This document shows, one piece after another, positions 1-64,000 of a stretch of DNA of 64,000 bases. Each line of letters begins with the position of its first letter. Position 1 is the stretch's first letter. The notes beneath the pieces were generated by a model. That model was not told the origin of the DNA. It worked only from the letters and a program-made list of their open reading frames with translations, and ran no database searches. The stretch is from Tichowtungia aerotolerans (lineage in GTDB: Bacteria; Verrucomicrobiota; Kiritimatiellia; Kiritimatiellales; Tichowtungiaceae), in NCBI RefSeq assembly GCF_009905215.1, contig NZ_CP047593.1, forward strand, positions 1,306,900-1,370,899, written 5' to 3'. The translations under genes were made by a program, and so were the position numbers.

Positions 1-71
1 CCAGTTCGATGGTATTTATGAATAGAAAAACTTGTTTCCCGAACGATGTCACACAACTCATTTATTCCCAT
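1..71 (-). CDS. GxxExxY family protein, 5' end only (runs off the left edge)
   Basis: Only the first 23 codons lie in the window. The peptide begins MGINELCDIVRETSF and continues SIHKYHRT. This matches the N-terminus usual for the small GxxExxY proteins (PF13366), whose G-x-x-E-x-x-Y motif would come just beyond the edge. A GGAG at 78-81 sits six bases before the ATG at 71; an in-frame ATG at 74 is too close to it. It follows the second ExbD gene on the same strand and is separated from it by a companion repeat. The molecular function of the family is not established. This is the second such gene in the first 3 kb. Confidence 0.75.
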   Translation of the reverse strand, partial: MGINELCDIVRETSFSIHKYHRT

Positions 72-81
72 CATTCTCTCC

Positions 82-111
82 TTTTCGTGACTTTTTGTGT
101 TTTTTGTGGCT
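82..111. repeat. GxxExxY-associated degenerate repeat, CACAAAAAACAC type
   Basis: On the minus strand the stretch reads GCCACAAAAAACACAAAAAG and then TCACGAAAA. It begins at the ExbD stop codon and ends at the ribosome-binding site of the GxxExxY gene. It is a low-complexity repeat of 9-10 base units, of the same style as the other repeats in this operon. Confidence 0.55.
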
Positions 112-517
112 ATTCAGCACTGACGACTGTGAGTTTGTTCAACCCGGCTTGTGCGCAGATATCGAGTACGTCGACCAGCCTCGCGTGTTTGGCTCCGCCG
201 GCGCAGGTGATCAGCACCGTCTGCGACTTGCTGAAGCCCGCCAGCCGGTTCAGAATCCGCTCCAGTTCATTCTTCGAAACCGCCCGGCCGTTCAGGCTGA
301 AGCCGTCCTCATAAATGTTTACCCGGATCATCTTCGGCGGCGTACGCGGTTCGGTCTGCGACGAGTCGGGCGCCGGACGCGAAATATCGAGATGCGCCAG
401 AACATCCGGTGTCGAAAACGTCACCAGAAAATAGATGAGCAGCTGGAAGACCACGTCGATCATCGGCGTCATCGACACTTCCATCGGCTCTTCAGCTCTG
501 TTCCGTTTCTTTCTCAT
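110..517 (-). CDS. ExbD/TolR-family biopolymer transport protein (second copy)
   Basis: A 135-residue ExbD/TolR protein. It has a short basic N-terminus (MRKKRNR), the family signature SMTPMIDVVFQLLIYFLVTF as the single membrane helix with the proton-relay Asp, and a periplasmic domain. Family knowledge: ExbD dimers sit in an ExbB/TolQ pentamer and use the proton gradient to drive an envelope partner. It is the last of the ExbB-ExbD-ExbD set. The frame is open further upstream, but those codons lie in repeat DNA and the family signature starts near this ATG. No TonB or TolA is visible, so the driven partner is unknown; the TPR proteins upstream are candidates. Confidence 0.9.
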   Translation of the reverse strand: MRKKRNRAEEPMEVSMTPMIDVVFQLLIYFLVTFSTPDVLAHLDISRPAPDSSQTEPRTPPKMIRVNIYEDGFSLNGRAVSKNELERILNRLAGFSKSQTVLITCAGGAKHARLVDVLDICAQAGLNKLTVVSAE

Positions 518-525
518 AACCCATG

Positions 526-551
526 GCCCACGAACCACACGAATAAACACG
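526..551. repeat. Degenerate repeat, CACGAAyCACACGAAT type, left copy
   Basis: GCCCACGAACCACACGAATA followed by AACACG. It lies between the two ExbD genes and forms an inverted pair with the copy at 614-638. About 20 of 25 positions match after reverse-complementing. Confidence 0.6.
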
Positions 552-613
552 CATTCGGTTAGGCCGTTTGTAAGGGTGGAACGAGCAAATACCTTCCGCC
601 CCTCCAATGATTA

Positions 614-638
614 GTGAAAATTAGTGTGATTCGTGGGC
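614..638. repeat. Degenerate repeat, CACGAAyCACACGAAT type, right (inverted) copy
   Basis: The minus strand reads GCCCACGAATCACACTAATT followed by TTCAC. Together with 526-551 it brackets a spacer of about 60 bp between the two ExbD genes. Confidence 0.6.
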
Positions 639-644
639 AATCCT

Positions 645-1070
645 TCATGCTTTATCCTTGGTGGCGACAAATGAAATCCTGTGAAGGCCAGCAGAGGTGC
701 AGGCGTCGAGCACGCGTTTAACGTATACATGTTCCGCTCCGCCATCGGCGCGGATGCGGATCGGAATAGACGGACCGTATTTTCCGTAATCGGCAACCGT
801 TTTGGTGAGAATTTTGCGCAGCTTCGCTTCGGAGAGCGGCGTACGGGCGATAAAGATCCGGCCGCGATCATCCACTTCAATCGTAATCGTGCGCGGGTCC
901 TTTGCCTCGGTCACCATCGGGCCATGCGGCGACTCGGGCAGCAGGATAAATTCGCTGATCGCCTCTTTTTCGAGCTGCACAGTGCAGACGAAGAAAATGA
1001 TCATCTGGAACACGACATCGATCATCGGTGTCATATTCACGTGACCGCTGGGCTGTTTAAATTTCCCCAT
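645..1070 (-). CDS. ExbD/TolR-family biopolymer transport protein (first copy)
   Basis: 141 residues with the NMTPMIDVVFQMIIFFVCTV membrane signature at residues 12-31 and a periplasmic domain. It begins two bases after the ExbB stop, so the two are translationally linked. It differs clearly from the downstream ExbD (110-517), and paired non-identical ExbD proteins are common next to one ExbB in PVC and Bacteroidota genomes. Inferred role: half of the proton-driven stator, possibly as a heterodimer with its neighbour. Confidence 0.93.
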   Translation of the reverse strand: MGKFKQPSGHVNMTPMIDVVFQMIIFFVCTVQLEKEAISEFILLPESPHGPMVTEAKDPRTITIEVDDRGRIFIARTPLSEAKLRKILTKTVADYGKYGPSIPIRIRADGGAEHVYVKRVLDACTSAGLHRISFVATKDKA

Positions 1071-1072
1071 TC

Positions 1073-1810
1073 TTAATCTCGCGCCTTTTTCATTAACTCC
1101 ATCGTCAGCGCTTCCATATTGAGGCTGATCTTGGCCGCGCGATTGCGGAAAAAGGAGAAGAACCCGAGCGCGGGCACCGCTATCACCAGCCCGGCGGCCG
1201 TTGTATAAAGCGCCTGCGAAATATTGGTGGCGAGCATCGCATTTTTGGCCGCGCCCGCTTCCGTTCCGAGCGTGGCGAATGCCATAATCATCCCCTGCAC
1301 CGTTCCGAGCAGACCAAGCATCGGCGCGAGATTGCCGACCACGTTCAGGTAATTCACGCGCTGCATCAGCTTTTCGCTTTCGAGCTCAGTGGCGACACTC
1401 ACCGCATCCTCGGCGCCATCTCCGATATTGATGAACCCGGCAGAAAGAATATTGGACAGCGCACCGGGCTCTTCATCGCACAGCTCTTTGGCTTTCGAAA
1501 CATCTCCACTTCCAAGAGCGGACCGAACGCCGTCGATCAGCCCCGTCGGAATAAACCGTTTTTCCTTAATCTTCAAAAACGAATCCACGATCAGATGCGT
1601 CCCCGCCACCGACAGCGCCGCCAGGGACAGCCAAAGCACAATACCCAGAAACCCTCCCTTAATGACGACATCCAAGAATCCGTCACCCGTACCCAGCGCT
1701 TCGGCTCCCGCGGCTGCCTCGTTCATCACAACGTCCTGCGCCTGCACGGAAAATACCGCGAGGGTCAGGAGCCCCAAGGTCAAAAGTCGAATGTCTAGCG
1801 TTCGTTTCAT
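1073..1810 (-). CDS. MotA/TolQ/ExbB-family proton channel protein with signal peptide
   Basis: 245 residues. A cleavable-looking signal peptide (residues 1-25, ending SVQAQ) precedes the usual three-helix TolQ/ExbB fold. The conserved segment around NYLNVVGNLAPMLGLLGTV and the following AMLATNISQALYTTAAGL are the family core that surrounds the ExbD helix. A leading signal peptide is typical of PVC and Bacteroidota homologues and absent from E. coli TolQ. AGGAAC precedes the ATG. Made after TPR2 and before two ExbD genes, it is the stator of this Tol-like system. Confidence 0.93.
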   Translation of the reverse strand: MKRTLDIRLLTLGLLTLAVFSVQAQDVVMNEAAAGAEALGTGDGFLDVVIKGGFLGIVLWLSLAALSVAGTHLIVDSFLKIKEKRFIPTGLIDGVRSALGSGDVSKAKELCDEEPGALSNILSAGFINIGDGAEDAVSVATELESEKLMQRVNYLNVVGNLAPMLGLLGTVQGMIMAFATLGTEAGAAKNAMLATNISQALYTTAAGLVIAVPALGFFSFFRNRAAKISLNMEALTMELMKKARD

Positions 1811-1848
1811 TTCGGTTCCTTTCTAACCGCTGATTATGCAGTTATTAA

Positions 1849-1878
1849 ATTCGCGTCCATTTGCGTTCATTCGCGGTT
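1849..1878. repeat. Degenerate repeat, CGCGAATGAACGC type
   Basis: The minus strand reads AACCGCGAATGAACGCAAAT followed by GGACGCGAAT, starting right after the TPR2 stop codon. It is another member of the repeat class that fills the junctions of this operon. Confidence 0.55.
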
Positions 1879-2667
1879 TTATTTTTCTTTTGCGAGTTCG
1901 GCATATTCCGAACCCGGGAATTCATTGATTACTTTCTGAAAATATTCCTCCGCACACGGGTCGTTCATTTTTTTGAGCGCGACGGCCGTTTTATAAGTCG
2001 CCTCCGGCAGCACGTCTTCCTGTGCCTTGAACAGGATCGCCGTGCGCAAATAATCGAGCAGCGCTTCTTCAGTCTGCCCGCTTTTCATTTTCATATCGCC
2101 GCGCACCACCTGCGCGCGGGCGGCGGCTTCGCGCGAGCCGGACGCAATGTCCTCATCGATCATTTTCGCCACTTCATCAATACGCTCAGAACCGAGCAGC
2201 GCCTGCATATAGTTCGACCGCTCCTTCAGGTTTTCTTTGAGCTGCGGCTGAACCACAAAGAGCGCCTCATACTCACGCGCCGAATCCTCAAACTGCTTCA
2301 TCGGCAGATAGACACGCGCCAGCATCAGGCTCGCACGCTGGTCCCATCCCAAAAACTGATACTCCTCTTTCACGCGCCGCAGAAGTTCAGCCACAGCAAT
2401 CAGGTTTTTCTCCTTCACCAGCTTTTCGACCTGGAATATTTCTTTCGGCTTATCGGCGTACGCCCGGCGGTAACAGCCCTTTCGAAATGTCAGCGTCTGT
2501 CCGTTGAGCGTCGTCAGCAAAATCGTCCCGTCCGGCGCCGACTGAATCGCCGACCCGACCACCTTGCTGCCCGCCGAATTAATGACAAACGGCTCCGCTT
2601 GCGCAATGCCCGCAAAGACTAATAATATTTTAACCGCGGATAACGCGGATTTATACGGATTATTCAT
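1879..2667 (-). CDS. Tetratricopeptide-repeat periplasmic protein (TPR2)
   Basis: 262 residues: a hydrophobic N-terminus (residues about 8-24) that looks like a signal peptide, a small beta-rich stretch, then TPR-like helices from about residue 75 (for example the segment ending QKVINEFPGSEYAELAKEK). Family knowledge: TPR proteins scaffold protein complexes; beside ExbB/ExbD they probably act like the CpoB/YbgF partner of the Tol system. Odd point: the first 15 codons are encoded by the repeat at 2632-2662, and the ATG overlaps the stop of the GxxExxY gene by 8 bp. The original start may have been lost or replaced when that cassette arrived. Confidence 0.8.
   Translation of the reverse strand: MNNPYKSALSAVKILLVFAGIAQAEPFVINSAGSKVVGSAIQSAPDGTILLTTLNGQTLTFRKGCYRRAYADKPKEIFQVEKLVKEKNLIAVAELLRRVKEEYQFLGWDQRASLMLARVYLPMKQFEDSAREYEALFVVQPQLKENLKERSNYMQALLGSERIDEVAKMIDEDIASGSREAAARAQVVRGDMKMKSGQTEEALLDYLRTAILFKAQEDVLPEATYKTAVALKKMNDPCAEEYFQKVINEFPGSEYAELAKEK
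2632..2662. repeat. Degenerate repeat, CCGCGGATAACGCGGA type, left copy
   Basis: It contains CCGCGGATAACGCGGA at 2634-2649, whose exact reverse complement occurs at 3096-3111. The two copies flank the GxxExxY gene as a 16-bp inverted repeat. This copy encodes the N-terminus of TPR2. Confidence 0.7.
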
Positions 2668-3043
2668 GCTCTCTCACCACCCTTTTCCACTGCAGCCTGG
2701 CGTATTTAAAATTAATCAAGAGAGCCAACCGCAGCTTCGTTTTGGCCAAATACCCGACCATCTGAGCTGTATGGTTTTCATTAAATGCGGTCACCACCTT
2801 GGGATCAACGATCACAAGATCATCAACAATTAGATCCGGAACCAATCTTCCGATAAATTGCCCTTTATAATGAACGGAAAAGTTTTTCTGCTGACTCACT
2901 TTGTGCCCCCGCCGTTCCAATTCGATCACCAATGCATTTTCATAGAGTTTTTCATCTAATCCGGGCTTCAATTCATTGAGAACTTCCATCGCGGCACCTA
3001 TTATTTCTTTGCTGAGCTCCTCATGTATCAATTTCTTTCCCAT
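2660..3043 (-). CDS. GxxExxY family protein inserted in the Tol-like operon
   Basis: 127 residues that carry the family motif G-L-D-E-K-L-Y near residue 28, followed by a conserved beta-rich core ending in LLINFKYARLQWKR. PF13366 proteins are small, restriction-endonuclease-like in some fold predictions, and without an assigned role. A GGAG lies six bases before this ATG; an ATG one codon earlier (3046) is possible. The gene sits between two TPR genes of an otherwise coherent operon and is flanked by inverted 16-bp repeats, so it looks like an acquired cassette. Its stop overlaps the TPR2 start. Confidence 0.88.
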   Translation of the reverse strand: MGKKLIHEELSKEIIGAAMEVLNELKPGLDEKLYENALVIELERRGHKVSQQKNFSVHYKGQFIGRLVPDLIVDDLVIVDPKVVTAFNENHTAQMVGYLAKTKLRLALLINFKYARLQWKRVVREHE

Positions 3044-3055
3044 CATATTCTCCCG

Positions 3056-5386
3056 CTACTTTAGCCGCCGACTTCCCTCTTTAGATCCGTTTCCATCCGC
3101 GTTATCCGCGGTCAATTCCTTCTGAATTTGTTCGGCCCGGGTTTTTAAAAGCGCGATCTCGGCGGTTTTTCCAAAGCTTGAAAACTCGGCGGTTAAGCGG
3201 TCGGCATCGGCAATCAGATCGGCGGGCCGGTCGAGTTCAAGATAGAGCGGGAGGCTTTCAAACAGCGCCTGCGCAATCAGGTCGGCGTTTTTTTCGGGAT
3301 CGGCCAGCAGCGCGACGCGCTGGAAGGATGCCAGCTTTTCGGCCGGGTCGTTCTGCGCGCGGCCGAGCTCCAAAGACGCGCGATGCATCAGTTCGTCGTC
3401 CGTTGCAAAATTCATAATTTCACCCAAGACGCGAATGGCATCATCGTTCCGACCGGCGGCATTGAACGCGCGGCCCTGCACAAACATCGCTTCATAGGTG
3501 AACGCCGACACGGGCCAATCGGTGAGCAGTTTTTCCAAGGTTTGGAAACTCGCTTCGTATGCGCCGGTTTCGTACTGCGCAATGCCGCGATAATAGCAGA
3601 CCGGCTCAGCGAACTCCCCATCAAGGCCATCAAGCGCGGGCAGCGCTTCGGCATAGCGTTCGGCTTCCACCAATGTTTTGGCTTTAGAAAAGCGTACCTG
3701 CTCCGCCAGTTCCGACCGTGGAAAGGTTGAGAGAAAGCGATCGAAACAGGCAATCGCTTCATCGGTTTCTCCCAGCTCTTTAAGGCAGACAGCCTGATAG
3801 TAAATGCTCTTTTCCCAGAATGCTTGGTTGAACGTGAGCGTTTCGGCGGACACGCCGAACCCGGAAGCCGCATCAGCCATTTGTTTTTCCAAGGTTTGGA
3901 AACAGGCGGAGCCTGCACCCCACCATTCAAGTTGGCGATATGAGTCGCCGAATGCAAAGCGCGCACGTATGCGTTTTTGCGGATTGGTCTCCGTTTCAAC
4001 ATACGGCGCAAACCGCTCGGCGGCTGATTTGTAATCTTTGGCCTGATAAGCGTTCCACGCGAGGCGGCCAAGCGCACGAGCGTAATAAGTGCTGTCCGGA
4101 TAATTTTCCAATAGCTGGAAAAGATAGCCCTCGTTTTTCCGAAGTCCGGAAAGCGAGTACAGCACGGCGGGCGCGCGCGGATGGGAAAAGAAATTTTCGA
4201 TGAATAAATCGTAGAGCATCCAGGCCAGCTCGTCGCGTTTGGAATCGAGCGCAGCCTTGCCGGCGGCGAGCAGCGCATCGCCCGCCTGCGGTTCGTCCGA
4301 AAAACGCTCGGCGAGATAGAACCCGACGGTTTCCGCCATCAGCGGATCATCAAGCTGGATGGCACAAAGTGCGAGTTCGCGCAACGCGGTGATGGACTCA
4401 GAGCCTTCGGGGTAGTCGTTGAGCGCGGCGATATAGGCGAGAACAGCTTCGGCATACTGGCGATCGAAAAAAAGGCGGCGGGCGACGCGAAATGTACTTT
4501 CTTCCATTTTGGCAAGATTAGCGCCGAGATCGATATTGACGGTTTTTCCTTCCGCCTCAAAGTCATCGATCAAAGCCTGCGCTTTGCTTTGCGCCTGCGG
4601 TCCCCACGCGCTGTTGCCGTATTTGGCGTAGACATTGTAAAACTGTGTGAGCGCATCGGCGTTCCTGCCGGCGTGTTCATAGCAAACGCCCAGCCAGTAG
4701 CGCGCGCCAGCCAGCGGCGCAACCGAAGCATCGACGGAATCGCTCAGCTGCTTCAACAGTTCGAGCTGGCCTTCCAGAACCGTTCGCGTTTCGTCCCACT
4801 CACCTTTGCCGATCATGACCTGCGCCCAGCTGACGACGGCACTGCCAAACCAAAGGTCGAGTCCGCCGAGCTGTACGTCTTCGGCCAGCTTGAGCGCGCG
4901 GTCCGGGTCGCTTTCAACCAGAAGCGCCGCGAGACGCGATTTGACGGGGCGCGCGTCGACTTTTTCGTAGAGCCGTATTGCAGCGGCATCGTCCCCGCGC
5001 TCTTCGAGCAGCGCGCCATATTTAAAGACTGCCAGATTATCGGGATGCTCCGCCGTATTGAAATAGTTTTGATACGCCTGAACCGCCAAGTCACCCGCTG
5101 CGCTTTCAGCCAGAAACAGCCAGAGCGGTTCGGGGTTCCGAACCGTGGAAATTTGTTCGGCGGCTTGGTCGAATTTGCGGGAGGCAATCAGAATGCGTAC
5201 GCGCAGTTCCGGCGCCTCACTCTCGGCATCCGGATATTTTTCCAATGTTCGGAAAAGAATCTTTTCGGCCAGCTTCGGAAAACCCTCTTCCGTGAGGCCG
5301 GTGACAAATCTCAGCTCTTCTTCATAAGCGAATGTGCTTTGCAGGATGCAAAACAGCAATGCCGAGAAAAGCGCGCAGCGGTCCAT
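3056..5386 (-). CDS. Large tetratricopeptide-repeat periplasmic protein (TPR1)
   Basis: 776 residues: signal peptide (1-20, ending STFAY), then a long alpha-solenoid of TPR-like repeats to about residue 755. Family inference: a scaffold for the downstream ExbB/ExbD motor, as in PVC Tol-like clusters. Five copies of the TTTCCAA-N3-TTGGAAA palindrome or close variants lie inside the gene (3167, 3532, 3886, 4104, 5239). Most are read as FQTLEK, FQLLEN or FRTLEK, which fit as helix ends of the solenoid. The C-terminal tail ELTADNADGNGSKEG is encoded by the repeat at 3096-3111 and does not look like TPR, so the cassette insertion probably replaced the original terminus. Confidence 0.85.
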   Translation of the reverse strand: MDRCALFSALLFCILQSTFAYEEELRFVTGLTEEGFPKLAEKILFRTLEKYPDAESEAPELRVRILIASRKFDQAAEQISTVRNPEPLWLFLAESAAGDLAVQAYQNYFNTAEHPDNLAVFKYGALLEERGDDAAAIRLYEKVDARPVKSRLAALLVESDPDRALKLAEDVQLGGLDLWFGSAVVSWAQVMIGKGEWDETRTVLEGQLELLKQLSDSVDASVAPLAGARYWLGVCYEHAGRNADALTQFYNVYAKYGNSAWGPQAQSKAQALIDDFEAEGKTVNIDLGANLAKMEESTFRVARRLFFDRQYAEAVLAYIAALNDYPEGSESITALRELALCAIQLDDPLMAETVGFYLAERFSDEPQAGDALLAAGKAALDSKRDELAWMLYDLFIENFFSHPRAPAVLYSLSGLRKNEGYLFQLLENYPDSTYYARALGRLAWNAYQAKDYKSAAERFAPYVETETNPQKRIRARFAFGDSYRQLEWWGAGSACFQTLEKQMADAASGFGVSAETLTFNQAFWEKSIYYQAVCLKELGETDEAIACFDRFLSTFPRSELAEQVRFSKAKTLVEAERYAEALPALDGLDGEFAEPVCYYRGIAQYETGAYEASFQTLEKLLTDWPVSAFTYEAMFVQGRAFNAAGRNDDAIRVLGEIMNFATDDELMHRASLELGRAQNDPAEKLASFQRVALLADPEKNADLIAQALFESLPLYLELDRPADLIADADRLTAEFSSFGKTAEIALLKTRAEQIQKELTADNADGNGSKEGSRRLK
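3096..3111. repeat. Degenerate repeat, CCGCGGATAACGCGGA type, right (inverted) copy
   Basis: TCCGCGTTATCCGCGG is the exact reverse complement of 2634-2649. It lies in the last codons of TPR1. Confidence 0.7.
3167..3184. repeat. Interspersed palindrome, degenerate copy
   Basis: TTTTCCAAAGCTTGAAAA inside TPR1, read SSFGK on the minus strand; one arm lacks a G of the consensus. Confidence 0.45.
3532..3548. repeat. Interspersed palindrome, perfect copy (N3 = GGT)
   Basis: TTTCCAAGGTTTGGAAA inside TPR1, with 7-bp arms and a 3-base centre. The gene reads it as FQTLEK. Confidence 0.8.
3886..3928. repeat. Composite element: interspersed palindrome plus CAGG..CCTGCACCCCA module
   Basis: TTTCCAAGGTTTGGAAA (3886-3902) is followed directly by CAGGCGGAGCCTG and then CACCCCA. 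The same two-part arrangement recurs at 16358. Here it is read in frame by TPR1 as WWGAGSACFQTLEK. Confidence 0.7.
4104..4122. repeat. Interspersed palindrome, variant with 5-base centre
   Basis: TTTTCCA-ATAGC-TGGAAAA inside TPR1, read FQLLEN. Confidence 0.55.
5239..5255. repeat. Interspersed palindrome, one mismatch
   Basis: TTTCCAATGTTCGGAAA inside TPR1, read FRTLEKYP. Confidence 0.6.
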
Positions 5387-5480
5387 AGGGACACCCTATT
5401 CGCGCGAAACAGGCTTTTCAAGAAATCATTGAATTCAAAGTTACTTATCAAACAATCAGCTGGCGGGGAACCGGGTTGTT

Positions 5481-6824
5481 TTACCGGCTGTGTATGCCTG
5501 ATGTGACTCCGATACGAGTCCATCGTTGCCATTTGAGTTCACGACCGCTGGAAATGCGATTAATGCTGCGTACCAAGGCCTGAAACTCGACCATGTCGAT
5601 TACAAAGAAGATCAGCCATGCCACCGGCGCCAGCCATAACAGATTGTTGTGGAATTGACGTTTTGGCTCCAGCAATAGCTGGAATACCACAACCACAGTC
5701 ATGGCAGCCATTATCACAATCAACGGCGCGTAGTCCTGAGAAAAAACTGTATACCCGAGGAACAGGGGAAAAAGAGATAACTCCAGAAGCAGCAGTGCTT
5801 CTGCATAGACCGCCAGAGGCAGCAAAAGGAAGCTGAGATAGGGGCGGTGATTGGTACTGAAGAACAGGTTGCGGTGTTTCAGAAAGGTCAGAAGCCGACC
5901 ATATTTCCAGCGCAAGCGCTGTCGACACAACCCCTGCCAGTCGGATGGGCCCTCGGTATATACCACGGCATCGGCTGCATAATGTGTTTTGTAGCCCCGA
6001 CTCAGAATCCGGGTGGACATTTCAATGTCTTCCGTAATGATTGTTCGGTCAAACCCGCCCATTTCATCGAGGACATTGCGGCGATAAGCTGCTGCCGCTC
6101 CTCCGATAATATAAACCGACCCGAACAGGGAGTCGGCGCGTTTAAAGAAGAATCCATAGAGATATTCCAATTGCTGTATCCATTCAATGGGCTTGCTTCG
6201 ATTTGCAATGATCACGTTCCCGGCGACTCCGCCGACACGTGGGTCATCGAAGCAACGGACCAGCTTTTCGATGGCATTGGGATCCATAACGCTGTCTGCA
6301 TCTACGGTGATCATAATTTCACCGGTCGCATGCATTAATCCATAGTTCATCGCTGCTGCTTTTCCGCCATTACTCAAATTCAGGTAAGTGATTTGAGCAG
6401 AGCCTCCGGACGCCTCATGCTGATTCAGAAAACGGGTTACGACTTCATGTGTGCCGTCCGTTGATCCATCATTAATTACAACCACCTGGAGGTGCGGATA
6501 ATCCGTTCCAATGACAGATCGAATGGTTTTTTCAATTCCGACTTCTTCGTTCCATGCGGGAATCAGTACAGAAACCGACGGAATTGGTGAGTCCACGAGC
6601 CGGCGAGCTCGCCGTTCCTGTATCAGCGAATAAGCCGGGGCGCAGATCAGTTGGATCGCATACTTGAACAGTACAGGCAACAGCAGAAAGAAAAGCACTT
6701 TTCTCAGAGGTTCAAATTCCTGAAGTTCAATGTATGGTTGTGTGGCTCCTAAATAAAGCACCATGCCGGTAAAGGCATACATTGCGGTAATAAAACATCC
6801 TGTCCAAAAATGGTCTTTTGTCAT
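5481..6824 (-). CDS. Membrane glycosyltransferase family 2 (poly-N-acetylglucosamine/cellulose-synthase-like)
   Basis: 447 residues. Two N-terminal membrane helices (about 10-28 and 42-62) precede a processive GT2 catalytic domain with the nucleotide-sugar motifs NDGS (118-121) and DAD (175-177), the catalytic TED (264-266), and QRLRW (302-306). Three or four C-terminal helices follow. These motifs mark a processive beta-glycosyltransferase that makes and exports a polysaccharide, as PgaC/IcaA or hyaluronan synthase do; the sugar cannot be told from sequence. GAGGAG precedes the ATG. No partner such as PgaA, PgaB or a PilZ domain is adjacent, so it may act alone. Confidence 0.88.
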   Translation of the reverse strand: MTKDHFWTGCFITAMYAFTGMVLYLGATQPYIELQEFEPLRKVLFFLLLPVLFKYAIQLICAPAYSLIQERRARRLVDSPIPSVSVLIPAWNEEVGIEKTIRSVIGTDYPHLQVVVINDGSTDGTHEVVTRFLNQHEASGGSAQITYLNLSNGGKAAAMNYGLMHATGEIMITVDADSVMDPNAIEKLVRCFDDPRVGGVAGNVIIANRSKPIEWIQQLEYLYGFFFKRADSLFGSVYIIGGAAAAYRRNVLDEMGGFDRTIITEDIEMSTRILSRGYKTHYAADAVVYTEGPSDWQGLCRQRLRWKYGRLLTFLKHRNLFFSTNHRPYLSFLLLPLAVYAEALLLLELSLFPLFLGYTVFSQDYAPLIVIMAAMTVVVVFQLLLEPKRQFHNNLLWLAPVAWLIFFVIDMVEFQALVRSINRISSGRELKWQRWTRIGVTSGIHSR

Positions 6825-6915
6825 GGGCTCCTCGTACTGATAAAGGAGCGACTAAAAGCATTTCATATGCCAGAATCAGGATTCCCCGCAGCAAAGAAAT
6901 TCCTGTGGATAACGG

Positions 6916-7368
6916 TTAGTGGATTACTTTTTCCAGCCGAATGTCAAAGATGAGAGCAGCGTACGGACCGATTTTGTCGCCGGCGCCGCGCTTGCCCCAA
7001 GCCAGGTCCGGAGGAACTACAAAGCGGGTTTTCCCGCCTTCTTTCATCATCTGAAGACCTTCTTTCAATCCGGGAATGGCCTCTTCGATCGTAAAGCGAT
7101 CGGTCTCAACGCTGTGATAAGTGTCTTTGATCACCGTGCCGTCGACCAGCAGAATACGCTGATTGACTTCCACCGTACTCCATTCGTCGGGCTGCTTGCC
7201 GGTTCCCTCTTCGCGAACAGCATATTGAAGACCGCTGGACGTTTCGATTACATCCGTTTTTTGCCGGTTTTTCTTCAGAAAAGCTTCGGTCTCCGCACGG
7301 TTCTGGCCCGCGCCGCCGCGTCCCCGTTTTTTGCCGGCGTTCTTATTGTTGTGTTTTTGACGTCCCAT
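6916..7368 (-). CDS. FKBP-type peptidyl-prolyl cis-trans isomerase
   Basis: 150 residues. A lysine- and glycine-rich N-terminus (1-35, no signal peptide) leads into an FKBP domain (about 42-150) with SGLQYAVREEGTG, AIPGLKEGLQMMKEGGK and the closing AALIFDIRLEKV strand. The enzyme would catalyse proline isomerisation during folding. Some active-site aromatics differ from the canonical FYGTLIDGTVFD pattern (here NQRILLVDGTVIKD), so activity may be reduced. The basic N-terminus suggests a cytoplasmic, perhaps nucleic-acid-associated form. It stands alone. Confidence 0.88.
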   Translation of the reverse strand: MGRQKHNNKNAGKKRGRGGAGQNRAETEAFLKKNRQKTDVIETSSGLQYAVREEGTGKQPDEWSTVEVNQRILLVDGTVIKDTYHSVETDRFTIEEAIPGLKEGLQMMKEGGKTRFVVPPDLAWGKRGAGDKIGPYAALIFDIRLEKVIH

Positions 7369-7416
7369 GAAGAAATACTTTTAACATGCAAAAAAGCTGC
7401 GCAGAAACTCTAAATG

Positions 7417-7965
7417 TTAATGAACCGCCAGCTTCAGCAGCGTCCGCCCAAGTGTATTTCCGGCTCCGCCGATGCGATACGCGTGATCTGCTTCCTTGAC
7501 GTATCCCCGCCGAACCAGCTTTTCCAGATGGCGCCACAGGGCAGACGGGGACATGCCGGTCGCATCCCGTAGCGCCGGCGCCGTCAGCGACGTCCCGTGA
7601 AGCGCCCGGAAAATTTCAATCCGCCGCTCGTGCGTAAATGCTGTGGCGTGACGGATCAGCGTTTTCAGCGCAACAGACTTCTCATAACAGTCCCGCAATG
7701 CTTCCAGAATGTCCGGAACAACCGCTGCGGCCGGATTGGCTTCTGCGCGGTAAAACACTTTCATTTTGTTGCGGCGGCAAACAATCAGCCCGGTCTCACG
7801 AAGTGCTTTCAGCTGGTTACTCGCATTCGGCTGAGACATACCGGTCTCCGTCACAATCTGCGTCACCGTCAGTTCACCTTTCGAAAAAAGAAGCCATAAC
7901 AGCTGAAGGCGGGTTTCATTTGCAATCACACGGCAGGTCTTCCAAAGGGTCGGACAAGGATTCAT
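7417..7965 (-). CDS. ArsR-family transcriptional regulator with a second winged-helix domain
   Basis: 182 residues. The first winged helix (about 10-75) has the ArsR-like pattern MSQPNASNQLKALRETGLIV. A second helix-turn-helix appears at about 115-165 (MSPSALWRHLEKLVRRGYV). No ArsR cysteine metal site is visible, so this is probably not a metal sensor. The ATG at 7965 is preceded by AGGAG; the frame is open one codon further at TTG. No operator could be assigned. Confidence 0.8.
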   Translation of the reverse strand: MNPCPTLWKTCRVIANETRLQLLWLLFSKGELTVTQIVTETGMSQPNASNQLKALRETGLIVCRRNKMKVFYRAEANPAAAVVPDILEALRDCYEKSVALKTLIRHATAFTHERRIEIFRALHGTSLTAPALRDATGMSPSALWRHLEKLVRRGYVKEADHAYRIGGAGNTLGRTLLKLAVH

Positions 7966-8352
7966 CAAGCACTCCTGTTCATCTGCAGGTTATTTTTATA
8001 AAGATATTGTGACAAGGCGATTATAAAGAAGAGAATCCCGTAGATTTAAATGTATGGGACCATGCTTCCCTTCGCATTGATCATGAATCAATAACACGGT
8101 ATGGAATCATTGAACTGCAGGGAAGAAGTACGCCGCAGACCGATGTGCTCTGAGAAAACCTTCTCCGGTTCCAATCGTTGAAAAATTAATATTCCCATTG
8201 GGTTCGCCCCGAAAGCTCTCTTTCTGGACAGCATGATCCTGTAAAATCTGTACGCATTTTTACTTAAAATTTCTGAACATTTTATGCCGGGTTACGAGAT
8301 ATTCGGAATATAATAAGGCGCTAGAGACAACAATTTTTGCACAGGTAACGGC
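7966..8352. other. Intergenic region of about 390 bp between divergent genes
   Basis: It holds the 24-bp palindrome-like repeat at 8036-8059 and a TATAAT at 8309-8314 that could be the -10 element of the DUF1549 operon; no convincing -35 accompanies it. No RNA gene or open frame was recognised. Confidence 0.5.
8036..8059. repeat. 24-bp palindrome-like repeat, imperfect copy
   Basis: It reads TCCCGTAG, ATTTAAAT, GTATGGGA. It matches the perfect palindrome at 54423-54446 at 22 of 24 positions, and the right 17 bases (8044-8060) are identical. Confidence 0.75.
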
Positions 8353-10092
8353 ATGAAAAAATCCATATGGTTTATTCTGGCGATCCTGATGGCAGTGCTC
8401 CCGGCCAATGCCATGGAAGAATCCACTGCTGTCTTCGAACGCGAGGGAGAATTACAGCCGGCCAACCAGATTGACCGGATTGTGTTCAAGAAGCTGGCAT
8501 CCCTGAATATTGAGCCCGTTCTCTGTTCTGACGCCGTCTTTCTGCGCCGGGCCTATCTGGACATTCTTGGAAAAATTCCCACGGCCGAAGAAGTACGCCG
8601 GTTTATCAACACGCCTTATTCTAAAAACAAACGAAGCGAGCTGATCGATGAATTGCTTGCCCGTCCGGAATTTGCGGATTACTGGTCGATGAGATGGGCC
8701 GATATCCTGCGGGTCAAAGCCGAATTTCCGATCAACCTGTGGCCGAACGCCGCTCAGGCCTATCACCACTGGGTTCACACCGCGATTGCTGAAGATATGC
8801 CGTACGATCAGATGGTTCGCGAAATGCTCACTGCCAGCGGCAGCAATTTCCGGGTGGGTCCGGTCAATTTCTACCGGGCCATACAAAACAAAACCCCGGA
8901 AGGCATTGCCACGGTCGTCGCACTGACCTTCATGGGAGCACGCGCCGAAGAGTGGCCGAAAGAACAACTGGCGAACCTATCGGCTTTTTTCTCGCAGATC
9001 GGCTATAAACCCACCAATGAGTGGAAAGAGGAATATGTGTTCTGGGATCCGCTGGGCACCACCAAAACCGAAGGCAACAGCGCTCCCGGCAGCGCAAAAA
9101 TCACGACCGTTGTCGTCGAAAAAAACACCAACCAGCCGCCACAGATCAACCGGGAGCCGCAGCCGGCATTTTTCCCGGACGGCACCGCCGTGGAACTGAC
9201 TCCGGACCGCGACCCGCGCGAAGTGTTTGCCGACTGGCTGATTACTCCGGAAAACCCGTGGTTCTGCCGCAGCCTGGTCAATCGCACATGGGCCTGGCTG
9301 CTTGGCCGCGGCATTATTCATGAGCCGGACGACATTCGCGAAGACAACCCGCCGTCCAACCCCGAACTGCTGGTCTGGCTGGAACAGGATTTCGCCGCAA
9401 ATAAATATGATATGAAAAGACTGATCCGGCAGATTCTGAACTCCAGAACCTACCAGCTTTCCTCGGTCTCCAATACGGAACAGCCGCAGACCTTTGAACA
9501 GTTTGGCGCATATCCGCTGCGCCGGCTGGAGGCGGAAGTACTGATCGATGCCGTCAACGCGATTACCGGATCTTCGGACCTCTACACCAGCGCCATCCCG
9601 GAACCGTTCACCTACATTCCGAAAGATCAGGCCGCGGTTGCCATCGCCGACGGCAGCATCACCAGCCCGTTCCTCGCCCTGTTCGGCCGCTCGGCACGGG
9701 CCACCGGCATGTGGAACGAACGCGACAACCAGACCTCCGCACCGCAGTGGCGCCATATGCTGAACTCAGGACATATCCAGGAAAAACTGGAAAAAGGCCC
9801 CAACCTGCGGGAGATGACACTGCGCAAATATAAACCGGAACAGATCGTTGAGAATCTCTATCTGTCAATTCTGTCCCGCCCCCCAACCCCGGCGGAAACC
9901 GAAACCATGCTGACCTACGGCAATACTGCCAATCCAAAACCGCCGCCGAAACGTCCCGGAGGGCATTTGACCCCGAAAGAAAAAAAAGCGTACTGGCAGC
10001 GCTACAAAGCTGCGGACGATGAACGCATGAAAGACTGGATCGATATTGCCTGGGCCCTGATCAACAGTCCGGAATTTTTATATCGTCACTAG
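8353..10092 (+). CDS. DUF1549/DUF1553 domain protein, exported
   Basis: 579 residues: signal peptide (1-20, ending PANA), a DUF1549 domain (about 38-225; FLRRAYLDILGKIPTAEE is its hallmark) and a DUF1553 domain (about 290-560; DPREVFADWLITPENPWFCR). In planctomycetes and verrucomicrobia these proteins usually carry an N-terminal cytochrome-c-like domain with CxxCH; none is present here and the protein is short for the family. It is followed by DUF1501 and PPC-domain genes with gaps of 13 and 0 bp, so the three form one operon. Function is unproven. Confidence 0.9.
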   Translation: MKKSIWFILAILMAVLPANAMEESTAVFEREGELQPANQIDRIVFKKLASLNIEPVLCSDAVFLRRAYLDILGKIPTAEEVRRFINTPYSKNKRSELIDELLARPEFADYWSMRWADILRVKAEFPINLWPNAAQAYHHWVHTAIAEDMPYDQMVREMLTASGSNFRVGPVNFYRAIQNKTPEGIATVVALTFMGARAEEWPKEQLANLSAFFSQIGYKPTNEWKEEYVFWDPLGTTKTEGNSAPGSAKITTVVVEKNTNQPPQINREPQPAFFPDGTAVELTPDRDPREVFADWLITPENPWFCRSLVNRTWAWLLGRGIIHEPDDIREDNPPSNPELLVWLEQDFAANKYDMKRLIRQILNSRTYQLSSVSNTEQPQTFEQFGAYPLRRLEAEVLIDAVNAITGSSDLYTSAIPEPFTYIPKDQAAVAIADGSITSPFLALFGRSARATGMWNERDNQTSAPQWRHMLNSGHIQEKLEKGPNLREMTLRKYKPEQIVENLYLSILSRPPTPAETETMLTYGNTANPKPPPKRPGGHLTPKEKKAYWQRYKAADDERMKDWIDIAWALINSPEFLYRH

Positions 10093-10105
10093 GGAGGAAC
10101 CCGCG

Positions 10106-11422
10106 ATGAAACCCATAACACGTCGAAATATGCTGGCGCAGGGACTCTGCGGAGCCGGCGGGCTCATGCTGAGCAACCGACTGCAGGCCGCCCCGGCGGC
10201 ACTGGCGATGACAGATCACGCAAAAGCCAAATCTGTAATTCAGGTTTTCCTGTGGGGCGGAATGTCCCACAACGACACGTGGGATCCGAAGCCAGGCACC
10301 GGCCGTGCCTACATGGGCGATTTCCCGGATGTCCTGAAAACCAATGTGGACGGCATTCAGATCGGGCAGCTTTTCCCGAAACTGGCAAAACAGGCCGATA
10401 AATATTCACTGATCCGCAGCATGACCCACGGCATCAACGGCCATGAAACCGCCGCCTATTACATGCAGACCGGCCACACCCGCGATGAACGACTGGCCTA
10501 CCCCAGCATCGGAGCCGTTTTCTCCCATTTCAAAGGACAGAACTATAACGGCCTCATCCCGCCATACGTCGTGCTGACCGAACCGCAGGGCCGCTTCTCT
10601 GAAGAAGGATTCATGGGGCCAAAATACAAACCGTTTGCCACCGGCGGCGATCCCAATGCCGCGCGATTCGAAGTGGAAGGCGTGGTCGCCAAAGGCATCA
10701 GCGACGAACGGCAGATCGCCCGGCGCGAACTGCTGGCCACGACGGATTCCCTGGGCCGGGCCCTGGTTTCACCGGTTCTGGATCATGCCTATTTCAGCAA
10801 GGAAAAGGCCTACGAACTGATTCTCGGGGCCGGCAAAAAGGTTTTTGATCTCTCCGAAGAAGACAAAAAACTGCGCGACAGCTACGGTCGTCATAAATTC
10901 GGACAGGAATGCCTGGTCGCCCGTCGCCTTGTGGAAGCCGGGGTTCCCTATATTGTCATCAACTACCCCGGCGGATGGGATACCCACAAAGGGCACTTTG
11001 CCCGTATGCGCCAGCAATGCCCGCAACTCGATCAGGGGCTGGCGGCTCTGCTGGAGGATCTTTCCCAGCGCGGCCTGCTCGACAGCACTCTGGTCTGGTG
11101 CTGCGGAGAATTCGGCCGCGGCCCGAAAATCGACTGGCAGCCCCCGTGGAACGGTGGACGAAACCACTATGGCGCGGTCTTCAGTGCACTCGTGGCCGGC
11201 GGCGGATTCCGCGGCGGTCAGGTGGTCGGCTCTTCCACCGAAAAGGCGGAGGAAGTCAATGAACGCCCGGTTTACCCCGTGGATCTGCTCGGAAGCATTT
11301 ATCATCTGGCAGGCATCGACCCTGCGGGACAGCTGCCGCATCCGCTGGGGCTCGAAGCCCGGGTCCTGCCGGAAGTATCCGGAACGGTAAAGTCCGGAGG
11401 ACTGTTAACGGAGATTATGTAA
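10106..11422 (+). CDS. DUF1501 domain protein with Tat-type leader
   Basis: 438 residues. The N-terminus MKPITRRNMLAQGLCGAGG has a twin-arginine motif followed by a hydrophobic segment and an Ala-rich cleavage region. The body matches DUF1501 (alkaline-phosphatase/sulfatase-like fold): QVFLWGGMSHNDTWDPKPG near the start, GGWDTHKGHF mid-protein and WCCGEFGRGPKI late, where conserved His/Asp residues could bind metal. Good ribosome-binding site GGGAGG. DUF1501 and DUF1549/1553 proteins are nearly always neighbours in PVC genomes. Exported, function unknown. Confidence 0.92.
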   Translation: MKPITRRNMLAQGLCGAGGLMLSNRLQAAPAALAMTDHAKAKSVIQVFLWGGMSHNDTWDPKPGTGRAYMGDFPDVLKTNVDGIQIGQLFPKLAKQADKYSLIRSMTHGINGHETAAYYMQTGHTRDERLAYPSIGAVFSHFKGQNYNGLIPPYVVLTEPQGRFSEEGFMGPKYKPFATGGDPNAARFEVEGVVAKGISDERQIARRELLATTDSLGRALVSPVLDHAYFSKEKAYELILGAGKKVFDLSEEDKKLRDSYGRHKFGQECLVARRLVEAGVPYIVINYPGGWDTHKGHFARMRQQCPQLDQGLAALLEDLSQRGLLDSTLVWCCGEFGRGPKIDWQPPWNGGRNHYGAVFSALVAGGGFRGGQVVGSSTEKAEEVNERPVYPVDLLGSIYHLAGIDPAGQLPHPLGLEARVLPEVSGTVKSGGLLTEIM

Positions 11423-13507
11423 ATGGCGAAACGGTTTCTTTCTCTGGTTGCGGGGCTTTGCATACTGCTGGCAGCAGATGCCGGCGCACAGGCCTCGCGG
11501 GACGCATATATCGGCTATGTCTATCCGGCCGGCGGACAGCAGGGAACCATGGTTCCCGTCCGAATCGGCGGGCAGCGCATTGAAAGCGTCTGCGGAGCCC
11601 TTGTTTCCGGCGAAGGCGTGACCGTCAAAGTGATCGATTGCCTGCGCCGGATGAATAACAACGATATGCGGCTGATGAAAGAACAGCTGCAACTCATCAG
11701 AGAAGAGGAAAGCGCTGCAGACGAAGAGGTCCGGGAAATTGCCGATCGCATCCAGCAGCGGATCGACGAAGACCAGCGCCAGCCAGCCAGCCAATCGCTG
11801 GCCACCGTGGTTCTGCTCGAAGTAACCATCGACAAGAACGCGCTTCCCGGCCGGCGCGAAATCCGTCTGCTCACATCCCGCGGAGCGTCCAACCCGCTCT
11901 CGTTTTACGTGGGACGGCTGCCGGAAACCTCCCGCAGGGCCATGAAGATCTCCAAGTTCCAAACACTGGGCAAAGAACATCTTGCCCAGCGTAACCGCCC
12001 CCCGGAAGAGGAAGAAAAAACCATTTCCCTGCCCTGCACCGTCAACGGACAGATCGCCTCCGGCGAAATCAACCGCTACCGGTTCCAGGCGCATAAAGGC
12101 GACCGGCTGGTCATCACAACGCTGGCCCGGCAGCTGGTTCCATATATCGCCGACGCAGTCCCCGGCTGGTTCCAGCCGGTGATGACGCTGCGGAATGCCG
12201 CCGGCAAGGAAATGGCGTTCAACGACGATTTCCGTTTCAAGCCGGACCCCACCCTGCTCTACGAAGTCCTTGAAACTGACGAATACATTCTTTCCATTCA
12301 CGATTCCATCTACCGCGGCCGCGAAGATTTCGTGTATCGTATCACGATCGGGCAGCTGCCGTTCATCACCAGCGTCTTCCCGCCCGGCGGAACCGCCGGC
12401 AGTGAGTTCCGCCCGACGCTCACCGGATGGAATCTCGGCCTGGCCAAACTTCGGAGTCCCGGCACCGAGGCCGGACCGGGCATTCACTATGTCGCCGCCG
12501 ACCGCGGAGACGCCCTGTCCAACTATATCCCGTTTGCCCTCGACACACTGCCTGAATGCGAAGAACAGAAAAATCCGATTGCCGGAGCACAAAAAGTGGA
12601 CCTGCCCATCATCATCAACGGTCGGATTGAAAAACCCGGCGATAAAGATGTCTACCGCTTCAGTGTCGACAAAAGCTGCATGGTTGTCGCTGAAGTCAAC
12701 GCACGCCGTCTCGACTCACCGCTCGATTCCATCATCTACCTGACCGATGATAACGATCAGATCATCGCATTCAACGACGACCACTCCGACCCCGGCTCCG
12801 GTCTGAATACCCACCACGCCGACTCTTATCTGCGCATCAAACTTCCCGCGGCCGGAACCTATCGTTTGCACCTGACCGACACCGCCCGACAGGGAGGCGA
12901 TGCTTATACCTACCGCCTGCGGCTCAGCCCGCCGCAGCCCGACTTCGCACTGCGCACGGTGCCTTCAAAAATTACCGTTCAGAAAAACGCCGGCAGTCTG
13001 GAGGTGTTCATTATCCGCAAAGACGGCTTTGACGGATCGGTGATGCTGGACCTCGATTCGGCAGATAAAGAAATTCTCGGCATGCCTGTTCTGATCGCCC
13101 CAGAGGACGAAAAAGTGCGCTTCTCCATAAAGACGACGAAAAAGAATTGGGACGGACCGGTTGCCGTCAACATTATCGGCACAGCAACGATTAACGGCGA
13201 TAAACGGGTCCGCCGCGCGGTTCCCGCTGAAGACTGGATGCAGGCGTTTCTATGGCGTCATCTGGTTCCCGCACAGGAACTGCTGGCCTACCATTATGCG
13301 CCGTCGACTGAGGATGAAATTCCGTTGCCGGACAAACCGGACCTGACCGACCTGGAAAAGGGCTTCAACAAAAAGTCCCGGCAGGAAAAACAGGTAGTCA
13401 GCCGCATCAAACAGATTGGACGGCTCTATCAGGAACGGCTCCTCACAGAAGATCTCTACTCTAAAACAGTCGAAGGCCTGCTCGACTACGAAGAGGAAAA
13501 GGAATAG
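11423..13507 (+). CDS. Exported protein with bacterial pre-peptidase C-terminal (PPC) domains
   Basis: 694 residues, with the ATG immediately after the DUF1501 stop. Signal peptide (1-23), an N-terminal beta domain interrupted by a charged helical stretch (about 85-115), then two PPC-like beta-sandwich domains (about 205-310 and 390-500), each with the INxYRFQAHKGDRL or DVYRFSVDK pattern and an FNDD turn. PPC domains often bind calcium or carbohydrate. As the last gene of the operon it probably works with the two upstream exported proteins. Confidence 0.82.
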   Translation: MAKRFLSLVAGLCILLAADAGAQASRDAYIGYVYPAGGQQGTMVPVRIGGQRIESVCGALVSGEGVTVKVIDCLRRMNNNDMRLMKEQLQLIREEESAADEEVREIADRIQQRIDEDQRQPASQSLATVVLLEVTIDKNALPGRREIRLLTSRGASNPLSFYVGRLPETSRRAMKISKFQTLGKEHLAQRNRPPEEEEKTISLPCTVNGQIASGEINRYRFQAHKGDRLVITTLARQLVPYIADAVPGWFQPVMTLRNAAGKEMAFNDDFRFKPDPTLLYEVLETDEYILSIHDSIYRGREDFVYRITIGQLPFITSVFPPGGTAGSEFRPTLTGWNLGLAKLRSPGTEAGPGIHYVAADRGDALSNYIPFALDTLPECEEQKNPIAGAQKVDLPIIINGRIEKPGDKDVYRFSVDKSCMVVAEVNARRLDSPLDSIIYLTDDNDQIIAFNDDHSDPGSGLNTHHADSYLRIKLPAAGTYRLHLTDTARQGGDAYTYRLRLSPPQPDFALRTVPSKITVQKNAGSLEVFIIRKDGFDGSVMLDLDSADKEILGMPVLIAPEDEKVRFSIKTTKKNWDGPVAVNIIGTATINGDKRVRRAVPAEDWMQAFLWRHLVPAQELLAYHYAPSTEDEIPLPDKPDLTDLEKGFNKKSRQEKQVVSRIKQIGRLYQERLLTEDLYSKTVEGLLDYEEEKE

Positions 13508-13514
13508 ATCCAAA

Positions 13515-13537
13515 CCCTGGAACATTTTCTTCCAGGG
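13515..13537. terminator. Hairpin between convergent genes, interspersed-palindrome variant
   Basis: CCCTGGAA, 7-base loop, TTCCAGGG. It separates the PPC-domain gene from the convergent DUF6485 gene. There is no T-run on either side, so a terminator role is only possible; it may instead be a member of the TTCCA/TGGAA palindrome class. Confidence 0.4.
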
Positions 13538-13558
13538 ATTGGAACGGCCGGCTCCCCA

Positions 13559-13759
13559 CTAACAAATGCCGTGGTCGCGAGCCAGCGCGGCAATGGAGCG
13601 GTCGTAGGTCGCTTCGCCGTTTTTGGTGAAGAAACACCCGGGGATCTGGCCGGAGGCGCGGTGGTGGGCAACGCATTCACAGCAGAGACCGCGCTTGCCG
13701 CAGGAATAGGTGCAGGTGCAGTCTTTCAGGTTTTTCTCTTTGTTCGGACAATCAGCCAT
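13559..13759 (-). CDS. DUF6485-like small cysteine-rich protein
   Basis: 66 residues beginning MADCPNKEKNLKDCTCTYSC and holding eight cysteines, which suggests one or two zinc or Fe-S sites. The pattern resembles the small DUF6485 proteins of anaerobes. The frame is open upstream, but the start chosen overlaps the hisC stop by 8 bp, which fits translational coupling, and the family begins at this methionine. Function unknown. Confidence 0.8.
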   Translation of the reverse strand: MADCPNKEKNLKDCTCTYSCGKRGLCCECVAHHRASGQIPGCFFTKNGEATYDRSIAALARDHGIC

Positions 13760-14816
13760 CGCTCTTTCCTTTTCCAAGAATGTCTTCCAGAGCCTCAACG
13801 AGCAGCATGGTCTGTGCATCGGAACCAACCGTGATGCGCAAATAATCGCCCGTGCGATCCCCTTCGAACCACCGAATATAGACATTGCGCTTTTTGAGCT
13901 CTTCAAAGATTTTTTTTGCGCCGGGTTTCGGCGGCTTTACCCAGAGGAAGTTGGTTTCGGACGGAAGCACATCGAAACCTAGTGCCTGAAGTTCTTCAGT
14001 CATCAGTTTACGCGAATTTTTAACGGCAGTGGTAATGGCCTCCATGGTGCCATGGTCGAGCAGAGCCACCCGCGCAACTTCCTGCGTGAGCGTATTCACG
14101 TTGTAGGAATCCTTGATTTTATAGAGTGCATCAATGAGTTCCTTATCGCCAACGCAGTACCCGAAACGAATGCCTGCCAGCGCATAGGATTTGGAAAGCG
14201 TGCGGCAAACCAGCACGTTTTTATATTGGGTCGCCAGATCCATGCAGGTTTCAGACGCGAAGTCGACATAGGCCTCGTCAATCACCACAACACCGGGAAA
14301 AGAACACACAAACTCCTCAACTTTTTCTTTCGGGAACAGCAGGCTCGTCGGGGCATTGGGGTTGGTGAGAAAGAAAACGGAGGATTCGTATCCGTCCGGC
14401 ATCTGCCACCCGAAATTTTCGTCGAGCGCCACCGGGCGGGTTTCGACATCTTCGATATTCGCCAGTACCGGATAGAGCGAATAGGACGGATCGAAAAAAC
14501 CGACCGATCCGCCATCGCGCTCTACAAATGCGCGAATGCAGAGAGCAAGCACCTCGTCCGAGCCGTTCCCCGCAAAAATGTTGCCGATGCCAACGCTGAG
14601 GTTTTCAGCAATCACCTTACGCACTTCGGTACAAACAGGGTCGGGATATTTAGCCAAAGCGGCCATATCAATTTCCCGCAGGATGTCGTGCACTTCCACG
14701 GAGCAGAGCCACGGGTTCTCGTTGGTGTTGAGTTTAACCACATCGCTGCCTTGCGGCTGCTCTCCGGGCACATAGCCATCCAGAGCCTGAACAGATTTTC
14801 GAATCAGATTTTTCAT
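13752..14816 (-). CDS. hisC: Histidinol-phosphate aminotransferase
   Basis: 354 residues, a fold-type I PLP enzyme. NTNENPW near residue 31, GNGSDEVL (84-90), FFDPSYSLYP and the PLP-lysine region RTLSKSYALAGIRFGY (Lys209) match HisC. It converts imidazole-acetol phosphate to histidinol phosphate in histidine synthesis; paralogues can act on aromatic amino acids. The other his genes of this window (hisA, hisH) are 35 kb away, so the pathway is dispersed. The downstream DUF6485 gene overlaps its end. Confidence 0.92.
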   Translation of the reverse strand: MKNLIRKSVQALDGYVPGEQPQGSDVVKLNTNENPWLCSVEVHDILREIDMAALAKYPDPVCTEVRKVIAENLSVGIGNIFAGNGSDEVLALCIRAFVERDGGSVGFFDPSYSLYPVLANIEDVETRPVALDENFGWQMPDGYESSVFFLTNPNAPTSLLFPKEKVEEFVCSFPGVVVIDEAYVDFASETCMDLATQYKNVLVCRTLSKSYALAGIRFGYCVGDKELIDALYKIKDSYNVNTLTQEVARVALLDHGTMEAITTAVKNSRKLMTEELQALGFDVLPSETNFLWVKPPKPGAKKIFEELKKRNVYIRWFEGDRTGDYLRITVGSDAQTMLLVEALEDILGKGKSDG

Positions 14817-14884
14817 AAGCCGCCTGTTTTACCACGAAGGCAGGAAACGGCAAGAGTCCAATCTGCTTTTCGAGGCGCAGTATC

Positions 14885-15520
14885 TTATTGAGGACTCCAC
14901 ATCCCCAACTCAATTGCGTACTTGCGCAGAGCGGATGTATCGCTCAGGCCCAGCTTCTTGGTGATATTGTAGCGATGCGTTTCCGCCGTACGGCGACTGA
15001 TATTCAGATGCCTTGCAATCTCGTCGTCATTATCCCCGCGGGCAACTTTCAGCAGCACCTCCTGCTCGCGTGCACTCAGGATTTTAAAGAATGCATTGGG
15101 GTTTTTTCCGAATGAGCGGCGGGTTTTCTCATACGATGCCGAAAACCAGGAACCTCCAGCCATCACCTGTTCAATCGCTTCGTTCAACTCGCTCAGCGGC
15201 TGCATCTTATCAACAAACCCCCGAATACCGCTTTCGGAGATGCGATAGCAGTTATAAGGAGAACAGTCTCCGGAAATTAAGATAACATGTGTTTCGGGCA
15301 GTTCATTGACAATTGCCTGACCGGTTTCAATTCCATCGGCGCCCTGAATATGAATATCGAGCAGCACCAGCTGCGGCCGAACCCGACGGCACAGCGCCAA
15401 ACCTCCTTTGGAATCAAGAGCACACCCGGACAGTTGAAATCCGGGCATGGTTTTGCCGATGAACTCTGCGAGCATCTCACAGACCATCTGCTGATCTTCA
15501 ATAATAACAAAGCCGGTCAT
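14885..15520 (-). CDS. Response regulator, NarL/LuxR type
   Basis: 211 residues: a receiver domain (1-120) with the acidic pair near residues 8-9, phospho-acceptor Asp55 in LLDIHIQ and Lys near residue 105, then a LuxR-type helix-turn-helix (about 143-205; LSAREQEVLLKVARGDNDDEIARHL split over two helices). It should activate transcription on phosphorylation. No histidine kinase is adjacent, so it is an orphan here. Confidence 0.93.
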   Translation of the reverse strand: MTGFVIIEDQQMVCEMLAEFIGKTMPGFQLSGCALDSKGGLALCRRVRPQLVLLDIHIQGADGIETGQAIVNELPETHVILISGDCSPYNCYRISESGIRGFVDKMQPLSELNEAIEQVMAGGSWFSASYEKTRRSFGKNPNAFFKILSAREQEVLLKVARGDNDDEIARHLNISRRTAETHRYNITKKLGLSDTSALRKYAIELGMWSPQ

Positions 15521-15856
15521 AGCCGGTTAAAGTACCGCTGATCCTCACCCGAAGAAATGAAAACTGGACCTCAAATATACGTGATTTTCCGTATTTTAAA
15601 CAGTTTAAGTCTTCTCTGGGATGTTTCAGGCTCTTTGGGATGCAATTAGATCCCCATGTGTGTTTGACTGGAATATTAACAGCGTGTCCGTTCGGAACTC
15701 CACAGGAAACATGTGTTTTCTCTGTAATCCGTCAAAAGCCGCTCCCCGATCGAATGCGCTGGCTGCACGATCTTTCCGAAAGCGACCAGCTCTGGTTTGC
15801 AGAAGCTCACAGACGATGCGTAATCCGCCGCGAAACGTCTATGCGCAACTGAACAA
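15521..15856. other. Region of about 335 bp with at most a small uncertain ORF
   Basis: The only candidate is a 70-codon plus-strand frame at 15640-15852 that ends with RMRWLHDLSESDQLWFAEAH and RRC. That stretch looks protein-like, but there is no clear ribosome-binding site and no family was recognised. No RNA gene or terminator was found. Confidence 0.35.
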
Positions 15857-16285
15857 CTATACGGGCGTCACCCCTTTTTTCAGAATAATGTTTCCGTATT
15901 TCGCAAGCTCCCCGGTCATCACACAGGCATACGACCTTTTAGCGCGCTCATAAAACGCAAAGCGTTCCATCCGCTTGACTGCCGGCGCATTGGGCACATT
16001 TTTTCGGACAGCTGCCATATAGCTCTCTTCCACTGCCGGATCAAGAGCGTCCCCCTCTGTCGCCGCCATCATGATGAGCGGATCGTCATAGCTGTCGAGC
16101 TCGAACAGCGGAATGATCCCTTCGAGCAGCTCAGGAATCCGAATTCCATCCGCCCGCACAACCGTTTCGCAGAATGTGTGCCCCGGGAAATGGGCATCGG
16201 CCAGCACCAGCTCATCGCCATGCCCCATCTCCATCATAATTTTCAGCAATTCCGGACTCAGTACCGGCGAAATTCCTTTCAGCAT
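15857..16285 (-). CDS. RbsD/FucU-family sugar mutarotase
   Basis: 142 residues with the RbsD/FucU fold. The catalytic His22 lies in [16 protein letters not shown], and [20 protein letters not shown] near the C-terminus is typical of FucU (L-fucose mutarotase) rather than RbsD. It would interconvert the anomers of a sugar. The ATG at 16285 has AGGAGGG upstream; a longer frame to 16330 lacks this. No fucose catabolic genes are adjacent. Confidence 0.88.
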
Positions 16286-16357
16286 CTTCAACCCTCCTGT
16301 TGATCCGTTCAAACTATCGCACCGAACCATCCATGACGTTCAGAATGTACCGCCATT

Positions 16358-16416
16358 TTTCCAAACATTGGAAGCAGGTTGATCCTGCACCCCATTCATT
16401 GTCCAAGGTTTGGAAA
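16358..16416. repeat. Composite element: two interspersed palindromes flanking CAGG..CCTGCACCCCA
   Basis: TTTCCAAACATTGGAA (16358-16373), then GCAGGTTGATCCTGCACCCC, then TCCAAGGTTTGGAAA (16402-16416). It shares its middle module with the element inside TPR1 at 3886. It lies between the FucU start and the stop of the MFS gene. Confidence 0.7.
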
Positions 16417-16417
16417 C

Positions 16418-17698
16418 TCACCGCCGCGGATTCGGAAGGCTCTGGCTGCGAACATTGAGAACCGACGGAACCAGCCCCAGCGTCACACTCGAAAGCCCCA
16501 TCAGAATGGCGCTTCCGAGGAGAATGGTGTCGTAGGCACTCAAGGTCAATGTTCCCAGCTGCCACTCCGGGCTCAGTACTCCCAGCCTCAGCGTCTGGCC
16601 GACCAGCAGGTTGGAGGCCGCCACCCCGGCCCAGGTCAGCGTGGTGTAAACGCCGGTCGAAAGCGACTTATCCTCGGGCGGAATCAGCGCCAGCATTTCC
16701 GACGAAGCAGCGATCCCAAAGGCGGCATTCACCATGCCGAACGTAATCGTCATGAGGCCGGCCAACCATACCGGATCCAGCGGAAGCAGTCCACGAATGC
16801 AGAAGCCCGTCAGAGCCACGGCAAACAGACCATGCGTCACAAGGAAAACCCGGTGTGTACCGAATCGGTCCACCATTTTTCCGCCGACAAAAAATCCGGC
16901 GATCGACCCAATCGCCAGCAGGTTTCCCATCACAACAATCCGGCTGTCGCTGAAGCCCAGCTCCTGCTTTTCAAGCAACCCAAACAGTGTGACCGATGCG
17001 CCGGTAAAAAGCCCCAGCAGGAACAGATAGCAGCAGAAAGACATGTAACCCGGGATTTTAATGACGCGGCCCAGCGACCGGAAGAACCCGTCTCCTTTTG
17101 CGCGCTGCGGCTCAAGTTCCGGAATTTTCGTATACAGGCATCGCCGCACAACCAGCAGAAGACCGGCAATCACTAAAACCAACTGATAAAGCGATATCGA
17201 TTCGCGCCATTTCAACAGACCGGCCACCACCAGTGAAAAAATCAGACCGACAGTCTGCCACGACACCCGCAGTTTCCCAAAAAACCGACCCCGGACTTCT
17301 GCCGGAATAATCGGGCTCAACAACGCAAACCAACTGGCAGTATTCGCGGCAATCCCGACAGAAAACACCAGAATTCCCAGCCAAAGAGCTCCCGAAGACC
17401 ACGGCAGCGAACCGGCAGCAGGCAGCAGCAGAAACCCGATCGCCGACAGTGTGGCACCAAAAGCTCCAATCCGCTTTTTACCAAAACAGTCAGCGGCATA
17501 AGCCAGCGGCAGTGTCAGCAGCATGCCGATCAACGGCTGCATGGAAAACAGCAGAAGAATCCCGTGCGGCGGAATTCCCAGCTTCAGGGCATAGGTCAGC
17601 ACAAACCCGTTCTGCAGCAGCACCATACTCACTGTGCCGACACATTGCGTGTAAATAATCAGCCGGAGCCGTTTCTGGATTTTCGGGTCGAGATTCAT
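16418..17698 (-). CDS. Major facilitator superfamily transporter
   Basis: 426 residues with about 12 hydrophobic segments. The loop between helices 2 and 3 has AYAADCFGKKRIGAFGA, a form of the MFS G-x-x-x-D-(R/K)-x-G-(R/K)-(R/K) motif; a second such loop is GKMVDRFGTHRVFLVTHG. The substrate cannot be told from sequence. It lies upstream of the FucU gene on the same strand, so sugar uptake is one possibility, but the composite repeat separates them. Confidence 0.85.
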   Translation of the reverse strand: MNLDPKIQKRLRLIIYTQCVGTVSMVLLQNGFVLTYALKLGIPPHGILLLFSMQPLIGMLLTLPLAYAADCFGKKRIGAFGATLSAIGFLLLPAAGSLPWSSGALWLGILVFSVGIAANTASWFALLSPIIPAEVRGRFFGKLRVSWQTVGLIFSLVVAGLLKWRESISLYQLVLVIAGLLLVVRRCLYTKIPELEPQRAKGDGFFRSLGRVIKIPGYMSFCCYLFLLGLFTGASVTLFGLLEKQELGFSDSRIVVMGNLLAIGSIAGFFVGGKMVDRFGTHRVFLVTHGLFAVALTGFCIRGLLPLDPVWLAGLMTITFGMVNAAFGIAASSEMLALIPPEDKSLSTGVYTTLTWAGVAASNLLVGQTLRLGVLSPEWQLGTLTLSAYDTILLGSAILMGLSSVTLGLVPSVLNVRSQSLPNPRR

Positions 17699-17764
17699 AA
17701 CAGCCCTTGACCATACCCGCTTTCAGACCCCTGAAAAGCCCAAAGCCATCCGGTCCGCTCCAAG

Positions 17765-19087
17765 TTACTGCTTTGCAGAGCCGTCGAGATTGTACCAATC
17801 CACCTTGCGCGTCAGCAGCATAATGAGCGCCAACAGGCTGAACAGCAAAACCGTCCCGGCCACCAACGCATGATCTTCAGATTGGAGGAGTCCATAAAGA
17901 ACTGCGTACAACACAGACAGAATGCCGCCAAAAAGAAGGCCACGACCTAACCCTTTCAGCACGCTGCATAGATAGACAGATATCAAACCAACCGTAGCCA
18001 GGGTTCCGACCAAATAAGCGACTCCAAATCCAATATGCTCGGACAAGCTGAGCAGCAACAGGAAGAACAAGGCCTGCGCCAGACCGACAAATCCATATTG
18101 GATCGGATGAATCTTTAAGCAACGAATGAGTTCAAACAGAAAAAAGGCGGCGAACGTAATGAAGATAAAAAGGAAACCATACTTCAGCGCGCGATCTGTC
18201 ATCGGATACGGATTTACAGGATCAATCAAAGCCACACCAAAAGCCTGCAGTTTACTGAACTGTCCTGCGCTGAGTTCCTGCCGGGCAGAACAGGCCAACT
18301 CATTCACATTCCATTCCGCACTGAATCCAGTGTCAGAAACCGATCGATTTGTCGCTAAAAAATCTCCAATAAAACTCGGGTGCGGCCAGGCAGATGCCAG
18401 CTTATAACGATTCGTCGAACCAAGCGGAACAAAACGTATCTGCCCGGTACCGTTGAGATCCAGATCAAGAGCTAAATTAAACTCCTGATTCCAAAGAGAT
18501 GACACATCATTGATCTCGGCACGAATTCCCTTTAAATCCCGGAATCGGCTACCTGCTTCCACCTTTAACGCTTGCTCTCCCCATTTGAGATCGGAAACCG
18601 ATGCAATACCTCGAGGATCACTGATCAACATGCACACTCTTGCTGCTGTCGGCTCAACAATGGACTTCTCTTGTGTATGCAATATTTTTTGATCCGGAAA
18701 AGAAATCACTCCGGATTGTTGACCTGTACTTCGGAACACATTCGCCTTAAAGATGCCTCGATAGCGCTCCTGAACTGCTAGATTGCCATCATAGAAAAGG
18801 GTTTCCGGATAAAACAGAGCCGACCGTGGAGCGGAACATTCCTGATCATACCACAAATTCTTCTCGTCGTTATACTGACGCTCCAGCCAGGTTTCCTGAT
18901 AGTCAATCACCACAAACGGCCCAACCACCAATTGAGGTCCTGCATAACTCGACGCAATATCTTTTTCGACCTCAAGCTGGCGCTCTTTGCGTTCATGAGT
19001 AACTCCTCCGATAGATTTCAGAGCCACCAGCATCAGAATGGAGACGCCACCCAAAATCAGTAATTTGAAAAACATTCGATCCTGCAT
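17765..19087 (-). CDS. CreD-like inner membrane protein
   Basis: 440 residues: one N-terminal helix (about 7-25), a large extracytoplasmic domain (30-300), then five or six helices with LLLLSLSEHIGFGVAYLVG and a closing RKVDWYNL. These are features of CreD (inner membrane protein CreD family), whose role in E. coli is linked to the CreBC response and envelope stress but is not defined. No creBC genes are nearby. Confidence 0.85.
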   Translation of the reverse strand: MQDRMFFKLLILGGVSILMLVALKSIGGVTHERKERQLEVEKDIASSYAGPQLVVGPFVVIDYQETWLERQYNDEKNLWYDQECSAPRSALFYPETLFYDGNLAVQERYRGIFKANVFRSTGQQSGVISFPDQKILHTQEKSIVEPTAARVCMLISDPRGIASVSDLKWGEQALKVEAGSRFRDLKGIRAEINDVSSLWNQEFNLALDLDLNGTGQIRFVPLGSTNRYKLASAWPHPSFIGDFLATNRSVSDTGFSAEWNVNELACSARQELSAGQFSKLQAFGVALIDPVNPYPMTDRALKYGFLFIFITFAAFFLFELIRCLKIHPIQYGFVGLAQALFFLLLLSLSEHIGFGVAYLVGTLATVGLISVYLCSVLKGLGRGLLFGGILSVLYAVLYGLLQSEDHALVAGTVLLFSLLALIMLLTRKVDWYNLDGSAKQ

Positions 19088-19164
19088 TTCTCACCCCTTT
19101 TGCTAATCCCTTACATTCGACCGCACATTTAAAGTCACGTTCAATTGTGAGTTATTAATGATAG

Positions 19165-19938
19165 CTAAGTGTTTAGAAATTTTGCAGTAACCTCAAAGCA
19201 ACGCAAAAGGGAATCGGTTTTGACGGGCAGGACATCGATAAATTTGTCGAGGATGCTGCGGTCGCAGACGAGTCGTTTGGAGGCGGCGTAGCTGAGGTCA
19301 TGCATCCAGCTGAGCTGGAGGATGAATCGGTCAGCCATGCTGTTGAGGTTTTGATAGTTGATGGCTTCACCGCGATGAAACTGATCGACAACAACGTCGG
19401 TCGGTGGACCGTTAAAGTCGATATTCATCATGATTTCCGGCTGGCTGTGGATTTTGCCGGAGGCGATTACCTCCCAGCAGACGAAGAAAATATCGAGCCA
19501 GTCGGCGTCGCGGATGAGCCGCAGATATTTTTCTTCCGCACCGGCCATGGCGGTCGGAAGATCTTTTTTATTGTGATGCTGCACGGCATGCAGAATGAGC
19601 GACTGTATTTCGGCGGGCAGCTCGCCGAGCAGATTTTCTTTTTCCAAGGTTTGGAAACCGAGGTCGCCGTGGTCAATGGAGTCGGCATCGGAAAAGGTCT
19701 GGTACTGCTCAAACTGCGGGAAGCGGGCGATGTCGTGCAGCAGCCCGATGGCCTCGGCAAGTTGTTTCTCGTCGTCCGGCCACCCCTCGCCCTCTGCAAT
19801 CGCGAGCGCATCCGCAGATACCCGCACCGAATGTTCCAGCTTGAGCTGCATCATCGGCGACAGCGCACCGTCTACACGGAAGCGGTCTACAAATGCATGC
19901 CAACGGTCTGCGACGACCTGGAGTTCTGCAGGCGTCAT
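19165..19938 (-). CDS. HD-domain protein (predicted metal-dependent phosphohydrolase)
   Basis: 257 residues. His36 (LEHSVRV), the His68-Asp69 doublet (GLLHDIARF), DHGDLGF, HAVQHHNKKD and RDADWLDIF provide the metal ligands of an HD hydrolase. Substrate unknown; nucleotides are typical. The ATG at 19938 lies two bases after the stop of the upstream membrane-protein gene. A perfect interspersed palindrome (19641-19657) is read in frame as GFQTLEKEN. Confidence 0.85.
   Translation of the reverse strand: MTPAELQVVADRWHAFVDRFRVDGALSPMMQLKLEHSVRVSADALAIAEGEGWPDDEKQLAEAIGLLHDIARFPQFEQYQTFSDADSIDHGDLGFQTLEKENLLGELPAEIQSLILHAVQHHNKKDLPTAMAGAEEKYLRLIRDADWLDIFFVCWEVIASGKIHSQPEIMMNIDFNGPPTDVVVDQFHRGEAINYQNLNSMADRFILQLSWMHDLSYAASKRLVCDRSILDKFIDVLPVKTDSLLRCFEVTAKFLNT
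19641..19657. repeat. Interspersed palindrome, perfect copy (N3 = GGT)
   Basis: TTTCCAAGGTTTGGAAA inside the HD-domain gene. Confidence 0.8.
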
Positions 19939-19940
19939 GA

Positions 19941-20480
19941 TCAGTATACCAGCAAAGCCAGCAGAATCAGCCCAACGCCGAAGACCGCCTTGGAGATGCC
20001 GGCCGTCCGAATGGCAGGCAACGACTGAAAGCGAAGCATCACCCGGCGGAACCACCACGGCTCCAATACAAAGAAAAGTCCGGCCACAATCCAGAGGTAG
20101 GCGATCACAGTGATGACCAGCCGCCACAGCGACGGATGCCAGCGGGCGGCGTCGAGCATCGACCCCGCCGCCAGCAGCAGAAAGCCGCCAAGCGCACGGA
20201 CAGAGAGCATCTCGTCCAAATAAACAGCACCAATAATGATCAGCACCGGTGTCAGCCACATTAAATGAACCTTCCAGGCATCAAATCCGCCCAAATGCAT
20301 CAGATTGACCGCATATGCCGCCCACCCCATATCGATTGCCAGCAGAATGCGACCCGGCCAGACACTGCGCGGATATTTTTCCATTCCCCGGCGCACCAAC
20401 TCCGGAGCTTTGGCCGCCAAAAAGCCTCCACCGAGGGCCAACACACCCAGAATTAATGCGATCACTGCTAAAGATGACAT
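19941..20480 (-). CDS. Small integral membrane protein of unknown function
   Basis: 179 residues with about five predicted membrane helices (near 5-23, 45-62, 74-92, 96-110, 122-140 and a last one at 160-178). No family recognised. It is followed two bases later by the HD-domain gene, so they form a two-gene operon. Divergent from fba. Confidence 0.75.
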   Translation of the reverse strand: MSSLAVIALILGVLALGGGFLAAKAPELVRRGMEKYPRSVWPGRILLAIDMGWAAYAVNLMHLGGFDAWKVHLMWLTPVLIIIGAVYLDEMLSVRALGGFLLLAAGSMLDAARWHPSLWRLVITVIAYLWIVAGLFFVLEPWWFRRVMLRFQSLPAIRTAGISKAVFGVGLILLALLVY

Positions 20481-20586
20481 CTGCTTTCCTTCCCGAAAGA
20501 GCTTGATAAAACAGGCACATCAAATAGATTTTCTCGCACAATTTCCACTCGAAACGGGAAATAAAACAACGAAAAGGAGTAGATTC

Positions 20587-21669
<1,083 letters not shown>

Positions 21670-21737
21670 GAGACTGGAATAATGGGTTGATGGAATACTG
21701 GATACTTCATTCATCCAACACTCCGTAATTCCATTCC

Positions 21738-21774
21738 AAAAGCCCCGGCGGAAACCGCCGGGGCTTTTCTTTTT
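21738..21774 (+). terminator. Rho-independent terminator of fbaA
   Basis: AAAAGCCCCGGCGG, AAA loop, CCGCCGGGGCTTTT, then CTTTTT. A perfect 14-bp stem. Confidence 0.93.
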
Positions 21775-21835
21775 ATCCATCAAACAAAACTATTACAATG
21801 AGCTGTTATTTGCCCGTTAAAGGCTATATACGCAT

Positions 21836-21880
21836 TAATGAGCACAAAAATGCTCGCTAAGAGCATGATATAATGAGCTT
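21836..21880 (+). promoter_or_regulatory. hipBA promoter with repeated GAGC/GCTC operators
   Basis: An extended -10 element TGATATAAT ends at 21874. Around it lie GAGCA-N6-TGCTC (21840-21855), the overlapping TGCTC-GCTAA-GAGCA (21851-21865) and repeated TAATGAGC units (21836, 21871; related AATGAGC at about 21798). HipB-type antitoxins repress their own operon through short inverted repeats, so these are probable operators. Inference from position and symmetry. Confidence 0.6.
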
Positions 21881-21931
21881 AAAATTACTCTTTATCATTG
21901 GACTCTCCATCCCATCTGTTATGCTGTCGAC

Positions 21932-22282
21932 ATGATGAAGACCGAAGCAGCCAGCAACGAAGCCATTCGAAAGGAACTCGGAAAACGTCTGCAGAGCGAG
22001 CGTCTGAATCAGAATATCACACAGGCGGCGCTGGCGAAAAAAGCCGGAATTTCCCGCCGTACACTCGTCGGTGCCGAACGCGGTGAACCCTTCACCATCG
22101 ACACAATGCTCTCTATTCTCCGGGCATTGGATCGCCTGGCACAGATCGACCTGTTTCTTCCCGAGCCGGAAATCAGTCCGGTTCAGCTCTCAAAACTCAA
22201 AGGTAAAAAACGCCAGCGGGCCGGTGGCAAATTCACTTATCCAAAACCCCGCAACATACCATGGGTCTGGAATGAAGAATGA
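21932..22282 (+). CDS. hipB: HipB-like antitoxin, XRE-family DNA-binding protein
   Basis: 116 residues with a Cro/CI helix-turn-helix at about 12-70 (NITQAALAKKAGISRRTL) and a basic C-terminal tail rich in Lys and Pro. It overlaps hipA by 4 bp (ATGA). Family role: represses the operon and neutralises the HipA kinase. No clear Shine-Dalgarno precedes the tandem ATGs at 21932 and 21935, so the exact start is open. Confidence 0.85.
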   Translation: MMKTEAASNEAIRKELGKRLQSERLNQNITQAALAKKAGISRRTLVGAERGEPFTIDTMLSILRALDRLAQIDLFLPEPEISPVQLSKLKGKKRQRAGGKFTYPKPRNIPWVWNEE

Positions 22283-23595
22283 ATCCGTCTGTTACTGCTG
22301 ATATTATCCTTTGGGGAAACACCATCGGAGCGGTCTCATGGGATGCAGAGCGTGAGCTGGCTCTCTTCGAGTATGCTTCGGATTTTCTCGAAAGCGGAAT
22401 TGAGCTGGCTCCGCTTACGATGCCGCTTCGCGCACAGGTCTACTCGTTTCCAGAACTGCCGCGCGAATCGTTTCACGGGCTGCCCGGCATGCTGGCCGAC
22501 GCCCTGCCCGACCGCTTCGGAAACCTGCTGATCGATGAATGGCTGGTCCGCACCGGCCGCAAACAGGCGGATTTTACACCGGTTGAACGCCTTTGCTACA
22601 TCGGGCGGCGAGGAATGGGTGCGCTCGAATTCCGCCCGGCGATCCGCGATCGGCAGAGCGGGTCGGTTCCCGTCAACGTCGCCGAACTGGTCGATCTGGC
22701 CAATACAGCTCTGGCTGAAAAAGAAATGCTCGCCACCCAGATCAACGGAAAAAGCGAAGACGATCTCGATGCCATGCGCGACATCCTGCGCGTCGGCACC
22801 TCCGCGGGCGGCGCGCGCGCAAAAGCCGTGATTGCCTGGAACGACAAAACCGGTGACGTCCGCTCCGGACAGGTCAAGGCGCCCCCCGGCTTTGGCTACT
22901 GGCTGATCAAATTCGACGGAGTTGCCGGGAATCGCGACAAGGAACTCAACGACCCACAGGGCTTCGGTAAAATCGAATATACCTATCATCGCATGGCGCT
23001 CGCCGCCGGAATTGAAATGAGCGAATGCCGCCTGTTCGAGGAAAACGGGCGCTGCCACTTCATGACCCGCCGGTTCGACCGCACGGCCGAGGGAAATAAA
23101 ATCTTTATGCAATCACTCTGCGGCATTGCCCACATGGATTTCAATCAGGCCGGAGCTTACGGCTACGAGCAGGCGATGGATGTCGCCCTGCGCCTCGGCC
23201 TCGATGCGGAAGCACTTCGGCAGCTTTTTCGGCGCATGGTGTTCAACCTGATGGCCCGCAACCAGGACGACCACACCAAAAACATCGCGTTCCTAATGAA
23301 CAAGAGCGGCGACTGGAGCCTCGCGCCCGCCTACGATATCACCTACTGCTACAACCCGAACGGCGCATGGACGCGCCGTCACCAGATGAGCGTCAACGGC
23401 AAACACGATCACTTTGAACGGGACGATTTCATGGCGGTCGCCAAACGGTTCAATCTTTTCAAAAAAGCTGGTGTCGATCAGGTGCTCGAAGAGACCGCCG
23501 ACGCACTGCGCCGCTGGCCGGAATTTGCTGCCCAAACCGGCGTTCCCGAACAAACCGTTCGGCAAATCGCCGCGCATCACCGCCACATCGCCTGA
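22279..23595 (+). CDS. hipA: HipA-family serine/threonine kinase toxin
   Basis: 438 residues, full length for HipA. N-terminal couple-HipA domain (LPGMLADALPDRFGNLLIDEWL at 74-95), the nucleotide-binding region with VGTSAGGARAKAVIAW, and the catalytic core FNLMARNQDDHTKNIAFL followed by LAPAYDITY. HipA phosphorylates glutamyl-tRNA synthetase in E. coli and triggers growth arrest; the target here is unknown. All catalytic motifs look intact. Confidence 0.92.
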   Translation: MNPSVTADIILWGNTIGAVSWDAERELALFEYASDFLESGIELAPLTMPLRAQVYSFPELPRESFHGLPGMLADALPDRFGNLLIDEWLVRTGRKQADFTPVERLCYIGRRGMGALEFRPAIRDRQSGSVPVNVAELVDLANTALAEKEMLATQINGKSEDDLDAMRDILRVGTSAGGARAKAVIAWNDKTGDVRSGQVKAPPGFGYWLIKFDGVAGNRDKELNDPQGFGKIEYTYHRMALAAGIEMSECRLFEENGRCHFMTRRFDRTAEGNKIFMQSLCGIAHMDFNQAGAYGYEQAMDVALRLGLDAEALRQLFRRMVFNLMARNQDDHTKNIAFLMNKSGDWSLAPAYDITYCYNPNGAWTRRHQMSVNGKHDHFERDDFMAVAKRFNLFKKAGVDQVLEETADALRRWPEFAAQTGVPEQTVRQIAAHHRHIA

Positions 23596-23597
23596 CG

Positions 23598-23656
23598 TTC
23601 CAAGGTTCGGAAAATTTCCAAATGCAGGCTCAGCCTTCTTCCAGGGTTTTGAAAAA
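23598..23656. repeat. Composite interspersed-palindrome element between convergent genes
   Basis: TTCCAAGGTTCGGAA, then TTTCCAAATGCAGGCTCAGCC, then TTCCAGGGTTTTGAA. It starts two bases after the hipA stop and runs into the AGCS gene, which ends inside it (FFKTLEEG). It could serve both genes as a weak terminator. Confidence 0.6.
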
Positions 23657-24973
23657 GCGGCGGGTTTCGGCGACAACGACCGGGCTGAGGCCGATCAGAC
23701 CGATCAGATTCGGAACGGCCATGAGTCCATTGGCGATATCGGCAAAGCTGAAAACCAGCTCCAGCTTCACAGCGGAGCCGAACACGATGGCGCCGACCCA
23801 GAACAGCCGATAGGTGCGGATGGCATTGTGCCGCGTAATGTACTGCACGCACTTTTCACCGTAGTAGGACCAGCCGAGAATGGTGGAGTAGGCAAAGAAA
23901 ACGATACCGAAAGTGACAATATATTTCCCGATCGGTCCAAGACCGATCTCAAACGCCTGCTGCGTCATCGCCCCGGCAGCGATATCGGTATTCCAAACGC
24001 CGGTTACCAGCAAAACCAGTCCGGTCATGGTGCAAACGACGATGGTGTCGATAAAGGTTCCCGTCATGGAGACCAGCGCCTGCTCGGCCGGATAGCGAAC
24101 CTGCGCCGCGGCGGCGGCGATCGGCGCCGAGCCGAGACCGGATTCATTCGAAAAGACGCCGCGTGCCACGCCCATCCGGACGGCGAGACTCACGGCGGCC
24201 CCGGCAAATCCGCCGGTTGCGGCGGCCGAATGGAATGCACACGAAAAAACCTGGGCCAGCGCGCCCGGAACAGCACCGGCGTATTTGAGGAGAATGACGA
24301 TGCAGCCGAGCACATAGATTCCGGCCATAATCGGAACAATCCACGCGGCAACATGCCCAATCCGTTTAATGCCGCCAAGAATTACAACCGCCGTCAGCAA
24401 AGCAATCACGCAACCCACAGCGAGCTTCGGCACGCCGAAGGTTTCCTGAATGTTAAGCGACAGCGCATTGGCCTGCACCATGTTTCCGATTCCGAAAGCC
24501 GCGATCGCTCCAAACAGCGCAAACGCAAATCCGAGCCATTTCTGCTCCAGTCCCCGCTCGAGGTAATACATCGGTCCGCCGGAAACCTCGCCGTTTTTGT
24601 TCTGAACCCGGTATTTTACCGCGAGAATGGCTTCGGCATATTTGGTGGCCATACCAAAAAAAGCAGTAATCCACATCCAGAAGAGCGCTCCGGGACCGCC
24701 GATCGCGATTGCGGTCGCCACACCGATAATGTTGCCGGTTCCGATCGTGGCCGAAAGCGCCGTCATCAGAGCCTGAAAGCGGGTGATGTCGCCGACTTTC
24801 CGACCTTCCTGCGGCTTAGAAAAAACGGATTTGAGTGCAAAGGAAAGCTTACGAACCTGCAGGCCGCGCAGCAGAATCGTCAGAAAAATTCCGGTTCCCA
24901 CCAGCAGAAAAAGCATTGGCGGACCCCATACAAATCCCGAAATCTTCCCTAAAACCGTCTGCAACTGCTCCAT
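23630..24973 (-). CDS. Sodium:alanine symporter (AGCS family)
   Basis: 447 residues with about 11 hydrophobic segments and AGCS signatures: LMTALSATIGTGNIIGVATA near residue 70, GGPMYYLERGL and NESGLGSAPIAAAAA. It would import alanine or glycine with Na+. The last eight residues (FFKTLEEG) come from the repeat element at 23598-23656. Confidence 0.93.
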   Translation of the reverse strand: MEQLQTVLGKISGFVWGPPMLFLLVGTGIFLTILLRGLQVRKLSFALKSVFSKPQEGRKVGDITRFQALMTALSATIGTGNIIGVATAIAIGGPGALFWMWITAFFGMATKYAEAILAVKYRVQNKNGEVSGGPMYYLERGLEQKWLGFAFALFGAIAAFGIGNMVQANALSLNIQETFGVPKLAVGCVIALLTAVVILGGIKRIGHVAAWIVPIMAGIYVLGCIVILLKYAGAVPGALAQVFSCAFHSAAATGGFAGAAVSLAVRMGVARGVFSNESGLGSAPIAAAAAQVRYPAEQALVSMTGTFIDTIVVCTMTGLVLLVTGVWNTDIAAGAMTQQAFEIGLGPIGKYIVTFGIVFFAYSTILGWSYYGEKCVQYITRHNAIRTYRLFWVGAIVFGSAVKLELVFSFADIANGLMAVPNLIGLIGLSPVVVAETRRFFKTLEEG

Positions 24974-25018
24974 AAAATCTCCTTGGTATTCCGGTCAGAG
25001 TACGTTTCCAGCCCGGTT

Positions 25019-25066
25019 TTTCCAATGCTTGAAACCTGCCGGATTTCGGTTTCCAATGTTTGAAAC
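25019..25066. repeat. Two degenerate interspersed palindromes as a direct repeat
   Basis: TTTCCAATGCTTGAAAC and TTTCCAATGTTTGAAAC, 31 bp apart start to start, in the divergent region upstream of the AGCS and AEC genes. Both lack the same G of the right arm. Confidence 0.55.
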
Positions 25067-25212
25067 TCTTCCGCATGCTCCTCGACTCAGCAGCCCCCGC
25101 CTCAGCATGCGGGATGATTGAAAAACCAGGAACCACAAAAAACAGATGATAATCTAACTTCCCTTTTCTCCCCGACACCGCTTTGATTGCGCGGTTTACA
25201 GGGAACAATCCA

Positions 25213-26169
25213 ATGAATTACGTTTTACAGATTCTTTTTGTACTGGTGCTGATGGGGCTCGGCTTTATTGCACGCAAACGCAAAATGCTCAGCGCTGCAG
25301 GCACCAGCGAGATGGTCCGGGTGCTGATTGCAATTATATATCCCTGCCTGATTTTCTCATCGATCACCCGACTGAACGCCCAGTCCCTGGCGGACAACTG
25401 GATTATGCCGGTGATGGCTCTGGCCATTGCCGGAACCGGCCTGCTGCTCGGTCTGTTCGCACTGCGCTGGATGAACGTTTCCGACCCGCATCGCGCCAAT
25501 GCGTTTCTGTTCCAGAATACCATCAACAACTATCTCTTCCTGCCGCTGCCGCTGGTTATGCTGCTGTGGGGAAACGAAGGGGTCGCCCTGCTGGTGTTCG
25601 CCTCGATTGGATTTGAACTGACGGTCTGGACGGTGGGCGTTTTTCTGTTTAATCGATCGAGCCGGTTGAGCGAGGGAATTCGAATGATGTTCGGACCTCC
25701 GCTCATTGCACTGATTTTTTCCATTATCTGGGTCTGTATCCGAGACCTCGCCCATCTGCAGCTGCCCGAATCGGGGCTGCTCGCGGATGCGGCCCGCCGG
25801 GTTTTAGATCTGCTTATTTTCGGAGCGGATACGATCGGCAAGGCCACGATTGCTGTGTCAATGCTCGCCTCAGGCAGCCGGATTGCAGCGTTGAACATGA
25901 AGGCCGCATTTGATCCGCACGTCTGGCTGCTCTCGACCCTGCGGCTGATCGTAACACCAACGCTCTTCATTCTGATCCTTCGGCTGATCCCGATGGAGCC
26001 GACGGCCTACGGAATCCTGTGCGTCGTTGCCGTAATGCCGGCAGCGGTGGCCAGCCTGATCTTCAGCGAACGCTTCGGCGGTGACTCGGATTTCATTGCC
26101 ACCACTCTGCTCATCACTCATCTCGGCGCGGTCATCACAATTCCGCTGCTGCTTGCGTGGGCGCTGTAA
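25213..26169 (+). CDS. AEC-family permease (auxin efflux carrier superfamily)
   Basis: 318 residues with about 10 helices in the AEC layout: two five-helix halves around a central polar loop, with ANAFLFQNTINNYLFLPLPL in the first half and VVAVMPAAVASLIFSERFGG in the second. Such permeases often carry organic acids or amino acids; the substrate is unknown. It is divergent from the AGCS transporter. Confidence 0.85.
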   Translation: MNYVLQILFVLVLMGLGFIARKRKMLSAAGTSEMVRVLIAIIYPCLIFSSITRLNAQSLADNWIMPVMALAIAGTGLLLGLFALRWMNVSDPHRANAFLFQNTINNYLFLPLPLVMLLWGNEGVALLVFASIGFELTVWTVGVFLFNRSSRLSEGIRMMFGPPLIALIFSIIWVCIRDLAHLQLPESGLLADAARRVLDLLIFGADTIGKATIAVSMLASGSRIAALNMKAAFDPHVWLLSTLRLIVTPTLFILILRLIPMEPTAYGILCVVAVMPAAVASLIFSERFGGDSDFIATTLLITHLGAVITIPLLLAWAL

Positions 26170-26174
26170 ATAGA

Positions 26175-26203
26175 AAAGGCGCCCGGCCAAGGGCGCCTTT
26201 CTT
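26175..26203. terminator. Bidirectional terminator
   Basis: AAAGGCGCCC, GGCCAA loop, GGGCGCCTTT, then CTT on the plus strand and TTTCTATTT on the minus strand. It lies between the convergent AEC gene and the charged-helix gene. Confidence 0.9.
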
Positions 26204-26219
26204 ATGGAGCTTTTGAAAA

Positions 26220-26582
26220 CTACTCTTCTGCAGGCTCAGATTCCTCTTCGTCATTTCCCCAGAATTTCCACCATTTGCGACTGTGTTCTTTGCGCATGGC
26301 TTTTCCTTTTTCTGAACCTTTATCGAGCTCCTTCTGAACCTGCTCGGTTTTTTTCTCGCTCTGCTTTTCGAGACCTTTGACTTTTTCCTTTTCTTCGGCC
26401 ATTTCGCTGTCCGCTTGTTTTCTGGCCTTCTTCATTTTCTTCTCGGCATTTTTTTTCATTGGGGCGGCTTTCTCTCTGCCGAGTTCCGTATCAACACTAT
26501 CCGGCGGTCCCTTGGCCTGTGTCACAGCACTGATGCCTGCGACAAAAGCAATCAATGCGATCAATTTTAATATACGACTCAT
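26220..26582 (-). CDS. Exported, highly charged helical protein
   Basis: 120 residues: signal peptide (1-22, ending VTQAKG), then an almost entirely Lys/Glu-rich stretch likely to form a coiled coil (about 40-105), ending WKFWGNDEEESEPAEE. AAAAGGAGG precedes the ATG at 26582; the longer frame is not supported. No family recognised. Confidence 0.75.
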   Translation of the reverse strand: MSRILKLIALIAFVAGISAVTQAKGPPDSVDTELGREKAAPMKKNAEKKMKKARKQADSEMAEEKEKVKGLEKQSEKKTEQVQKELDKGSEKGKAMRKEHSRKWWKFWGNDEEESEPAEE

Positions 26583-26742
26583 CTTTCTGCCTCCTTTTCG
26601 GTTATGGCCGACACCTGATGCCCGCATTTCTTTCACGGCCTTTTCTGCGGGCTTCAGAAGCAGAATACCAATGAACATCCAATTTCGCACCCGAAAACCC
26701 TGATGTAAATCCAGGCTGAAACAATCCGCTGAAACAAAAAAA

Positions 26743-28059
26743 GGTTCATGCCCCATTTCCGGGGAAGGCTTGCCTGATTTTTAAGAAGAAGAACTCATCA
26801 TCACGGTAGCCATAGGCCATTCGCTTGAGCACTTTGATCTTGTTGTTGATACCTTCGAGTAGGCTGGTGTGCAACGGCCAGCGGGCATGGGAGATGATTC
26901 CCTTGATGTATCCGGCAAGACGATTCGCGAACTTTATGAGAGGCTCGATGGAGCTTTGAACCGCCCGTTCGTACCACTGATCCCAGAACGATTGCGCCTG
27001 CCGGGTATCGCGAAAGCTCCAAAGCTCTTTCAGATCGGCCTTCATCACGTATACGGTGGCCAGATTCCGATTGGCTTCCAGTAATTCATCCAGACGTACC
27101 TGATCACTTGGCTTGGTAATGTTGTCTCGATTGCGCAACAGTAACCAGCGCGATCCTTTTACGACCCTGCGCGCGCGCTTGTCATCGCGTAGGCGGTTGG
27201 CTTCATCCACCCGTACCCGGTCGATAACCTCGCGTCCATACTTCGCGACAACATGGAACAGGTCATAGACGATATCTGCGTCCGGGCAGTGCTCCCAAAC
27301 TTCCTGCTCATACGAGCTGTTCATGTCCATGGCGACGGCCTTGATCTGTTTGCAGCCGTCTTCGCCAAGCAACTTGAAGAATGGATGGATTGCTGCACGA
27401 GTACGGCCCCGACCGATCCAGAGCACCCTCTTGCAGGTCGGATCGACGATGACCGTGGCATAGCGATGTCCTTTCTGGATCGCAAACTCATCCATGGCCA
27501 ACAGCTCGACTCCCGCGAGATTGATCGGCCCCAGTTCACGCTGCAGATAGCGCTTTTCAATATTTTTAACCGTCTTGCGGTTAATCCCATACTCAGCGGC
27601 AACATGCTTGTGTGTTGCGACTTTGCATAACCGAGCCACGGACTCTTCAAAGCGCCGGGTAAAGCGCGAATAAGGGTCCAGCCAAGTGAGCGCTTCCAGC
27701 TTGGGGCCACATGCGGGGCAAAGCATTCGCCGTCGTGTAATCATCAGCCATGTTGTCTTCCCGAAGACCGGAAGTTCACGTATCCACCGGATGGTTGAGT
27801 CATGGACCGTGTGAGATAGCGACCCGCAACCACTGCAACGGCCAGAGCCATTTTCTGCTGTCAACTCGATCCACACTTCGGACGGATCCCCTGGGGCCGG
27901 CCCCACTGTGCCGACACGGAACCCTTCCCATTCACCGAGAATTTTGAGTATCTTTTGAGCGGTCATAACGGAATCTCCTTTTGGTAGTTGTTTCTCGCAA
28001 AAGCAAGATACCAAAAATTCCGTTATGACTCCTCGTCCCCCGAAAATGGGTCATGAACC
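26743..28059 (-). mobile_element. Intact ISL3-family insertion sequence, 1317 bp
   Basis: 22-bp terminal inverted repeats GGTTCATGCCCCATTTCCGG(GG) at 26743-26764 and GGTTCATGACCCATTTTCGG(GG) on the minus strand at 28059-28038 match at 20 of 22 positions. Both ends are flanked by the identical 8-mer CAAAAAAA (26735-26742 and 28060-28067), the target duplication length of ISL3. One transposase gene fills the element. Inserted in the T-tail of a terminator. Confidence 0.92.
26746..27966 (-). CDS. ISL3-family transposase
   Basis: 406 residues. N-terminal zinc-binding region with CSGCGSLSHTVHD and a second CPAC near residue 82, then a helix-turn-helix and the DDE core: LAMDEFAIQKGHRYATVIVD, AVAMDMNSSYEQEV, and the closing HTSLLEGINNKIKVLKRMAYGY. 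No frameshift or stop, so it looks active. AAAGGAG precedes the ATG at 27966; the stop codon lies in the left inverted repeat. Confidence 0.93.
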   Translation of the reverse strand: MTAQKILKILGEWEGFRVGTVGPAPGDPSEVWIELTAENGSGRCSGCGSLSHTVHDSTIRWIRELPVFGKTTWLMITRRRMLCPACGPKLEALTWLDPYSRFTRRFEESVARLCKVATHKHVAAEYGINRKTVKNIEKRYLQRELGPINLAGVELLAMDEFAIQKGHRYATVIVDPTCKRVLWIGRGRTRAAIHPFFKLLGEDGCKQIKAVAMDMNSSYEQEVWEHCPDADIVYDLFHVVAKYGREVIDRVRVDEANRLRDDKRARRVVKGSRWLLLRNRDNITKPSDQVRLDELLEANRNLATVYVMKADLKELWSFRDTRQAQSFWDQWYERAVQSSIEPLIKFANRLAGYIKGIISHARWPLHTSLLEGINNKIKVLKRMAYGYRDDEFFFLKIRQAFPGNGA

Positions 28060-28060
28060 C

Positions 28061-28090
28061 AAAAAAAGCCCCGCTCGATCAGAACGGGGC
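28061..28090 (-). terminator. Terminator hairpin split from part of its context by the IS
   Basis: On the minus strand: GCCCCG, 11-base loop, CGGGGC, then seven T. It serves the membrane-protein gene at 28111. The IS entered exactly in the T-tail. Confidence 0.8.
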
Positions 28091-28110
28091 ACGGCAAAAG
28101 GTTCCGGATA

Positions 28111-28950
28111 CTAAAACATGCGTCCGCCGCGGGCATTTCCGCGTATTCTCTGCTGCTTGGGAGCCGGCGGATTTTCCAGATAGAGGCTGTACCATTCATC
28201 ACCCAGCCCGGCATTGGAAAAATGTTTGTCTTTGTTGTTCGACAGCATTTCCAGATTACGGGCGATCGTCTCATCGCCGGTGGCTTCTTTTCCTTTAATC
28301 AGAAGCTGCCGTGCTTTTTCGGACTCATCTTTTTTCATGTAGACCCATGACATTACCGCATAAAGCAAGGTGCCTTTGCCGCCACGGAACCACTTAACGT
28401 GGCGTTTAAAGGTCTTTTCGAGACCTGCCAGGTCATCCTGTTTGTATTGCCGGGCCATTTTCATAGCAACGGTCATGGGCTCCATCATAATCGGCCCTTT
28501 CAACAATCCTTTAGCGGCAAGGATCTGGTCCACCGCTTCAAATTCTTTCAGCTGATAGAGGAACTGCATGCGCATGGTGGCAATTTGCCGCCCCATCAGC
28601 AGGCTCCATTTTTTAAACGGCTCAAAACGATCGATAAACGCAAGCGCGTCAGTAATCAATACTTTCTGGTCCGCCTCCAGCTGCCGCTGGATCTGCTTGA
28701 TGTTTCCTCCAGGCCGGGTCTGGAACTGCTGGACTTTCCGGTTTATTTTCTTCTGCCCGAGCGCGAGCTGTTCCTGGAGCGCACTCTGAACCTTGCCGAT
28801 TCTTTTGCGGGTAATCAGACCGATTAAAACCTGCGGAACAAAAAAACCGGCAATACCGGCAGCAATCGTCTCTCCCGTGCTGAGATTTGAAACCACGCAG
28901 GCCACGACAGCGGCAACCATAATCATCACAGAAATAAGTATTGTAACCAT
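28111..28950 (-). CDS. Membrane-anchored helical protein of unknown function
   Basis: 279 residues: two N-terminal membrane segments (about 3-22 and 28-46), then a soluble helical region with a coiled coil (about 55-95) and TPR-like pairs at 100-235. The C-terminus is basic (RIRGNARGGRMF). No family recognised. The terminator at 28061 ends the unit. Confidence 0.7.
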   Translation of the reverse strand: MVTILISVMIMVAAVVACVVSNLSTGETIAAGIAGFFVPQVLIGLITRKRIGKVQSALQEQLALGQKKINRKVQQFQTRPGGNIKQIQRQLEADQKVLITDALAFIDRFEPFKKWSLLMGRQIATMRMQFLYQLKEFEAVDQILAAKGLLKGPIMMEPMTVAMKMARQYKQDDLAGLEKTFKRHVKWFRGGKGTLLYAVMSWVYMKKDESEKARQLLIKGKEATGDETIARNLEMLSNNKDKHFSNAGLGDEWYSLYLENPPAPKQQRIRGNARGGRMF

Positions 28951-29107
28951 TCTTTGTGCATCCTCTTTTTAAATTCTGTTTTTTTGAAAACCATACCGAA
29001 AACATATGGTTTGCTGGGAAAGAAAGTACCGTAAAACAAACCTGGAGAAAAGTCACCCTATGAGAAGCCGTACTTTTAGTCATGCCTCCGGACAGCTCAG
29101 CTCAACG

Positions 29108-29166
29108 TTTCCAGTGTCCGGAAAACGATCCCGCCGGCCCCCATTCTATTTTCCAGCCCCTGGAAT
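29108..29166. repeat. Two variant interspersed palindromes
   Basis: TTTCCAGTGTCCGGAAA at 29108-29124 and TTTTCCAGCCCCTGGAA at 29149-29165, upstream of the esterase gene. Confidence 0.45.
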
Positions 29167-29257
29167 TCCGTTTTTGCCCTGTCCTCAAAAAAATGTAATT
29201 TTGCTGCACGAAAACCCGTCCAGTGTGCGTTCTGTGAAAAACCCACGGAGCTTAACC

Positions 29258-30304
29258 ATGAAAAAATGCTGTGTCCCCCTTCTTATCGTTCTCTCAACCT
29301 TATCCACCTTTGCGCAACGCCCGGAGCGAACCTCTGAAAACACCCCGAAACTGGCGGAACTGCTTGAAATGCGTCCACAGCTCGATCAAAACCGCGACGG
29401 CATTCTCACCATGAAAGAAGCGTTCGAAGGACGCGACCGGAAAAAACGACCGGCACAACCCAATCAGATTGCCCCTACATTTGCCGATGTTTCTTACGGG
29501 AATCATCCTTCAATGAAGCTCGATTTCTGGAAGGCGGACTCGGGCAGACCGTCCGCACTGGTTGTATGGATTCACGGCGGCGGGTTCCGGTCCGGAGACA
29601 AAGCTCCTGCCAATTCCGTGCTGTTAAAGGCATTTCTTGATGCCGGCGTTTCCTTCGCCTCCATCAATTACCGCTTAAGCGACATCGGGCCCTACCCGAT
29701 GCAAATGAACGACAGCGCCCGCGCCATTCAGTTCCTGCGCTCCAAAGCCGGCGAGTGGAATATTGATCCGGACCGCATCGCCGCAGGCGGCGGTTCCGCG
29801 GGCTCCGGCATTTCCCAATGGCTGGCCTTTCATGATGACCTGGCCGATCCAGAGAGCAGCGACCCGATTGAGCATTTTTCAACCCGGCTGCGCTGTGCGC
29901 TGGCGCTCAACATGCAGTCCACCTACGACCCGCGGATCATCAAAGAAATCATTCCCGGTGCGGCCTATAAAAACAACGCCCTGCCCGCCTTTTATGGCCT
30001 ATCCGATGATTGGAATCTGAGCACTGCCGAAATTGATGCCGATCTGGACGCACTCTTCAAAGACGCCTCACCAATCACCCATCTGACCAAGGACGATCCA
30101 CCGGTTTTCGTTTTTCATACCGAGCGCACCCGCACCGACGGCAATATCCATCATCCAAACTTTGGAACCCATCTGGAAAACGCCATGCAAAAGCTGGGGA
30201 TTGAATGCGTGCGTCGAACCGACGCCGACTACAGCAGTCCCAATGCACAGTATGACGAAATGATCGAATTTACCCTGAAGCATCTCGGCGTATCCGCCGA
30301 GTGA
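29258..30304 (+). CDS. Exported alpha/beta hydrolase (esterase/lipase-like)
   Basis: 348 residues: signal peptide (1-19, ending STFAQ), an EF-hand-like loop DQNRDGILTMKE, then an alpha/beta hydrolase with the oxyanion motif IHGGGFRSG, the nucleophile elbow GGGSAGSG and likely Asp/His near the C-terminus (DDPPVFVFHTE, HHPNFG). Family: BD-FAE/hormone-sensitive-lipase-like esterases, often acting on polysaccharide esters. GGAG precedes the ATG. Substrate unknown. Confidence 0.87.
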   Translation: MKKCCVPLLIVLSTLSTFAQRPERTSENTPKLAELLEMRPQLDQNRDGILTMKEAFEGRDRKKRPAQPNQIAPTFADVSYGNHPSMKLDFWKADSGRPSALVVWIHGGGFRSGDKAPANSVLLKAFLDAGVSFASINYRLSDIGPYPMQMNDSARAIQFLRSKAGEWNIDPDRIAAGGGSAGSGISQWLAFHDDLADPESSDPIEHFSTRLRCALALNMQSTYDPRIIKEIIPGAAYKNNALPAFYGLSDDWNLSTAEIDADLDALFKDASPITHLTKDDPPVFVFHTERTRTDGNIHHPNFGTHLENAMQKLGIECVRRTDADYSSPNAQYDEMIEFTLKHLGVSAE

Positions 30305-30313
30305 TCCGCGGAG

Positions 30314-30976
30314 TTAATCCATCCAGAGTGTGGCGGTGTAGCATTTCACTTCCATCATCTCGCCGTCTTCGTCCTTGTAATTGTGCGTACCGGCCAGCCA
30401 AACCTCGCCGCTGACAGAGGCGCCTTCGTTACTGGGAAACTCAGAGCCGATCCCCTTCAGATACACCGTTTCGTCGTTGTCCGGACAGGACAGCAGGGCT
30501 CCCCCGTCTTCTTTTCGGATCACTGTGCCAGTCAGCATTTCGCTGTTGAGAAATACGGCGCACCGCTCATCAAACGCCGTTTTGGCCTCCATCCACGCTT
30601 TTTTCTCCGACTTTCCCTCGTCCAAAGCGTTACAGAATTTATATTGAAGATATCCCAGCGACTGCGAATCTTTCACAATGCCGGTTCCCTGGCACACCGG
30701 GCAGGGCCGCCCGCCATCCAGCGACCCTTTTCCCTCACAATATGAACAGGGAACCTTCAAATGGTCCGGGTCCACAGCTTTCGCCAGACTGGGATCTGTT
30801 TTTTTGAGTTGCCCATAATATTCGTCAACCACAGCCTCATCTCCCTGAGCCAGGCCGTAAATCAGGTTGAGAATGTTATCGGCCGTACTCCCGTTGTATT
30901 CGATTCCAAAAAAGTTCAGCGCCGGTGCTGATGCCGCGGAAAAGAACAGCAAACTGATCAGGATCATCTTCTTCAT
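30314..30976 (-). CDS. Exported protein with DnaJ-like CxxCxGxG zinc motifs
   Basis: 220 residues: signal peptide (1-19), a helical region, then CSYCEGKG and CPVCQGTG (residues about 77-100), the two halves of a DnaJ-type zinc-binding module, and a C-terminal beta region. No J domain. It could assist folding or bind protein in the periplasm; the role is unproven. Convergent with the esterase gene, with 9 bp between stops. Confidence 0.75.
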   Translation of the reverse strand: MKKMILISLLFFSAASAPALNFFGIEYNGSTADNILNLIYGLAQGDEAVVDEYYGQLKKTDPSLAKAVDPDHLKVPCSYCEGKGSLDGGRPCPVCQGTGIVKDSQSLGYLQYKFCNALDEGKSEKKAWMEAKTAFDERCAVFLNSEMLTGTVIRKEDGGALLSCPDNDETVYLKGIGSEFPSNEGASVSGEVWLAGTHNYKDEDGEMMEVKCYTATLWMD

Positions 30977-31281
30977 TTATACGCGTTCCATATTTTCTTT
31001 TCTGACGAAAAAACGCGGATATTTTAGCAAAACCGGACTGCAAGGACAGCATAAGAGACTGAAATTTTATCGCCCTCCAGAAGCGATCATTCGCATATAC
31101 GGGCTGTCATACAAATGTACCCGCCCTCATTGTTTCCAGTCGTCATTTCGGTTCTGACACACAACTCATCTTTTGCGCCCCCGTTTTTAAGGGATCATCC
31201 ATTATCAGCCAACTCGCAGCACAAAGAGAACCGGCGTTTAAGATTTTCTCTGCCTGCCTCCCGTGATTTAATCCGCGCCCT
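30977..31281. other. Intergenic region of about 305 bp, nothing recognised
   Basis: The region between the divergent DnaJ-zinc-like and helicase genes. No RNA, repeat of the families described here, or clear promoter was recognised. Confidence 0.4.
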
Positions 31282-33213
31282 ATGGATTTTGAAAAGGAAC
31301 TCAACGAAGAACAGTACGCCGCAGTGACCGCTCCGGACGGGCCGTCGCTCGTCATCGCCGCCGCCGGAACCGGCAAAACCCGCACGCTGGTCTATCGCCT
31401 CGCGTGGCTGGTCAAAAAACACAATATTGACCCACGCAATATGCTGCTGCTCACGTTTACCAACAAGGCCGCACGCGAAATGCTCGACCGGGCGGAAACG
31501 CTGATCAAACGTCCTTTCAAAAGCAGTCACAGCGGAACCTTCCACAGCTTTGCCAACCGGATTCTCCGCTCGCACGCTTCTTCGGTTGGCTTCGGTTGTG
31601 ACTTCACCATTCTCGACAGCGACGACTCCAAAAAACTGCTGCGCTCCTGTGCGGACGACCTGAAAATGGACAAAAAGCATTTTCCAAAGCCGCAGGTACT
31701 GCAGAGTATTTTCGGGGTGATCAGCGGGCAAATGGGCGATCTGGCAGACGGGCTCTACGAACGTTTTGAACATTCCGACGTTGATGTCGAAGATGTCATC
31801 GCGGTTCACGACCTCTACCAGAAACGCAAAAAAGAGCAGAACGCGATGGATTTCGACGATCTGCTCATCTACGCCCTGCAGCTGCTCGAAAAAAACGAGC
31901 GGATCCTGCGGTTCTATCAGGATGAGTTTCAATACATCCTTGTCGATGAGTATCAGGACACCAACGCCATTCAGGCGCGCATGGTCAGCCTGCTGGCCAA
32001 AGTTCACAAAAACATCATGGTGGTCGGCGACGACTTCCAGAGCATTTATTCATGGCGCGGCGCGGACTTCCGCAACTTCCTCGACTTCGAACGCCACTAC
32101 CCCGGCGCGCGCACCTTCAAACTGCAGATCAACTACCGCTCCACGCCCGAAATTCTCGAAGTGGCCAACGCCGCCATCGCCCACAATCCAGACCAGTTCC
32201 AGAAGGAGCTCAAGGCCGTCCGGCCGGAAGGCGCGTACCCCATATCTGCCCAGCTGCGCGATGGCGGCGCACAGGCGCGCTACATCATCGAACAGGCGCA
32301 GCAGCTGAACCGGCAGGGCGTTGCCTACTCCGACATGTGCGTACTCTACCGCTCCCACTTCCATGCCATGGAACTGCAGATGGAACTGGCGCGTGCATCC
32401 ATGCCGTACGTCGTCACCTCCGGCGTACGCTTTTTCGAACAGGCGCATATCAAAGACGTCTGCACCGTCCTGCGCATTCTCGTGAACCCCGGCGACGAAA
32501 TGGCGTTCACCCGCCTGATCGAACTTTTTCCAAAGGTTGGAAAAAAGACCTCACTCAAAATTTTCCGCAAGCTTGGCGGTCGCGTGAACCTGCAGACCAA
32601 AGAGATGTGCATAAAAGTCGAGGAAGCGCTGCCGGCCGCCGCGCGCGAGGAGTGGAAAAAAATCGAACCGGTCTTTCTCGCCTATCGCGAAGAGAACCTC
32701 GATGCCGACCCCGGCGAAATCATCTACCGCTTCAACAAAGCGTTCTACAACGAGTACATGGTCGAAAACTTCGACAACTCCAAATATCGCGCGGAAGACA
32801 TCGACGGAATGATCGATTTCACCACCAAGTTTGAAACCACCGAAGCGTTCCTCAGCGAAATTGCCCTGCTGTCCAACCTCGATGCCGAGCCCGGAGCTCC
32901 GGCAGAAGCCGAGCCGGCCGACGCCTTCCGCCTCAGCACCATTCATCAGGCTAAAGGGCTGGAGTTTAAAGTCGTCTTTGTACTGTTCCTCTGCGAAAGC
33001 ATGTTCCCAAGCACCAAAGCCGTTGAGGAAACCGGCGACTCCGAAGAGCGGCGGCTGTTTTACGTCGCCGTCACCCGCGCCGAAGACCGGCTCTACCTCT
33101 GCTCGCCCGAAGTGCGCCGCCAGCGCGACGGCGGCATCATCTTCCTTGAACCCTCCCGCTTCCTTCGCGAAATCCCGCCGCATATGATGCAAAAAGACCA
33201 CGGGTTCTTTTGA
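31282..33213 (+). CDS. UvrD/Rep-family ATP-dependent DNA helicase
   Basis: 643 residues, SF1A helicase. Walker A AAAGTGKT (27-34), TFTNKAAREM, GTFHSFANRIL, the DEYQDTN Walker B, VVGDDFQSIYSWRGA, INYRSTPEIL and STIHQAKGLEFKVVF, in order. It lacks the long C-terminal region of PcrA/UvrD, closer to Rep length. Role: unwinding in repair or replication restart. A strong copy of the interspersed palindrome (32525-32545) is read in frame as LFPKVGKK. Confidence 0.93.
   Translation: MDFEKELNEEQYAAVTAPDGPSLVIAAAGTGKTRTLVYRLAWLVKKHNIDPRNMLLLTFTNKAAREMLDRAETLIKRPFKSSHSGTFHSFANRILRSHASSVGFGCDFTILDSDDSKKLLRSCADDLKMDKKHFPKPQVLQSIFGVISGQMGDLADGLYERFEHSDVDVEDVIAVHDLYQKRKKEQNAMDFDDLLIYALQLLEKNERILRFYQDEFQYILVDEYQDTNAIQARMVSLLAKVHKNIMVVGDDFQSIYSWRGADFRNFLDFERHYPGARTFKLQINYRSTPEILEVANAAIAHNPDQFQKELKAVRPEGAYPISAQLRDGGAQARYIIEQAQQLNRQGVAYSDMCVLYRSHFHAMELQMELARASMPYVVTSGVRFFEQAHIKDVCTVLRILVNPGDEMAFTRLIELFPKVGKKTSLKIFRKLGGRVNLQTKEMCIKVEEALPAAAREEWKKIEPVFLAYREENLDADPGEIIYRFNKAFYNEYMVENFDNSKYRAEDIDGMIDFTTKFETTEAFLSEIALLSNLDAEPGAPAEAEPADAFRLSTIHQAKGLEFKVVFVLFLCESMFPSTKAVEETGDSEERRLFYVAVTRAEDRLYLCSPEVRRQRDGGIIFLEPSRFLREIPPHMMQKDHGFF
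32525..32545. repeat. Interspersed palindrome, 9-bp arms (N3 = AGG)
   Basis: TTTTTCCAA-AGG-TTGGAAAAA, a longer-armed copy inside the helicase gene. Confidence 0.75.
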
Positions 33214-33481
33214 GAGCTAACCGCAAAAGAACGCATGTAGCAATTGCGGCGGAAGCAATCTCTGCCTATGCCAAGGTATGATATTCGGCATCGGCCTTGA
33301 GCTTCTGTTCTGGATCTATATGGGAATCCTAGAAAGTGCGTCGAAAGAAAAAGAAGAGCAGCGCTCCGCGAGCGAGCGATAAAAGGTTCCAGTATTAAGT
33401 CTCGCAACTCCGTTTGAAATATCCTGCCGCGTCTTGCAAAAGGATCGCAAATTCTTCTAAGCTCCATTAAAGGAGTTGCTT

Positions 33482-35011
<1,530 letters not shown>

Positions 35012-35101
35012 ATTTTAGAAATAGATACAATAAATTGAAGTCGTCCGGCGTTTGATGGTGTTTGTATCCAGCCTGTTTGAAATCCCGTGGAGACATCGGT
35101 T

Positions 35102-36373
35102 ATGAAAATCATCTATCTGACGGCAACCCTTGCAATATGCGGGCAGCTTGCCGCCCAGACCAACGGCGTTCTGACATGGGACCAATGCCTTAAGGAAACC
35201 AAAACCTACAGCCCGAACATGATTTCCGCCAAGGCCGCCGTGCGGGAACTGCAGCATAATGTGGTTGCCGCAACCGCCGGGTTTCTGCCTCAGATTAACG
35301 CCTCTGCAAAACACACCAAATCCGGCAGCAGGGCCGATGATTCCGCATCAAAAGAACAGGACAGCACCTCGGCCGGATTGAGTCTGTCGCAGTCGCTTTA
35401 CTCCGGCGGTGCCAACACGGCCAGACGAGAACAGGCCCTGATCAGGCTGAATATCGGGAAGGAACAGTACCGGGCAACTCTTTCCGATATTGAGCAGCAG
35501 GCCCGGCTGGCCTATATCGATGTTCTATATGCTCAGGAGCTGATTGATCTGACCCGAAAAATTACCGATCGTCGCGCCAACAACGTGCGACTGATCCAGC
35601 TGCGCTTTGACGGCGGACGGGAAAACGCCGGATCGCTGGCACGCAGCAAGGCCCAGCTGAAAGAGGCGGAGTTTGAAGAGCGGGAAGCCCACCGATCTCT
35701 GGATTACGCCCTGAAAAACCTTTCGGCAGCCATTGGCCGGATTGAGCCGATCGCCGGAGTCGCCGGTGCATTGTCTTTTACCAGTCCGGATCCGCTTGCC
35801 AACCTGCAGGTGCTGACCCGGCAAACGCCGAATTATCTCATTGCCGAAAAACAGGTGGAGTCAGCCCGGCAGGGACTGACTGTGACGCGCAGCGAACGCT
35901 TCCCCTCAATCAAATTAAGCGCGTCCACCGGACTTGCCGGAGAACAGGACCTGCGGGATGAAAGCTGGAGTATGGGTGTGAGCGCATCGATTCCGCTGTT
36001 CACCGGACGTCGGCTGACCAGCGAAGTCCTGGCTGCCAACGAGCAGGTGATTCAGACGGAAATGGATCTGATCGACACCGGCAATTCCATCATGGCCTCG
36101 TTACAGGGCACCTGGAACAATTACACCGATGCCGTGGAATACGCCGAGGTGCAGAAAACCCTGCTGGATGCAGAAGTTCTCCGTGCCGAGATTTCAACGG
36201 CCAAGTACAAACAGGGCCTGCTGGATTATGAAGACTGGGACATAATCGAAAGCAACCTGATTTCCCAAAACAAACTGCATCTGCAGCGGCAGCGGGCCGC
36301 TGCCGTACAGGAGGCGAACTGGCGTAATGCACTGGGACAAAGCGTCTGGGCAACCACCGAGGAAAGTAACTGA
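35102..36373 (+). CDS. TolC-family outer membrane efflux protein
   Basis: 423 residues: signal peptide (1-19, ending LAAQT) and two outer-membrane efflux protein repeats with long coiled helices (about 30-210 and 240-420). It forms the outer membrane channel. First of a three-gene operon with a MacA-like adaptor (gap 1 bp) and MacB. Confidence 0.9.
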   Translation: MKIIYLTATLAICGQLAAQTNGVLTWDQCLKETKTYSPNMISAKAAVRELQHNVVAATAGFLPQINASAKHTKSGSRADDSASKEQDSTSAGLSLSQSLYSGGANTARREQALIRLNIGKEQYRATLSDIEQQARLAYIDVLYAQELIDLTRKITDRRANNVRLIQLRFDGGRENAGSLARSKAQLKEAEFEEREAHRSLDYALKNLSAAIGRIEPIAGVAGALSFTSPDPLANLQVLTRQTPNYLIAEKQVESARQGLTVTRSERFPSIKLSASTGLAGEQDLRDESWSMGVSASIPLFTGRRLTSEVLAANEQVIQTEMDLIDTGNSIMASLQGTWNNYTDAVEYAEVQKTLLDAEVLRAEISTAKYKQGLLDYEDWDIIESNLISQNKLHLQRQRAAAVQEANWRNALGQSVWATTEESN

Positions 36374-36374
36374 T

Positions 36375-37580
36375 ATGAAAAAGACAATATTCTGGTTTAT
36401 CGTTCTGCTGATTCTGGCCGGAGGCGGCTATTACCGGCACAAAAGCCTCACTCAGCAAGCCGTAAGCGGGCCTGCATACGACACCGCCACGGTCGAGCGC
36501 CGCGACCTGCGAACGACCGTGGAATCCACCGGCGAGGTGGAGCCGCGCAACCGGCTGAAAGTGATCTCCCCGATTGCCGGACGACTCGAAAAACTGCTGG
36601 TTGATGAAGGCGATTCCGTTGAAAAAGGACAGATTCTCGGATGGGTGAGCTCGACCGAACGCGCCACCCTGCTCGATGCCGCGCTCGCAAAAAGCCAGAA
36701 AGAACTGGAATACTGGCAGGAGCTGTATAACCCCACACCGCTGATTTCCCCGCTGGGAGGAACCATTATCGCCCGGGATTTTGAGCCCGGGCAGACAATC
36801 AGCTCCAGCGATTCCATCGTTGTGATTGCCGACGACCTGATTGTGGTCGCCAATCTGGATGAAACCGATATCGGCCAGATCCAGGTCGGCCAGACGGTGG
36901 AAGTGACTCTGGAAGCCTACCCCGAAAAAACATTCCCATGCGTCGTGGAAAAGATTGCTTACAACGCCAAAACGATCAGCAACGTGACCATGTATGAGGT
37001 GGATGTGCGCCCGGTGAATCTGCCTTCTTTTGCCCGCAGCGGCATGACGGCCAATCTGGAGGTCATTATTGAAGAACGCAAAAACGCCCTGACGCTGCCC
37101 GCATCTGCCATTCAGCAGAAGGCTGTACAGAGTTCCGCTCCTGCTGCCTCCGGAGAGAGCGGCGGTGGAAACCTCCGGGAACACTTGCAAAGCATGAACC
37201 CGGACGAACGCAAGGCCGCCATCGTAAAGCGGATGCGTGAGCGCGGACTTTCGGATACGGAAATTCAGGAACGTCTCCAGCGTTTTGCCGGCGGCGGTCC
37301 GGGCGAAGGATCGGGAGCGATGCGCCCCGGCGGAACAAAGGCGCCCACCCACAGAGCCCCGGCAGTTGCTGAGCAGTCGTATGTACTGACCGGCAGCATG
37401 GTCAGTCCGACAGAGACTGCAGTTGAAACTGGGGTCTCGGACGGCACTTACATCGAAATCACCAAAGGACTGAAAGAAGGCGACCGCGTACTGATTCCGA
37501 AGATCAGCCTCGGATCGGGCAAAACCAACGGCGGAAGTTTGTTCATGCCCAGACCGCGCAGCGGAGGATCGCGTAGATGA
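36375..37580 (+). CDS. MacA-like periplasmic adaptor (HlyD/RND membrane-fusion family)
   Basis: 401 residues: N-terminal anchor (2-20), a barrel-sandwich/lipoyl domain with GEVEPRNRLKVISPIAGRLE, a short hairpin, a beta-barrel (VEVTLEAYPEKTFPCVVE) and a membrane-proximal domain. An unusual Gly/Arg-rich insert (about 250-330, with a helical RKAAIVKRMRERGLSDTEI stretch) splits the latter. It links MacB to the TolC channel. Overlaps macB by 4 bp. Confidence 0.9.
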   Translation: MKKTIFWFIVLLILAGGGYYRHKSLTQQAVSGPAYDTATVERRDLRTTVESTGEVEPRNRLKVISPIAGRLEKLLVDEGDSVEKGQILGWVSSTERATLLDAALAKSQKELEYWQELYNPTPLISPLGGTIIARDFEPGQTISSSDSIVVIADDLIVVANLDETDIGQIQVGQTVEVTLEAYPEKTFPCVVEKIAYNAKTISNVTMYEVDVRPVNLPSFARSGMTANLEVIIEERKNALTLPASAIQQKAVQSSAPAASGESGGGNLREHLQSMNPDERKAAIVKRMRERGLSDTEIQERLQRFAGGGPGEGSGAMRPGGTKAPTHRAPAVAEQSYVLTGSMVSPTETAVETGVSDGTYIEITKGLKEGDRVLIPKISLGSGKTNGGSLFMPRPRSGGSRR

Positions 37581-39535
37581 TTACGATCAGAAATCTTCGC
37601 AAAACCTATCAAATGGGCAAAGTGGAAGTCCGCGCGCTCGACGGGATTTCCCTTTCGGTCAAACAGGGTGAATACGTCGCCATTACGGGCGCGTCCGGGT
37701 CCGGAAAATCAACCCTGATGCATATTCTGGGCCTGCTTGATGTCCCGGATGATGGAACCTTTGAGATCGACGGAACGGACGTCACAAAATTTTCAGAAAA
37801 TGAACTGGCCGCATTCCGAAACCGGGTGATGGGATTTGTTTTCCAGCAGTTCAACCTGCTGAAACGAACGAGCGCTCTGGAAAATGCGGCCTTGCCGCTG
37901 ATTTATGCCCGCAACGGCCGGCGCCAGGATGTCGCGCGGGAAAAGCTGGAGCTGGTCGGGCTGGGCAACCGGATGTCGCACCACACCAACGAGCTCTCCG
38001 GCGGACAGCAGCAGCGCGTGGCCATTGCCCGGGCTCTGGTGAATCATCCTTCCATTATTTTTGCCGACGAGCCGACCGGAAACCTCGACTCCAAAAGTGC
38101 GAAGGAAATTATGCAGGTAATGAGCGAGCTGCACGCACAGGGGCTCACGATCATTCTGGTAACTCACGACTCGGATGTGGCGAATCACGCTCAGCGCATT
38201 ATTGAAATCAGGGATGGGAAAATCCTGTCAGACACACCGAATCCTGATGCACCGAAGGTGCCGGAAAATGTTCCGTCCAAGAATTCTTCCAAGGTTCGGA
38301 AAACATCCGTTTTTCAATCGCTGCGCGAAGGTGAAGTCTTGTTGAGGCAGTCGCTCCGATCCCTGCTGTCCAACAAGGTGCGGACCGCGCTTTCCGCTCT
38401 GGGAATTATGATCGGAGTAGCGGCGGTTATTGCGGTGGTGGCTCTGGCAACCGGCGCCAAAAAGTCGATTGAAGATCAGCTTTCGCAGCTGGGAACCAAC
38501 CTGCTGATGCTGATGCCGGAACGACGCATGTCCGGCGGAGTCCGGCAGGCGTCGGGAAGCGTGTCGCGACTGGAAGAGGAAGATACCAAGGCCATTCGCG
38601 AGCAGGTGCCGCATGTCAGCTATGCCAGCTCCACGGTCAGCGGCAATGCGCAGCTGAAGGCCGGCAACAAAAACTGGAACTGCCGCGTGGAAGGAGTGGA
38701 TCCGGAATACGAGATTATGCGTTCCAACCAGCCGCAGCTCGGCCGGTTTTTCACGGAAGCGGAAATGCGTAACCGGTCCCGGGTCTGCGTGCTTGGGCTG
38801 ACTCCTGTGAAAGAACTGTTTGGTGGAGCCAACCCGGTTGGGCAACAGGTTAAAATCAACCGTCAGACGTTTACAGTGATCGGTGTGCTTCCGGAAAAAG
38901 GAAGCAGCGGCTTCCGGGACTATGACGACACAGCCATTATTCCGTCCACGACCGCCATGCGCCGCCTGTTTGGTAAAACATATGTCGACCGGATTGAAAT
39001 CCAGGTCGATGAATCGGACAATCTGGAACAGGCACAGAAGGACATCCTTGCGCTGATGGCCCATCGCCACCGGACCGGCACCCGCGAAAATCCGTTTGAT
39101 ATTCGCGACATGACCGAAATTCAGGAAACCGTTTCTTCCACGGGGGACGTTTTGTCGATTCTTCTCTCTGGAATTGCCTCCATCGCACTGGTGGTTGGAG
39201 GGATCGGCATTATGAATATAATGCTGGTATCGGTCACCGAGCGAACCCGGGAAATCGGCCTGCGCAAAGCGCTCGGCGCACGCGGGCAGGATATTATGAT
39301 GCAGTTTCTGATCGAAGCGCTGATTATCAGCTTCTTCGGCGGATTCCTCGGCGTTCTTCTCGGTGTCGCTGCCAGTCTGATTACGGAAAAAACCAGTGGA
39401 CTGGAAGTGCTGATTACCCAGAACTCCATCATCCTCGCATTTGTGTTTTCCGCAGTCATCGGCATTGTTTTCGGCATCTGGCCGGCCCGCAAAGCCGCCC
39501 GGCTCAACCCGATTGAAGCCTTGCGATATGAATAG
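37577..39535 (+). CDS. macB: MacB-like ABC transporter, ATPase and permease fused
   Basis: 652 residues: ATP-binding domain (1-225) with Walker A GASGSGKST, LSGGQQQR signature and IIFADEPTGNLDS, then a membrane helix (about 270), a MacB periplasmic domain (300-520), and three C-terminal helices (about 525-645). The type VII ABC mechanism pumps substrate through TolC; the substrate (drug, toxin or lipoprotein) is unknown. The linker between the two halves contains a variant interspersed palindrome (38285-38303). Confidence 0.92.
   Translation: MITIRNLRKTYQMGKVEVRALDGISLSVKQGEYVAITGASGSGKSTLMHILGLLDVPDDGTFEIDGTDVTKFSENELAAFRNRVMGFVFQQFNLLKRTSALENAALPLIYARNGRRQDVAREKLELVGLGNRMSHHTNELSGGQQQRVAIARALVNHPSIIFADEPTGNLDSKSAKEIMQVMSELHAQGLTIILVTHDSDVANHAQRIIEIRDGKILSDTPNPDAPKVPENVPSKNSSKVRKTSVFQSLREGEVLLRQSLRSLLSNKVRTALSALGIMIGVAAVIAVVALATGAKKSIEDQLSQLGTNLLMLMPERRMSGGVRQASGSVSRLEEEDTKAIREQVPHVSYASSTVSGNAQLKAGNKNWNCRVEGVDPEYEIMRSNQPQLGRFFTEAEMRNRSRVCVLGLTPVKELFGGANPVGQQVKINRQTFTVIGVLPEKGSSGFRDYDDTAIIPSTTAMRRLFGKTYVDRIEIQVDESDNLEQAQKDILALMAHRHRTGTRENPFDIRDMTEIQETVSSTGDVLSILLSGIASIALVVGGIGIMNIMLVSVTERTREIGLRKALGARGQDIMMQFLIEALIISFFGGFLGVLLGVAASLITEKTSGLEVLITQNSIILAFVFSAVIGIVFGIWPARKAARLNPIEALRYE
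38285..38303. repeat. Interspersed palindrome, one mismatch, in the macB linker
   Basis: TTCCAAGGTTCGGAA inside a slightly longer symmetric stretch, read SSKVRK between the ATPase and permease domains. Confidence 0.6.
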
Positions 39536-39588
39536 CCGGGACAAGCCCGAAGCTCGCTCTGGAAGAAGAAATATGCAATAAATGCTGC

Positions 39589-40470
39589 ATGCTTCTGGAA
39601 ACATTCATCGGAATTGTCATGGCCATGCTGGCCATGTGCCTGTTCAACCTCTCGCCCCTGCTCCAGAAATCCGCACTGAATGAAATTCCAAAACTGTCAT
39701 TTCACAACTGGTGGACCTCTTTTAAGCAGTTGATTGCCAACCGCCGATGGGTCTGGGGATTTGTTGTCGGCTGTATCGGACTGATCCCCTATTTTATTGC
39801 GCTGGACCTGGTCGGCGTGGCCGTCGTGCAGCCGCTTTACGGGTTTGGATTCATTGTTCTGGTGTTTGTATCGCACCGCATGCTTCATGAACAGCTGCAT
39901 TCCGGAGCATGGATCGGCATTGCCCTGCTGATTCTCATGCCCGTGCTGATCGCTTTCGGTGATGTCTCAAATGTCCAGGTCGGCATTACCGAGCGCTCGA
40001 CGCTGCTCAGCCTGCTGCTGTTCACGCTGGCCGTCGCCGCCCTGACTCTGCTGCTGTTCACTCAGGTTTCAAAACATCCTACGGCATGGGGATTCATCTC
40101 CGGAGCATTGTACGGGCTGGCAGCGGTTTTTATGCAAAGTGCGATTTCTTTTTTTGCACTGTTGAGACTCTGGGGATGGAACCGGCACCTGGCCCTGAGC
40201 ATTGCTGCGGTTCTGCTCGCTGCCCCGATTAATATTTTCGGAGATTATTGCCTGCAGATCGGACTGCAACGCCGTAACGCCTCGCGATTTATGCCGATTT
40301 CCCAAACAGTCAACAACACCGTTGCGGTTCTCGGCGGCATTCTGGTGTTCCGCCAGCAAGTCGGTCACTGGGGATTCTATCTCGGTGCACTGGGGCTCGG
40401 CGCAGCCGGACTGTTTTTACTCTCTGTTTTTGAACACGCCGGAGACAGGCCGAAGTTCAAATCCGGTTAA
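39589..40470 (+). CDS. DMT/EamA-like multi-helix membrane protein
   Basis: 293 residues with about nine or ten helices and the drug/metabolite transporter layout (VGVAVVQPLYGFGFIVLVF and SQTVNNTVAVLGGILVF are the two equivalent end segments of the halves). Substrate unknown. Its end overlaps the convergent glycosyltransferase gene by 4 bp. Confidence 0.8.
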   Translation: MLLETFIGIVMAMLAMCLFNLSPLLQKSALNEIPKLSFHNWWTSFKQLIANRRWVWGFVVGCIGLIPYFIALDLVGVAVVQPLYGFGFIVLVFVSHRMLHEQLHSGAWIGIALLILMPVLIAFGDVSNVQVGITERSTLLSLLLFTLAVAALTLLLFTQVSKHPTAWGFISGALYGLAAVFMQSAISFFALLRLWGWNRHLALSIAAVLLAAPINIFGDYCLQIGLQRRNASRFMPISQTVNNTVAVLGGILVFRQQVGHWGFYLGALGLGAAGLFLLSVFEHAGDRPKFKSG

Positions 40471-41723
40471 TCGTTTTTGATCTTCTCTTTGATCGAATTG
40501 ATCTTTTTCTTCATTTCGTCCCGTTTGCGCGGGCGGAGAATCCGAATGGCCTCACCGGTGTTATATTCGTCGACCAGCTTCTGAATAATTGTCGACGCGG
40601 CATTCGGGTAGCCCAGTGCGGCGGCACGGCGCCTCATCTTGGCCATGCGCTCCGGATTTTTCAGCAGCATATCGATCTTATAGGCCATCGTGGCAAGGTT
40701 ATTGCATTTGACCGCAGCTCCGTTTTCAAGAAGGAAATCGCTGTTGCGCTCCTCCTGGCCGGGAATGGGCTGATAAATCACCATTGGCAATCCGCAGCTC
40801 AGAGCTTCGACCGTGGTCAGTCCGCCCGGTTTTCCGATGTACAGATCCGACAGCTTCATCCAGTCGTGCATTTCGTTGGTATAGCCGAGGACACGAATGC
40901 TGAACCGCTGGCCAGGCGTAGAACAGGAGCACTGAGCACAAGCTGCCGGGCAGCCCTCCACCTGACTGAGGATCGTTTGTCGCAGCTTTTCATTTTTTCC
41001 GCAAATTACCACCACCTGTATGGAACTGGTTACCGTATTGAGCACTTCGACAATTCGCTCAGCCGAACTGACCCCGAGAGCTCCGGCGGAAACGAGCAAC
41101 AGGGGCAGATCCCGGCGAATTCCGTATTGTCTACGCAGTTCATCGCGGTCACGCTGTTCGGCGAAAACCGGATCAATCGGAATCCCGGAAAGTGTCACCG
41201 CCTCCGGCGGGTAGCCGATGGCCTGGAGCTGCATTTTGGACTCTTCATTTCCGACAAAATAGTGGTGAACAACCCGAGAGAGCCACATGGCGTGCGCGTG
41301 GTAATCCGTGATGGTCAGAGCCAGATGGGTTTCGATTTTTTCCCGTTTCATCAGGTGCGACAGAATTTCCGCCGGCAGGAAATGGGTGCAGATGGTGATG
41401 TCCGGCTTGAAATTTTTGATCTTCCGAACCAACGGGCCGGTGTTCATCCGGTCGAGCATCAGCCTCATTTTTTCTGTTTTCCACGGCTCATCCTGTGAGT
41501 TATAGAACCATCCCAGCACAACCGGGGCGCTTTTTACCAGATCAATGTAAAACTGGCCGTAAAACCGGCGGAACACCTTGTTGGTGTGCTGCAGGGCGTC
41601 CACGTGCATCACCTCGCCGACCTCCGGATGCGTGCGAGCTGTTTTTTCCAAAGCTTCGGCGGCCCTCAGGTGCCCAGTTCCGGCGCTGACAGAAAGGATC
41701 AGAACCCTGTATTGACCGTTCAT
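40467..41723 (-). CDS. MGDG-synthase/UgtP-like glycosyltransferase (GT28-related)
   Basis: 418 residues. N-terminal GTGHLRAAEAL motif, then the MGDG-synthase N-domain; C-terminal GT-B domain with YIGKPGGLTTVEALSCGLPM and YQPIPGQEERN. Such enzymes add a sugar to diacylglycerol in membrane lipid synthesis. The C-terminal 25 residues are strongly basic, fitting membrane association. Downstream of a LMW phosphatase gene with a 4-bp overlap. Confidence 0.88.
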   Translation of the reverse strand: MNGQYRVLILSVSAGTGHLRAAEALEKTARTHPEVGEVMHVDALQHTNKVFRRFYGQFYIDLVKSAPVVLGWFYNSQDEPWKTEKMRLMLDRMNTGPLVRKIKNFKPDITICTHFLPAEILSHLMKREKIETHLALTITDYHAHAMWLSRVVHHYFVGNEESKMQLQAIGYPPEAVTLSGIPIDPVFAEQRDRDELRRQYGIRRDLPLLLVSAGALGVSSAERIVEVLNTVTSSIQVVVICGKNEKLRQTILSQVEGCPAACAQCSCSTPGQRFSIRVLGYTNEMHDWMKLSDLYIGKPGGLTTVEALSCGLPMVIYQPIPGQEERNSDFLLENGAAVKCNNLATMAYKIDMLLKNPERMAKMRRRAAALGYPNAASTIIQKLVDEYNTGEAIRILRPRKRDEMKKKINSIKEKIKND

Positions 41724-42226
41724 ATGATTTCCCGATGAACCAGTTCGTGAAGCAGACGATCCGCTTCAGCATGAGCGGTGTTAATAAACTCCCTGAAATC
41801 ATCGGCATTTTTACCTGTCGGGTCCGGTACATCGAGTTTTTCGGGTTCCTCATCGCCCTGCCAACCGTATTCCATCAGACGAAACACCTTTTCTTCTGCC
41901 TCTGGAAATTTTTTTAACATCTGATCTTTGTGAACCTGTTCCATCACCAGAATCAGGTCGGCCGCCTTCACCGTTTTGGCTGTCAGAGGGCTTGCGGTAT
42001 GTTCGCGCAGGCTGAATCCGTTCTTATGGGCAATCAAAGCAACCACATCATTCACCCGGCCGCCGGAAACCGCCCGGGTTCCGGCAGAAGAAATCTTCAG
42101 CTTTTTCAGGGCTTCGGGCCGGTATTTCTTGAGATAATTCCGCAGATATCCTTCAAAATAGGCGCTTCGTGTGCGATTAGCGGTACAAACAACCAGCAAA
42201 TGGAATTTTTTACGGAAACAAAACAT
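41720..42226 (-). CDS. Low-molecular-weight protein tyrosine phosphatase family
   Basis: 168 residues. Cys14 in VCTANRTRS gives the C-x5-R-S phosphate loop, and DVPDPTG near residue 137 supplies the general acid. Family members dephosphorylate tyrosine kinases of polysaccharide export, or arsenate in ArsC types; the position ahead of a glycolipid glycosyltransferase suggests an envelope role. Confidence 0.88.
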   Translation of the reverse strand: MFCFRKKFHLLVVCTANRTRSAYFEGYLRNYLKKYRPEALKKLKISSAGTRAVSGGRVNDVVALIAHKNGFSLREHTASPLTAKTVKAADLILVMEQVHKDQMLKKFPEAEEKVFRLMEYGWQGDEEPEKLDVPDPTGKNADDFREFINTAHAEADRLLHELVHREII

Positions 42227-42594
42227 AAGCGAAGTTTATACTGCTGCAATGCCTTCAAGTCACAAAGAAATCATTTAAAAACACATCACTAATGGACACA
42301 AAAAGAAAATAACCAGCCGCCTAAGAATCTCGTTCTATATTGTTATTTTTCTGTTCAGTCCTGGAAGCGGGTGGATATCATTAAATTTCAGCGGCTAAAT
42401 AAAGCGAAAACCGCATAGTTTGGCCACGCAGATATACTGTACCTCTGACGCAAAAAATCTGTTTCCTGCATTTTACGAAAGGAACATTATTTTCCGGCGG
42501 TGAAGTTGAAGAACGCCGACCCGATAATTCCCGAACTGTACTTTCCAATGTTTGTAAATCCTTATAGTCTATCCCGGAATTTGAGGAGATTTAA
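42227..42594. other. Intergenic region of about 370 bp
   Basis: An A+T-rich divergent region. It holds a degenerate interspersed palindrome (42542-42558) and a TATAGT about 30 bases before the next start. No RNA gene recognised. Confidence 0.45.
42542..42558. repeat. Interspersed palindrome, one mismatch
   Basis: TTTCCAATGTTTGTAAA in the region upstream of the C_GCAxxG_C_C gene. Confidence 0.55.
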
Positions 42595-43032
42595 ATGGAA
42601 CCGTTGAAGAAAACAGAACAGCTCATTGAAACAGGATTCTTTTCCGACAGGGATTTCAACTGTGCAGAAAGCGTTCTGGCGGCAGCAAACAAAACCTATG
42701 GCTGGGAACTGCCGCATGATGCGCTGAAGCTGGCATCCGGGTTCGGCGGAGGAGTCGGCGGACAGGAACTGCTGTGCGGCGCACTGAGCGGCGGCGTAAT
42801 GGCATTGGGCAAACTGTTCGTTCAGGACCGGGCGCATGAATCGAATCTGATCAAAACCATTATTCAGGAATATTTCGACCTGTTTGAAAAAGAAATGGGA
42901 TCCAACGAATGCGCTCCGCTCAAGGAAATGCACCGGACAGAATCTGAGGGCTGCCTGCAGGTAATTCAGGCCAGTACCCGCTGTCTCGACCGGATTGTTG
43001 AGAAATATCAGGCCCAATTGAACGGTTCATAG
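42595..43032 (+). CDS. C_GCAxxG_C_C family protein
   Basis: 145 residues matching PF09719: NCAESVLAA, GFGGGVGGQELLCGALSGGVMALG, then Cys residues near 101 and 119. The conserved cysteines suggest a redox or metal-binding role, but the family function is not established. AGGAG precedes the ATG. Followed by the flavodiiron protein gene. Confidence 0.87.
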   Translation: MEPLKKTEQLIETGFFSDRDFNCAESVLAAANKTYGWELPHDALKLASGFGGGVGGQELLCGALSGGVMALGKLFVQDRAHESNLIKTIIQEYFDLFEKEMGSNECAPLKEMHRTESEGCLQVIQASTRCLDRIVEKYQAQLNGS

Positions 43033-43105
43033 ACTGCGATTATGCTTCACGAAGTCTTTCTGAACGCTAGAATGAATTCCTGTCTTTAACTAGGAGGGAG
43101 TTCTG

Positions 43106-44299
43106 ATGGATTCATACATTCCGCTGCGTGAAGATATTTTCTGGGTCGGAGCCAACGATCGTTATACCTCTCTGTTCGAAGGACTGTGGCCGCTGCCGCA
43201 CGGCGTCTGCTACAACTCCTACGTGATTCTGGACGAGAAAACCGCATTAATGGATACTGTGAAAGTTCAGAGTGAGCAGGACTTTCTGGGTAAAGTAAAG
43301 GGACTGATTAAAGACGGTCGGAAACTCGACTACCTGATTGTCAACCATATGGAGCCGGACCACTCGGGAGCCATCCAGGCCCTGCTCTCCCTCTGGCCGG
43401 AACTGATCATCATCGGAAACGAAAAAACCGCCCGTTTCCTGGAAAGCTTCTACGGCATCACGAACAACGTCCAGGTGATTAAAGGCGGCGACACGCTGTC
43501 TCTCGGGAAACACGTCCTGCAGTTCCACCTGATCCCGATGGTGCACTGGCCGGAAACCATGGTCACCTATGACACAACCGATAAAATTCTTTTCTCGGCC
43601 GATGCTTTCGGCGGCTTTGGCGCCATGACCGGCGGCATTTTTGACGACGAGCTGGATCTCGATTTCTACGAAGATGAAATCCTCCGCTACTTTTCCAACA
43701 TCGTCGGGAAATATTCAATGATGGTGCAAAAAGCCATCGCCAAACTCGGCGGACTGGATATTCAGATGATTGCGCCGACTCACGGACCGATCTGGCGCAC
43801 GAACCCCGGCCACATTATTGAAAAATATGACCGCTGGAGCCGCCATGAAGCCGAAAGAGGAGTCGCCTTAATTTATGGGTCCATGTATGGAAACACAGAA
43901 AAAATGATGGAAGCCGTCGCGCGCGGTCTGTCCGAAGAAGATGTATCCCGAGTACGAATCCATAATGTTTCGACCACGCACCTCTCCTTCCTGATCCGTG
44001 ATGCGTGGCGCTATAAGGGGTTGATCCTCGGCGGGCCGACCTATGACACCGGCCTGTTCCCGCCGATGCAGTTCCTGATCGATATGCTACAGCGTAAAAT
44101 GCTCAGGAACCGTACACTGGGACTGTTCGGCTCCTTCACGTGGTCCGGCGGCGGCGTCAACTCGCTGGTGAAATTTGCGGAAGAAGGCAGTTGGAACCTG
44201 ATCGAACCGGTGGTTGAATGCCGCTCCTGCCCGACTGCGATCGATATCAATCAGTGCGTGGAACTGGGCCGGAACATTGCAAAGGCAATCAAAGCATAA
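43106..44299 (+). CDS. Flavodiiron protein (A-type flavoprotein)
   Basis: 397 residues. Metallo-beta-lactamase-like diiron domain with His81-x-Glu83-x-Asp85-His86 (HMEPDH), HWPETM, SADAFG and PTHGPIW, and a flavodoxin domain from about 250 with YGSMYGNTEKMM. Flavodiiron proteins reduce O2 to water or NO to N2O in anaerobes. AGGAGGG precedes the start. This supports an anaerobic or microaerobic lifestyle. Confidence 0.94.
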   Translation: MDSYIPLREDIFWVGANDRYTSLFEGLWPLPHGVCYNSYVILDEKTALMDTVKVQSEQDFLGKVKGLIKDGRKLDYLIVNHMEPDHSGAIQALLSLWPELIIIGNEKTARFLESFYGITNNVQVIKGGDTLSLGKHVLQFHLIPMVHWPETMVTYDTTDKILFSADAFGGFGAMTGGIFDDELDLDFYEDEILRYFSNIVGKYSMMVQKAIAKLGGLDIQMIAPTHGPIWRTNPGHIIEKYDRWSRHEAERGVALIYGSMYGNTEKMMEAVARGLSEEDVSRVRIHNVSTTHLSFLIRDAWRYKGLILGGPTYDTGLFPPMQFLIDMLQRKMLRNRTLGLFGSFTWSGGGVNSLVKFAEEGSWNLIEPVVECRSCPTAIDINQCVELGRNIAKAIKA

Positions 44300-44319
44300 T
44301 TCCAGAGTTTGAAAAATAT

Positions 44320-45117
44320 ATGCAATCTTTCAGTTTAATGAATCCGGTTTTGCAGGCGTTGCTGGCGACTCTTTTCACATGGGGAGTCACCGCACTCGGC
44401 GCCGCGCCTGTTTTCTTTGCCAAATCGATCAACCAGAAGCTGATGGACGGCCTGCTCGGCATGGCCGCCGGCGTCATGATTGCCGCCAGCTACTGGTCTT
44501 TGCTCGCTCCGGCAATTGAAATGTCGCACGGAAGCTGGATCCCGGCGACCACAGGATTTATCGGCGGGGGTGCATTTCTCTATGTGCTGGATAAAATCCT
44601 GCCGCATCTGCATCCCGGAATGGCAATGAAAGATGCGGAAGGAATCCATACCGGCTGGCAGCGCAGCGTGCTCCTCGTGCTGGCCATCACCCTGCACAAT
44701 ATTCCGGAAGGCCTGGCGGTCGGCGTCGCATTCGGGGCCGTGGCCGCCAACATCAACGGAGCCTCTCTGGGCGGAGCCATCGCCCTGGCGGTCGGAATCG
44801 GAATCCAGAATTTTCCGGAAGGAACCGCCGTCGCCATGCCGCTGCGCCGTGAAGGACTCAGCCGGTTCAAAAGCTTTTGGTACGGTCAGCTCTCCGGAGC
44901 TGTGGAGCCCATGGCCGGGGTGCTGGGAGCCTGGGCGGTGATTACCATGCGCCCGATTCTCCCCTATGCGCTCGCGTTTGCGGCCGGAGCCATGATTTTT
45001 GTGTGTGTCGAAGAGCTCATTCCGGAAGCGCAGCGCAAAGGAAATACAGACTTCGCAACACTGGGCGCCATTTTCGGATTCGCTATTATGATGACGCTCG
45101 ACGTCGCCCTGGGCTGA
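44320..45117 (+). CDS. ZIP-family metal transporter
   Basis: 265 residues with about eight helices. Helix 4 has LHNIPEGLAVGVAFG and helix 5 has GIGIQNFPEGTAVAMPL, the two halves of the ZIP metal site. It would import Zn2+ or another divalent metal. Another in-frame ATG at 44338 is possible; the longer frame runs back into the flavodiiron gene. Confidence 0.9.
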   Translation: MQSFSLMNPVLQALLATLFTWGVTALGAAPVFFAKSINQKLMDGLLGMAAGVMIAASYWSLLAPAIEMSHGSWIPATTGFIGGGAFLYVLDKILPHLHPGMAMKDAEGIHTGWQRSVLLVLAITLHNIPEGLAVGVAFGAVAANINGASLGGAIALAVGIGIQNFPEGTAVAMPLRREGLSRFKSFWYGQLSGAVEPMAGVLGAWAVITMRPILPYALAFAAGAMIFVCVEELIPEAQRKGNTDFATLGAIFGFAIMMTLDVALG

Positions 45118-45196
45118 CTCCCGAAACCAGAACGACCAATATGCACCTCGGCCAAATCACCATTAAACATATGAGCTACTTCTGCAGCCCGTTCCG

Positions 45197-45223
45197 GTTT
45201 TCGAACACCGGAGGCTCGAAAAC
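45197..45223. terminator. Hairpin between convergent genes
   Basis: GTTTTCGA, 11-base loop, TCGAAAAC, after the ZIP gene. No clear T-run. Confidence 0.45.
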
Positions 45224-45262
45224 GAAATTCAAATGATTCAATGAGTTGATCGGAATTTATAA

Positions 45263-45871
45263 TTAAAAAAGTCCCAGCTGCTGAGGCTGGTCCGCATATT
45301 GCGGAAATTTCATGAGCGTTTGTTTGGTCAATTCGAGCAATGCGGGAACCGTCGCAGACTGCCCTCCCTTTTCGAGCGACTCAACCGTTTTTGCAAACAG
45401 CTGTCCGCAATAAACGCTGTCGACCTCCGCCCGGTGAAAATTACCGGAAGGAAACCCGAAGTGCTGAACAAGGGTGCCGAGCTTGTAGTTGATCATGCCG
45501 GGGAAGACGACCCGGGCAAGAGCGCAGCTGTCGAGCACAATCCCCGACGGAGCTTTCGCTTTATGCGTTTCAACCGCGTTGAGCAGAAACTTGAAATCAA
45601 ACGGCGCATTATGAGCCACTAACGGCAAGTCGCCGCAGAACTCAGCAAGATCCGCCAGCACCGTTTCTATAGCTGGCTGTTCCGCAACCATTTCATCGCT
45701 GATCCCGTTGACTGCGGAAGCTTCCGGCGGAATCGGGCGCCCCGGGTTAATGAGCGTACAAAAGGTCCCAATCGGCTCTGCCCCATCGAACCGTACCGCA
45801 CCAATTTCAACGACCGCATCCGTCTTCGGCTGAATTCCTGTTGTTTCTAAATCGAACGCTATAAATTCCAT
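45263..45871 (-). CDS. DnaQ-like 3'-5' exonuclease with a clamp-binding tail
   Basis: 202 residues, DEDDh exonuclease. FDLETTG gives Asp7 and Glu9, HNAPFDFKFLL the third acidic residue, and HRAEVDS the late His/Asp. The C-terminus ends QLGLF, close to the beta-clamp-binding consensus QL(S/D)LF, so it may join the replisome or a repair polymerase. The ATG at 45871 starts the exonuclease fold directly. Confidence 0.88.
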   Translation of the reverse strand: MEFIAFDLETTGIQPKTDAVVEIGAVRFDGAEPIGTFCTLINPGRPIPPEASAVNGISDEMVAEQPAIETVLADLAEFCGDLPLVAHNAPFDFKFLLNAVETHKAKAPSGIVLDSCALARVVFPGMINYKLGTLVQHFGFPSGNFHRAEVDSVYCGQLFAKTVESLEKGGQSATVPALLELTKQTLMKFPQYADQPQQLGLF

Positions 45872-45954
45872 GGGGTCTCTTATACTGAAAGCTTCTGTGC
45901 TTGGCACGGATTTATTGAGCAGATATGCTCGTGAAAACGAAAAAGGAGGACCTC

Positions 45955-46413
45955 ATGCATAAAGCAAAATCATGGATTATCATTACGGCTATTGCGGCTT
46001 TGCTGGCCGGATGCCAACAGGAAGCTTCCGCCAGCGAAGCTGGTTGGATGACTGATTACGACGCCGCATTAAAAAAGGCTGCGGCCGAAAACAAGTATGT
46101 CCTGGTGGACTTCAGTGGATCCGATTGGTGCGGCTGGTGCATCAAACTGGACAAAGAAGTTTTTTCAAAAGAGGAGTTTATCAACTATGCAGATGAAAAT
46201 CTGATTTTAGTGCTGGCAGATTTCCCCCGCAGCAAAGAACAGCCTGAGCAACAGAAGGCCGCAAATAATGCTCTGGCAAAAAAATATGGGATTCAGGGAT
46301 TCCCGACCGTTCTCATTCTAAATCCGCAGGGCGAACTTGTTAAGCGCACCGGTTATCAGCAGGGCGGCGCTGGGCCGTATATTAAAATGATCAAAAACAC
46401 GATTGCGAAATAA
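45955..46413 (+). CDS. Thioredoxin-fold lipoprotein
   Basis: 152 residues. Lipobox LLAGC (Cys20), then a thioredoxin-like domain with Cys59-Gly-Trp-Cys62 (SDWCGWC) and the cis-Pro segment GIQGFPTVLIL. It probably reduces or isomerises disulfides in the periplasm. AAAAAGGAGG precedes the ATG at 45955. Confidence 0.9.
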   Translation: MHKAKSWIIITAIAALLAGCQQEASASEAGWMTDYDAALKKAAAENKYVLVDFSGSDWCGWCIKLDKEVFSKEEFINYADENLILVLADFPRSKEQPEQQKAANNALAKKYGIQGFPTVLILNPQGELVKRTGYQQGGAGPYIKMIKNTIAK

Positions 46414-46454
46414 TTCCCGGAACATTCCTGTTTTCAGGGACGCCTGGAAAAAGA

Positions 46455-46485
46455 AAAAGCCGCTCCGGATTCCGGAGCGGCTTTT
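46455..46485. terminator. Bidirectional terminator
   Basis: AAAAGCCGCTCCGGA, T, TCCGGAGCGGCTTTT. It lies between the convergent thioredoxin-like and fusA genes. Confidence 0.92.
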
Positions 46486-46505
46486 CGATATCAGCAGACG
46501 GAGAC

Positions 46506-48602
46506 TTACTCCTCGCCGCCGCGGACTTTACCCTGCTCGCGGCGTTTCTTGACCACGTCTTCAGCGATCGAGAACGGCACGGCTTCGTAGTGTTCGAAGG
46601 TCATGCTGAAGGAGGCGCGTCCCTGGGTCAGCGAGCGCAGGGTGTTGGAGTAGCCGAACATTTCGCTCAGCGGAACGTATCCCTTGACGATTTTCATGCC
46701 GCCGCGCTCGTCCATGGACTCAATGCGGCCGCGGCGCTGACAGATCGTGCCGTTGACGCCGCCCATGTATTCGTCGGGCGTGGTGATTTCAATCGACATG
46801 ACCGGCTCGAGCAGTTCCGGCTGGCCTTTCATCATGAGCTGCTTGAAGCCCTGACGACCGGCAATCTGGAACGCGAAGTCGGAGGAGTCGACATCGTGGT
46901 AGGAACCGTCGGTGAGGCGGACCTTCATGTCGACCACCGGGTAACCGGCATACGGACCGGATTCCATCGCCTGGATAACCCCTTTTTCGACCGACGGGAT
47001 GTATTCCTGCGGAATGCGGCCACCGACGATTTCGTTGACGAATTCGAAGCCTTTGCCCGGATCCTGCGGCTCAAGCGACATCACCACGTGACCGTACTGA
47101 CCGCGACCACCGGACTGCTTGGCGTGCTTGTAGGAGCCTTCGCTCGGCGCCGTCGCGGTTTCGCGGTAAGCCACTTCCGGACGTCCGACTTCAGCAACCA
47201 CGCCGAATTCGCGTTTGAGACGGTCGACGATGATTTCGAGGTGGAGCTCACCCATACCGGAAATGATGGTTTCGCTGGTTTCCTGGTCGAAGGAGACGGT
47301 GAAGGTCGGGTCTTCGTCGGCCAGGCGGTGCAGCGCCTCACCGAGCTTTTCGTTGTCCGACATCGTTTCCGGCTTAATGGAAATGCTGATCACCGGAGCC
47401 GGAAACTCCATGGCCTCGAGATGAATCTCATTGTCCTGCGTGCAGAGCGTATCCCCCGTCTTGGTGGCATCGAGTCCGGCCACCGCGACAATGTCACCGG
47501 CCACCGCCGCGTCGATCGCTTCCTGGCGGTTGGAGTGCATGCGGAGCAGGCGGCCGATGCGCTGTTTTTTCTGCTGGGTGCTGTTCCAGATGGTGGAACC
47601 GGCTTCCAGAGTTCCGGAGTAGACGCGCAGATAGGTCAGTTTACCCATGTGCTTATCGGACATAATTTTGAACGACAGCGCGGAGAAGACCTCGTTGTCG
47701 TCCACCTTGCGCTGGTTGTCCGGGTTCTTCGTGCAGATGATCGGCGGAATTTCGTTCGGAGCGGGCAGGATTTTGATGACGCCGTCGAGAAGCTGCTGAA
47801 CCCCTTTGTTTTTGAAGGCGGAACCGCAGAAGACCGGCACCACTTCACGGGCGCAGGTGGCTTTGCGCAGAATGGTCCAGATTTCGTCTTCGGAGAGGTC
47901 GCCCTCTTCGAAGAATTTTTCCATCATGGCCTCATCCTGTTCGGCGCACTTTTCAACGAGGTTGTTGCGCCACTCTTTGGCGGACTCGAGAAGGTCTGCG
48001 GGGATATCTTTTTCATCCCATTCCATGCCCTTCGCGTCTTCGTTGAAGTAGAGGGCTTTCATGCGGATCAGGTCGATGACGCCGACGAAATCCTCGGAAG
48101 CGCCGATCGGAATGACCACCGGAACGGCGTTGGCGCCGAGCATGTTCTGGATGCCTTCGACGACGCCGAAATAATCCGCACCGATGCGGTCCATTTTGTT
48201 GACGAAAGCGATCTTCGGCACTTCGTAGCGCTCGGACTGATGCCACACGGTCTCGGACTGCGGCTGAACACCGCCGACCGCACAGTAGAGGGCGATTGCG
48301 CCGTCGAGTACGCGCAGCGCGCGCTCCACTTCCATGGTGAAGTCCACGTGACCGGGGGTGTCGATGAGAGAAATCATGTGGTCTTTCCACATGCAGGTGG
48401 TCGCGGCGGAGGTAATGGTGATTCCGCGTTCCTGTTCCTGTTCCATCCAGTCCATCGTGGCGGCGCCGTCATGCACCTCTCCGAGTTTATGGGAGCGACC
48501 GGTGTAATAAAGGATGCGCTCGGACACAGTGGTCTTTCCTGCGTCAATATGCGCCATAATCCCGATGTTGCGAACGTTTTTTAAAGGTACTTTTCTGGCC
48601 AT
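46506..48602 (-). CDS. fusA: Elongation factor G
   Basis: 698 residues. G1 [10 protein letters not shown]3 DTPGHVD, NKMD, then the EF-G domains II-V ([18 protein letters not shown] in III). It drives ribosome translocation. Stands alone here, not in a str operon. Biased codon use. Confidence 0.98.
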
Positions 48603-48753
48603 GATCCTGCCCTCTTGTATATAATTTTTTCCTTATGCCTCAAATTAAAGCGGCGCAATATGGCGTTTCGCCCCGATCCCTTCAAGGCAAAATACGTTAA
48701 TTTTCAGTTTTTCCGAACGAGGAAAAACCCCGGAAGAAACCAACAACGGGAAA

Positions 48754-49482
48754 CTATTTTGCAGCTTTTTTGAGCTGACGCACCGTCACGGTCTCCTCAT
48801 ACAGCGCTTTTCCAACGATCGCGCCGGTCAAATTATCGCAGTTGAGCGCCACCAGTCGTTTGATGTCTTCAACGTTCGAAACGCCCCCGGAGGCGACGAC
48901 GTCGCATTTTACCGCCGAACAGATCTTTCCCATTTCAAAGGCATTCACGCCGTCCATCATGCCGTCACGGCTGGTATCTGTATAAATAATGGTGCCGACT
49001 CCCGCGGCGTCGACCTTTTTGGCCAGATCCACCGCATTAACATCGGTGGTTTCCACCCAGCCCTTGGTCTGCACTTTACCGTCGCGCGCGTCGATACCGA
49101 CCGCGATTTTATCTCCGCCGAATTTTTCAACCAGCCGCGTCAGTTCTTCCGGATGCTCGCAGGCGCGGGTTCCAAGGATGACCCGGCTCACGCCGGTCGC
49201 CAGCAGATTCTCGATATCTTCGTCCGTACGAATTCCCCCACCGATCTCAACCGGAATATGGACGGTCTTGCAAATAGCCTTCAATTCCTCGAAATGCACG
49301 GGCTTGCCGTCAAATGCACCGTCCAGATCAACCACATGCAGGAACTCCCCGCCTTCTTTCTGCCAGTGCTTGGCCATTTCGGACGGAGAATCCGAATAGA
49401 CGGTTTCATCAGACGCAACGCCCTGCTTCAGCCGAACACACTTGCCGTCTTTCAAATCGATTGCCGGGATAATTGTAATCAT
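48754..49482 (-). CDS. hisA: Phosphoribosylformimino-AICAR phosphate isomerase
   Basis: 242 residues, a (beta/alpha)8 barrel. PAIDLKDGKCVRLKQG holds catalytic Asp8, and TDTSRDGMMDG and ASGGVSN the phosphate sites. Step four of histidine synthesis. The start at 49482 has GGAG at a proper distance; a GTG at 49485 is too close. It follows hisH by 47 bp. Confidence 0.96.
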   Translation of the reverse strand: MITIIPAIDLKDGKCVRLKQGVASDETVYSDSPSEMAKHWQKEGGEFLHVVDLDGAFDGKPVHFEELKAICKTVHIPVEIGGGIRTDEDIENLLATGVSRVILGTRACEHPEELTRLVEKFGGDKIAVGIDARDGKVQTKGWVETTDVNAVDLAKKVDAAGVGTIIYTDTSRDGMMDGVNAFEMGKICSAVKCDVVASGGVSNVEDIKRLVALNCDNLTGAIVGKALYEETVTVRQLKKAAK

Positions 49483-49529
49483 CACATCTCCTTAAATAGA
49501 GCGGCCGCTCAAATACGGGCCGCTTTGGT

Positions 49530-50150
49530 TCAGCAGCTTTGCGCTCCGAAGTTTCGAAACATCTGCAGGCCGGCCGCCTGGCTTTTTTCTGGGTGAAACT
49601 GCGCGGCGAAAACATTGTCTTTCCAGACCGCCGAGCAATATTCGATCCCATAATTTGTCTGCCCCGCGACAATGGAGGCTTCGTCGGGTGCCACATAAAA
49701 TGAGTGCACGAAATAAAAATAGGCGCGGTCATCGATGCCGTTAAACATCGGGCAGTCCGGCAGCGCCTGCGTCACCGCATTCCAGCCGATCTGCGGAACT
49801 TTGAGTTCCGGCGCTATGTCGAAGCGTTTTACGGTTCCTTCAAAAATCCCGAGTCCCTCGACGCCCGGCGATTCTTCTGAGCTTTGGAAAAGCGCCTGCA
49901 GGCCGAGGCAGATTCCCATAAACGGTTTGCCGGAATCAATCCAACCGCGAATGGCATCAACAAAGTTATGCTCGACGAGATGCGCCATGCAGTCGCCGAA
50001 TGCGCCGACTCCGGGCAGAATAATTGCCCGGCAGTCATCAAACTGCTTCGGAACCGTCACAATCTGTGCGTCCAGCTCCAGAAATTTACAGGCATTGGTC
50101 ACGCTTCCCAGGTTTCCCATGCCGTAATCTATGATTCCAATTTTGCTCAT
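49530..50150 (-). CDS. hisH: Imidazole glycerol phosphate synthase glutamine amidotransferase subunit
   Basis: 206 residues. Class I amidotransferase: GICLGLQALF holds the nucleophile Cys, and HPEKSQ the catalytic His-Glu. It supplies ammonia to HisF, which is not in the window. The ATG at 50150 matches the family N-terminus SKIGIIDYGMGN; upstream codons derive from repeat DNA. Confidence 0.95.
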   Translation of the reverse strand: MSKIGIIDYGMGNLGSVTNACKFLELDAQIVTVPKQFDDCRAIILPGVGAFGDCMAHLVEHNFVDAIRGWIDSGKPFMGICLGLQALFQSSEESPGVEGLGIFEGTVKRFDIAPELKVPQIGWNAVTQALPDCPMFNGIDDRAYFYFVHSFYVAPDEASIVAGQTNYGIEYCSAVWKDNVFAAQFHPEKSQAAGLQMFRNFGAQSC

Positions 50151-50164
50151 GAGGGGGACGTTGT

Positions 50165-50196
50165 AACCGCGAAGTCGGCGAAACACACGAAAAATG
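50165..50196. repeat. Degenerate repeat, AAACACACGAAAAA type
   Basis: AACCGCGAAGTCGGCGAAAC followed by ACACGAAAAATG, directly upstream of hisH. It is of the same style as the repeats in the first 3 kb (peptide form KSAKHTKN). Confidence 0.45.
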
Positions 50197-50205
50197 CGCC
50201 TTAAA

Positions 50206-50226
50206 TTTTTCCAGCTATTGGAAAAA
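50206..50226. repeat. Interspersed palindrome, 8-bp arms
   Basis: TTTTTCCA-GCTAT-TGGAAAAA in the divergent region between hisH and the ligase gene. Confidence 0.65.
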
Positions 50227-50310
50227 TCCAGCCCCGTTTATCTTTGATGATGATTTATGAATAATATATTCTTGATGTAAACGAAACGGTTTAGAAAAGG
50301 AGGCCTGAAT

Positions 50311-51543
50311 ATGTTACGTCATGTGCTGTTTTTTCTGACAATGCTCTACCTTGCCTGTGCGGCGGCCCCGCCGGCCGCAGAACAACAGGCTCAGAATCTG
50401 AACGCAATCCTGCGTCAGGCAGACGAGGCGTACTATAATAAACACGAGTCGCTGATGAGCGATGCCGCGTACGACGCTCTCCGCGAACAATATGACCGGC
50501 TGATTACCGACTATCCCGAGCTGGCAAAAGCGCCCAGCGTCGGCGCCCCGCCGTCTTCGCAAGACCGCATCGCCCACCATTCTCCTGTTCTCAGCCTGCA
50601 GAAAGCCTATTCGGGTGAGTTTGTTTCCGGTTTTTTGGAAACATGCGGCCACCAGCATCTCTATTGTGTGGAGCCGAAACTGGACGGCCTGACGATTGTT
50701 CTTCGCTATCACGACGGATTACTCACGCGGGCCCTCACCCGCGGCGACGGAACAGCAGGAACAGATGTCACCGCCGCGGTTCTCGCCTCGGGCGCCGTTC
50801 CCTCTGCATTAAACAATGCTCCTTCCCGGCTGGAAGTCCGCGGCGAAGCTTTTTTGCCGCTGCCCGCTTTTGAAAAACTCAACAAACGCCGGAAAACCTG
50901 TGGCAAACCGCCACTGAAAAGTCCACGCAACACCGCGGCCGGAACATTGCAAATGAATGATTATGTCGAAATTGCCCGGCGCGGCCTTCAAATCCGGATT
51001 TTCGAACTGCTTGCTTCCGACACAGAACCGTCAACGCATACAGAGGCCCTCAGGCAGATCAACGCTCTCGGCCTCCCCGTCATTGAAAGCCGAACGGTTC
51101 CCGCGGCCGATGTTCCTGCCTCCATCGACCTACTGAATGAGCAACGCCCCTCCTTTCCTTTTTTGACAGACGGAATCGTCATACGCATCGATGACCGTTC
51201 CGTGTTTAAGCAGCTCGGCCGCACTGCGCACCATCCGCGCGGCGCTCTGGCCCGAAAATACAGAGAAACGCCAAAAGAAACACGCCTGCTCAACGTGGAA
51301 TGGACACGCGGAGAAAGCGGCAGACTGACGCCGGTTGCCGTTTTTGAACCGGTCGAAATCGACGGGGCGACCATTCAGCGTGCTTCGCTTCATAACCAGA
51401 ATTACCTCCGGGCCATGAACCTGATGATTGGCGACCAAATTCGCGTCATCCGCGCCGGCGGAAGCGTTCCGGAAGTGGTCAGCTGCAACCTTTCTGCGCG
51501 AACCGGCAGCGAATCTGAAATCCCCGACCCGCCAAAAAAATAA
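50311..51543 (+). CDS. ligB: Exported LigB-like NAD-dependent DNA ligase
   Basis: 410 residues. A signal peptide (1-19, VLFFLTMLYLACAAA) precedes the NAD+-ligase Ia region with the NAD-binding YYNKHESLMSDAAYD, the adenylation domain with catalytic Lys123 (EPKLDGL), TRGDGTAGTDVT and PRNTAAGTLQ, and an OB fold (VFEPVEIDGATIQRASLHN). It ends after the OB fold: the zinc finger, helix-hairpin-helix and BRCT domains of LigA are missing. E. coli LigB is similar. AGGAGG precedes the ATG. Suggests DNA sealing outside the cytoplasm, or a moonlighting enzyme. Confidence 0.9.
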   Translation: MLRHVLFFLTMLYLACAAAPPAAEQQAQNLNAILRQADEAYYNKHESLMSDAAYDALREQYDRLITDYPELAKAPSVGAPPSSQDRIAHHSPVLSLQKAYSGEFVSGFLETCGHQHLYCVEPKLDGLTIVLRYHDGLLTRALTRGDGTAGTDVTAAVLASGAVPSALNNAPSRLEVRGEAFLPLPAFEKLNKRRKTCGKPPLKSPRNTAAGTLQMNDYVEIARRGLQIRIFELLASDTEPSTHTEALRQINALGLPVIESRTVPAADVPASIDLLNEQRPSFPFLTDGIVIRIDDRSVFKQLGRTAHHPRGALARKYRETPKETRLLNVEWTRGESGRLTPVAVFEPVEIDGATIQRASLHNQNYLRAMNLMIGDQIRVIRAGGSVPEVVSCNLSARTGSESEIPDPPKK

Positions 51544-51551
51544 GCAAAAGT

Positions 51552-51566
51552 TTCCAAACTCTGGAA
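51552..51566. repeat. Interspersed palindrome, variant
   Basis: TTCCA-AACTC-TGGAA immediately downstream of the ligase gene. Confidence 0.5.
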
Positions 51567-51594
51567 CCGTGCGGTATGGTCAGCAGATACAATC

Positions 51595-52035
51595 ATGAGC
51601 CGGTTTCTACAGATTTTTAAAGCCTGGAGCTGCAAACCTCCAGGTGCAGTGATTCGTGACTGGTGGTGTACGCTTCCACCCAAACCTTGGCCCGAGGAAG
51701 ACCAAGAGGCGGTAAACAGGAATGATGCCATCTGCATTTGTCATCACTGCTTGACTCCCCAGGACCATTTAGGCTGGTTTTGTCCTGAATGCGGTGCGGC
51801 CACCGGGCCCTATAACAATTATATGCCTTTTGTGAACGTTTTCTCGACCGGCGAAGTTCTGCGAGCCGGAATTGATTCAAAGACCCGGTTTGCACGATGG
51901 GTTTATCCTGTATACTTTGTGGTTGGGCTGTTTGAGTATTTCGTTTTTGCTCCTGTCTACTGGTTCAGGCTGTTTCGAACCCGAAAACTGAAAACCGCGA
52001 CTTATTCACCTGTAGATCATGAAAACAAATTATAA
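51595..52035 (+). CDS. Small membrane protein with zinc-ribbon motif
   Basis: 146 residues: CHHC (about 50-53) and CPEC (about 64-67) form a likely zinc ribbon, and a membrane helix follows at about 102-122. No family recognised. Its last 17 bases overlap the radical SAM gene, so the two are probably co-translated. Confidence 0.72.
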   Translation: MSRFLQIFKAWSCKPPGAVIRDWWCTLPPKPWPEEDQEAVNRNDAICICHHCLTPQDHLGWFCPECGAATGPYNNYMPFVNVFSTGEVLRAGIDSKTRFARWVYPVYFVVGLFEYFVFAPVYWFRLFRTRKLKTATYSPVDHENKL

Positions 52036-52945
52036 ATATCTGTTCGGACCGGTTCCTTCACGACGGCTGGGGCGTTCGCTTGGCATCGATGTGACACCGT
52101 TTAAAACCTGCTCGCTGGATTGTATTTTCTGCCAGTGCGGCTGCACAACGTACCACATCACCGAACGCAGTGAGTTTGTGCCGTTCGAAGACGTCTGTAC
52201 AGAACTGGAGCAATGGCTGGCACAGGATGGATGTGCTGATTACATCACGTTTGCCGGTTCCGGCGAACCGACACTCTACAGCCGGCTCGGAGAACTGATT
52301 GCTTTTATTAAGGAAAAAACCGAAATTCCGGTGATTGTTCTTTCCAACGGGACATTATTCCACCGCTCGGATGTCTGTAAAGAAACCGCTCTGGCCGATA
52401 TTGTCAAAGTCAGCCTGAGCGCATGGAACGAACCGTCGTTTCAAAAAATCAACCGCCCGGCCTCCGGGCTTTCCTTTGCGGACCTGCTCGCCGGCGAACG
52501 AAACTTCCGAAACTGTTTTAATGGGCAGCTCTGGCTGGAAGTCTTCCTGATGGAAGGCATCAATTCGAAACCCGAACAGGTGCAGCAGATCGCAGAGCTT
52601 GCCAGGGAGATTGAGCCGGATACAATTCATCTCAATACAGCTGTTCGCCCACCTGCTGAAACCGGTGTAATGCCTGTCTCTGAAAAAGTCCTGTGTTCAT
52701 TCTGTCCCTTATTTACACCTCCGGCAGAGATCATTGCATCGTTCGGCACGGTCTCCTCAGCCAACGAAAAAGAGGTTCATGCCGAAACACTGGCCGCATT
52801 GATTCACCGCCATCCGGCAACCGCGACACAACTGGCCGCCATTTCCGGCTCAGATGAAGAAGGAATCCGTGCGGCTCTGGCACCCTTAGTGGAGCAAAAC
52901 CAGCTTCAGATTGAGGTGCGCAACGGAGAAGACTGGTATAAGTGA
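52019..52945 (+). CDS. Radical SAM protein (COG0731-like)
   Basis: 308 residues. FGPVPSRRLGRSLGID precedes the 4Fe-4S motif CSLDCIFCQ (C-x3-C-x2-C), followed by FAGSGEPTLY, the SAM-contact motif, in a partial TIM barrel to about 215. A winged-helix-like tail at 245-305. COG0731 includes wybutosine-related enzymes, but bacterial members have no settled role. Further cysteines at CGC and CSFC may bind another cluster. Confidence 0.88.
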   Translation: MKTNYKYLFGPVPSRRLGRSLGIDVTPFKTCSLDCIFCQCGCTTYHITERSEFVPFEDVCTELEQWLAQDGCADYITFAGSGEPTLYSRLGELIAFIKEKTEIPVIVLSNGTLFHRSDVCKETALADIVKVSLSAWNEPSFQKINRPASGLSFADLLAGERNFRNCFNGQLWLEVFLMEGINSKPEQVQQIAELAREIEPDTIHLNTAVRPPAETGVMPVSEKVLCSFCPLFTPPAEIIASFGTVSSANEKEVHAETLAALIHRHPATATQLAAISGSDEEGIRAALAPLVEQNQLQIEVRNGEDWYK

Positions 52946-53018
52946 TCAAAAAAAGGGCTTGCTCCGGCCGACCGGTTATGATTAAAAGGCCCGCTCTTTT
53001 AGCAAGGACTGTAGAAAA

Positions 53019-53219
53019 ATGAAAAAAGATATCCATCCTGAATACAAAGACGCTGAGATTTCGTGTGCCTGTGGACACGTGGTGAAAACCCGTTCAACGG
53101 TCGAGAAAATGCACGTGAACCTTTGCTCCGCATGTCATCCGTTCTTTACCGGACAGGCTAAATTTGTTGACACTGAAGGTCGTGTTGACCGCTTCAACAA
53201 ACGCTACGGAAGAAAGTAG
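53019..53219 (+). CDS. rpmE: 50S ribosomal protein L31
   Basis: 66 residues. Zinc-type L31 with CACGHVV and [12 protein letters not shown] as ligands. The C+ form suggests a zinc-containing ribosome in replete conditions. A strong terminator follows. Confidence 0.96.
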
Positions 53220-53236
53220 AAACGTCTTTTTGCAAC

Positions 53237-53266
53237 GCCGGACTTCATATGAAGCCCGGCCTTTTT
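53237..53266 (+). terminator. Terminator of rpmE
   Basis: GCCGG-A-CTTCATATGAAG-C-CCGGC, then CTTTTT. It ends just before prfA. Confidence 0.88.
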
Positions 53267-53276
53267 GTGCCCGGCC

Positions 53277-54362
53277 ATGATTGATCAAGCCTATCTCGAT
53301 AATTTGCATGTCCGCATTTCCGAGCTCGAAACGGAAATGTCGCAGCCGGGTGTGGCATCGGATCAGCAGAAAATGCAGATGCTGATGCGCGACTACATGC
53401 ATCAGAAAAACGTTGCCGCCGCCGCCGGGATCTTTCTGGCCCTGCAGGATACAATCTCTGAAAGCCGCGAATTACTGGCAGATACAGACACCGATGCAGA
53501 GCTGAAGGAAATGGCGGAAATGGAGCTGACCGAGGCAGAAGAAAAGCTTCCTGCCGCTGAAAAAGCCGTGATGGTCGCCCTGCTTCCTCCGGAACCGTCT
53601 GATTCCAAAAACGTTATCATCGAAATCCGCGCGGGCACCGGCGGAGATGAAGCTGCGATTTTTGCCGGCGACCTGTTCCGCATGTACAGCCGCTATGCGG
53701 AAACCAACGGACTGAAACTCTCATTAATGGACGTCAGTCCGTCAGAAGTCGGCGGCTATAAAGAAGTCGTGTTCTCTGTAGAAGGCGAAGACGTCTATAA
53801 ACGCCTGAAGTATGAAAGCGGAACCCACCGCGTCCAGCGCGTTCCGGAAACAGAAACACAGGGCCGCATCCACACCTCCGCAGCCACCGTCGCAGTGCTG
53901 GCCGAGGTGGAAGACGTCGACATCGAGATCAAAAACGAAGATTTGAAAATCGACACCTACCGCGCCAGCGGCGCCGGTGGACAGCACGTGAACACCACCG
54001 ACTCCGCCATTCGAATCACCCACATTCCAACCGGAACCGTCGTACAGTGTCAGGACGAACGCTCGCAGCACAAAAACAAAGCTGCCGCTATGCGCGTGCT
54101 TCGCGCCAAAATTTATGAGCAGCAGCAGGCTGCCATTGAAGCGGAACAGGCAGAAACCCGCCGTTCACAGGTCGGGTCCGGTGACCGCTCCGAAAAAATC
54201 CGCACCTACAATTATCCTCAGAACCGACTCACCGACCATCGCATCAATTTGACGCTCTATAAGCTCGACCGTGTTATGGACGGAGATCTTGATGAAATTT
54301 TCACAGCTCTGTACGAACATGACGTAGAGCTGAAGATCAAGGCTCAAACAAAATCCATTTAA
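53277..54362 (+). CDS. prfA: Peptide chain release factor 1
   Basis: 361 residues. The PET tripeptide in [18 protein letters not shown] reads UAA/UAG, and [13 protein letters not shown] contains the GGQ for peptide release. Start at 53277; no strong Shine-Dalgarno. prmC is not adjacent, unusual but not rare. Confidence 0.97.
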
Positions 54363-54422
54363 CGGTTTTGGGGGATAAGTTTATACAAACCGTCTGTTAT
54401 TAACGGATTATGAAATACATTA

Positions 54423-54446
54423 TCCCATACATTTAAATGTATGGGA
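54423..54446. repeat. 24-bp perfect palindrome
   Basis: TCCCATACATTT followed by its reverse complement AAATGTATGGGA, between the convergent prfA and peptidase genes. A 22/24 copy lies at 8036-8059. Confidence 0.85.
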
Positions 54447-54472
54447 CATTTCGTTCATTAACAAAAACTGAT

Positions 54473-55567
54473 TCAGGAGTTGTTTAGCAGCCGGGTATAA
54501 ATTTCCGCAGCAGTGACAACCTGTTCAAAATCGACCGATTCATCACGAGTATGCGCTTTGGCAAGCTGTCCCGGGCCCAAAATCACCGACAAACATCCCG
54601 CATCTCGCAGCAAATTGGCATCCGAATGACTTTTGAATGCAGCAGGCTCCCAATTCATTTCCAAGGTTTGGAAAATTCGTTTCAATTCCTGCGCCAAAGC
54701 AGATTCCCGCGCCATCTCATAACCATCTGCCAGCGTCGGAAACTCAACGTCATATTTTGAGGCACGGCTTCCGGTCAGTGCCCTATCGATAAATGTGCGC
54801 AAGGCCTCCGCGTAGGCACAGGAACGAATCCCCGGAGGAATATGAAGGTCTATTGCGGCAGCGCAACGGTCCGGAACAGCAAACCCTGACTCTGAACTGT
54901 GCAAATCGCGAATGTTCAGCACGGTTTCGGGCTCACTGCTTTCAATTCGATCTTCGAGCTGGATCAGAAAACGCAGCATGGCGTGAATCGCGTTGGTGTC
55001 GCGACCGGACATCGCAGCGTGGCGTCGATACCCAAAAGCGCGTATGATCAGCTCCACATAACCATAATGCGCCATACAGGGTTTCAAATCGGTCGGCTCG
55101 GCCACGATAGCGGTCTGAAATGACCGCGACTGCAGTAAGGCCTGTGTGCCATCACCGGCCTCCTCCTCTCCAACCACCAAGGCCAGCAGCACATTATCCG
55201 GCAGAGTCCCCTGCTCCGCTGTACTCAGAAACGCCTCAATCATCGCGGCGCAGCCGCTTTTCATATCGGCTGTTCCCAGGCCGTGAACCAGCCCTTCTTT
55301 CTCTATAAACCCATAATGTTCAATATCATAAGCAGGAACGGTATCGATATGTCCAAGAAAAAGCTGATCAGGAATTCCGGTCCCCGAAGAAATAAGCAGA
55401 TTATCTCGGGTTTCGTCAACTGACTGCCTCACCACGGACAAGCCACTCGCCTGAAGGCGTTCTTTGAGAAGATCGCTCAACTCCTCCTCTTTGCCAGACG
55501 GACTGTACAAATCGACCATATCTCTGAAAAGAGTATGCAAACGAGAACGGTTCGTCCGTAACTCCAT
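54473..55567 (-). CDS. M20-family metallopeptidase/deacylase (ArgE/DapE-like)
   Basis: 364 residues. Metal ligands in LFLGHIDTVP and GLGTADMKSGCAAM, catalytic Glu in VGEEEAGDGT, late His in AKAHTRDESVDF. The family removes acyl groups or cleaves small peptides (acetylornithine, succinyl-DAP or acetyl-lysine). A GNAT gene 5 bp upstream suggests a linked amino acid pathway; LysW-type ArgE/LysK enzymes are possible. A perfect palindrome (54658) is read IFQTLEMN. Confidence 0.86.
   Translation of the reverse strand: MELRTNRSRLHTLFRDMVDLYSPSGKEEELSDLLKERLQASGLSVVRQSVDETRDNLLISSGTGIPDQLFLGHIDTVPAYDIEHYGFIEKEGLVHGLGTADMKSGCAAMIEAFLSTAEQGTLPDNVLLALVVGEEEAGDGTQALLQSRSFQTAIVAEPTDLKPCMAHYGYVELIIRAFGYRRHAAMSGRDTNAIHAMLRFLIQLEDRIESSEPETVLNIRDLHSSESGFAVPDRCAAAIDLHIPPGIRSCAYAEALRTFIDRALTGSRASKYDVEFPTLADGYEMARESALAQELKRIFQTLEMNWEPAAFKSHSDANLLRDAGCLSVILGPGQLAKAHTRDESVDFEQVVTAAEIYTRLLNNS
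54658..54674. repeat. Interspersed palindrome, perfect copy (N3 = GGT)
   Basis: TTTCCAAGGTTTGGAAA inside the M20 peptidase gene. Confidence 0.8.
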
Positions 55568-55572
55568 TAAAA

Positions 55573-56049
55573 TCAGCCTTCCTTATCGAGATTTAACGTC
55601 AGATAGACGTGTTCCGTTGGATTTTCAAAACCTTTTTGAGTGAAAAACCGGATTGCCGGATCGTTATCTGCCTGCGTATCAACCATCAACATCCGAACGC
55701 CTTCCGCGTCCATAATTTCACGGAAACGATCAAAAAGCTGCCCGGCAATTCCCTGCCGCGCACACTTCGGCTCAACCCCAAGCCACAGCAGGTGCCCATA
55801 ACTCCACGCAGAACGCGCCTTATCAATAACAGTTCCCATTGCAAACCCGACCACCGTTTCATCATCCGTTTCTGCCACCAGAACATGCTCGGTTTCACTG
55901 TTGAACAGATGGGTCACCTCATATTCATCCCATGTCCGGTACAAGTTAGAAAAACCCTGAGAGGTAAACACCCTTTCGCCCAGATGGAAAATAGCGCTCA
56001 GATCATCAATCGTCGCAATTCGAACATTTATCTCTATCGCGTCCCCCAT
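55573..56049 (-). CDS. GNAT-family N-acetyltransferase
   Basis: 158 residues. GNAT fold with the acetyl-CoA motif GVEPKCARQGIAGQLFDRF (R-x-x-G-x-G/A variant) and the closing FFTQKGFENP. Substrate unknown. It is the first gene of a pair with the M20 deacylase, which fits an acetylation/deacetylation step. Confidence 0.85.
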   Translation of the reverse strand: MGDAIEINVRIATIDDLSAIFHLGERVFTSQGFSNLYRTWDEYEVTHLFNSETEHVLVAETDDETVVGFAMGTVIDKARSAWSYGHLLWLGVEPKCARQGIAGQLFDRFREIMDAEGVRMLMVDTQADNDPAIRFFTQKGFENPTEHVYLTLNLDKEG

Positions 56050-56077
56050 ACGTCCCCCTTCTACGCATCAACTCAGC

Positions 56078-56743
56078 CTAAGTTGCCACAAAAAACAGAA
56101 TGCCGAAAAAATGGCAGATACTGCCTGCCAACACAAACAGGTGCCAGATAGCATGAGCAAACCTGAGCCGCTGCCAAACATAAAAAACAACGCCCAGCGT
56201 ATAACACAGTCCTCCAGTCGCCAGCCAGACAATCCCCATCACCGGAAGCGCCTTCAGCAACGGAACTATCGTGGCCACCACCATCCAGCCCATGGCCACA
56301 TAACTCAAGGTCGACAGGATCTTAAAACGACTGATAAACAAAGCCTGGAACACGATTCCGACAGCGGCAATCCCCCAAACCACTCCGAACAGGCTCCACC
56401 CAAACGTTCCGCGCAGTGGAACCAGCAGATATGGCGTATACGTTCCGGCAATCAGCAGGTAAATCGCAGCATGATCAATAATATTCAAGACCCGCCGGAC
56501 ACGCGGCATGTGAATGCTGTGATAGAGTGTTGATGCCAGATATAAAATCACCAGTGTTGCACCGTAGATTGAGCAACTGACAACCTCCCAGACTCCGCGC
56601 CGCAAGCTTGCAAAGACCACCAGCAGAACCAGACAGGCGACACTCAGCCCAAACCCCAAGCCATGCGTAATCGCATTGGCAATATGCTCCGCAGGAGTTT
56701 CATGCCTTTCATCCGTTTTTAACGGTTTTTCGTATTTTTTCAT
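56078..56743 (-). CDS. Hemolysin III / YqfA-like membrane protein
   Basis: 221 residues with seven helices. TPAEHIANAITHGLGFGLS, STLYHSIHMPRVRRVLNIIDHAAIYLLIAGTYTP (split) and HAIWHLFVLAGSICHFFG give the histidine metal site of the PAQR/HlyIII family. Probable role in membrane homeostasis. ATG at 56743; a TTG one codon earlier is possible. Confidence 0.9.
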   Translation of the reverse strand: MKKYEKPLKTDERHETPAEHIANAITHGLGFGLSVACLVLLVVFASLRRGVWEVVSCSIYGATLVILYLASTLYHSIHMPRVRRVLNIIDHAAIYLLIAGTYTPYLLVPLRGTFGWSLFGVVWGIAAVGIVFQALFISRFKILSTLSYVAMGWMVVATIVPLLKALPVMGIVWLATGGLCYTLGVVFYVWQRLRFAHAIWHLFVLAGSICHFFGILFFVAT

Positions 56744-56767
56744 CAATGAGGATTTTTTTTAAAAAGA

Positions 56768-57109
56768 TTATTTAAGTTTGTTTTCATAAAAAACAGCCAG
56801 CCAGACCGTCCGGCCGCTTAAGTCCGTTTTTTCAACCCGATGCCGCTGTCCGGCCGGGATATTCACAAAATCGCCCGGTTTCAAATTGAGGCCCGGGCCG
56901 TTCTCAAACCCGAGTGTTGCAGAGCCCTCAACAAGCAATACCCATTCATGGTCGTCCTGATCGTACCAAAACCCATCCGGCGAACACTGACCAAAGGACA
57001 CAATCCGCTCAATGCGGACACCGTCTGCATTCAACAGCTCTGTCAAAAGCTCTTGCGACGCACTCTCCGGGATCTTTTCCAGTAAATTCATCGCTACACG
57101 CATTAACAT
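56768..57109 (-). CDS. Cupin-domain protein
   Basis: 113 residues with a single cupin: SPDGFWYDQDDHEWVLLVEG, the first motif with His, and LNLKPGDFVNIPAGQRHRVEKT, the second. It may bind a metal and a small ligand. The frame runs upstream through the palindrome cluster, but that part is repeat DNA; AGGG at a suitable distance supports 57109. A start at 57091 is an alternative. Divergent from mnmG. Confidence 0.8.
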   Translation of the reverse strand: MLMRVAMNLLEKIPESASQELLTELLNADGVRIERIVSFGQCSPDGFWYDQDDHEWVLLVEGSATLGFENGPGLNLKPGDFVNIPAGQRHRVEKTDLSGRTVWLAVFYENKLK

Positions 57110-57138
57110 GAATACAGCCCTTTCTCCCGCTAAAAATA

Positions 57139-57352
57139 TTCCAATGTTTGGAAAGCGTAGTATGGTGGCTTCTGGATATTTTCCAACCGTTGGAAACCGG
57201 TGCCTTCTGAAATTCGCGAAAATACGGCGAACGCTGCTCTGCACATGGTATTGTTCCAAACATTGGAAAATTCGGAAATAAATGCTCCAAACATTGGAAA
57301 CAGGAGTCGCCGCAACAGACGCGGGGAAAGAGGTTTTTCCAGGCATTGGAAA
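57139..57352. repeat. Cluster of five interspersed palindromes between cupin and mnmG genes
   Basis: Copies at 57139 (TTCCAATGTTTGGAA), 57180 (TTTCCAACCGTTGGAAA), 57254 (TTCCAAACATTGGAA), 57286 (TCCAAACATTGGA) and 57336 (TTTCCAGGCATTGGAAA). Five copies in 214 bp is the densest group in the window, in the divergent promoter region and 750 bp before the parS-like sites. Confidence 0.85.
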
Positions 57353-57404
57353 TGCCGGCTCATCCCGGGAAATCCCCGCGTTTTATTGCTGTGAAAATAT
57401 ACAG

Positions 57405-59405
57405 ATGAAAAACCAATATGACGTCATTGTGGTCGGCGGCGGACACGCCGGATGTGAAGCGGCACTGGCCGCTGCGCGAATGGGAACCAAAACATGCCTG
57501 CTAAGTATAGACAAGTCTTACATTGCCCGCATGAGCTGCAATCCCTCCATCGGAGGAATTGCTAAATCACACATCACCTGCGAGTTAGACGCTCTAGGAG
57601 GCGAACAGGCCCGCAACACGGACTTCACCGCCATCCAGCTTCGAACCATCAATACCCGCAAGGGTCCGGCCGTTCAGGCACATCGGGCACAATGCGACAA
57701 AGCCCTCTACCCCGCCCGCATGCAGGCCGTTCTTGCCGGGCAGCCGAACCTCGACATTATCGAGGCTGAGGCCACCGGCATCTGGACCGAAAACGGACAG
57801 CTGCGCGGAGTCTTCCTGAACGGCAACGAACAGCTGGCCGCAAAGACCGTGGTGCTGACCGCCGGCACCTTTATGCGCGGACGGGTCATGATCGGCCAGG
57901 AAGTCGTCTACGAAGGCCGCTGGGGGGAAAAATCCGCAGATGATATATCATCGTCTCTGGAATCGCTGGGATTCGAACTGGGCCGGATGAAAACCGGCAC
58001 CCCACCCCGAATTCACAAGGACTCCATCGATCTTTCAAACATGCAGATTCAGCCGGGAGACGAGCCGCCGCCGTTTTTTTCCCGCACCGCCCGCCGGCTG
58101 TTCCACGTGGAACAATCTGAAAGCAATGCCGGGGATGTTCCACGTGGAACATTGGATCTGCTGGGCCACACGCCCATTTCATCCTCAGAAAACGCGATGG
58201 GCGCCCAGGAGCAGCCCCCGGAGCGGTGTTCCACGTGGAACAAATGGGCGTCCGAGCTGTTTGCCCGCGGCGCAAACGCATTTGACCGGGACTTTCTGCT
58301 CTCCGCGCGCTTGCCGCAGATCCCATGCTGGTTGACCCACACAAACGAACGGACACACCAGATTATCGCCGACAATCTCAGGAAAAGCTCCCTGTACAGC
58401 GGACTGGTTGAGGGAACAGGTGTGCGCTACTGCCCTTCCATCGAAGATAAAATCGTCAAATTCCCACAGCGAACCGCACATCACGTCTTTATTGAACCCG
58501 AAGGACGCAACAATATCCGCATTTATCCAAACGGAACCTCCAACAGCCTCCCGGAGGATATACAGATCCAGATGGTTCAATCCATTCCCGGCCTGGAAAA
58601 CGCGGCGTTTATTCGTCCCGGATACGCCATTGAGTATGATTATGCGCCGCCGACCCAGCTTTTCCACACCCTGGAAACCAAACAGATTGAAAATCTCTTC
58701 TTTGCCGGCCAAATCAACGGAACAACCGGTTATGAGGAAGCCGCCGGACAGGGATTTATTGCCGGAATCAACGCGGCAAGGCGCGCTATGGGCGAAACGG
58801 CCTTTGTGTTAGACCGTACAGAAGCATATATCGGGGTTTTAATCGACGACCTGGTTACCAAAGGAACCGATGAACCGTACCGCATGTTTACCTCCCGCGC
58901 CGAACACCGGCTGACTCTCCGGCAGGACAACGTACATTTCCGCCTGTTTGATCGCGCCAAAGAGCTGGGCATTGTTTCACAGTCCGATCTGACCGAAACT
59001 GCAGCGAAAAAGAAACAGATTGATACTGAAATCGCCCGGTTGGAAAAAACATTCCACGACGGCTCCTCCCTGGCTCAGACATTACGCCGCCCGGGCAATA
59101 ATTATGCCGGACTTCCCGGCGAGAAACCGGACCTGCCGCCGGATGTTATCGAGCAAGTCGAAGTCTCCGTGAAATATGAGGGCTACATCAAACGGGAGCA
59201 GGGGCGCATTGCCAGCTCCCGGTCTTTGGAAAAAATGCGCATTCCAAAGCATCTCGACTACGATGCAATTACAGCCCTGCGTTTTGAATCTCGCGAAAAG
59301 CTCAAGAAGATCCTTCCTGAAACCCTCGGTCAGGCCTCGCGCATATCCGGCGTAAACCCGGCCGATATTTCCATCCTGTCCGTCTGGATCAAGGCAAATC
59401 GATAA
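57405..59405 (+). CDS. mnmG: tRNA uridine-5-carboxymethylaminomethyl modification enzyme MnmG, with insertion
   Basis: 666 residues, longer than the usual 620-630. FAD motif [33 protein letters not shown] and, late, [20 protein letters not shown] and the C-terminal helices to [12 protein letters not shown] are normal. Between PPPFFS and PCWLTHTN there are 80 residues where E. coli has 12, an insert of about 68 codons (about 58085-58318) without resemblance to the family. It contains three parS-like sites. MnmG with MnmE modifies U34 of tRNAs. The gene is often near oriC. The ATG at 57405 starts the FAD fold. Confidence 0.93.
58099..58114. other. parS-like site 1
   Basis: TGTTCCACGTGGAACA, a perfect 16-bp palindrome of the parS class bound by ParB/Spo0J. 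Read by mnmG as FHVEQ. Confidence 0.88.
58136..58151. other. parS-like site 2
   Basis: TGTTCCACGTGGAACA, identical to site 1 and 37 bp from it, so in a different reading frame (DVPRGT). Confidence 0.88.
58227..58242. other. parS-like site 3
   Basis: TGTTCCACGTGGAACA, 91 bp after site 2 and in the third frame (CSTWN). Confidence 0.88.
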
Positions 59406-59522
59406 TCATTACAAGTTATCAACAAACAGGATATACATCCGGATAAAAATATTTAAGACTTGTAAAATCTGATTTTATAATAAATTCCAAACCCTCAAAA
59501 ACCGCCACACCGGTGCAACATC

Positions 59523-59540
59523 GCCATTCCAAGGAATGGC
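59523..59540 (+). repeat. Short hairpin downstream of mnmG
   Basis: GCCATTCC-AA-GGAATGGC in the 265-bp gap before the phosphatase gene. No T-run follows. Confidence 0.4.
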
Positions 59541-59671
59541 AAACCAGAACAGATGAAGAACAATGATTGCTATGCAATTTAGGCCTTCGTTACAGCAATC
59601 GGGTTTTTCTGAAAGACACGTACTGGACGGGCAGAACCGGATGCGTTATGACCTTTTTGAAGAGGAAAGAT

Positions 59672-60499
59672 ATGACTAAACAACTGATCCGTTTCCTGCT
59701 GGTCTGCGGAGCAATCAGCTTTGCAGAAAATGTACGCACAGAGGAATCACTCAACGGTGTCCTTTGGATGCAAACCTCTGCCGAATATCGGGTTTCAACG
59801 GTTCAGGCTTTCCGAACAGCATCCGTGCGGGTTCAGCAAGCATTGCGAGACCGTTCCATTACCGCCGCACTGGAACAACCTGCTGATTACCAAGATCTTC
59901 CGCCCGCAGTAATTGTAGATGTTGATGAAACCGTCCTGGATAATTCCCCATTTCAGGCCCGTCTGATAGAAGCCGGGCAGGAATTTTCTCCCGCGCTGTG
60001 GCAAAACTGGGTCCAGGAAGCTCAGGCAAAAGCGGTTCCCGGAGCAAAAGATTTTATCGAGTTCCTTAAAGGGCAGGGGATTGCTCTTTTTTATGTAACA
60101 AACCGTGAACTGAAAGAGCCTACCCTTAAAAATATTCGCGCGGTTCTCGACCCGGATACCGAAGCTGATCACGTCCTGTGCAAATATGAACAACCGGAGT
60201 GGGGCTCAGACAAAACACCGCGGCGCGCACTGATTGCTGAAACTCATCGAGTTATTTTACTGATCGGCGATGACTACAATGACTTTACCGCTTTAGGAAA
60301 AACCGATGCAGTCGAACGTGCTCTTCTGGCAGAAAAATATCAGGCAAACTGGGGTACACGCTGGATTATGATCAGCAATCCGCTCTACGGAAACTGGGAA
60401 CGAGCTCTCTATAATTACAACTATCGTCTACCCCGGCAGGAGAAAACCGCCCAAAAACGCCGTCAGCTGCAAACCATCAAGTCCCTCGAAAAAGACTAA
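59672..60499 (+). CDS. HAD-superfamily class B-like acid phosphatase (e(P4) family)
   Basis: 275 residues: signal peptide (about 1-20), then the HAD acid phosphatase domain with nucleophile Asp83 and Asp85 in IVDVDETVLDN, FYVTNRELKEP as motif II and GDDYNDF as motif IV. It would release phosphate from nucleotides in the periplasm. AGAGGAAAG precedes the ATG at 59672. No lipobox, unlike Haemophilus e(P4). Confidence 0.88.
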   Translation: MTKQLIRFLLVCGAISFAENVRTEESLNGVLWMQTSAEYRVSTVQAFRTASVRVQQALRDRSITAALEQPADYQDLPPAVIVDVDETVLDNSPFQARLIEAGQEFSPALWQNWVQEAQAKAVPGAKDFIEFLKGQGIALFYVTNRELKEPTLKNIRAVLDPDTEADHVLCKYEQPEWGSDKTPRRALIAETHRVILLIGDDYNDFTALGKTDAVERALLAEKYQANWGTRWIMISNPLYGNWERALYNYNYRLPRQEKTAQKRRQLQTIKSLEKD

Positions 60500-60509
60500 C
60501 CGTTCCGAA

Positions 60510-61889
60510 TCAGCTGCGTCGTTTTTTCTCTTCTAAATCCGGGCGGGGACGAGGGACCAGTTTCAATTCAACCGGAGCACCTTCGAGACCGAAGGCTTTG
60601 CGCAACTGATTAATAAGATAACGCTTATAGGTGTCGGTTGCACGTAACGTGTTGTTCACAAACAGCTTAATAAAAATCGGTTTCGTGCCGGACTGCGTGG
60701 CGTAGTAGACCTTAAGCGGACGACCTTTGACGATCGGCGGCGGGTTTTTCGCCATGGCATCCTGAATCACCCGGTTGAGCACGCCGGTGGTCAGCTTGGT
60801 TTCAACCTGACCCGCAACATAATCGATCGTATCGATACTTCGTTTGACGTTATAGCCGGACTCGGCGGAAATGAAGAGCAGGGGAGCAAACCCCAGAAAC
60901 GGCATCTCTTTGCGAAGTGCCGGCTCATATTGGGTTTGCGTTACACCGTCCGCTTCTTCCGCCAAATCCCATTTATTAACCATCAGCACACAGCCTTTTT
61001 TGGCTTCCATGATTTTGGCGGCAAGTTTCTTGTCCTGTAGCTTCGGTCCCTCAGAGGCATCCATCAGCAAAACGACCACATCGGCGCTGTCGATACTTTC
61101 CTCTGCGCGCATATTGCTGTAATGCTCAACCGCACCGGAACGACGGTTACGACGGTTGACGCCGGCGGTGTCGATCAGCTGATAATGCCGTGCCTGCGGC
61201 CCTTTTCCGATTGTGAAAGGAATCTCAATACTGTCGCGGGTGGTTCCGGGAATATCGGAAACAATCACACGATCCCCTTTGAGCAACCGGTTGATGTATG
61301 AAGATTTTCCAGAGTTCGGACGGCCAACCACCGCCACACGCAGCGGATCGCGATCTTCCGGTTTCTCACCTTCCGGTAATTCCGGAAGAACCGCTTCCAT
61401 CAGAGCGCTGATCCCGCGATTGTGAAGAGCGGAAACCGGAAACACCGGAAACCCGAGCGCATCAAAGCCGTATGTTTCTTCGTCTCGGGAGGCATTGTCT
61501 GCTTTGTTGGCGGCAATAAAGACGGGGCGATTTGCGCGATGCAGAACGCGCGCAACCTCCTCATCCATCGGCATTATCCCGGCGGTCAGATCAACCGTGA
61601 AAATAATCACAGCAGCATCGGAAACCGCCACTTCCACCTGCTCATTGGTACGATTCACCAGCACATCGCCGGTCGGGCGGGAGTCGATCGTTCCGAGTCC
61701 ACCGGTGTCAATCAGCTCAAAGTGTTCCTCGTTCCATTCCGTTTCACAAACAACACGATCGCGAGTGACGCCTTCCTGCTCGTGCACGATAGAAACGCGG
61801 CGTCCGATAATCCGGTTGAACAGCGCGGATTTTCCGACGTTTGGACGGCCTACAATGGCAATAGTTCGGGTCTGCTTTAACTCACTCAT
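60510..61889 (-). CDS. der: GTPase Der (EngA)
   Basis: 459 residues. Two tandem GTPase domains, GRPNVGKSA near residue 13 and GRPNSGKSS near 190, and a C-terminal KH-like domain. It is required for 50S subunit assembly. AAGGAAA precedes the ATG at 61889. Divergent from tpx. Confidence 0.96.
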   Translation of the reverse strand: MSELKQTRTIAIVGRPNVGKSALFNRIIGRRVSIVHEQEGVTRDRVVCETEWNEEHFELIDTGGLGTIDSRPTGDVLVNRTNEQVEVAVSDAAVIIFTVDLTAGIMPMDEEVARVLHRANRPVFIAANKADNASRDEETYGFDALGFPVFPVSALHNRGISALMEAVLPELPEGEKPEDRDPLRVAVVGRPNSGKSSYINRLLKGDRVIVSDIPGTTRDSIEIPFTIGKGPQARHYQLIDTAGVNRRNRRSGAVEHYSNMRAEESIDSADVVVLLMDASEGPKLQDKKLAAKIMEAKKGCVLMVNKWDLAEEADGVTQTQYEPALRKEMPFLGFAPLLFISAESGYNVKRSIDTIDYVAGQVETKLTTGVLNRVIQDAMAKNPPPIVKGRPLKVYYATQSGTKPIFIKLFVNNTLRATDTYKRYLINQLRKAFGLEGAPVELKLVPRPRPDLEEKKRRS

Positions 61890-61994
61890 TAGTATTTCCT
61901 TATAAGGGCGGCACATTGAAGGGGAAGTAGCTTGCAAAAGCAATCTTCTTTGTTTAAATCCGTATTTAAATTCAATCTAAACAAGGAGGTTGCC

Positions 61995-62492
61995 ATGGCT
62001 CAGGTTACATTTAAAGGATCACCCGTTCAAACCGTCGGAGAACTTCCCGGCGCAGGAAACCCAGCTCCGGATTTCACGCTGGTCAAACGAGATCTTTCTG
62101 AAACCTCATTGTCCAACTACAAAGGTAAAAAACTTGTCCTGAATATTTTCCCGAGCATCGACACCGGCGTTTGCGCCGCTTCTGTGCGGGTGTTCAATTC
62201 TCAGGCAACCAACCTGGAAAACACTGCTGTTCTTTGCATTTCAGTCGACCTCCCGTTTGCGCAGGAGCGCTTCTGCGGCGCAGAAGGAATCGAAAACGCA
62301 GAAACCGTTTCGGCTTTTCGTTCCGATTTCGGAAGCGCCTACGGCGTAACCATTGCCGACGGGCCGCTGGCCGGGCTATTCTCCCGTGCCGTCGTTGTCA
62401 TCGACGAAGATGGAAAAGTGGTCTACACAGAACAGGTTCCGGAAATTGCCCAGGAACCGGACTACGATGCTGCGCTTGCCGCGTTGAAATAA
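61995..62492 (+). CDS. tpx: Thiol peroxidase
   Basis: 165 residues. Peroxidatic Cys60 in [13 protein letters not shown] and resolving Cys94 in ERFCGAEG, the atypical 2-Cys Tpx arrangement. It reduces H2O2 and organic peroxides with thioredoxin. AAGGAGG precedes the ATG. The next gene, 12 bp on, is a glutathione peroxidase. Confidence 0.95.
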
Positions 62493-62504
62493 AAGAGGTG
62501 CGCC

Positions 62505-63053
62505 ATGAAAAAACTGCTGCGACTGTTTGCCGGGGTTACCGCGACCGCCGGAGCGGTCGCAGCCGGTTCGGTGTATGATTTTTCTGCAGAAACCATCACC
62601 GGCGAACCACAATCACTTGCCCAATACAAAGAGCAGGTGCTGCTGATTGTCAACACCGCCAGCAAATGCGGGTTCACCAAACAATACGCCGGGCTGCAGG
62701 ACCTGTATGAGAAATACAAAGACAGCGGTCTCGTCGTACTCGGCTTCCCGGCCAACAACTTCGGCGGACAGGAACCCGGTACCAACCAGGAAATTGCGCA
62801 GTTCTGTTCCACGCGCTTCAACGTCACCTTTCCAATGTTTGGAAAAATCTCGGTAAAGGGCGACGATATCGATCCGCTCTATGCCTGGCTGACCGCGCAC
62901 CCCAACGGAGCCAAGGTCTCCTGGAACTTCAATAAATTCCTGGTCGGCCGCAATGGCGATTTGATTGCGCACTTCGGAAGTCGTACCGCGCCGGATGATC
63001 CCAAACTGACCGAAGCCATCGAAAAAGCCCTCGCAGAACCGGCTCAGAATTAA
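62505..63053 (+). CDS. Glutathione peroxidase family protein
   Basis: 182 residues. A hydrophobic N-terminus (1-22) that may be a signal peptide, then NTASKCGFTKQYAGLQ with Cys55, GFPANNFGGQEPGTN and WNFNKFLVG. It forms a peroxide-defence operon with tpx. Bacterial members often use thioredoxin. The FPMFGK motif is encoded by an exact copy of the interspersed palindrome. Confidence 0.92.
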   Translation: MKKLLRLFAGVTATAGAVAAGSVYDFSAETITGEPQSLAQYKEQVLLIVNTASKCGFTKQYAGLQDLYEKYKDSGLVVLGFPANNFGGQEPGTNQEIAQFCSTRFNVTFPMFGKISVKGDDIDPLYAWLTAHPNGAKVSWNFNKFLVGRNGDLIAHFGSRTAPDDPKLTEAIEKALAEPAQN

Positions 63054-63784
63054 ACAACCGGTTCTGTCAGCCATTTCCAGTAGCGCACCGGCATCCACTG
63101 CCGCTGCAGGCCCGGGTTCATGCGCTCGCGAATGGTCGCGGACCGGAAATAGGTCTGCCAAAGCTGCTGGACTTCATCCTCGTTTTCCGAGGTTTGGAAA
63201 CTCTCCGGCGGAGCCACATAATCCACACTGTCCCGATTCCAACCGATAGCCAGGTTGCGGCGCATATCGTGAATGATTCCGCGCTCGCCGGGCAGCCGGC
63301 GGCGGAAGTGATGCGCCAGCGGCAACAGCACCTGATGGTCGGGCTCGACCGGGGCCCACAGTGTGCCGTCATCCAGCTCGCGGAAACGCAGCAGTCCTTT
63401 CAGCCGATGGATTTCGCCACCGACCTTTTGCGACACATCGTGAACCGCTTTCACCGCCGGGTTGGCGTGCCAGCGATCGACGTCTTTTCCGCGAATCAGG
63501 CCTTCGCGCAGATAAAAGTAGAGCGAAAGGTCCAGATTCGGCAGGTCTGAGAGCAGGACATACATCACATGCCGAACAGCTTGAGACGAAATATCCTCAC
63601 GTATCCGCCGCATGAGCTTACGGGCCGCAGCGTCATCGCTTTCAACCAGCACATCGCTTCCGAAAAGCGAAACCTGATGTCCCGCTTCCGGCTGAATATC
63701 CTCCGGTGTCAGCGAATCAGCCAGCGCAACCGAAAGAGCACTCAACCGCCCGTCAATGGAACCATTGTGAATATAGGTGATCAC
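63050..63784 (-). CDS. TIGR03915/DUF4130 family, probable DNA metabolism protein
   Basis: 244 residues. The family signature of aromatic and charged residues is visible in AVRHVMYVLLSDLPNLDLSL, VGGEIHRLKGLLRF and HHFRRRLPGERGIIHDMRRN. These proteins accompany a radical SAM protein and, in some genomes, a uracil-DNA-glycosylase-like domain, and are thought to repair or modify DNA. Overlaps the upstream radical SAM gene by 4 bp and the convergent peroxidase gene by 4 bp. A near-perfect palindrome lies at 63184-63200. Confidence 0.85.
   Translation of the reverse strand: MITYIHNGSIDGRLSALSVALADSLTPEDIQPEAGHQVSLFGSDVLVESDDAAARKLMRRIREDISSQAVRHVMYVLLSDLPNLDLSLYFYLREGLIRGKDVDRWHANPAVKAVHDVSQKVGGEIHRLKGLLRFRELDDGTLWAPVEPDHQVLLPLAHHFRRRLPGERGIIHDMRRNLAIGWNRDSVDYVAPPESFQTSENEDEVQQLWQTYFRSATIRERMNPGLQRQWMPVRYWKWLTEPVV
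63184..63200. repeat. Interspersed palindrome, one mismatch
   Basis: TTTCCGAGGTTTGGAAA in the DUF4130 gene, read SFQTSENE. Confidence 0.6.
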
Positions 63785-64000
63785 AACGGCAGCTCCAACT
63801 GGTTCGGGGCCGTCCGGTTGCGAGGGCCAGACGCCATCAGGATTTGGCGAACTGAGGCACGCGGCATACGCAATGCATCCAGCGGATCGCGCCCGGCGCA
63901 GGTAATGAAAAACTGTGCGCGCTTCATGACGACGCCGAATTTGGACAGGTCTTCACGGCGAAGGGCGGCGATGCGGCGCGAGGTTACCATGCGCTGGGCC
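63781..64000 (-). CDS. C-terminal end of a TIGR03916-like radical SAM DNA repair/modification protein
   Basis: The last 72 codons lie in the window and begin AQRMVTSRRIAALRREDLSK. The segment FGVVMKRAQFFITCAGRDPL matches the C-terminal part of the radical SAM proteins that partner DUF4130. The 4Fe-4S motif would lie outside the window. It overlaps the DUF4130 gene by 4 bp, an operon. Confidence 0.78.
   Translation of the reverse strand, partial: AQRMVTSRRIAALRREDLSKFGVVMKRAQFFITCAGRDPLDALRMPRASVRQILMASGPRNRTAPNQLELPL

Follow-up and report, generated by a model that had tools for sequence, protein, structure and literature searches.

Why should five copies of one short palindrome be gathered in the gap between two divergent genes, upstream of an mnmG gene that itself carries parS-like sites? 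The locus lies in a 64-kb stretch (the window, C1:1306900-1370899) of a genome of 3.88 Mb in one contig (G000), and a sequence-only reading of the window had proposed either an origin-proximal zone of chromosome organization or regulation of mnmG by a palindrome-binding factor. Our analysis places the locus in a wider frame: the mnmG cluster stands out as a strong node in a palindrome system that is specific to the class and helically phased.

The motif of the cluster is a 15-mer with an odd spacer, TTCCAA-N3-TTGGAA, present in five copies, one of which has a mismatch; the sites are annotated without strand. Copy 1 (TTCCAATGTTTGGAA, 57139 to 57153) stands 36 bp upstream of the start codon of the cupin gene and is followed after 42 bp by copy 2 (TTCCAACCGTTGGAA, 57181 to 57195), after a further 73 bp by copy 3 (TTCCAAACATTGGAA, 57254 to 57268), after 31 bp by copy 4 (CTCCAAACATTGGAA, 57285 to 57299, with C for T at the first, outer base), and after 52 bp by copy 5 (TTCCAGGCATTGGAA, 57337 to 57351), the mnmG start lying 53 bp further on. 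These start-to-start steps correspond to 4.0, 7.0, 3.0, and 5.0 turns at 10.5 bp per turn, a phasing with a P value of 0.0008 for four random spacings. All five sites fall inside the divergent intergenic region of 301 bp (57104 to 57404, from our own gene caller) between the start codons of a small cupin-domain protein (Cupin_2; 56768 to 57103, minus strand, start at 57103) and of mnmG/gidA (GIDA, 666 amino acids; 57405 to 59405, plus strand), which carries the parS-like sites in an insertion. An ATG at 57282 opens a longer version of the mnmG frame, which overlaps copies 4 and 5 and leaves the true start of mnmG uncertain. No sigma-70-like promoter was recognized in the cupin/mnmG gap, so sites and promoters can be said to overlap from position only, and a search of Rfam returned nothing near the gathering score across 56000 to 60000.

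Both the coordinates and a count of 24 TCCAN5TGGA matches in the window agree with the earlier description of five copies in about 214 bp from 57139 as the densest group there, and its placement between the divergent genes held as well. A genome with uniformly dense sites should contain 0.0003 groups of five sites within 200 bp, and 0.0015 if the intergenic density is applied. In a sample of 61 stretches that included the window and covered 1.264 Mb, or one third of the genome, we found 37 pairs, 1 triple, and 1 quintuple, the mnmG cluster being the sole group of more than three.

The palindrome is spread over the whole genome. Its core, TTCCA-N5-TGGAA (consensus TTTTCCAA-N3-TTGGAAAA), had 951 forward matches as TTCCAN5TGGAA, compared with 1 for a reversed control. 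When copy density around mnmG was compared with that of the genome, as had been suggested, the window held 297 core sites per Mb (19 in 64 kb) and the sample 246 per Mb (311 in 1.264 Mb, the window together with sixty 20-kb stretches taken at intervals). Of the sampled sites, 111 were intergenic and 200 intragenic (approximately 64% in genes), or 0.46 versus 0.20 per kb; these shares are approximate, coming from a home-made gene caller, and were 111 and 182 with a stricter motif and a retrained caller. The densest gap type was the convergent one, with 0.78 sites per kb. Constraint was confined to the core and flanking T/A tracts, with position frequencies near background more than 3 bases outside the core, and the spacer was variable except for the dyad base, which was G or C in 279 of 303 sampled sites. 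A free spacer within a constrained core fits binding sites, unlike copies of one element. The motif with an even spacer (N4) was absent from the window and almost absent from the genome.

The phasing is not peculiar to mnmG. Outside that cluster, 40 neighbor spacings between 18 and 110 bp fell at 21 to 23, 30 to 32, 40 to 43, 53, 63, 71, 83 to 84, and 91 bp, giving an R of 0.81 at 10.5 bp, and none of 20,000 random sets was as strongly phased. Phasing was present both in genes (R of 0.87, n = 20) and between them (R of 0.82, n = 24, with the mnmG cluster included). The whole genome contained 11 triple clusters with steps of 22 to 52 bp, and the control contained none. These triples share no overlap, and there is therefore no run of four at such steps; since the mnmG cluster itself contains a 73-bp gap, further large groups with gaps above 52 bp may exist outside the sampled third. 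The neighbors of the intergenic clusters appear to be housekeeping genes with no relation to one another, which we take, by eye from their translations and not from a family search, to be mutL, nadA, lysS, fusA, and pcnB. No DNA-binding candidate was recognized among the genes adjoining the intergenic clusters of this genome.

The neighborhood of parS and of the origin raised the possibility that the palindromes are a mark of the origin domain or of segregation, working together with parS. The locus is indeed origin-proximal, as had been suggested: dnaA lies at G000:C1:1385867-1387195, the cumulative GC-skew minimum is at about 1386900, and the cluster (1364038) and the parS-like sites are both 22 kb from dnaA. 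The whole genome has three matches to GTTNCACGTGNAAC, a parS-type consensus, and every one is in mnmG. These sites (TGTTCCACGTGGAACA, without strand) occupy 58099 to 58114, where mnmG reads FHVEQ; 58136 to 58151, in a second reading frame (VPRGT); and 58227 to 58242, in a third (CSTWN). The first begins 747 bp from the cluster end, which bears out the distance of about 750 bp given previously. The three sites stand in three reading frames, and the DNA site rather than the peptide seems to be conserved at 58099 to 58242. The lineage-specific insertion that carries them is missing from the MnmG of Paenibacillus and of Clostridiales. Among the 30 mnmG loci obtained from 35 genomes of the order with a match, 25 had at least one GTTCCACGTGGAAC. 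Parallel to this, we observed that the palindrome (57139 to 57351) and parS (58099 to 58242) have the half-site TTCCA in common, with 5 and 2 bases, respectively, between half-sites. The genome has one ParB homologue, a TIGR00180 match at 2.712 Mb. A chromosomal parS calls for palindromes of this type close to the origin of a genome that also encodes ParB, and G000 has both. Only this parB (L139, G000:C1:2711983-2712513) was found, and it is unusually far from the parS sites and dnaA, at 1.35 Mb.

The shared distance from dnaA and the TTCCA half-site within TGTTCCACGTGGAACA would suit an origin mark. However, palindrome density was flat around the chromosome (Spearman coefficient of 0.08 with distance from dnaA, P = 0.57, for 59 of the 60 stretches, with the window excluded and one stretch with 8,283 N omitted), and 10 of the 11 triple clusters lie away from mnmG, 112 kb to 1.88 Mb from dnaA. 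Together, these two results speak against the palindromes themselves as markers of a zone at the origin, the first of the earlier proposals. The single ParB homologue, 1.35 Mb off, and the genomes of family f2, which keep parS without the cluster, argue in the same direction, and we consider a role as an origin or segregation mark very improbable. Clusters far from the origin, which had been named as evidence against a special zone at mnmG, were found in the form of triples but not as groups of four or more.

Groups of at least two sites within 300 bp upstream of mnmG occurred in 5 of 13 scorable members of the genus, this genome included, with 5 (G000), 4 (G292), 3 (G294), 3 (G302), and 2 (G300) sites. 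Scoring covered the 13 of 14 f1 loci with a readable start; one of the 30 mnmG loci (G289) was left out, and Verrucomicrobia bacterium UBA5540 (L033), which has an mnmG cluster of three sites with spacings of 30 and 31 bp and one parS, was not counted beside G302. In the other genus members with groups, the spacings were 41/32/41, 31/32, 30/31, and 42 bp, so that positions had shifted while phasing was kept, the pattern to be expected if selection maintains a row of bound dimers while individual sites turn over. No upstream group was present in the remaining 8 of the 13 (G288 had a single site at -467), a close relative with 767 copies genome-wide (G032) had zero sites upstream of mnmG, and the sister family f2 had a site at 0 of 16 loci (104 to 702 bp available, searched to 600 bp).

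Amplification of the palindrome is patchy and restricted to the class, presumably Kiritimatiellia. At least 50 copies were counted in 33 of 97 class genomes, with up to 2,297 copies, while 0 of 191 genomes from elsewhere in the phylum were amplified, the maximum there being 30. Losses have occurred within genera; thus, the members of g2 had 2,237 and 2,297 versus 20 and 20 copies. Triple arrays at steps of 30 to 33 bp (gaps of 15 to 18 bp) were found in 48 of 146 class genomes, with up to 209 arrays each and none in the control. The placement of sites differed among lineages: 26 of 26 sites in G012 (74 kb read) and 29 of 34 in G341 (60 kb read) were intergenic, both at steps of 31 to 33 bp, and 52 of 76 sites (68%) in G225 (200 kb read) were in genes. 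We also observed that convergent gaps were the densest in G012 (L180-L183) and G341 (L193-L195), as if gene boundaries were marked, with small counts per gap class in these relatives. In G225 (L170-L179), a member of the same order with 2,297 copies, eight close pairs lacked helix phasing, unlike those of G000. Gene positions in G159 were left out, since the first calling gave 19% coding and a repeat gave 61%, still a poor value; an alternative genetic code was checked for this genome and dropped. No substitute amplified palindrome appeared in eight low-copy genomes, for which 20 to 60 kb each was read.

On the strength of these patterns, we think it probable that the palindromes are sites of a dimeric, oligomerizing, sequence-specific DNA-binding protein with a global or architectural role. 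The symmetric site, the free spacer, phasing that is independent of coding, variable linkers, and gain and loss limited to the class are consistent with a dimer-forming protein that makes contact with its neighbors along one side of the helix, and the presence of sites beside mutL-, nadA-, lysS-, fusA-, and pcnB-like genes suggests a global or architectural role. Such a protein would bind the palindrome as a symmetric dimer, neighboring dimers would join side by side on one face of the helix, and the protein would act genome-wide, as a global regulator or as a nucleoid-architecture protein, and not in one pathway. Five dimers seated upstream of mnmG would lie over the two divergent promoters and bend or wrap about 215 bp. 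Both promoters must fall within the gap across which the row of sites extends, so the dimers would be expected to restrain or tune both genes, mnmG as well as the cupin gene. Control of mnmG by the palindrome binder, the second of the earlier proposals, is plausible from the position in the divergent gap and the recurrence in 5 of 13 genus members; we infer the effect on transcription, as we do protein binding and oligomerization. Several observations count against this reading: a protein that binds the palindromes was not found; site density peaks in convergent gaps, an odd place for a factor that regulates initiation alone; the pairs in G225 are unphased; and G032, 8 of the 13 genus members, and f2 are without the mnmG cluster.

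Other kinds of iterated sequence were weighed against a dimeric binder. An uptake- or repair-type repeat, of the kind of DNA uptake sequences or HIP1 and involving no array of proteins, would account for the many copies, the housekeeping neighbors, and the intragenic position of most sites (approximately 64% in G000, 68% in G225), but it sits poorly with helical phasing, which to our knowledge is not known for HIP1, and with the 0 of 26 (G012) and 5 of 34 (G341) sites in genes; we regard it as quite unlikely. Spread of REP-like copies by Y1 transposases (RAYT) draws on a correlation between motif count and PF01797 (Y1) matches (Spearman coefficient of 0.42, P = 8 × 10^-5, 83 genomes), a test that ignores phylogeny and genome size. 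Arrays nevertheless exist in G319 (54 arrays) and G148 (29 arrays) with no PF01797 match in either, both being incomplete assemblies, and genomes of f5 have many Y1 proteins but few sites. The lack of constant sequence beyond the core and the helical phasing speak against mobile copies too, which makes this explanation highly improbable. We give even less credence to RNA hairpins acting as terminators or mRNA elements, for which the high density in convergent gaps could be cited: no terminator-like site was found, RNA folds were not clearly better than those of shuffled sequences (z of -1.5 to 0.2), and sense-strand G-U versus A-C variants did not differ significantly (25 versus 31 in genes and 8 versus 14 between codirectional genes).

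As for the identity of the binder, MatP is disfavored (PF06303 matched in 0 of 146 class genomes, with a positive E. coli control), as is a second ParB of the Noc type, with one TIGR00180 match in a search limited to G000. By architecture, the leading candidate is a class-wide Lrp/AsnC (feast/famine) protein that would wrap DNA on sites spaced by two to three turns. According to PMC2995911, Lrp-type sites are short clustered palindromes with centers two or three turns apart on which DNA is wrapped, and the palindromes here match that architecture in being short, clustered, and set at whole-turn steps; PMC4046817 describes a 15-bp palindrome and intragenic binding for Ss-LrpB. The G000 genome encodes exactly one PF01037 protein (C1:831697-831921), whose best solved match is PH1519. 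PF01037 was present in 48 of 48 genomes with arrays versus 75 of 98 without (Fisher P = 5 × 10^-5, uncorrected for phylogeny, the genomes not being independent) and in 33 of 33 high-copy versus 40 of 50 low-copy genomes (the 83 of the 97 class genomes that are also in the 146-genome set were used for profile tests against copy number). These counts are compatible with an Lrp/AsnC protein as a necessary factor for arrays. However, the protein is kept in most low-copy genomes of the class, its helix-turn-helix did not separate high from low genomes by eye, sites lay within 400 bp upstream of an lrp gene in 3 of 70 loci (a few of the 70 being short second AsnC-like proteins), and the dyad here is G/C, compared with the A/T-rich center of the Ss-LrpB site. 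One lrp gene, in G341 (L265), has three palindromes within 172 bp upstream. Binding of the palindrome by the local Lrp is not supported, and we consider the class-wide Lrp/AsnC protein an unlikely binder.

A bolder possibility, which we hold to be doubtful, is that the class has a dedicated chromatin, in which predicted rows of a sequence-specific protein at steps of 31 to 33 bp would stand at gene boundaries, convergent ones included, and split the chromosome into insulated units. The rows would be almost only intergenic in some lineages and also intragenic in others, and the mnmG cluster would be the densest nucleation site in G000. For the global dimeric binder that we prefer, the scale is of interest in itself: with approximately a thousand exact, helix-phased sites in a genome, the system far exceeds an ordinary regulon and comes near the scale of nucleoid proteins, which as a rule have much lower sequence specificity. 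Should a single protein read the sites, they can be read from sequence in dozens of genomes, so the architecture and its evolution through gain, loss, and array formation would be testable by sequence alone. No description of the palindrome turned up in the literature, most subscription papers being out of reach, which makes this weak evidence of absence.

Several known systems share features with the palindromes. The matS sites of MatP are also 5-N3-5 palindromes scattered over a chromosome, but the sites described here are not confined to the terminus, given their flat density, and no MatP was found in the 146 class genomes. Noc binding sites form a genome-wide palindrome, as is the case here, and the half-site TTCCA is that of the local parS; unlike in Noc/parS, three more bases separate the half-sites, and G000 has a single ParB homologue. 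REP/BIME elements are numerous intergenic palindromes in groups, whereas here conservation extends over only about 15 to 19 bp and the linker varies freely. NrdR, with its paired boxes at 31 to 32 bp, was considered as well. HIP1 of cyanobacteria differs in being an 8-bp sequence, GCGATCGC, with a link to a methyltransferase; it resembles our sites as a short palindrome of very high copy number that is low in some relatives (PMC4390886). Operators of Lrp/AsnC proteins (Ss-LrpB and FL11) are likewise clustered palindromes of 13 to 15 bp, lying on one helix face at intervals of two or three turns, where interacting dimers bind them (PMC2995911 and PMC4046817), but the palindromes of this class have other letters, a G/C dyad, and exact sites that number in the hundreds to thousands per genome.
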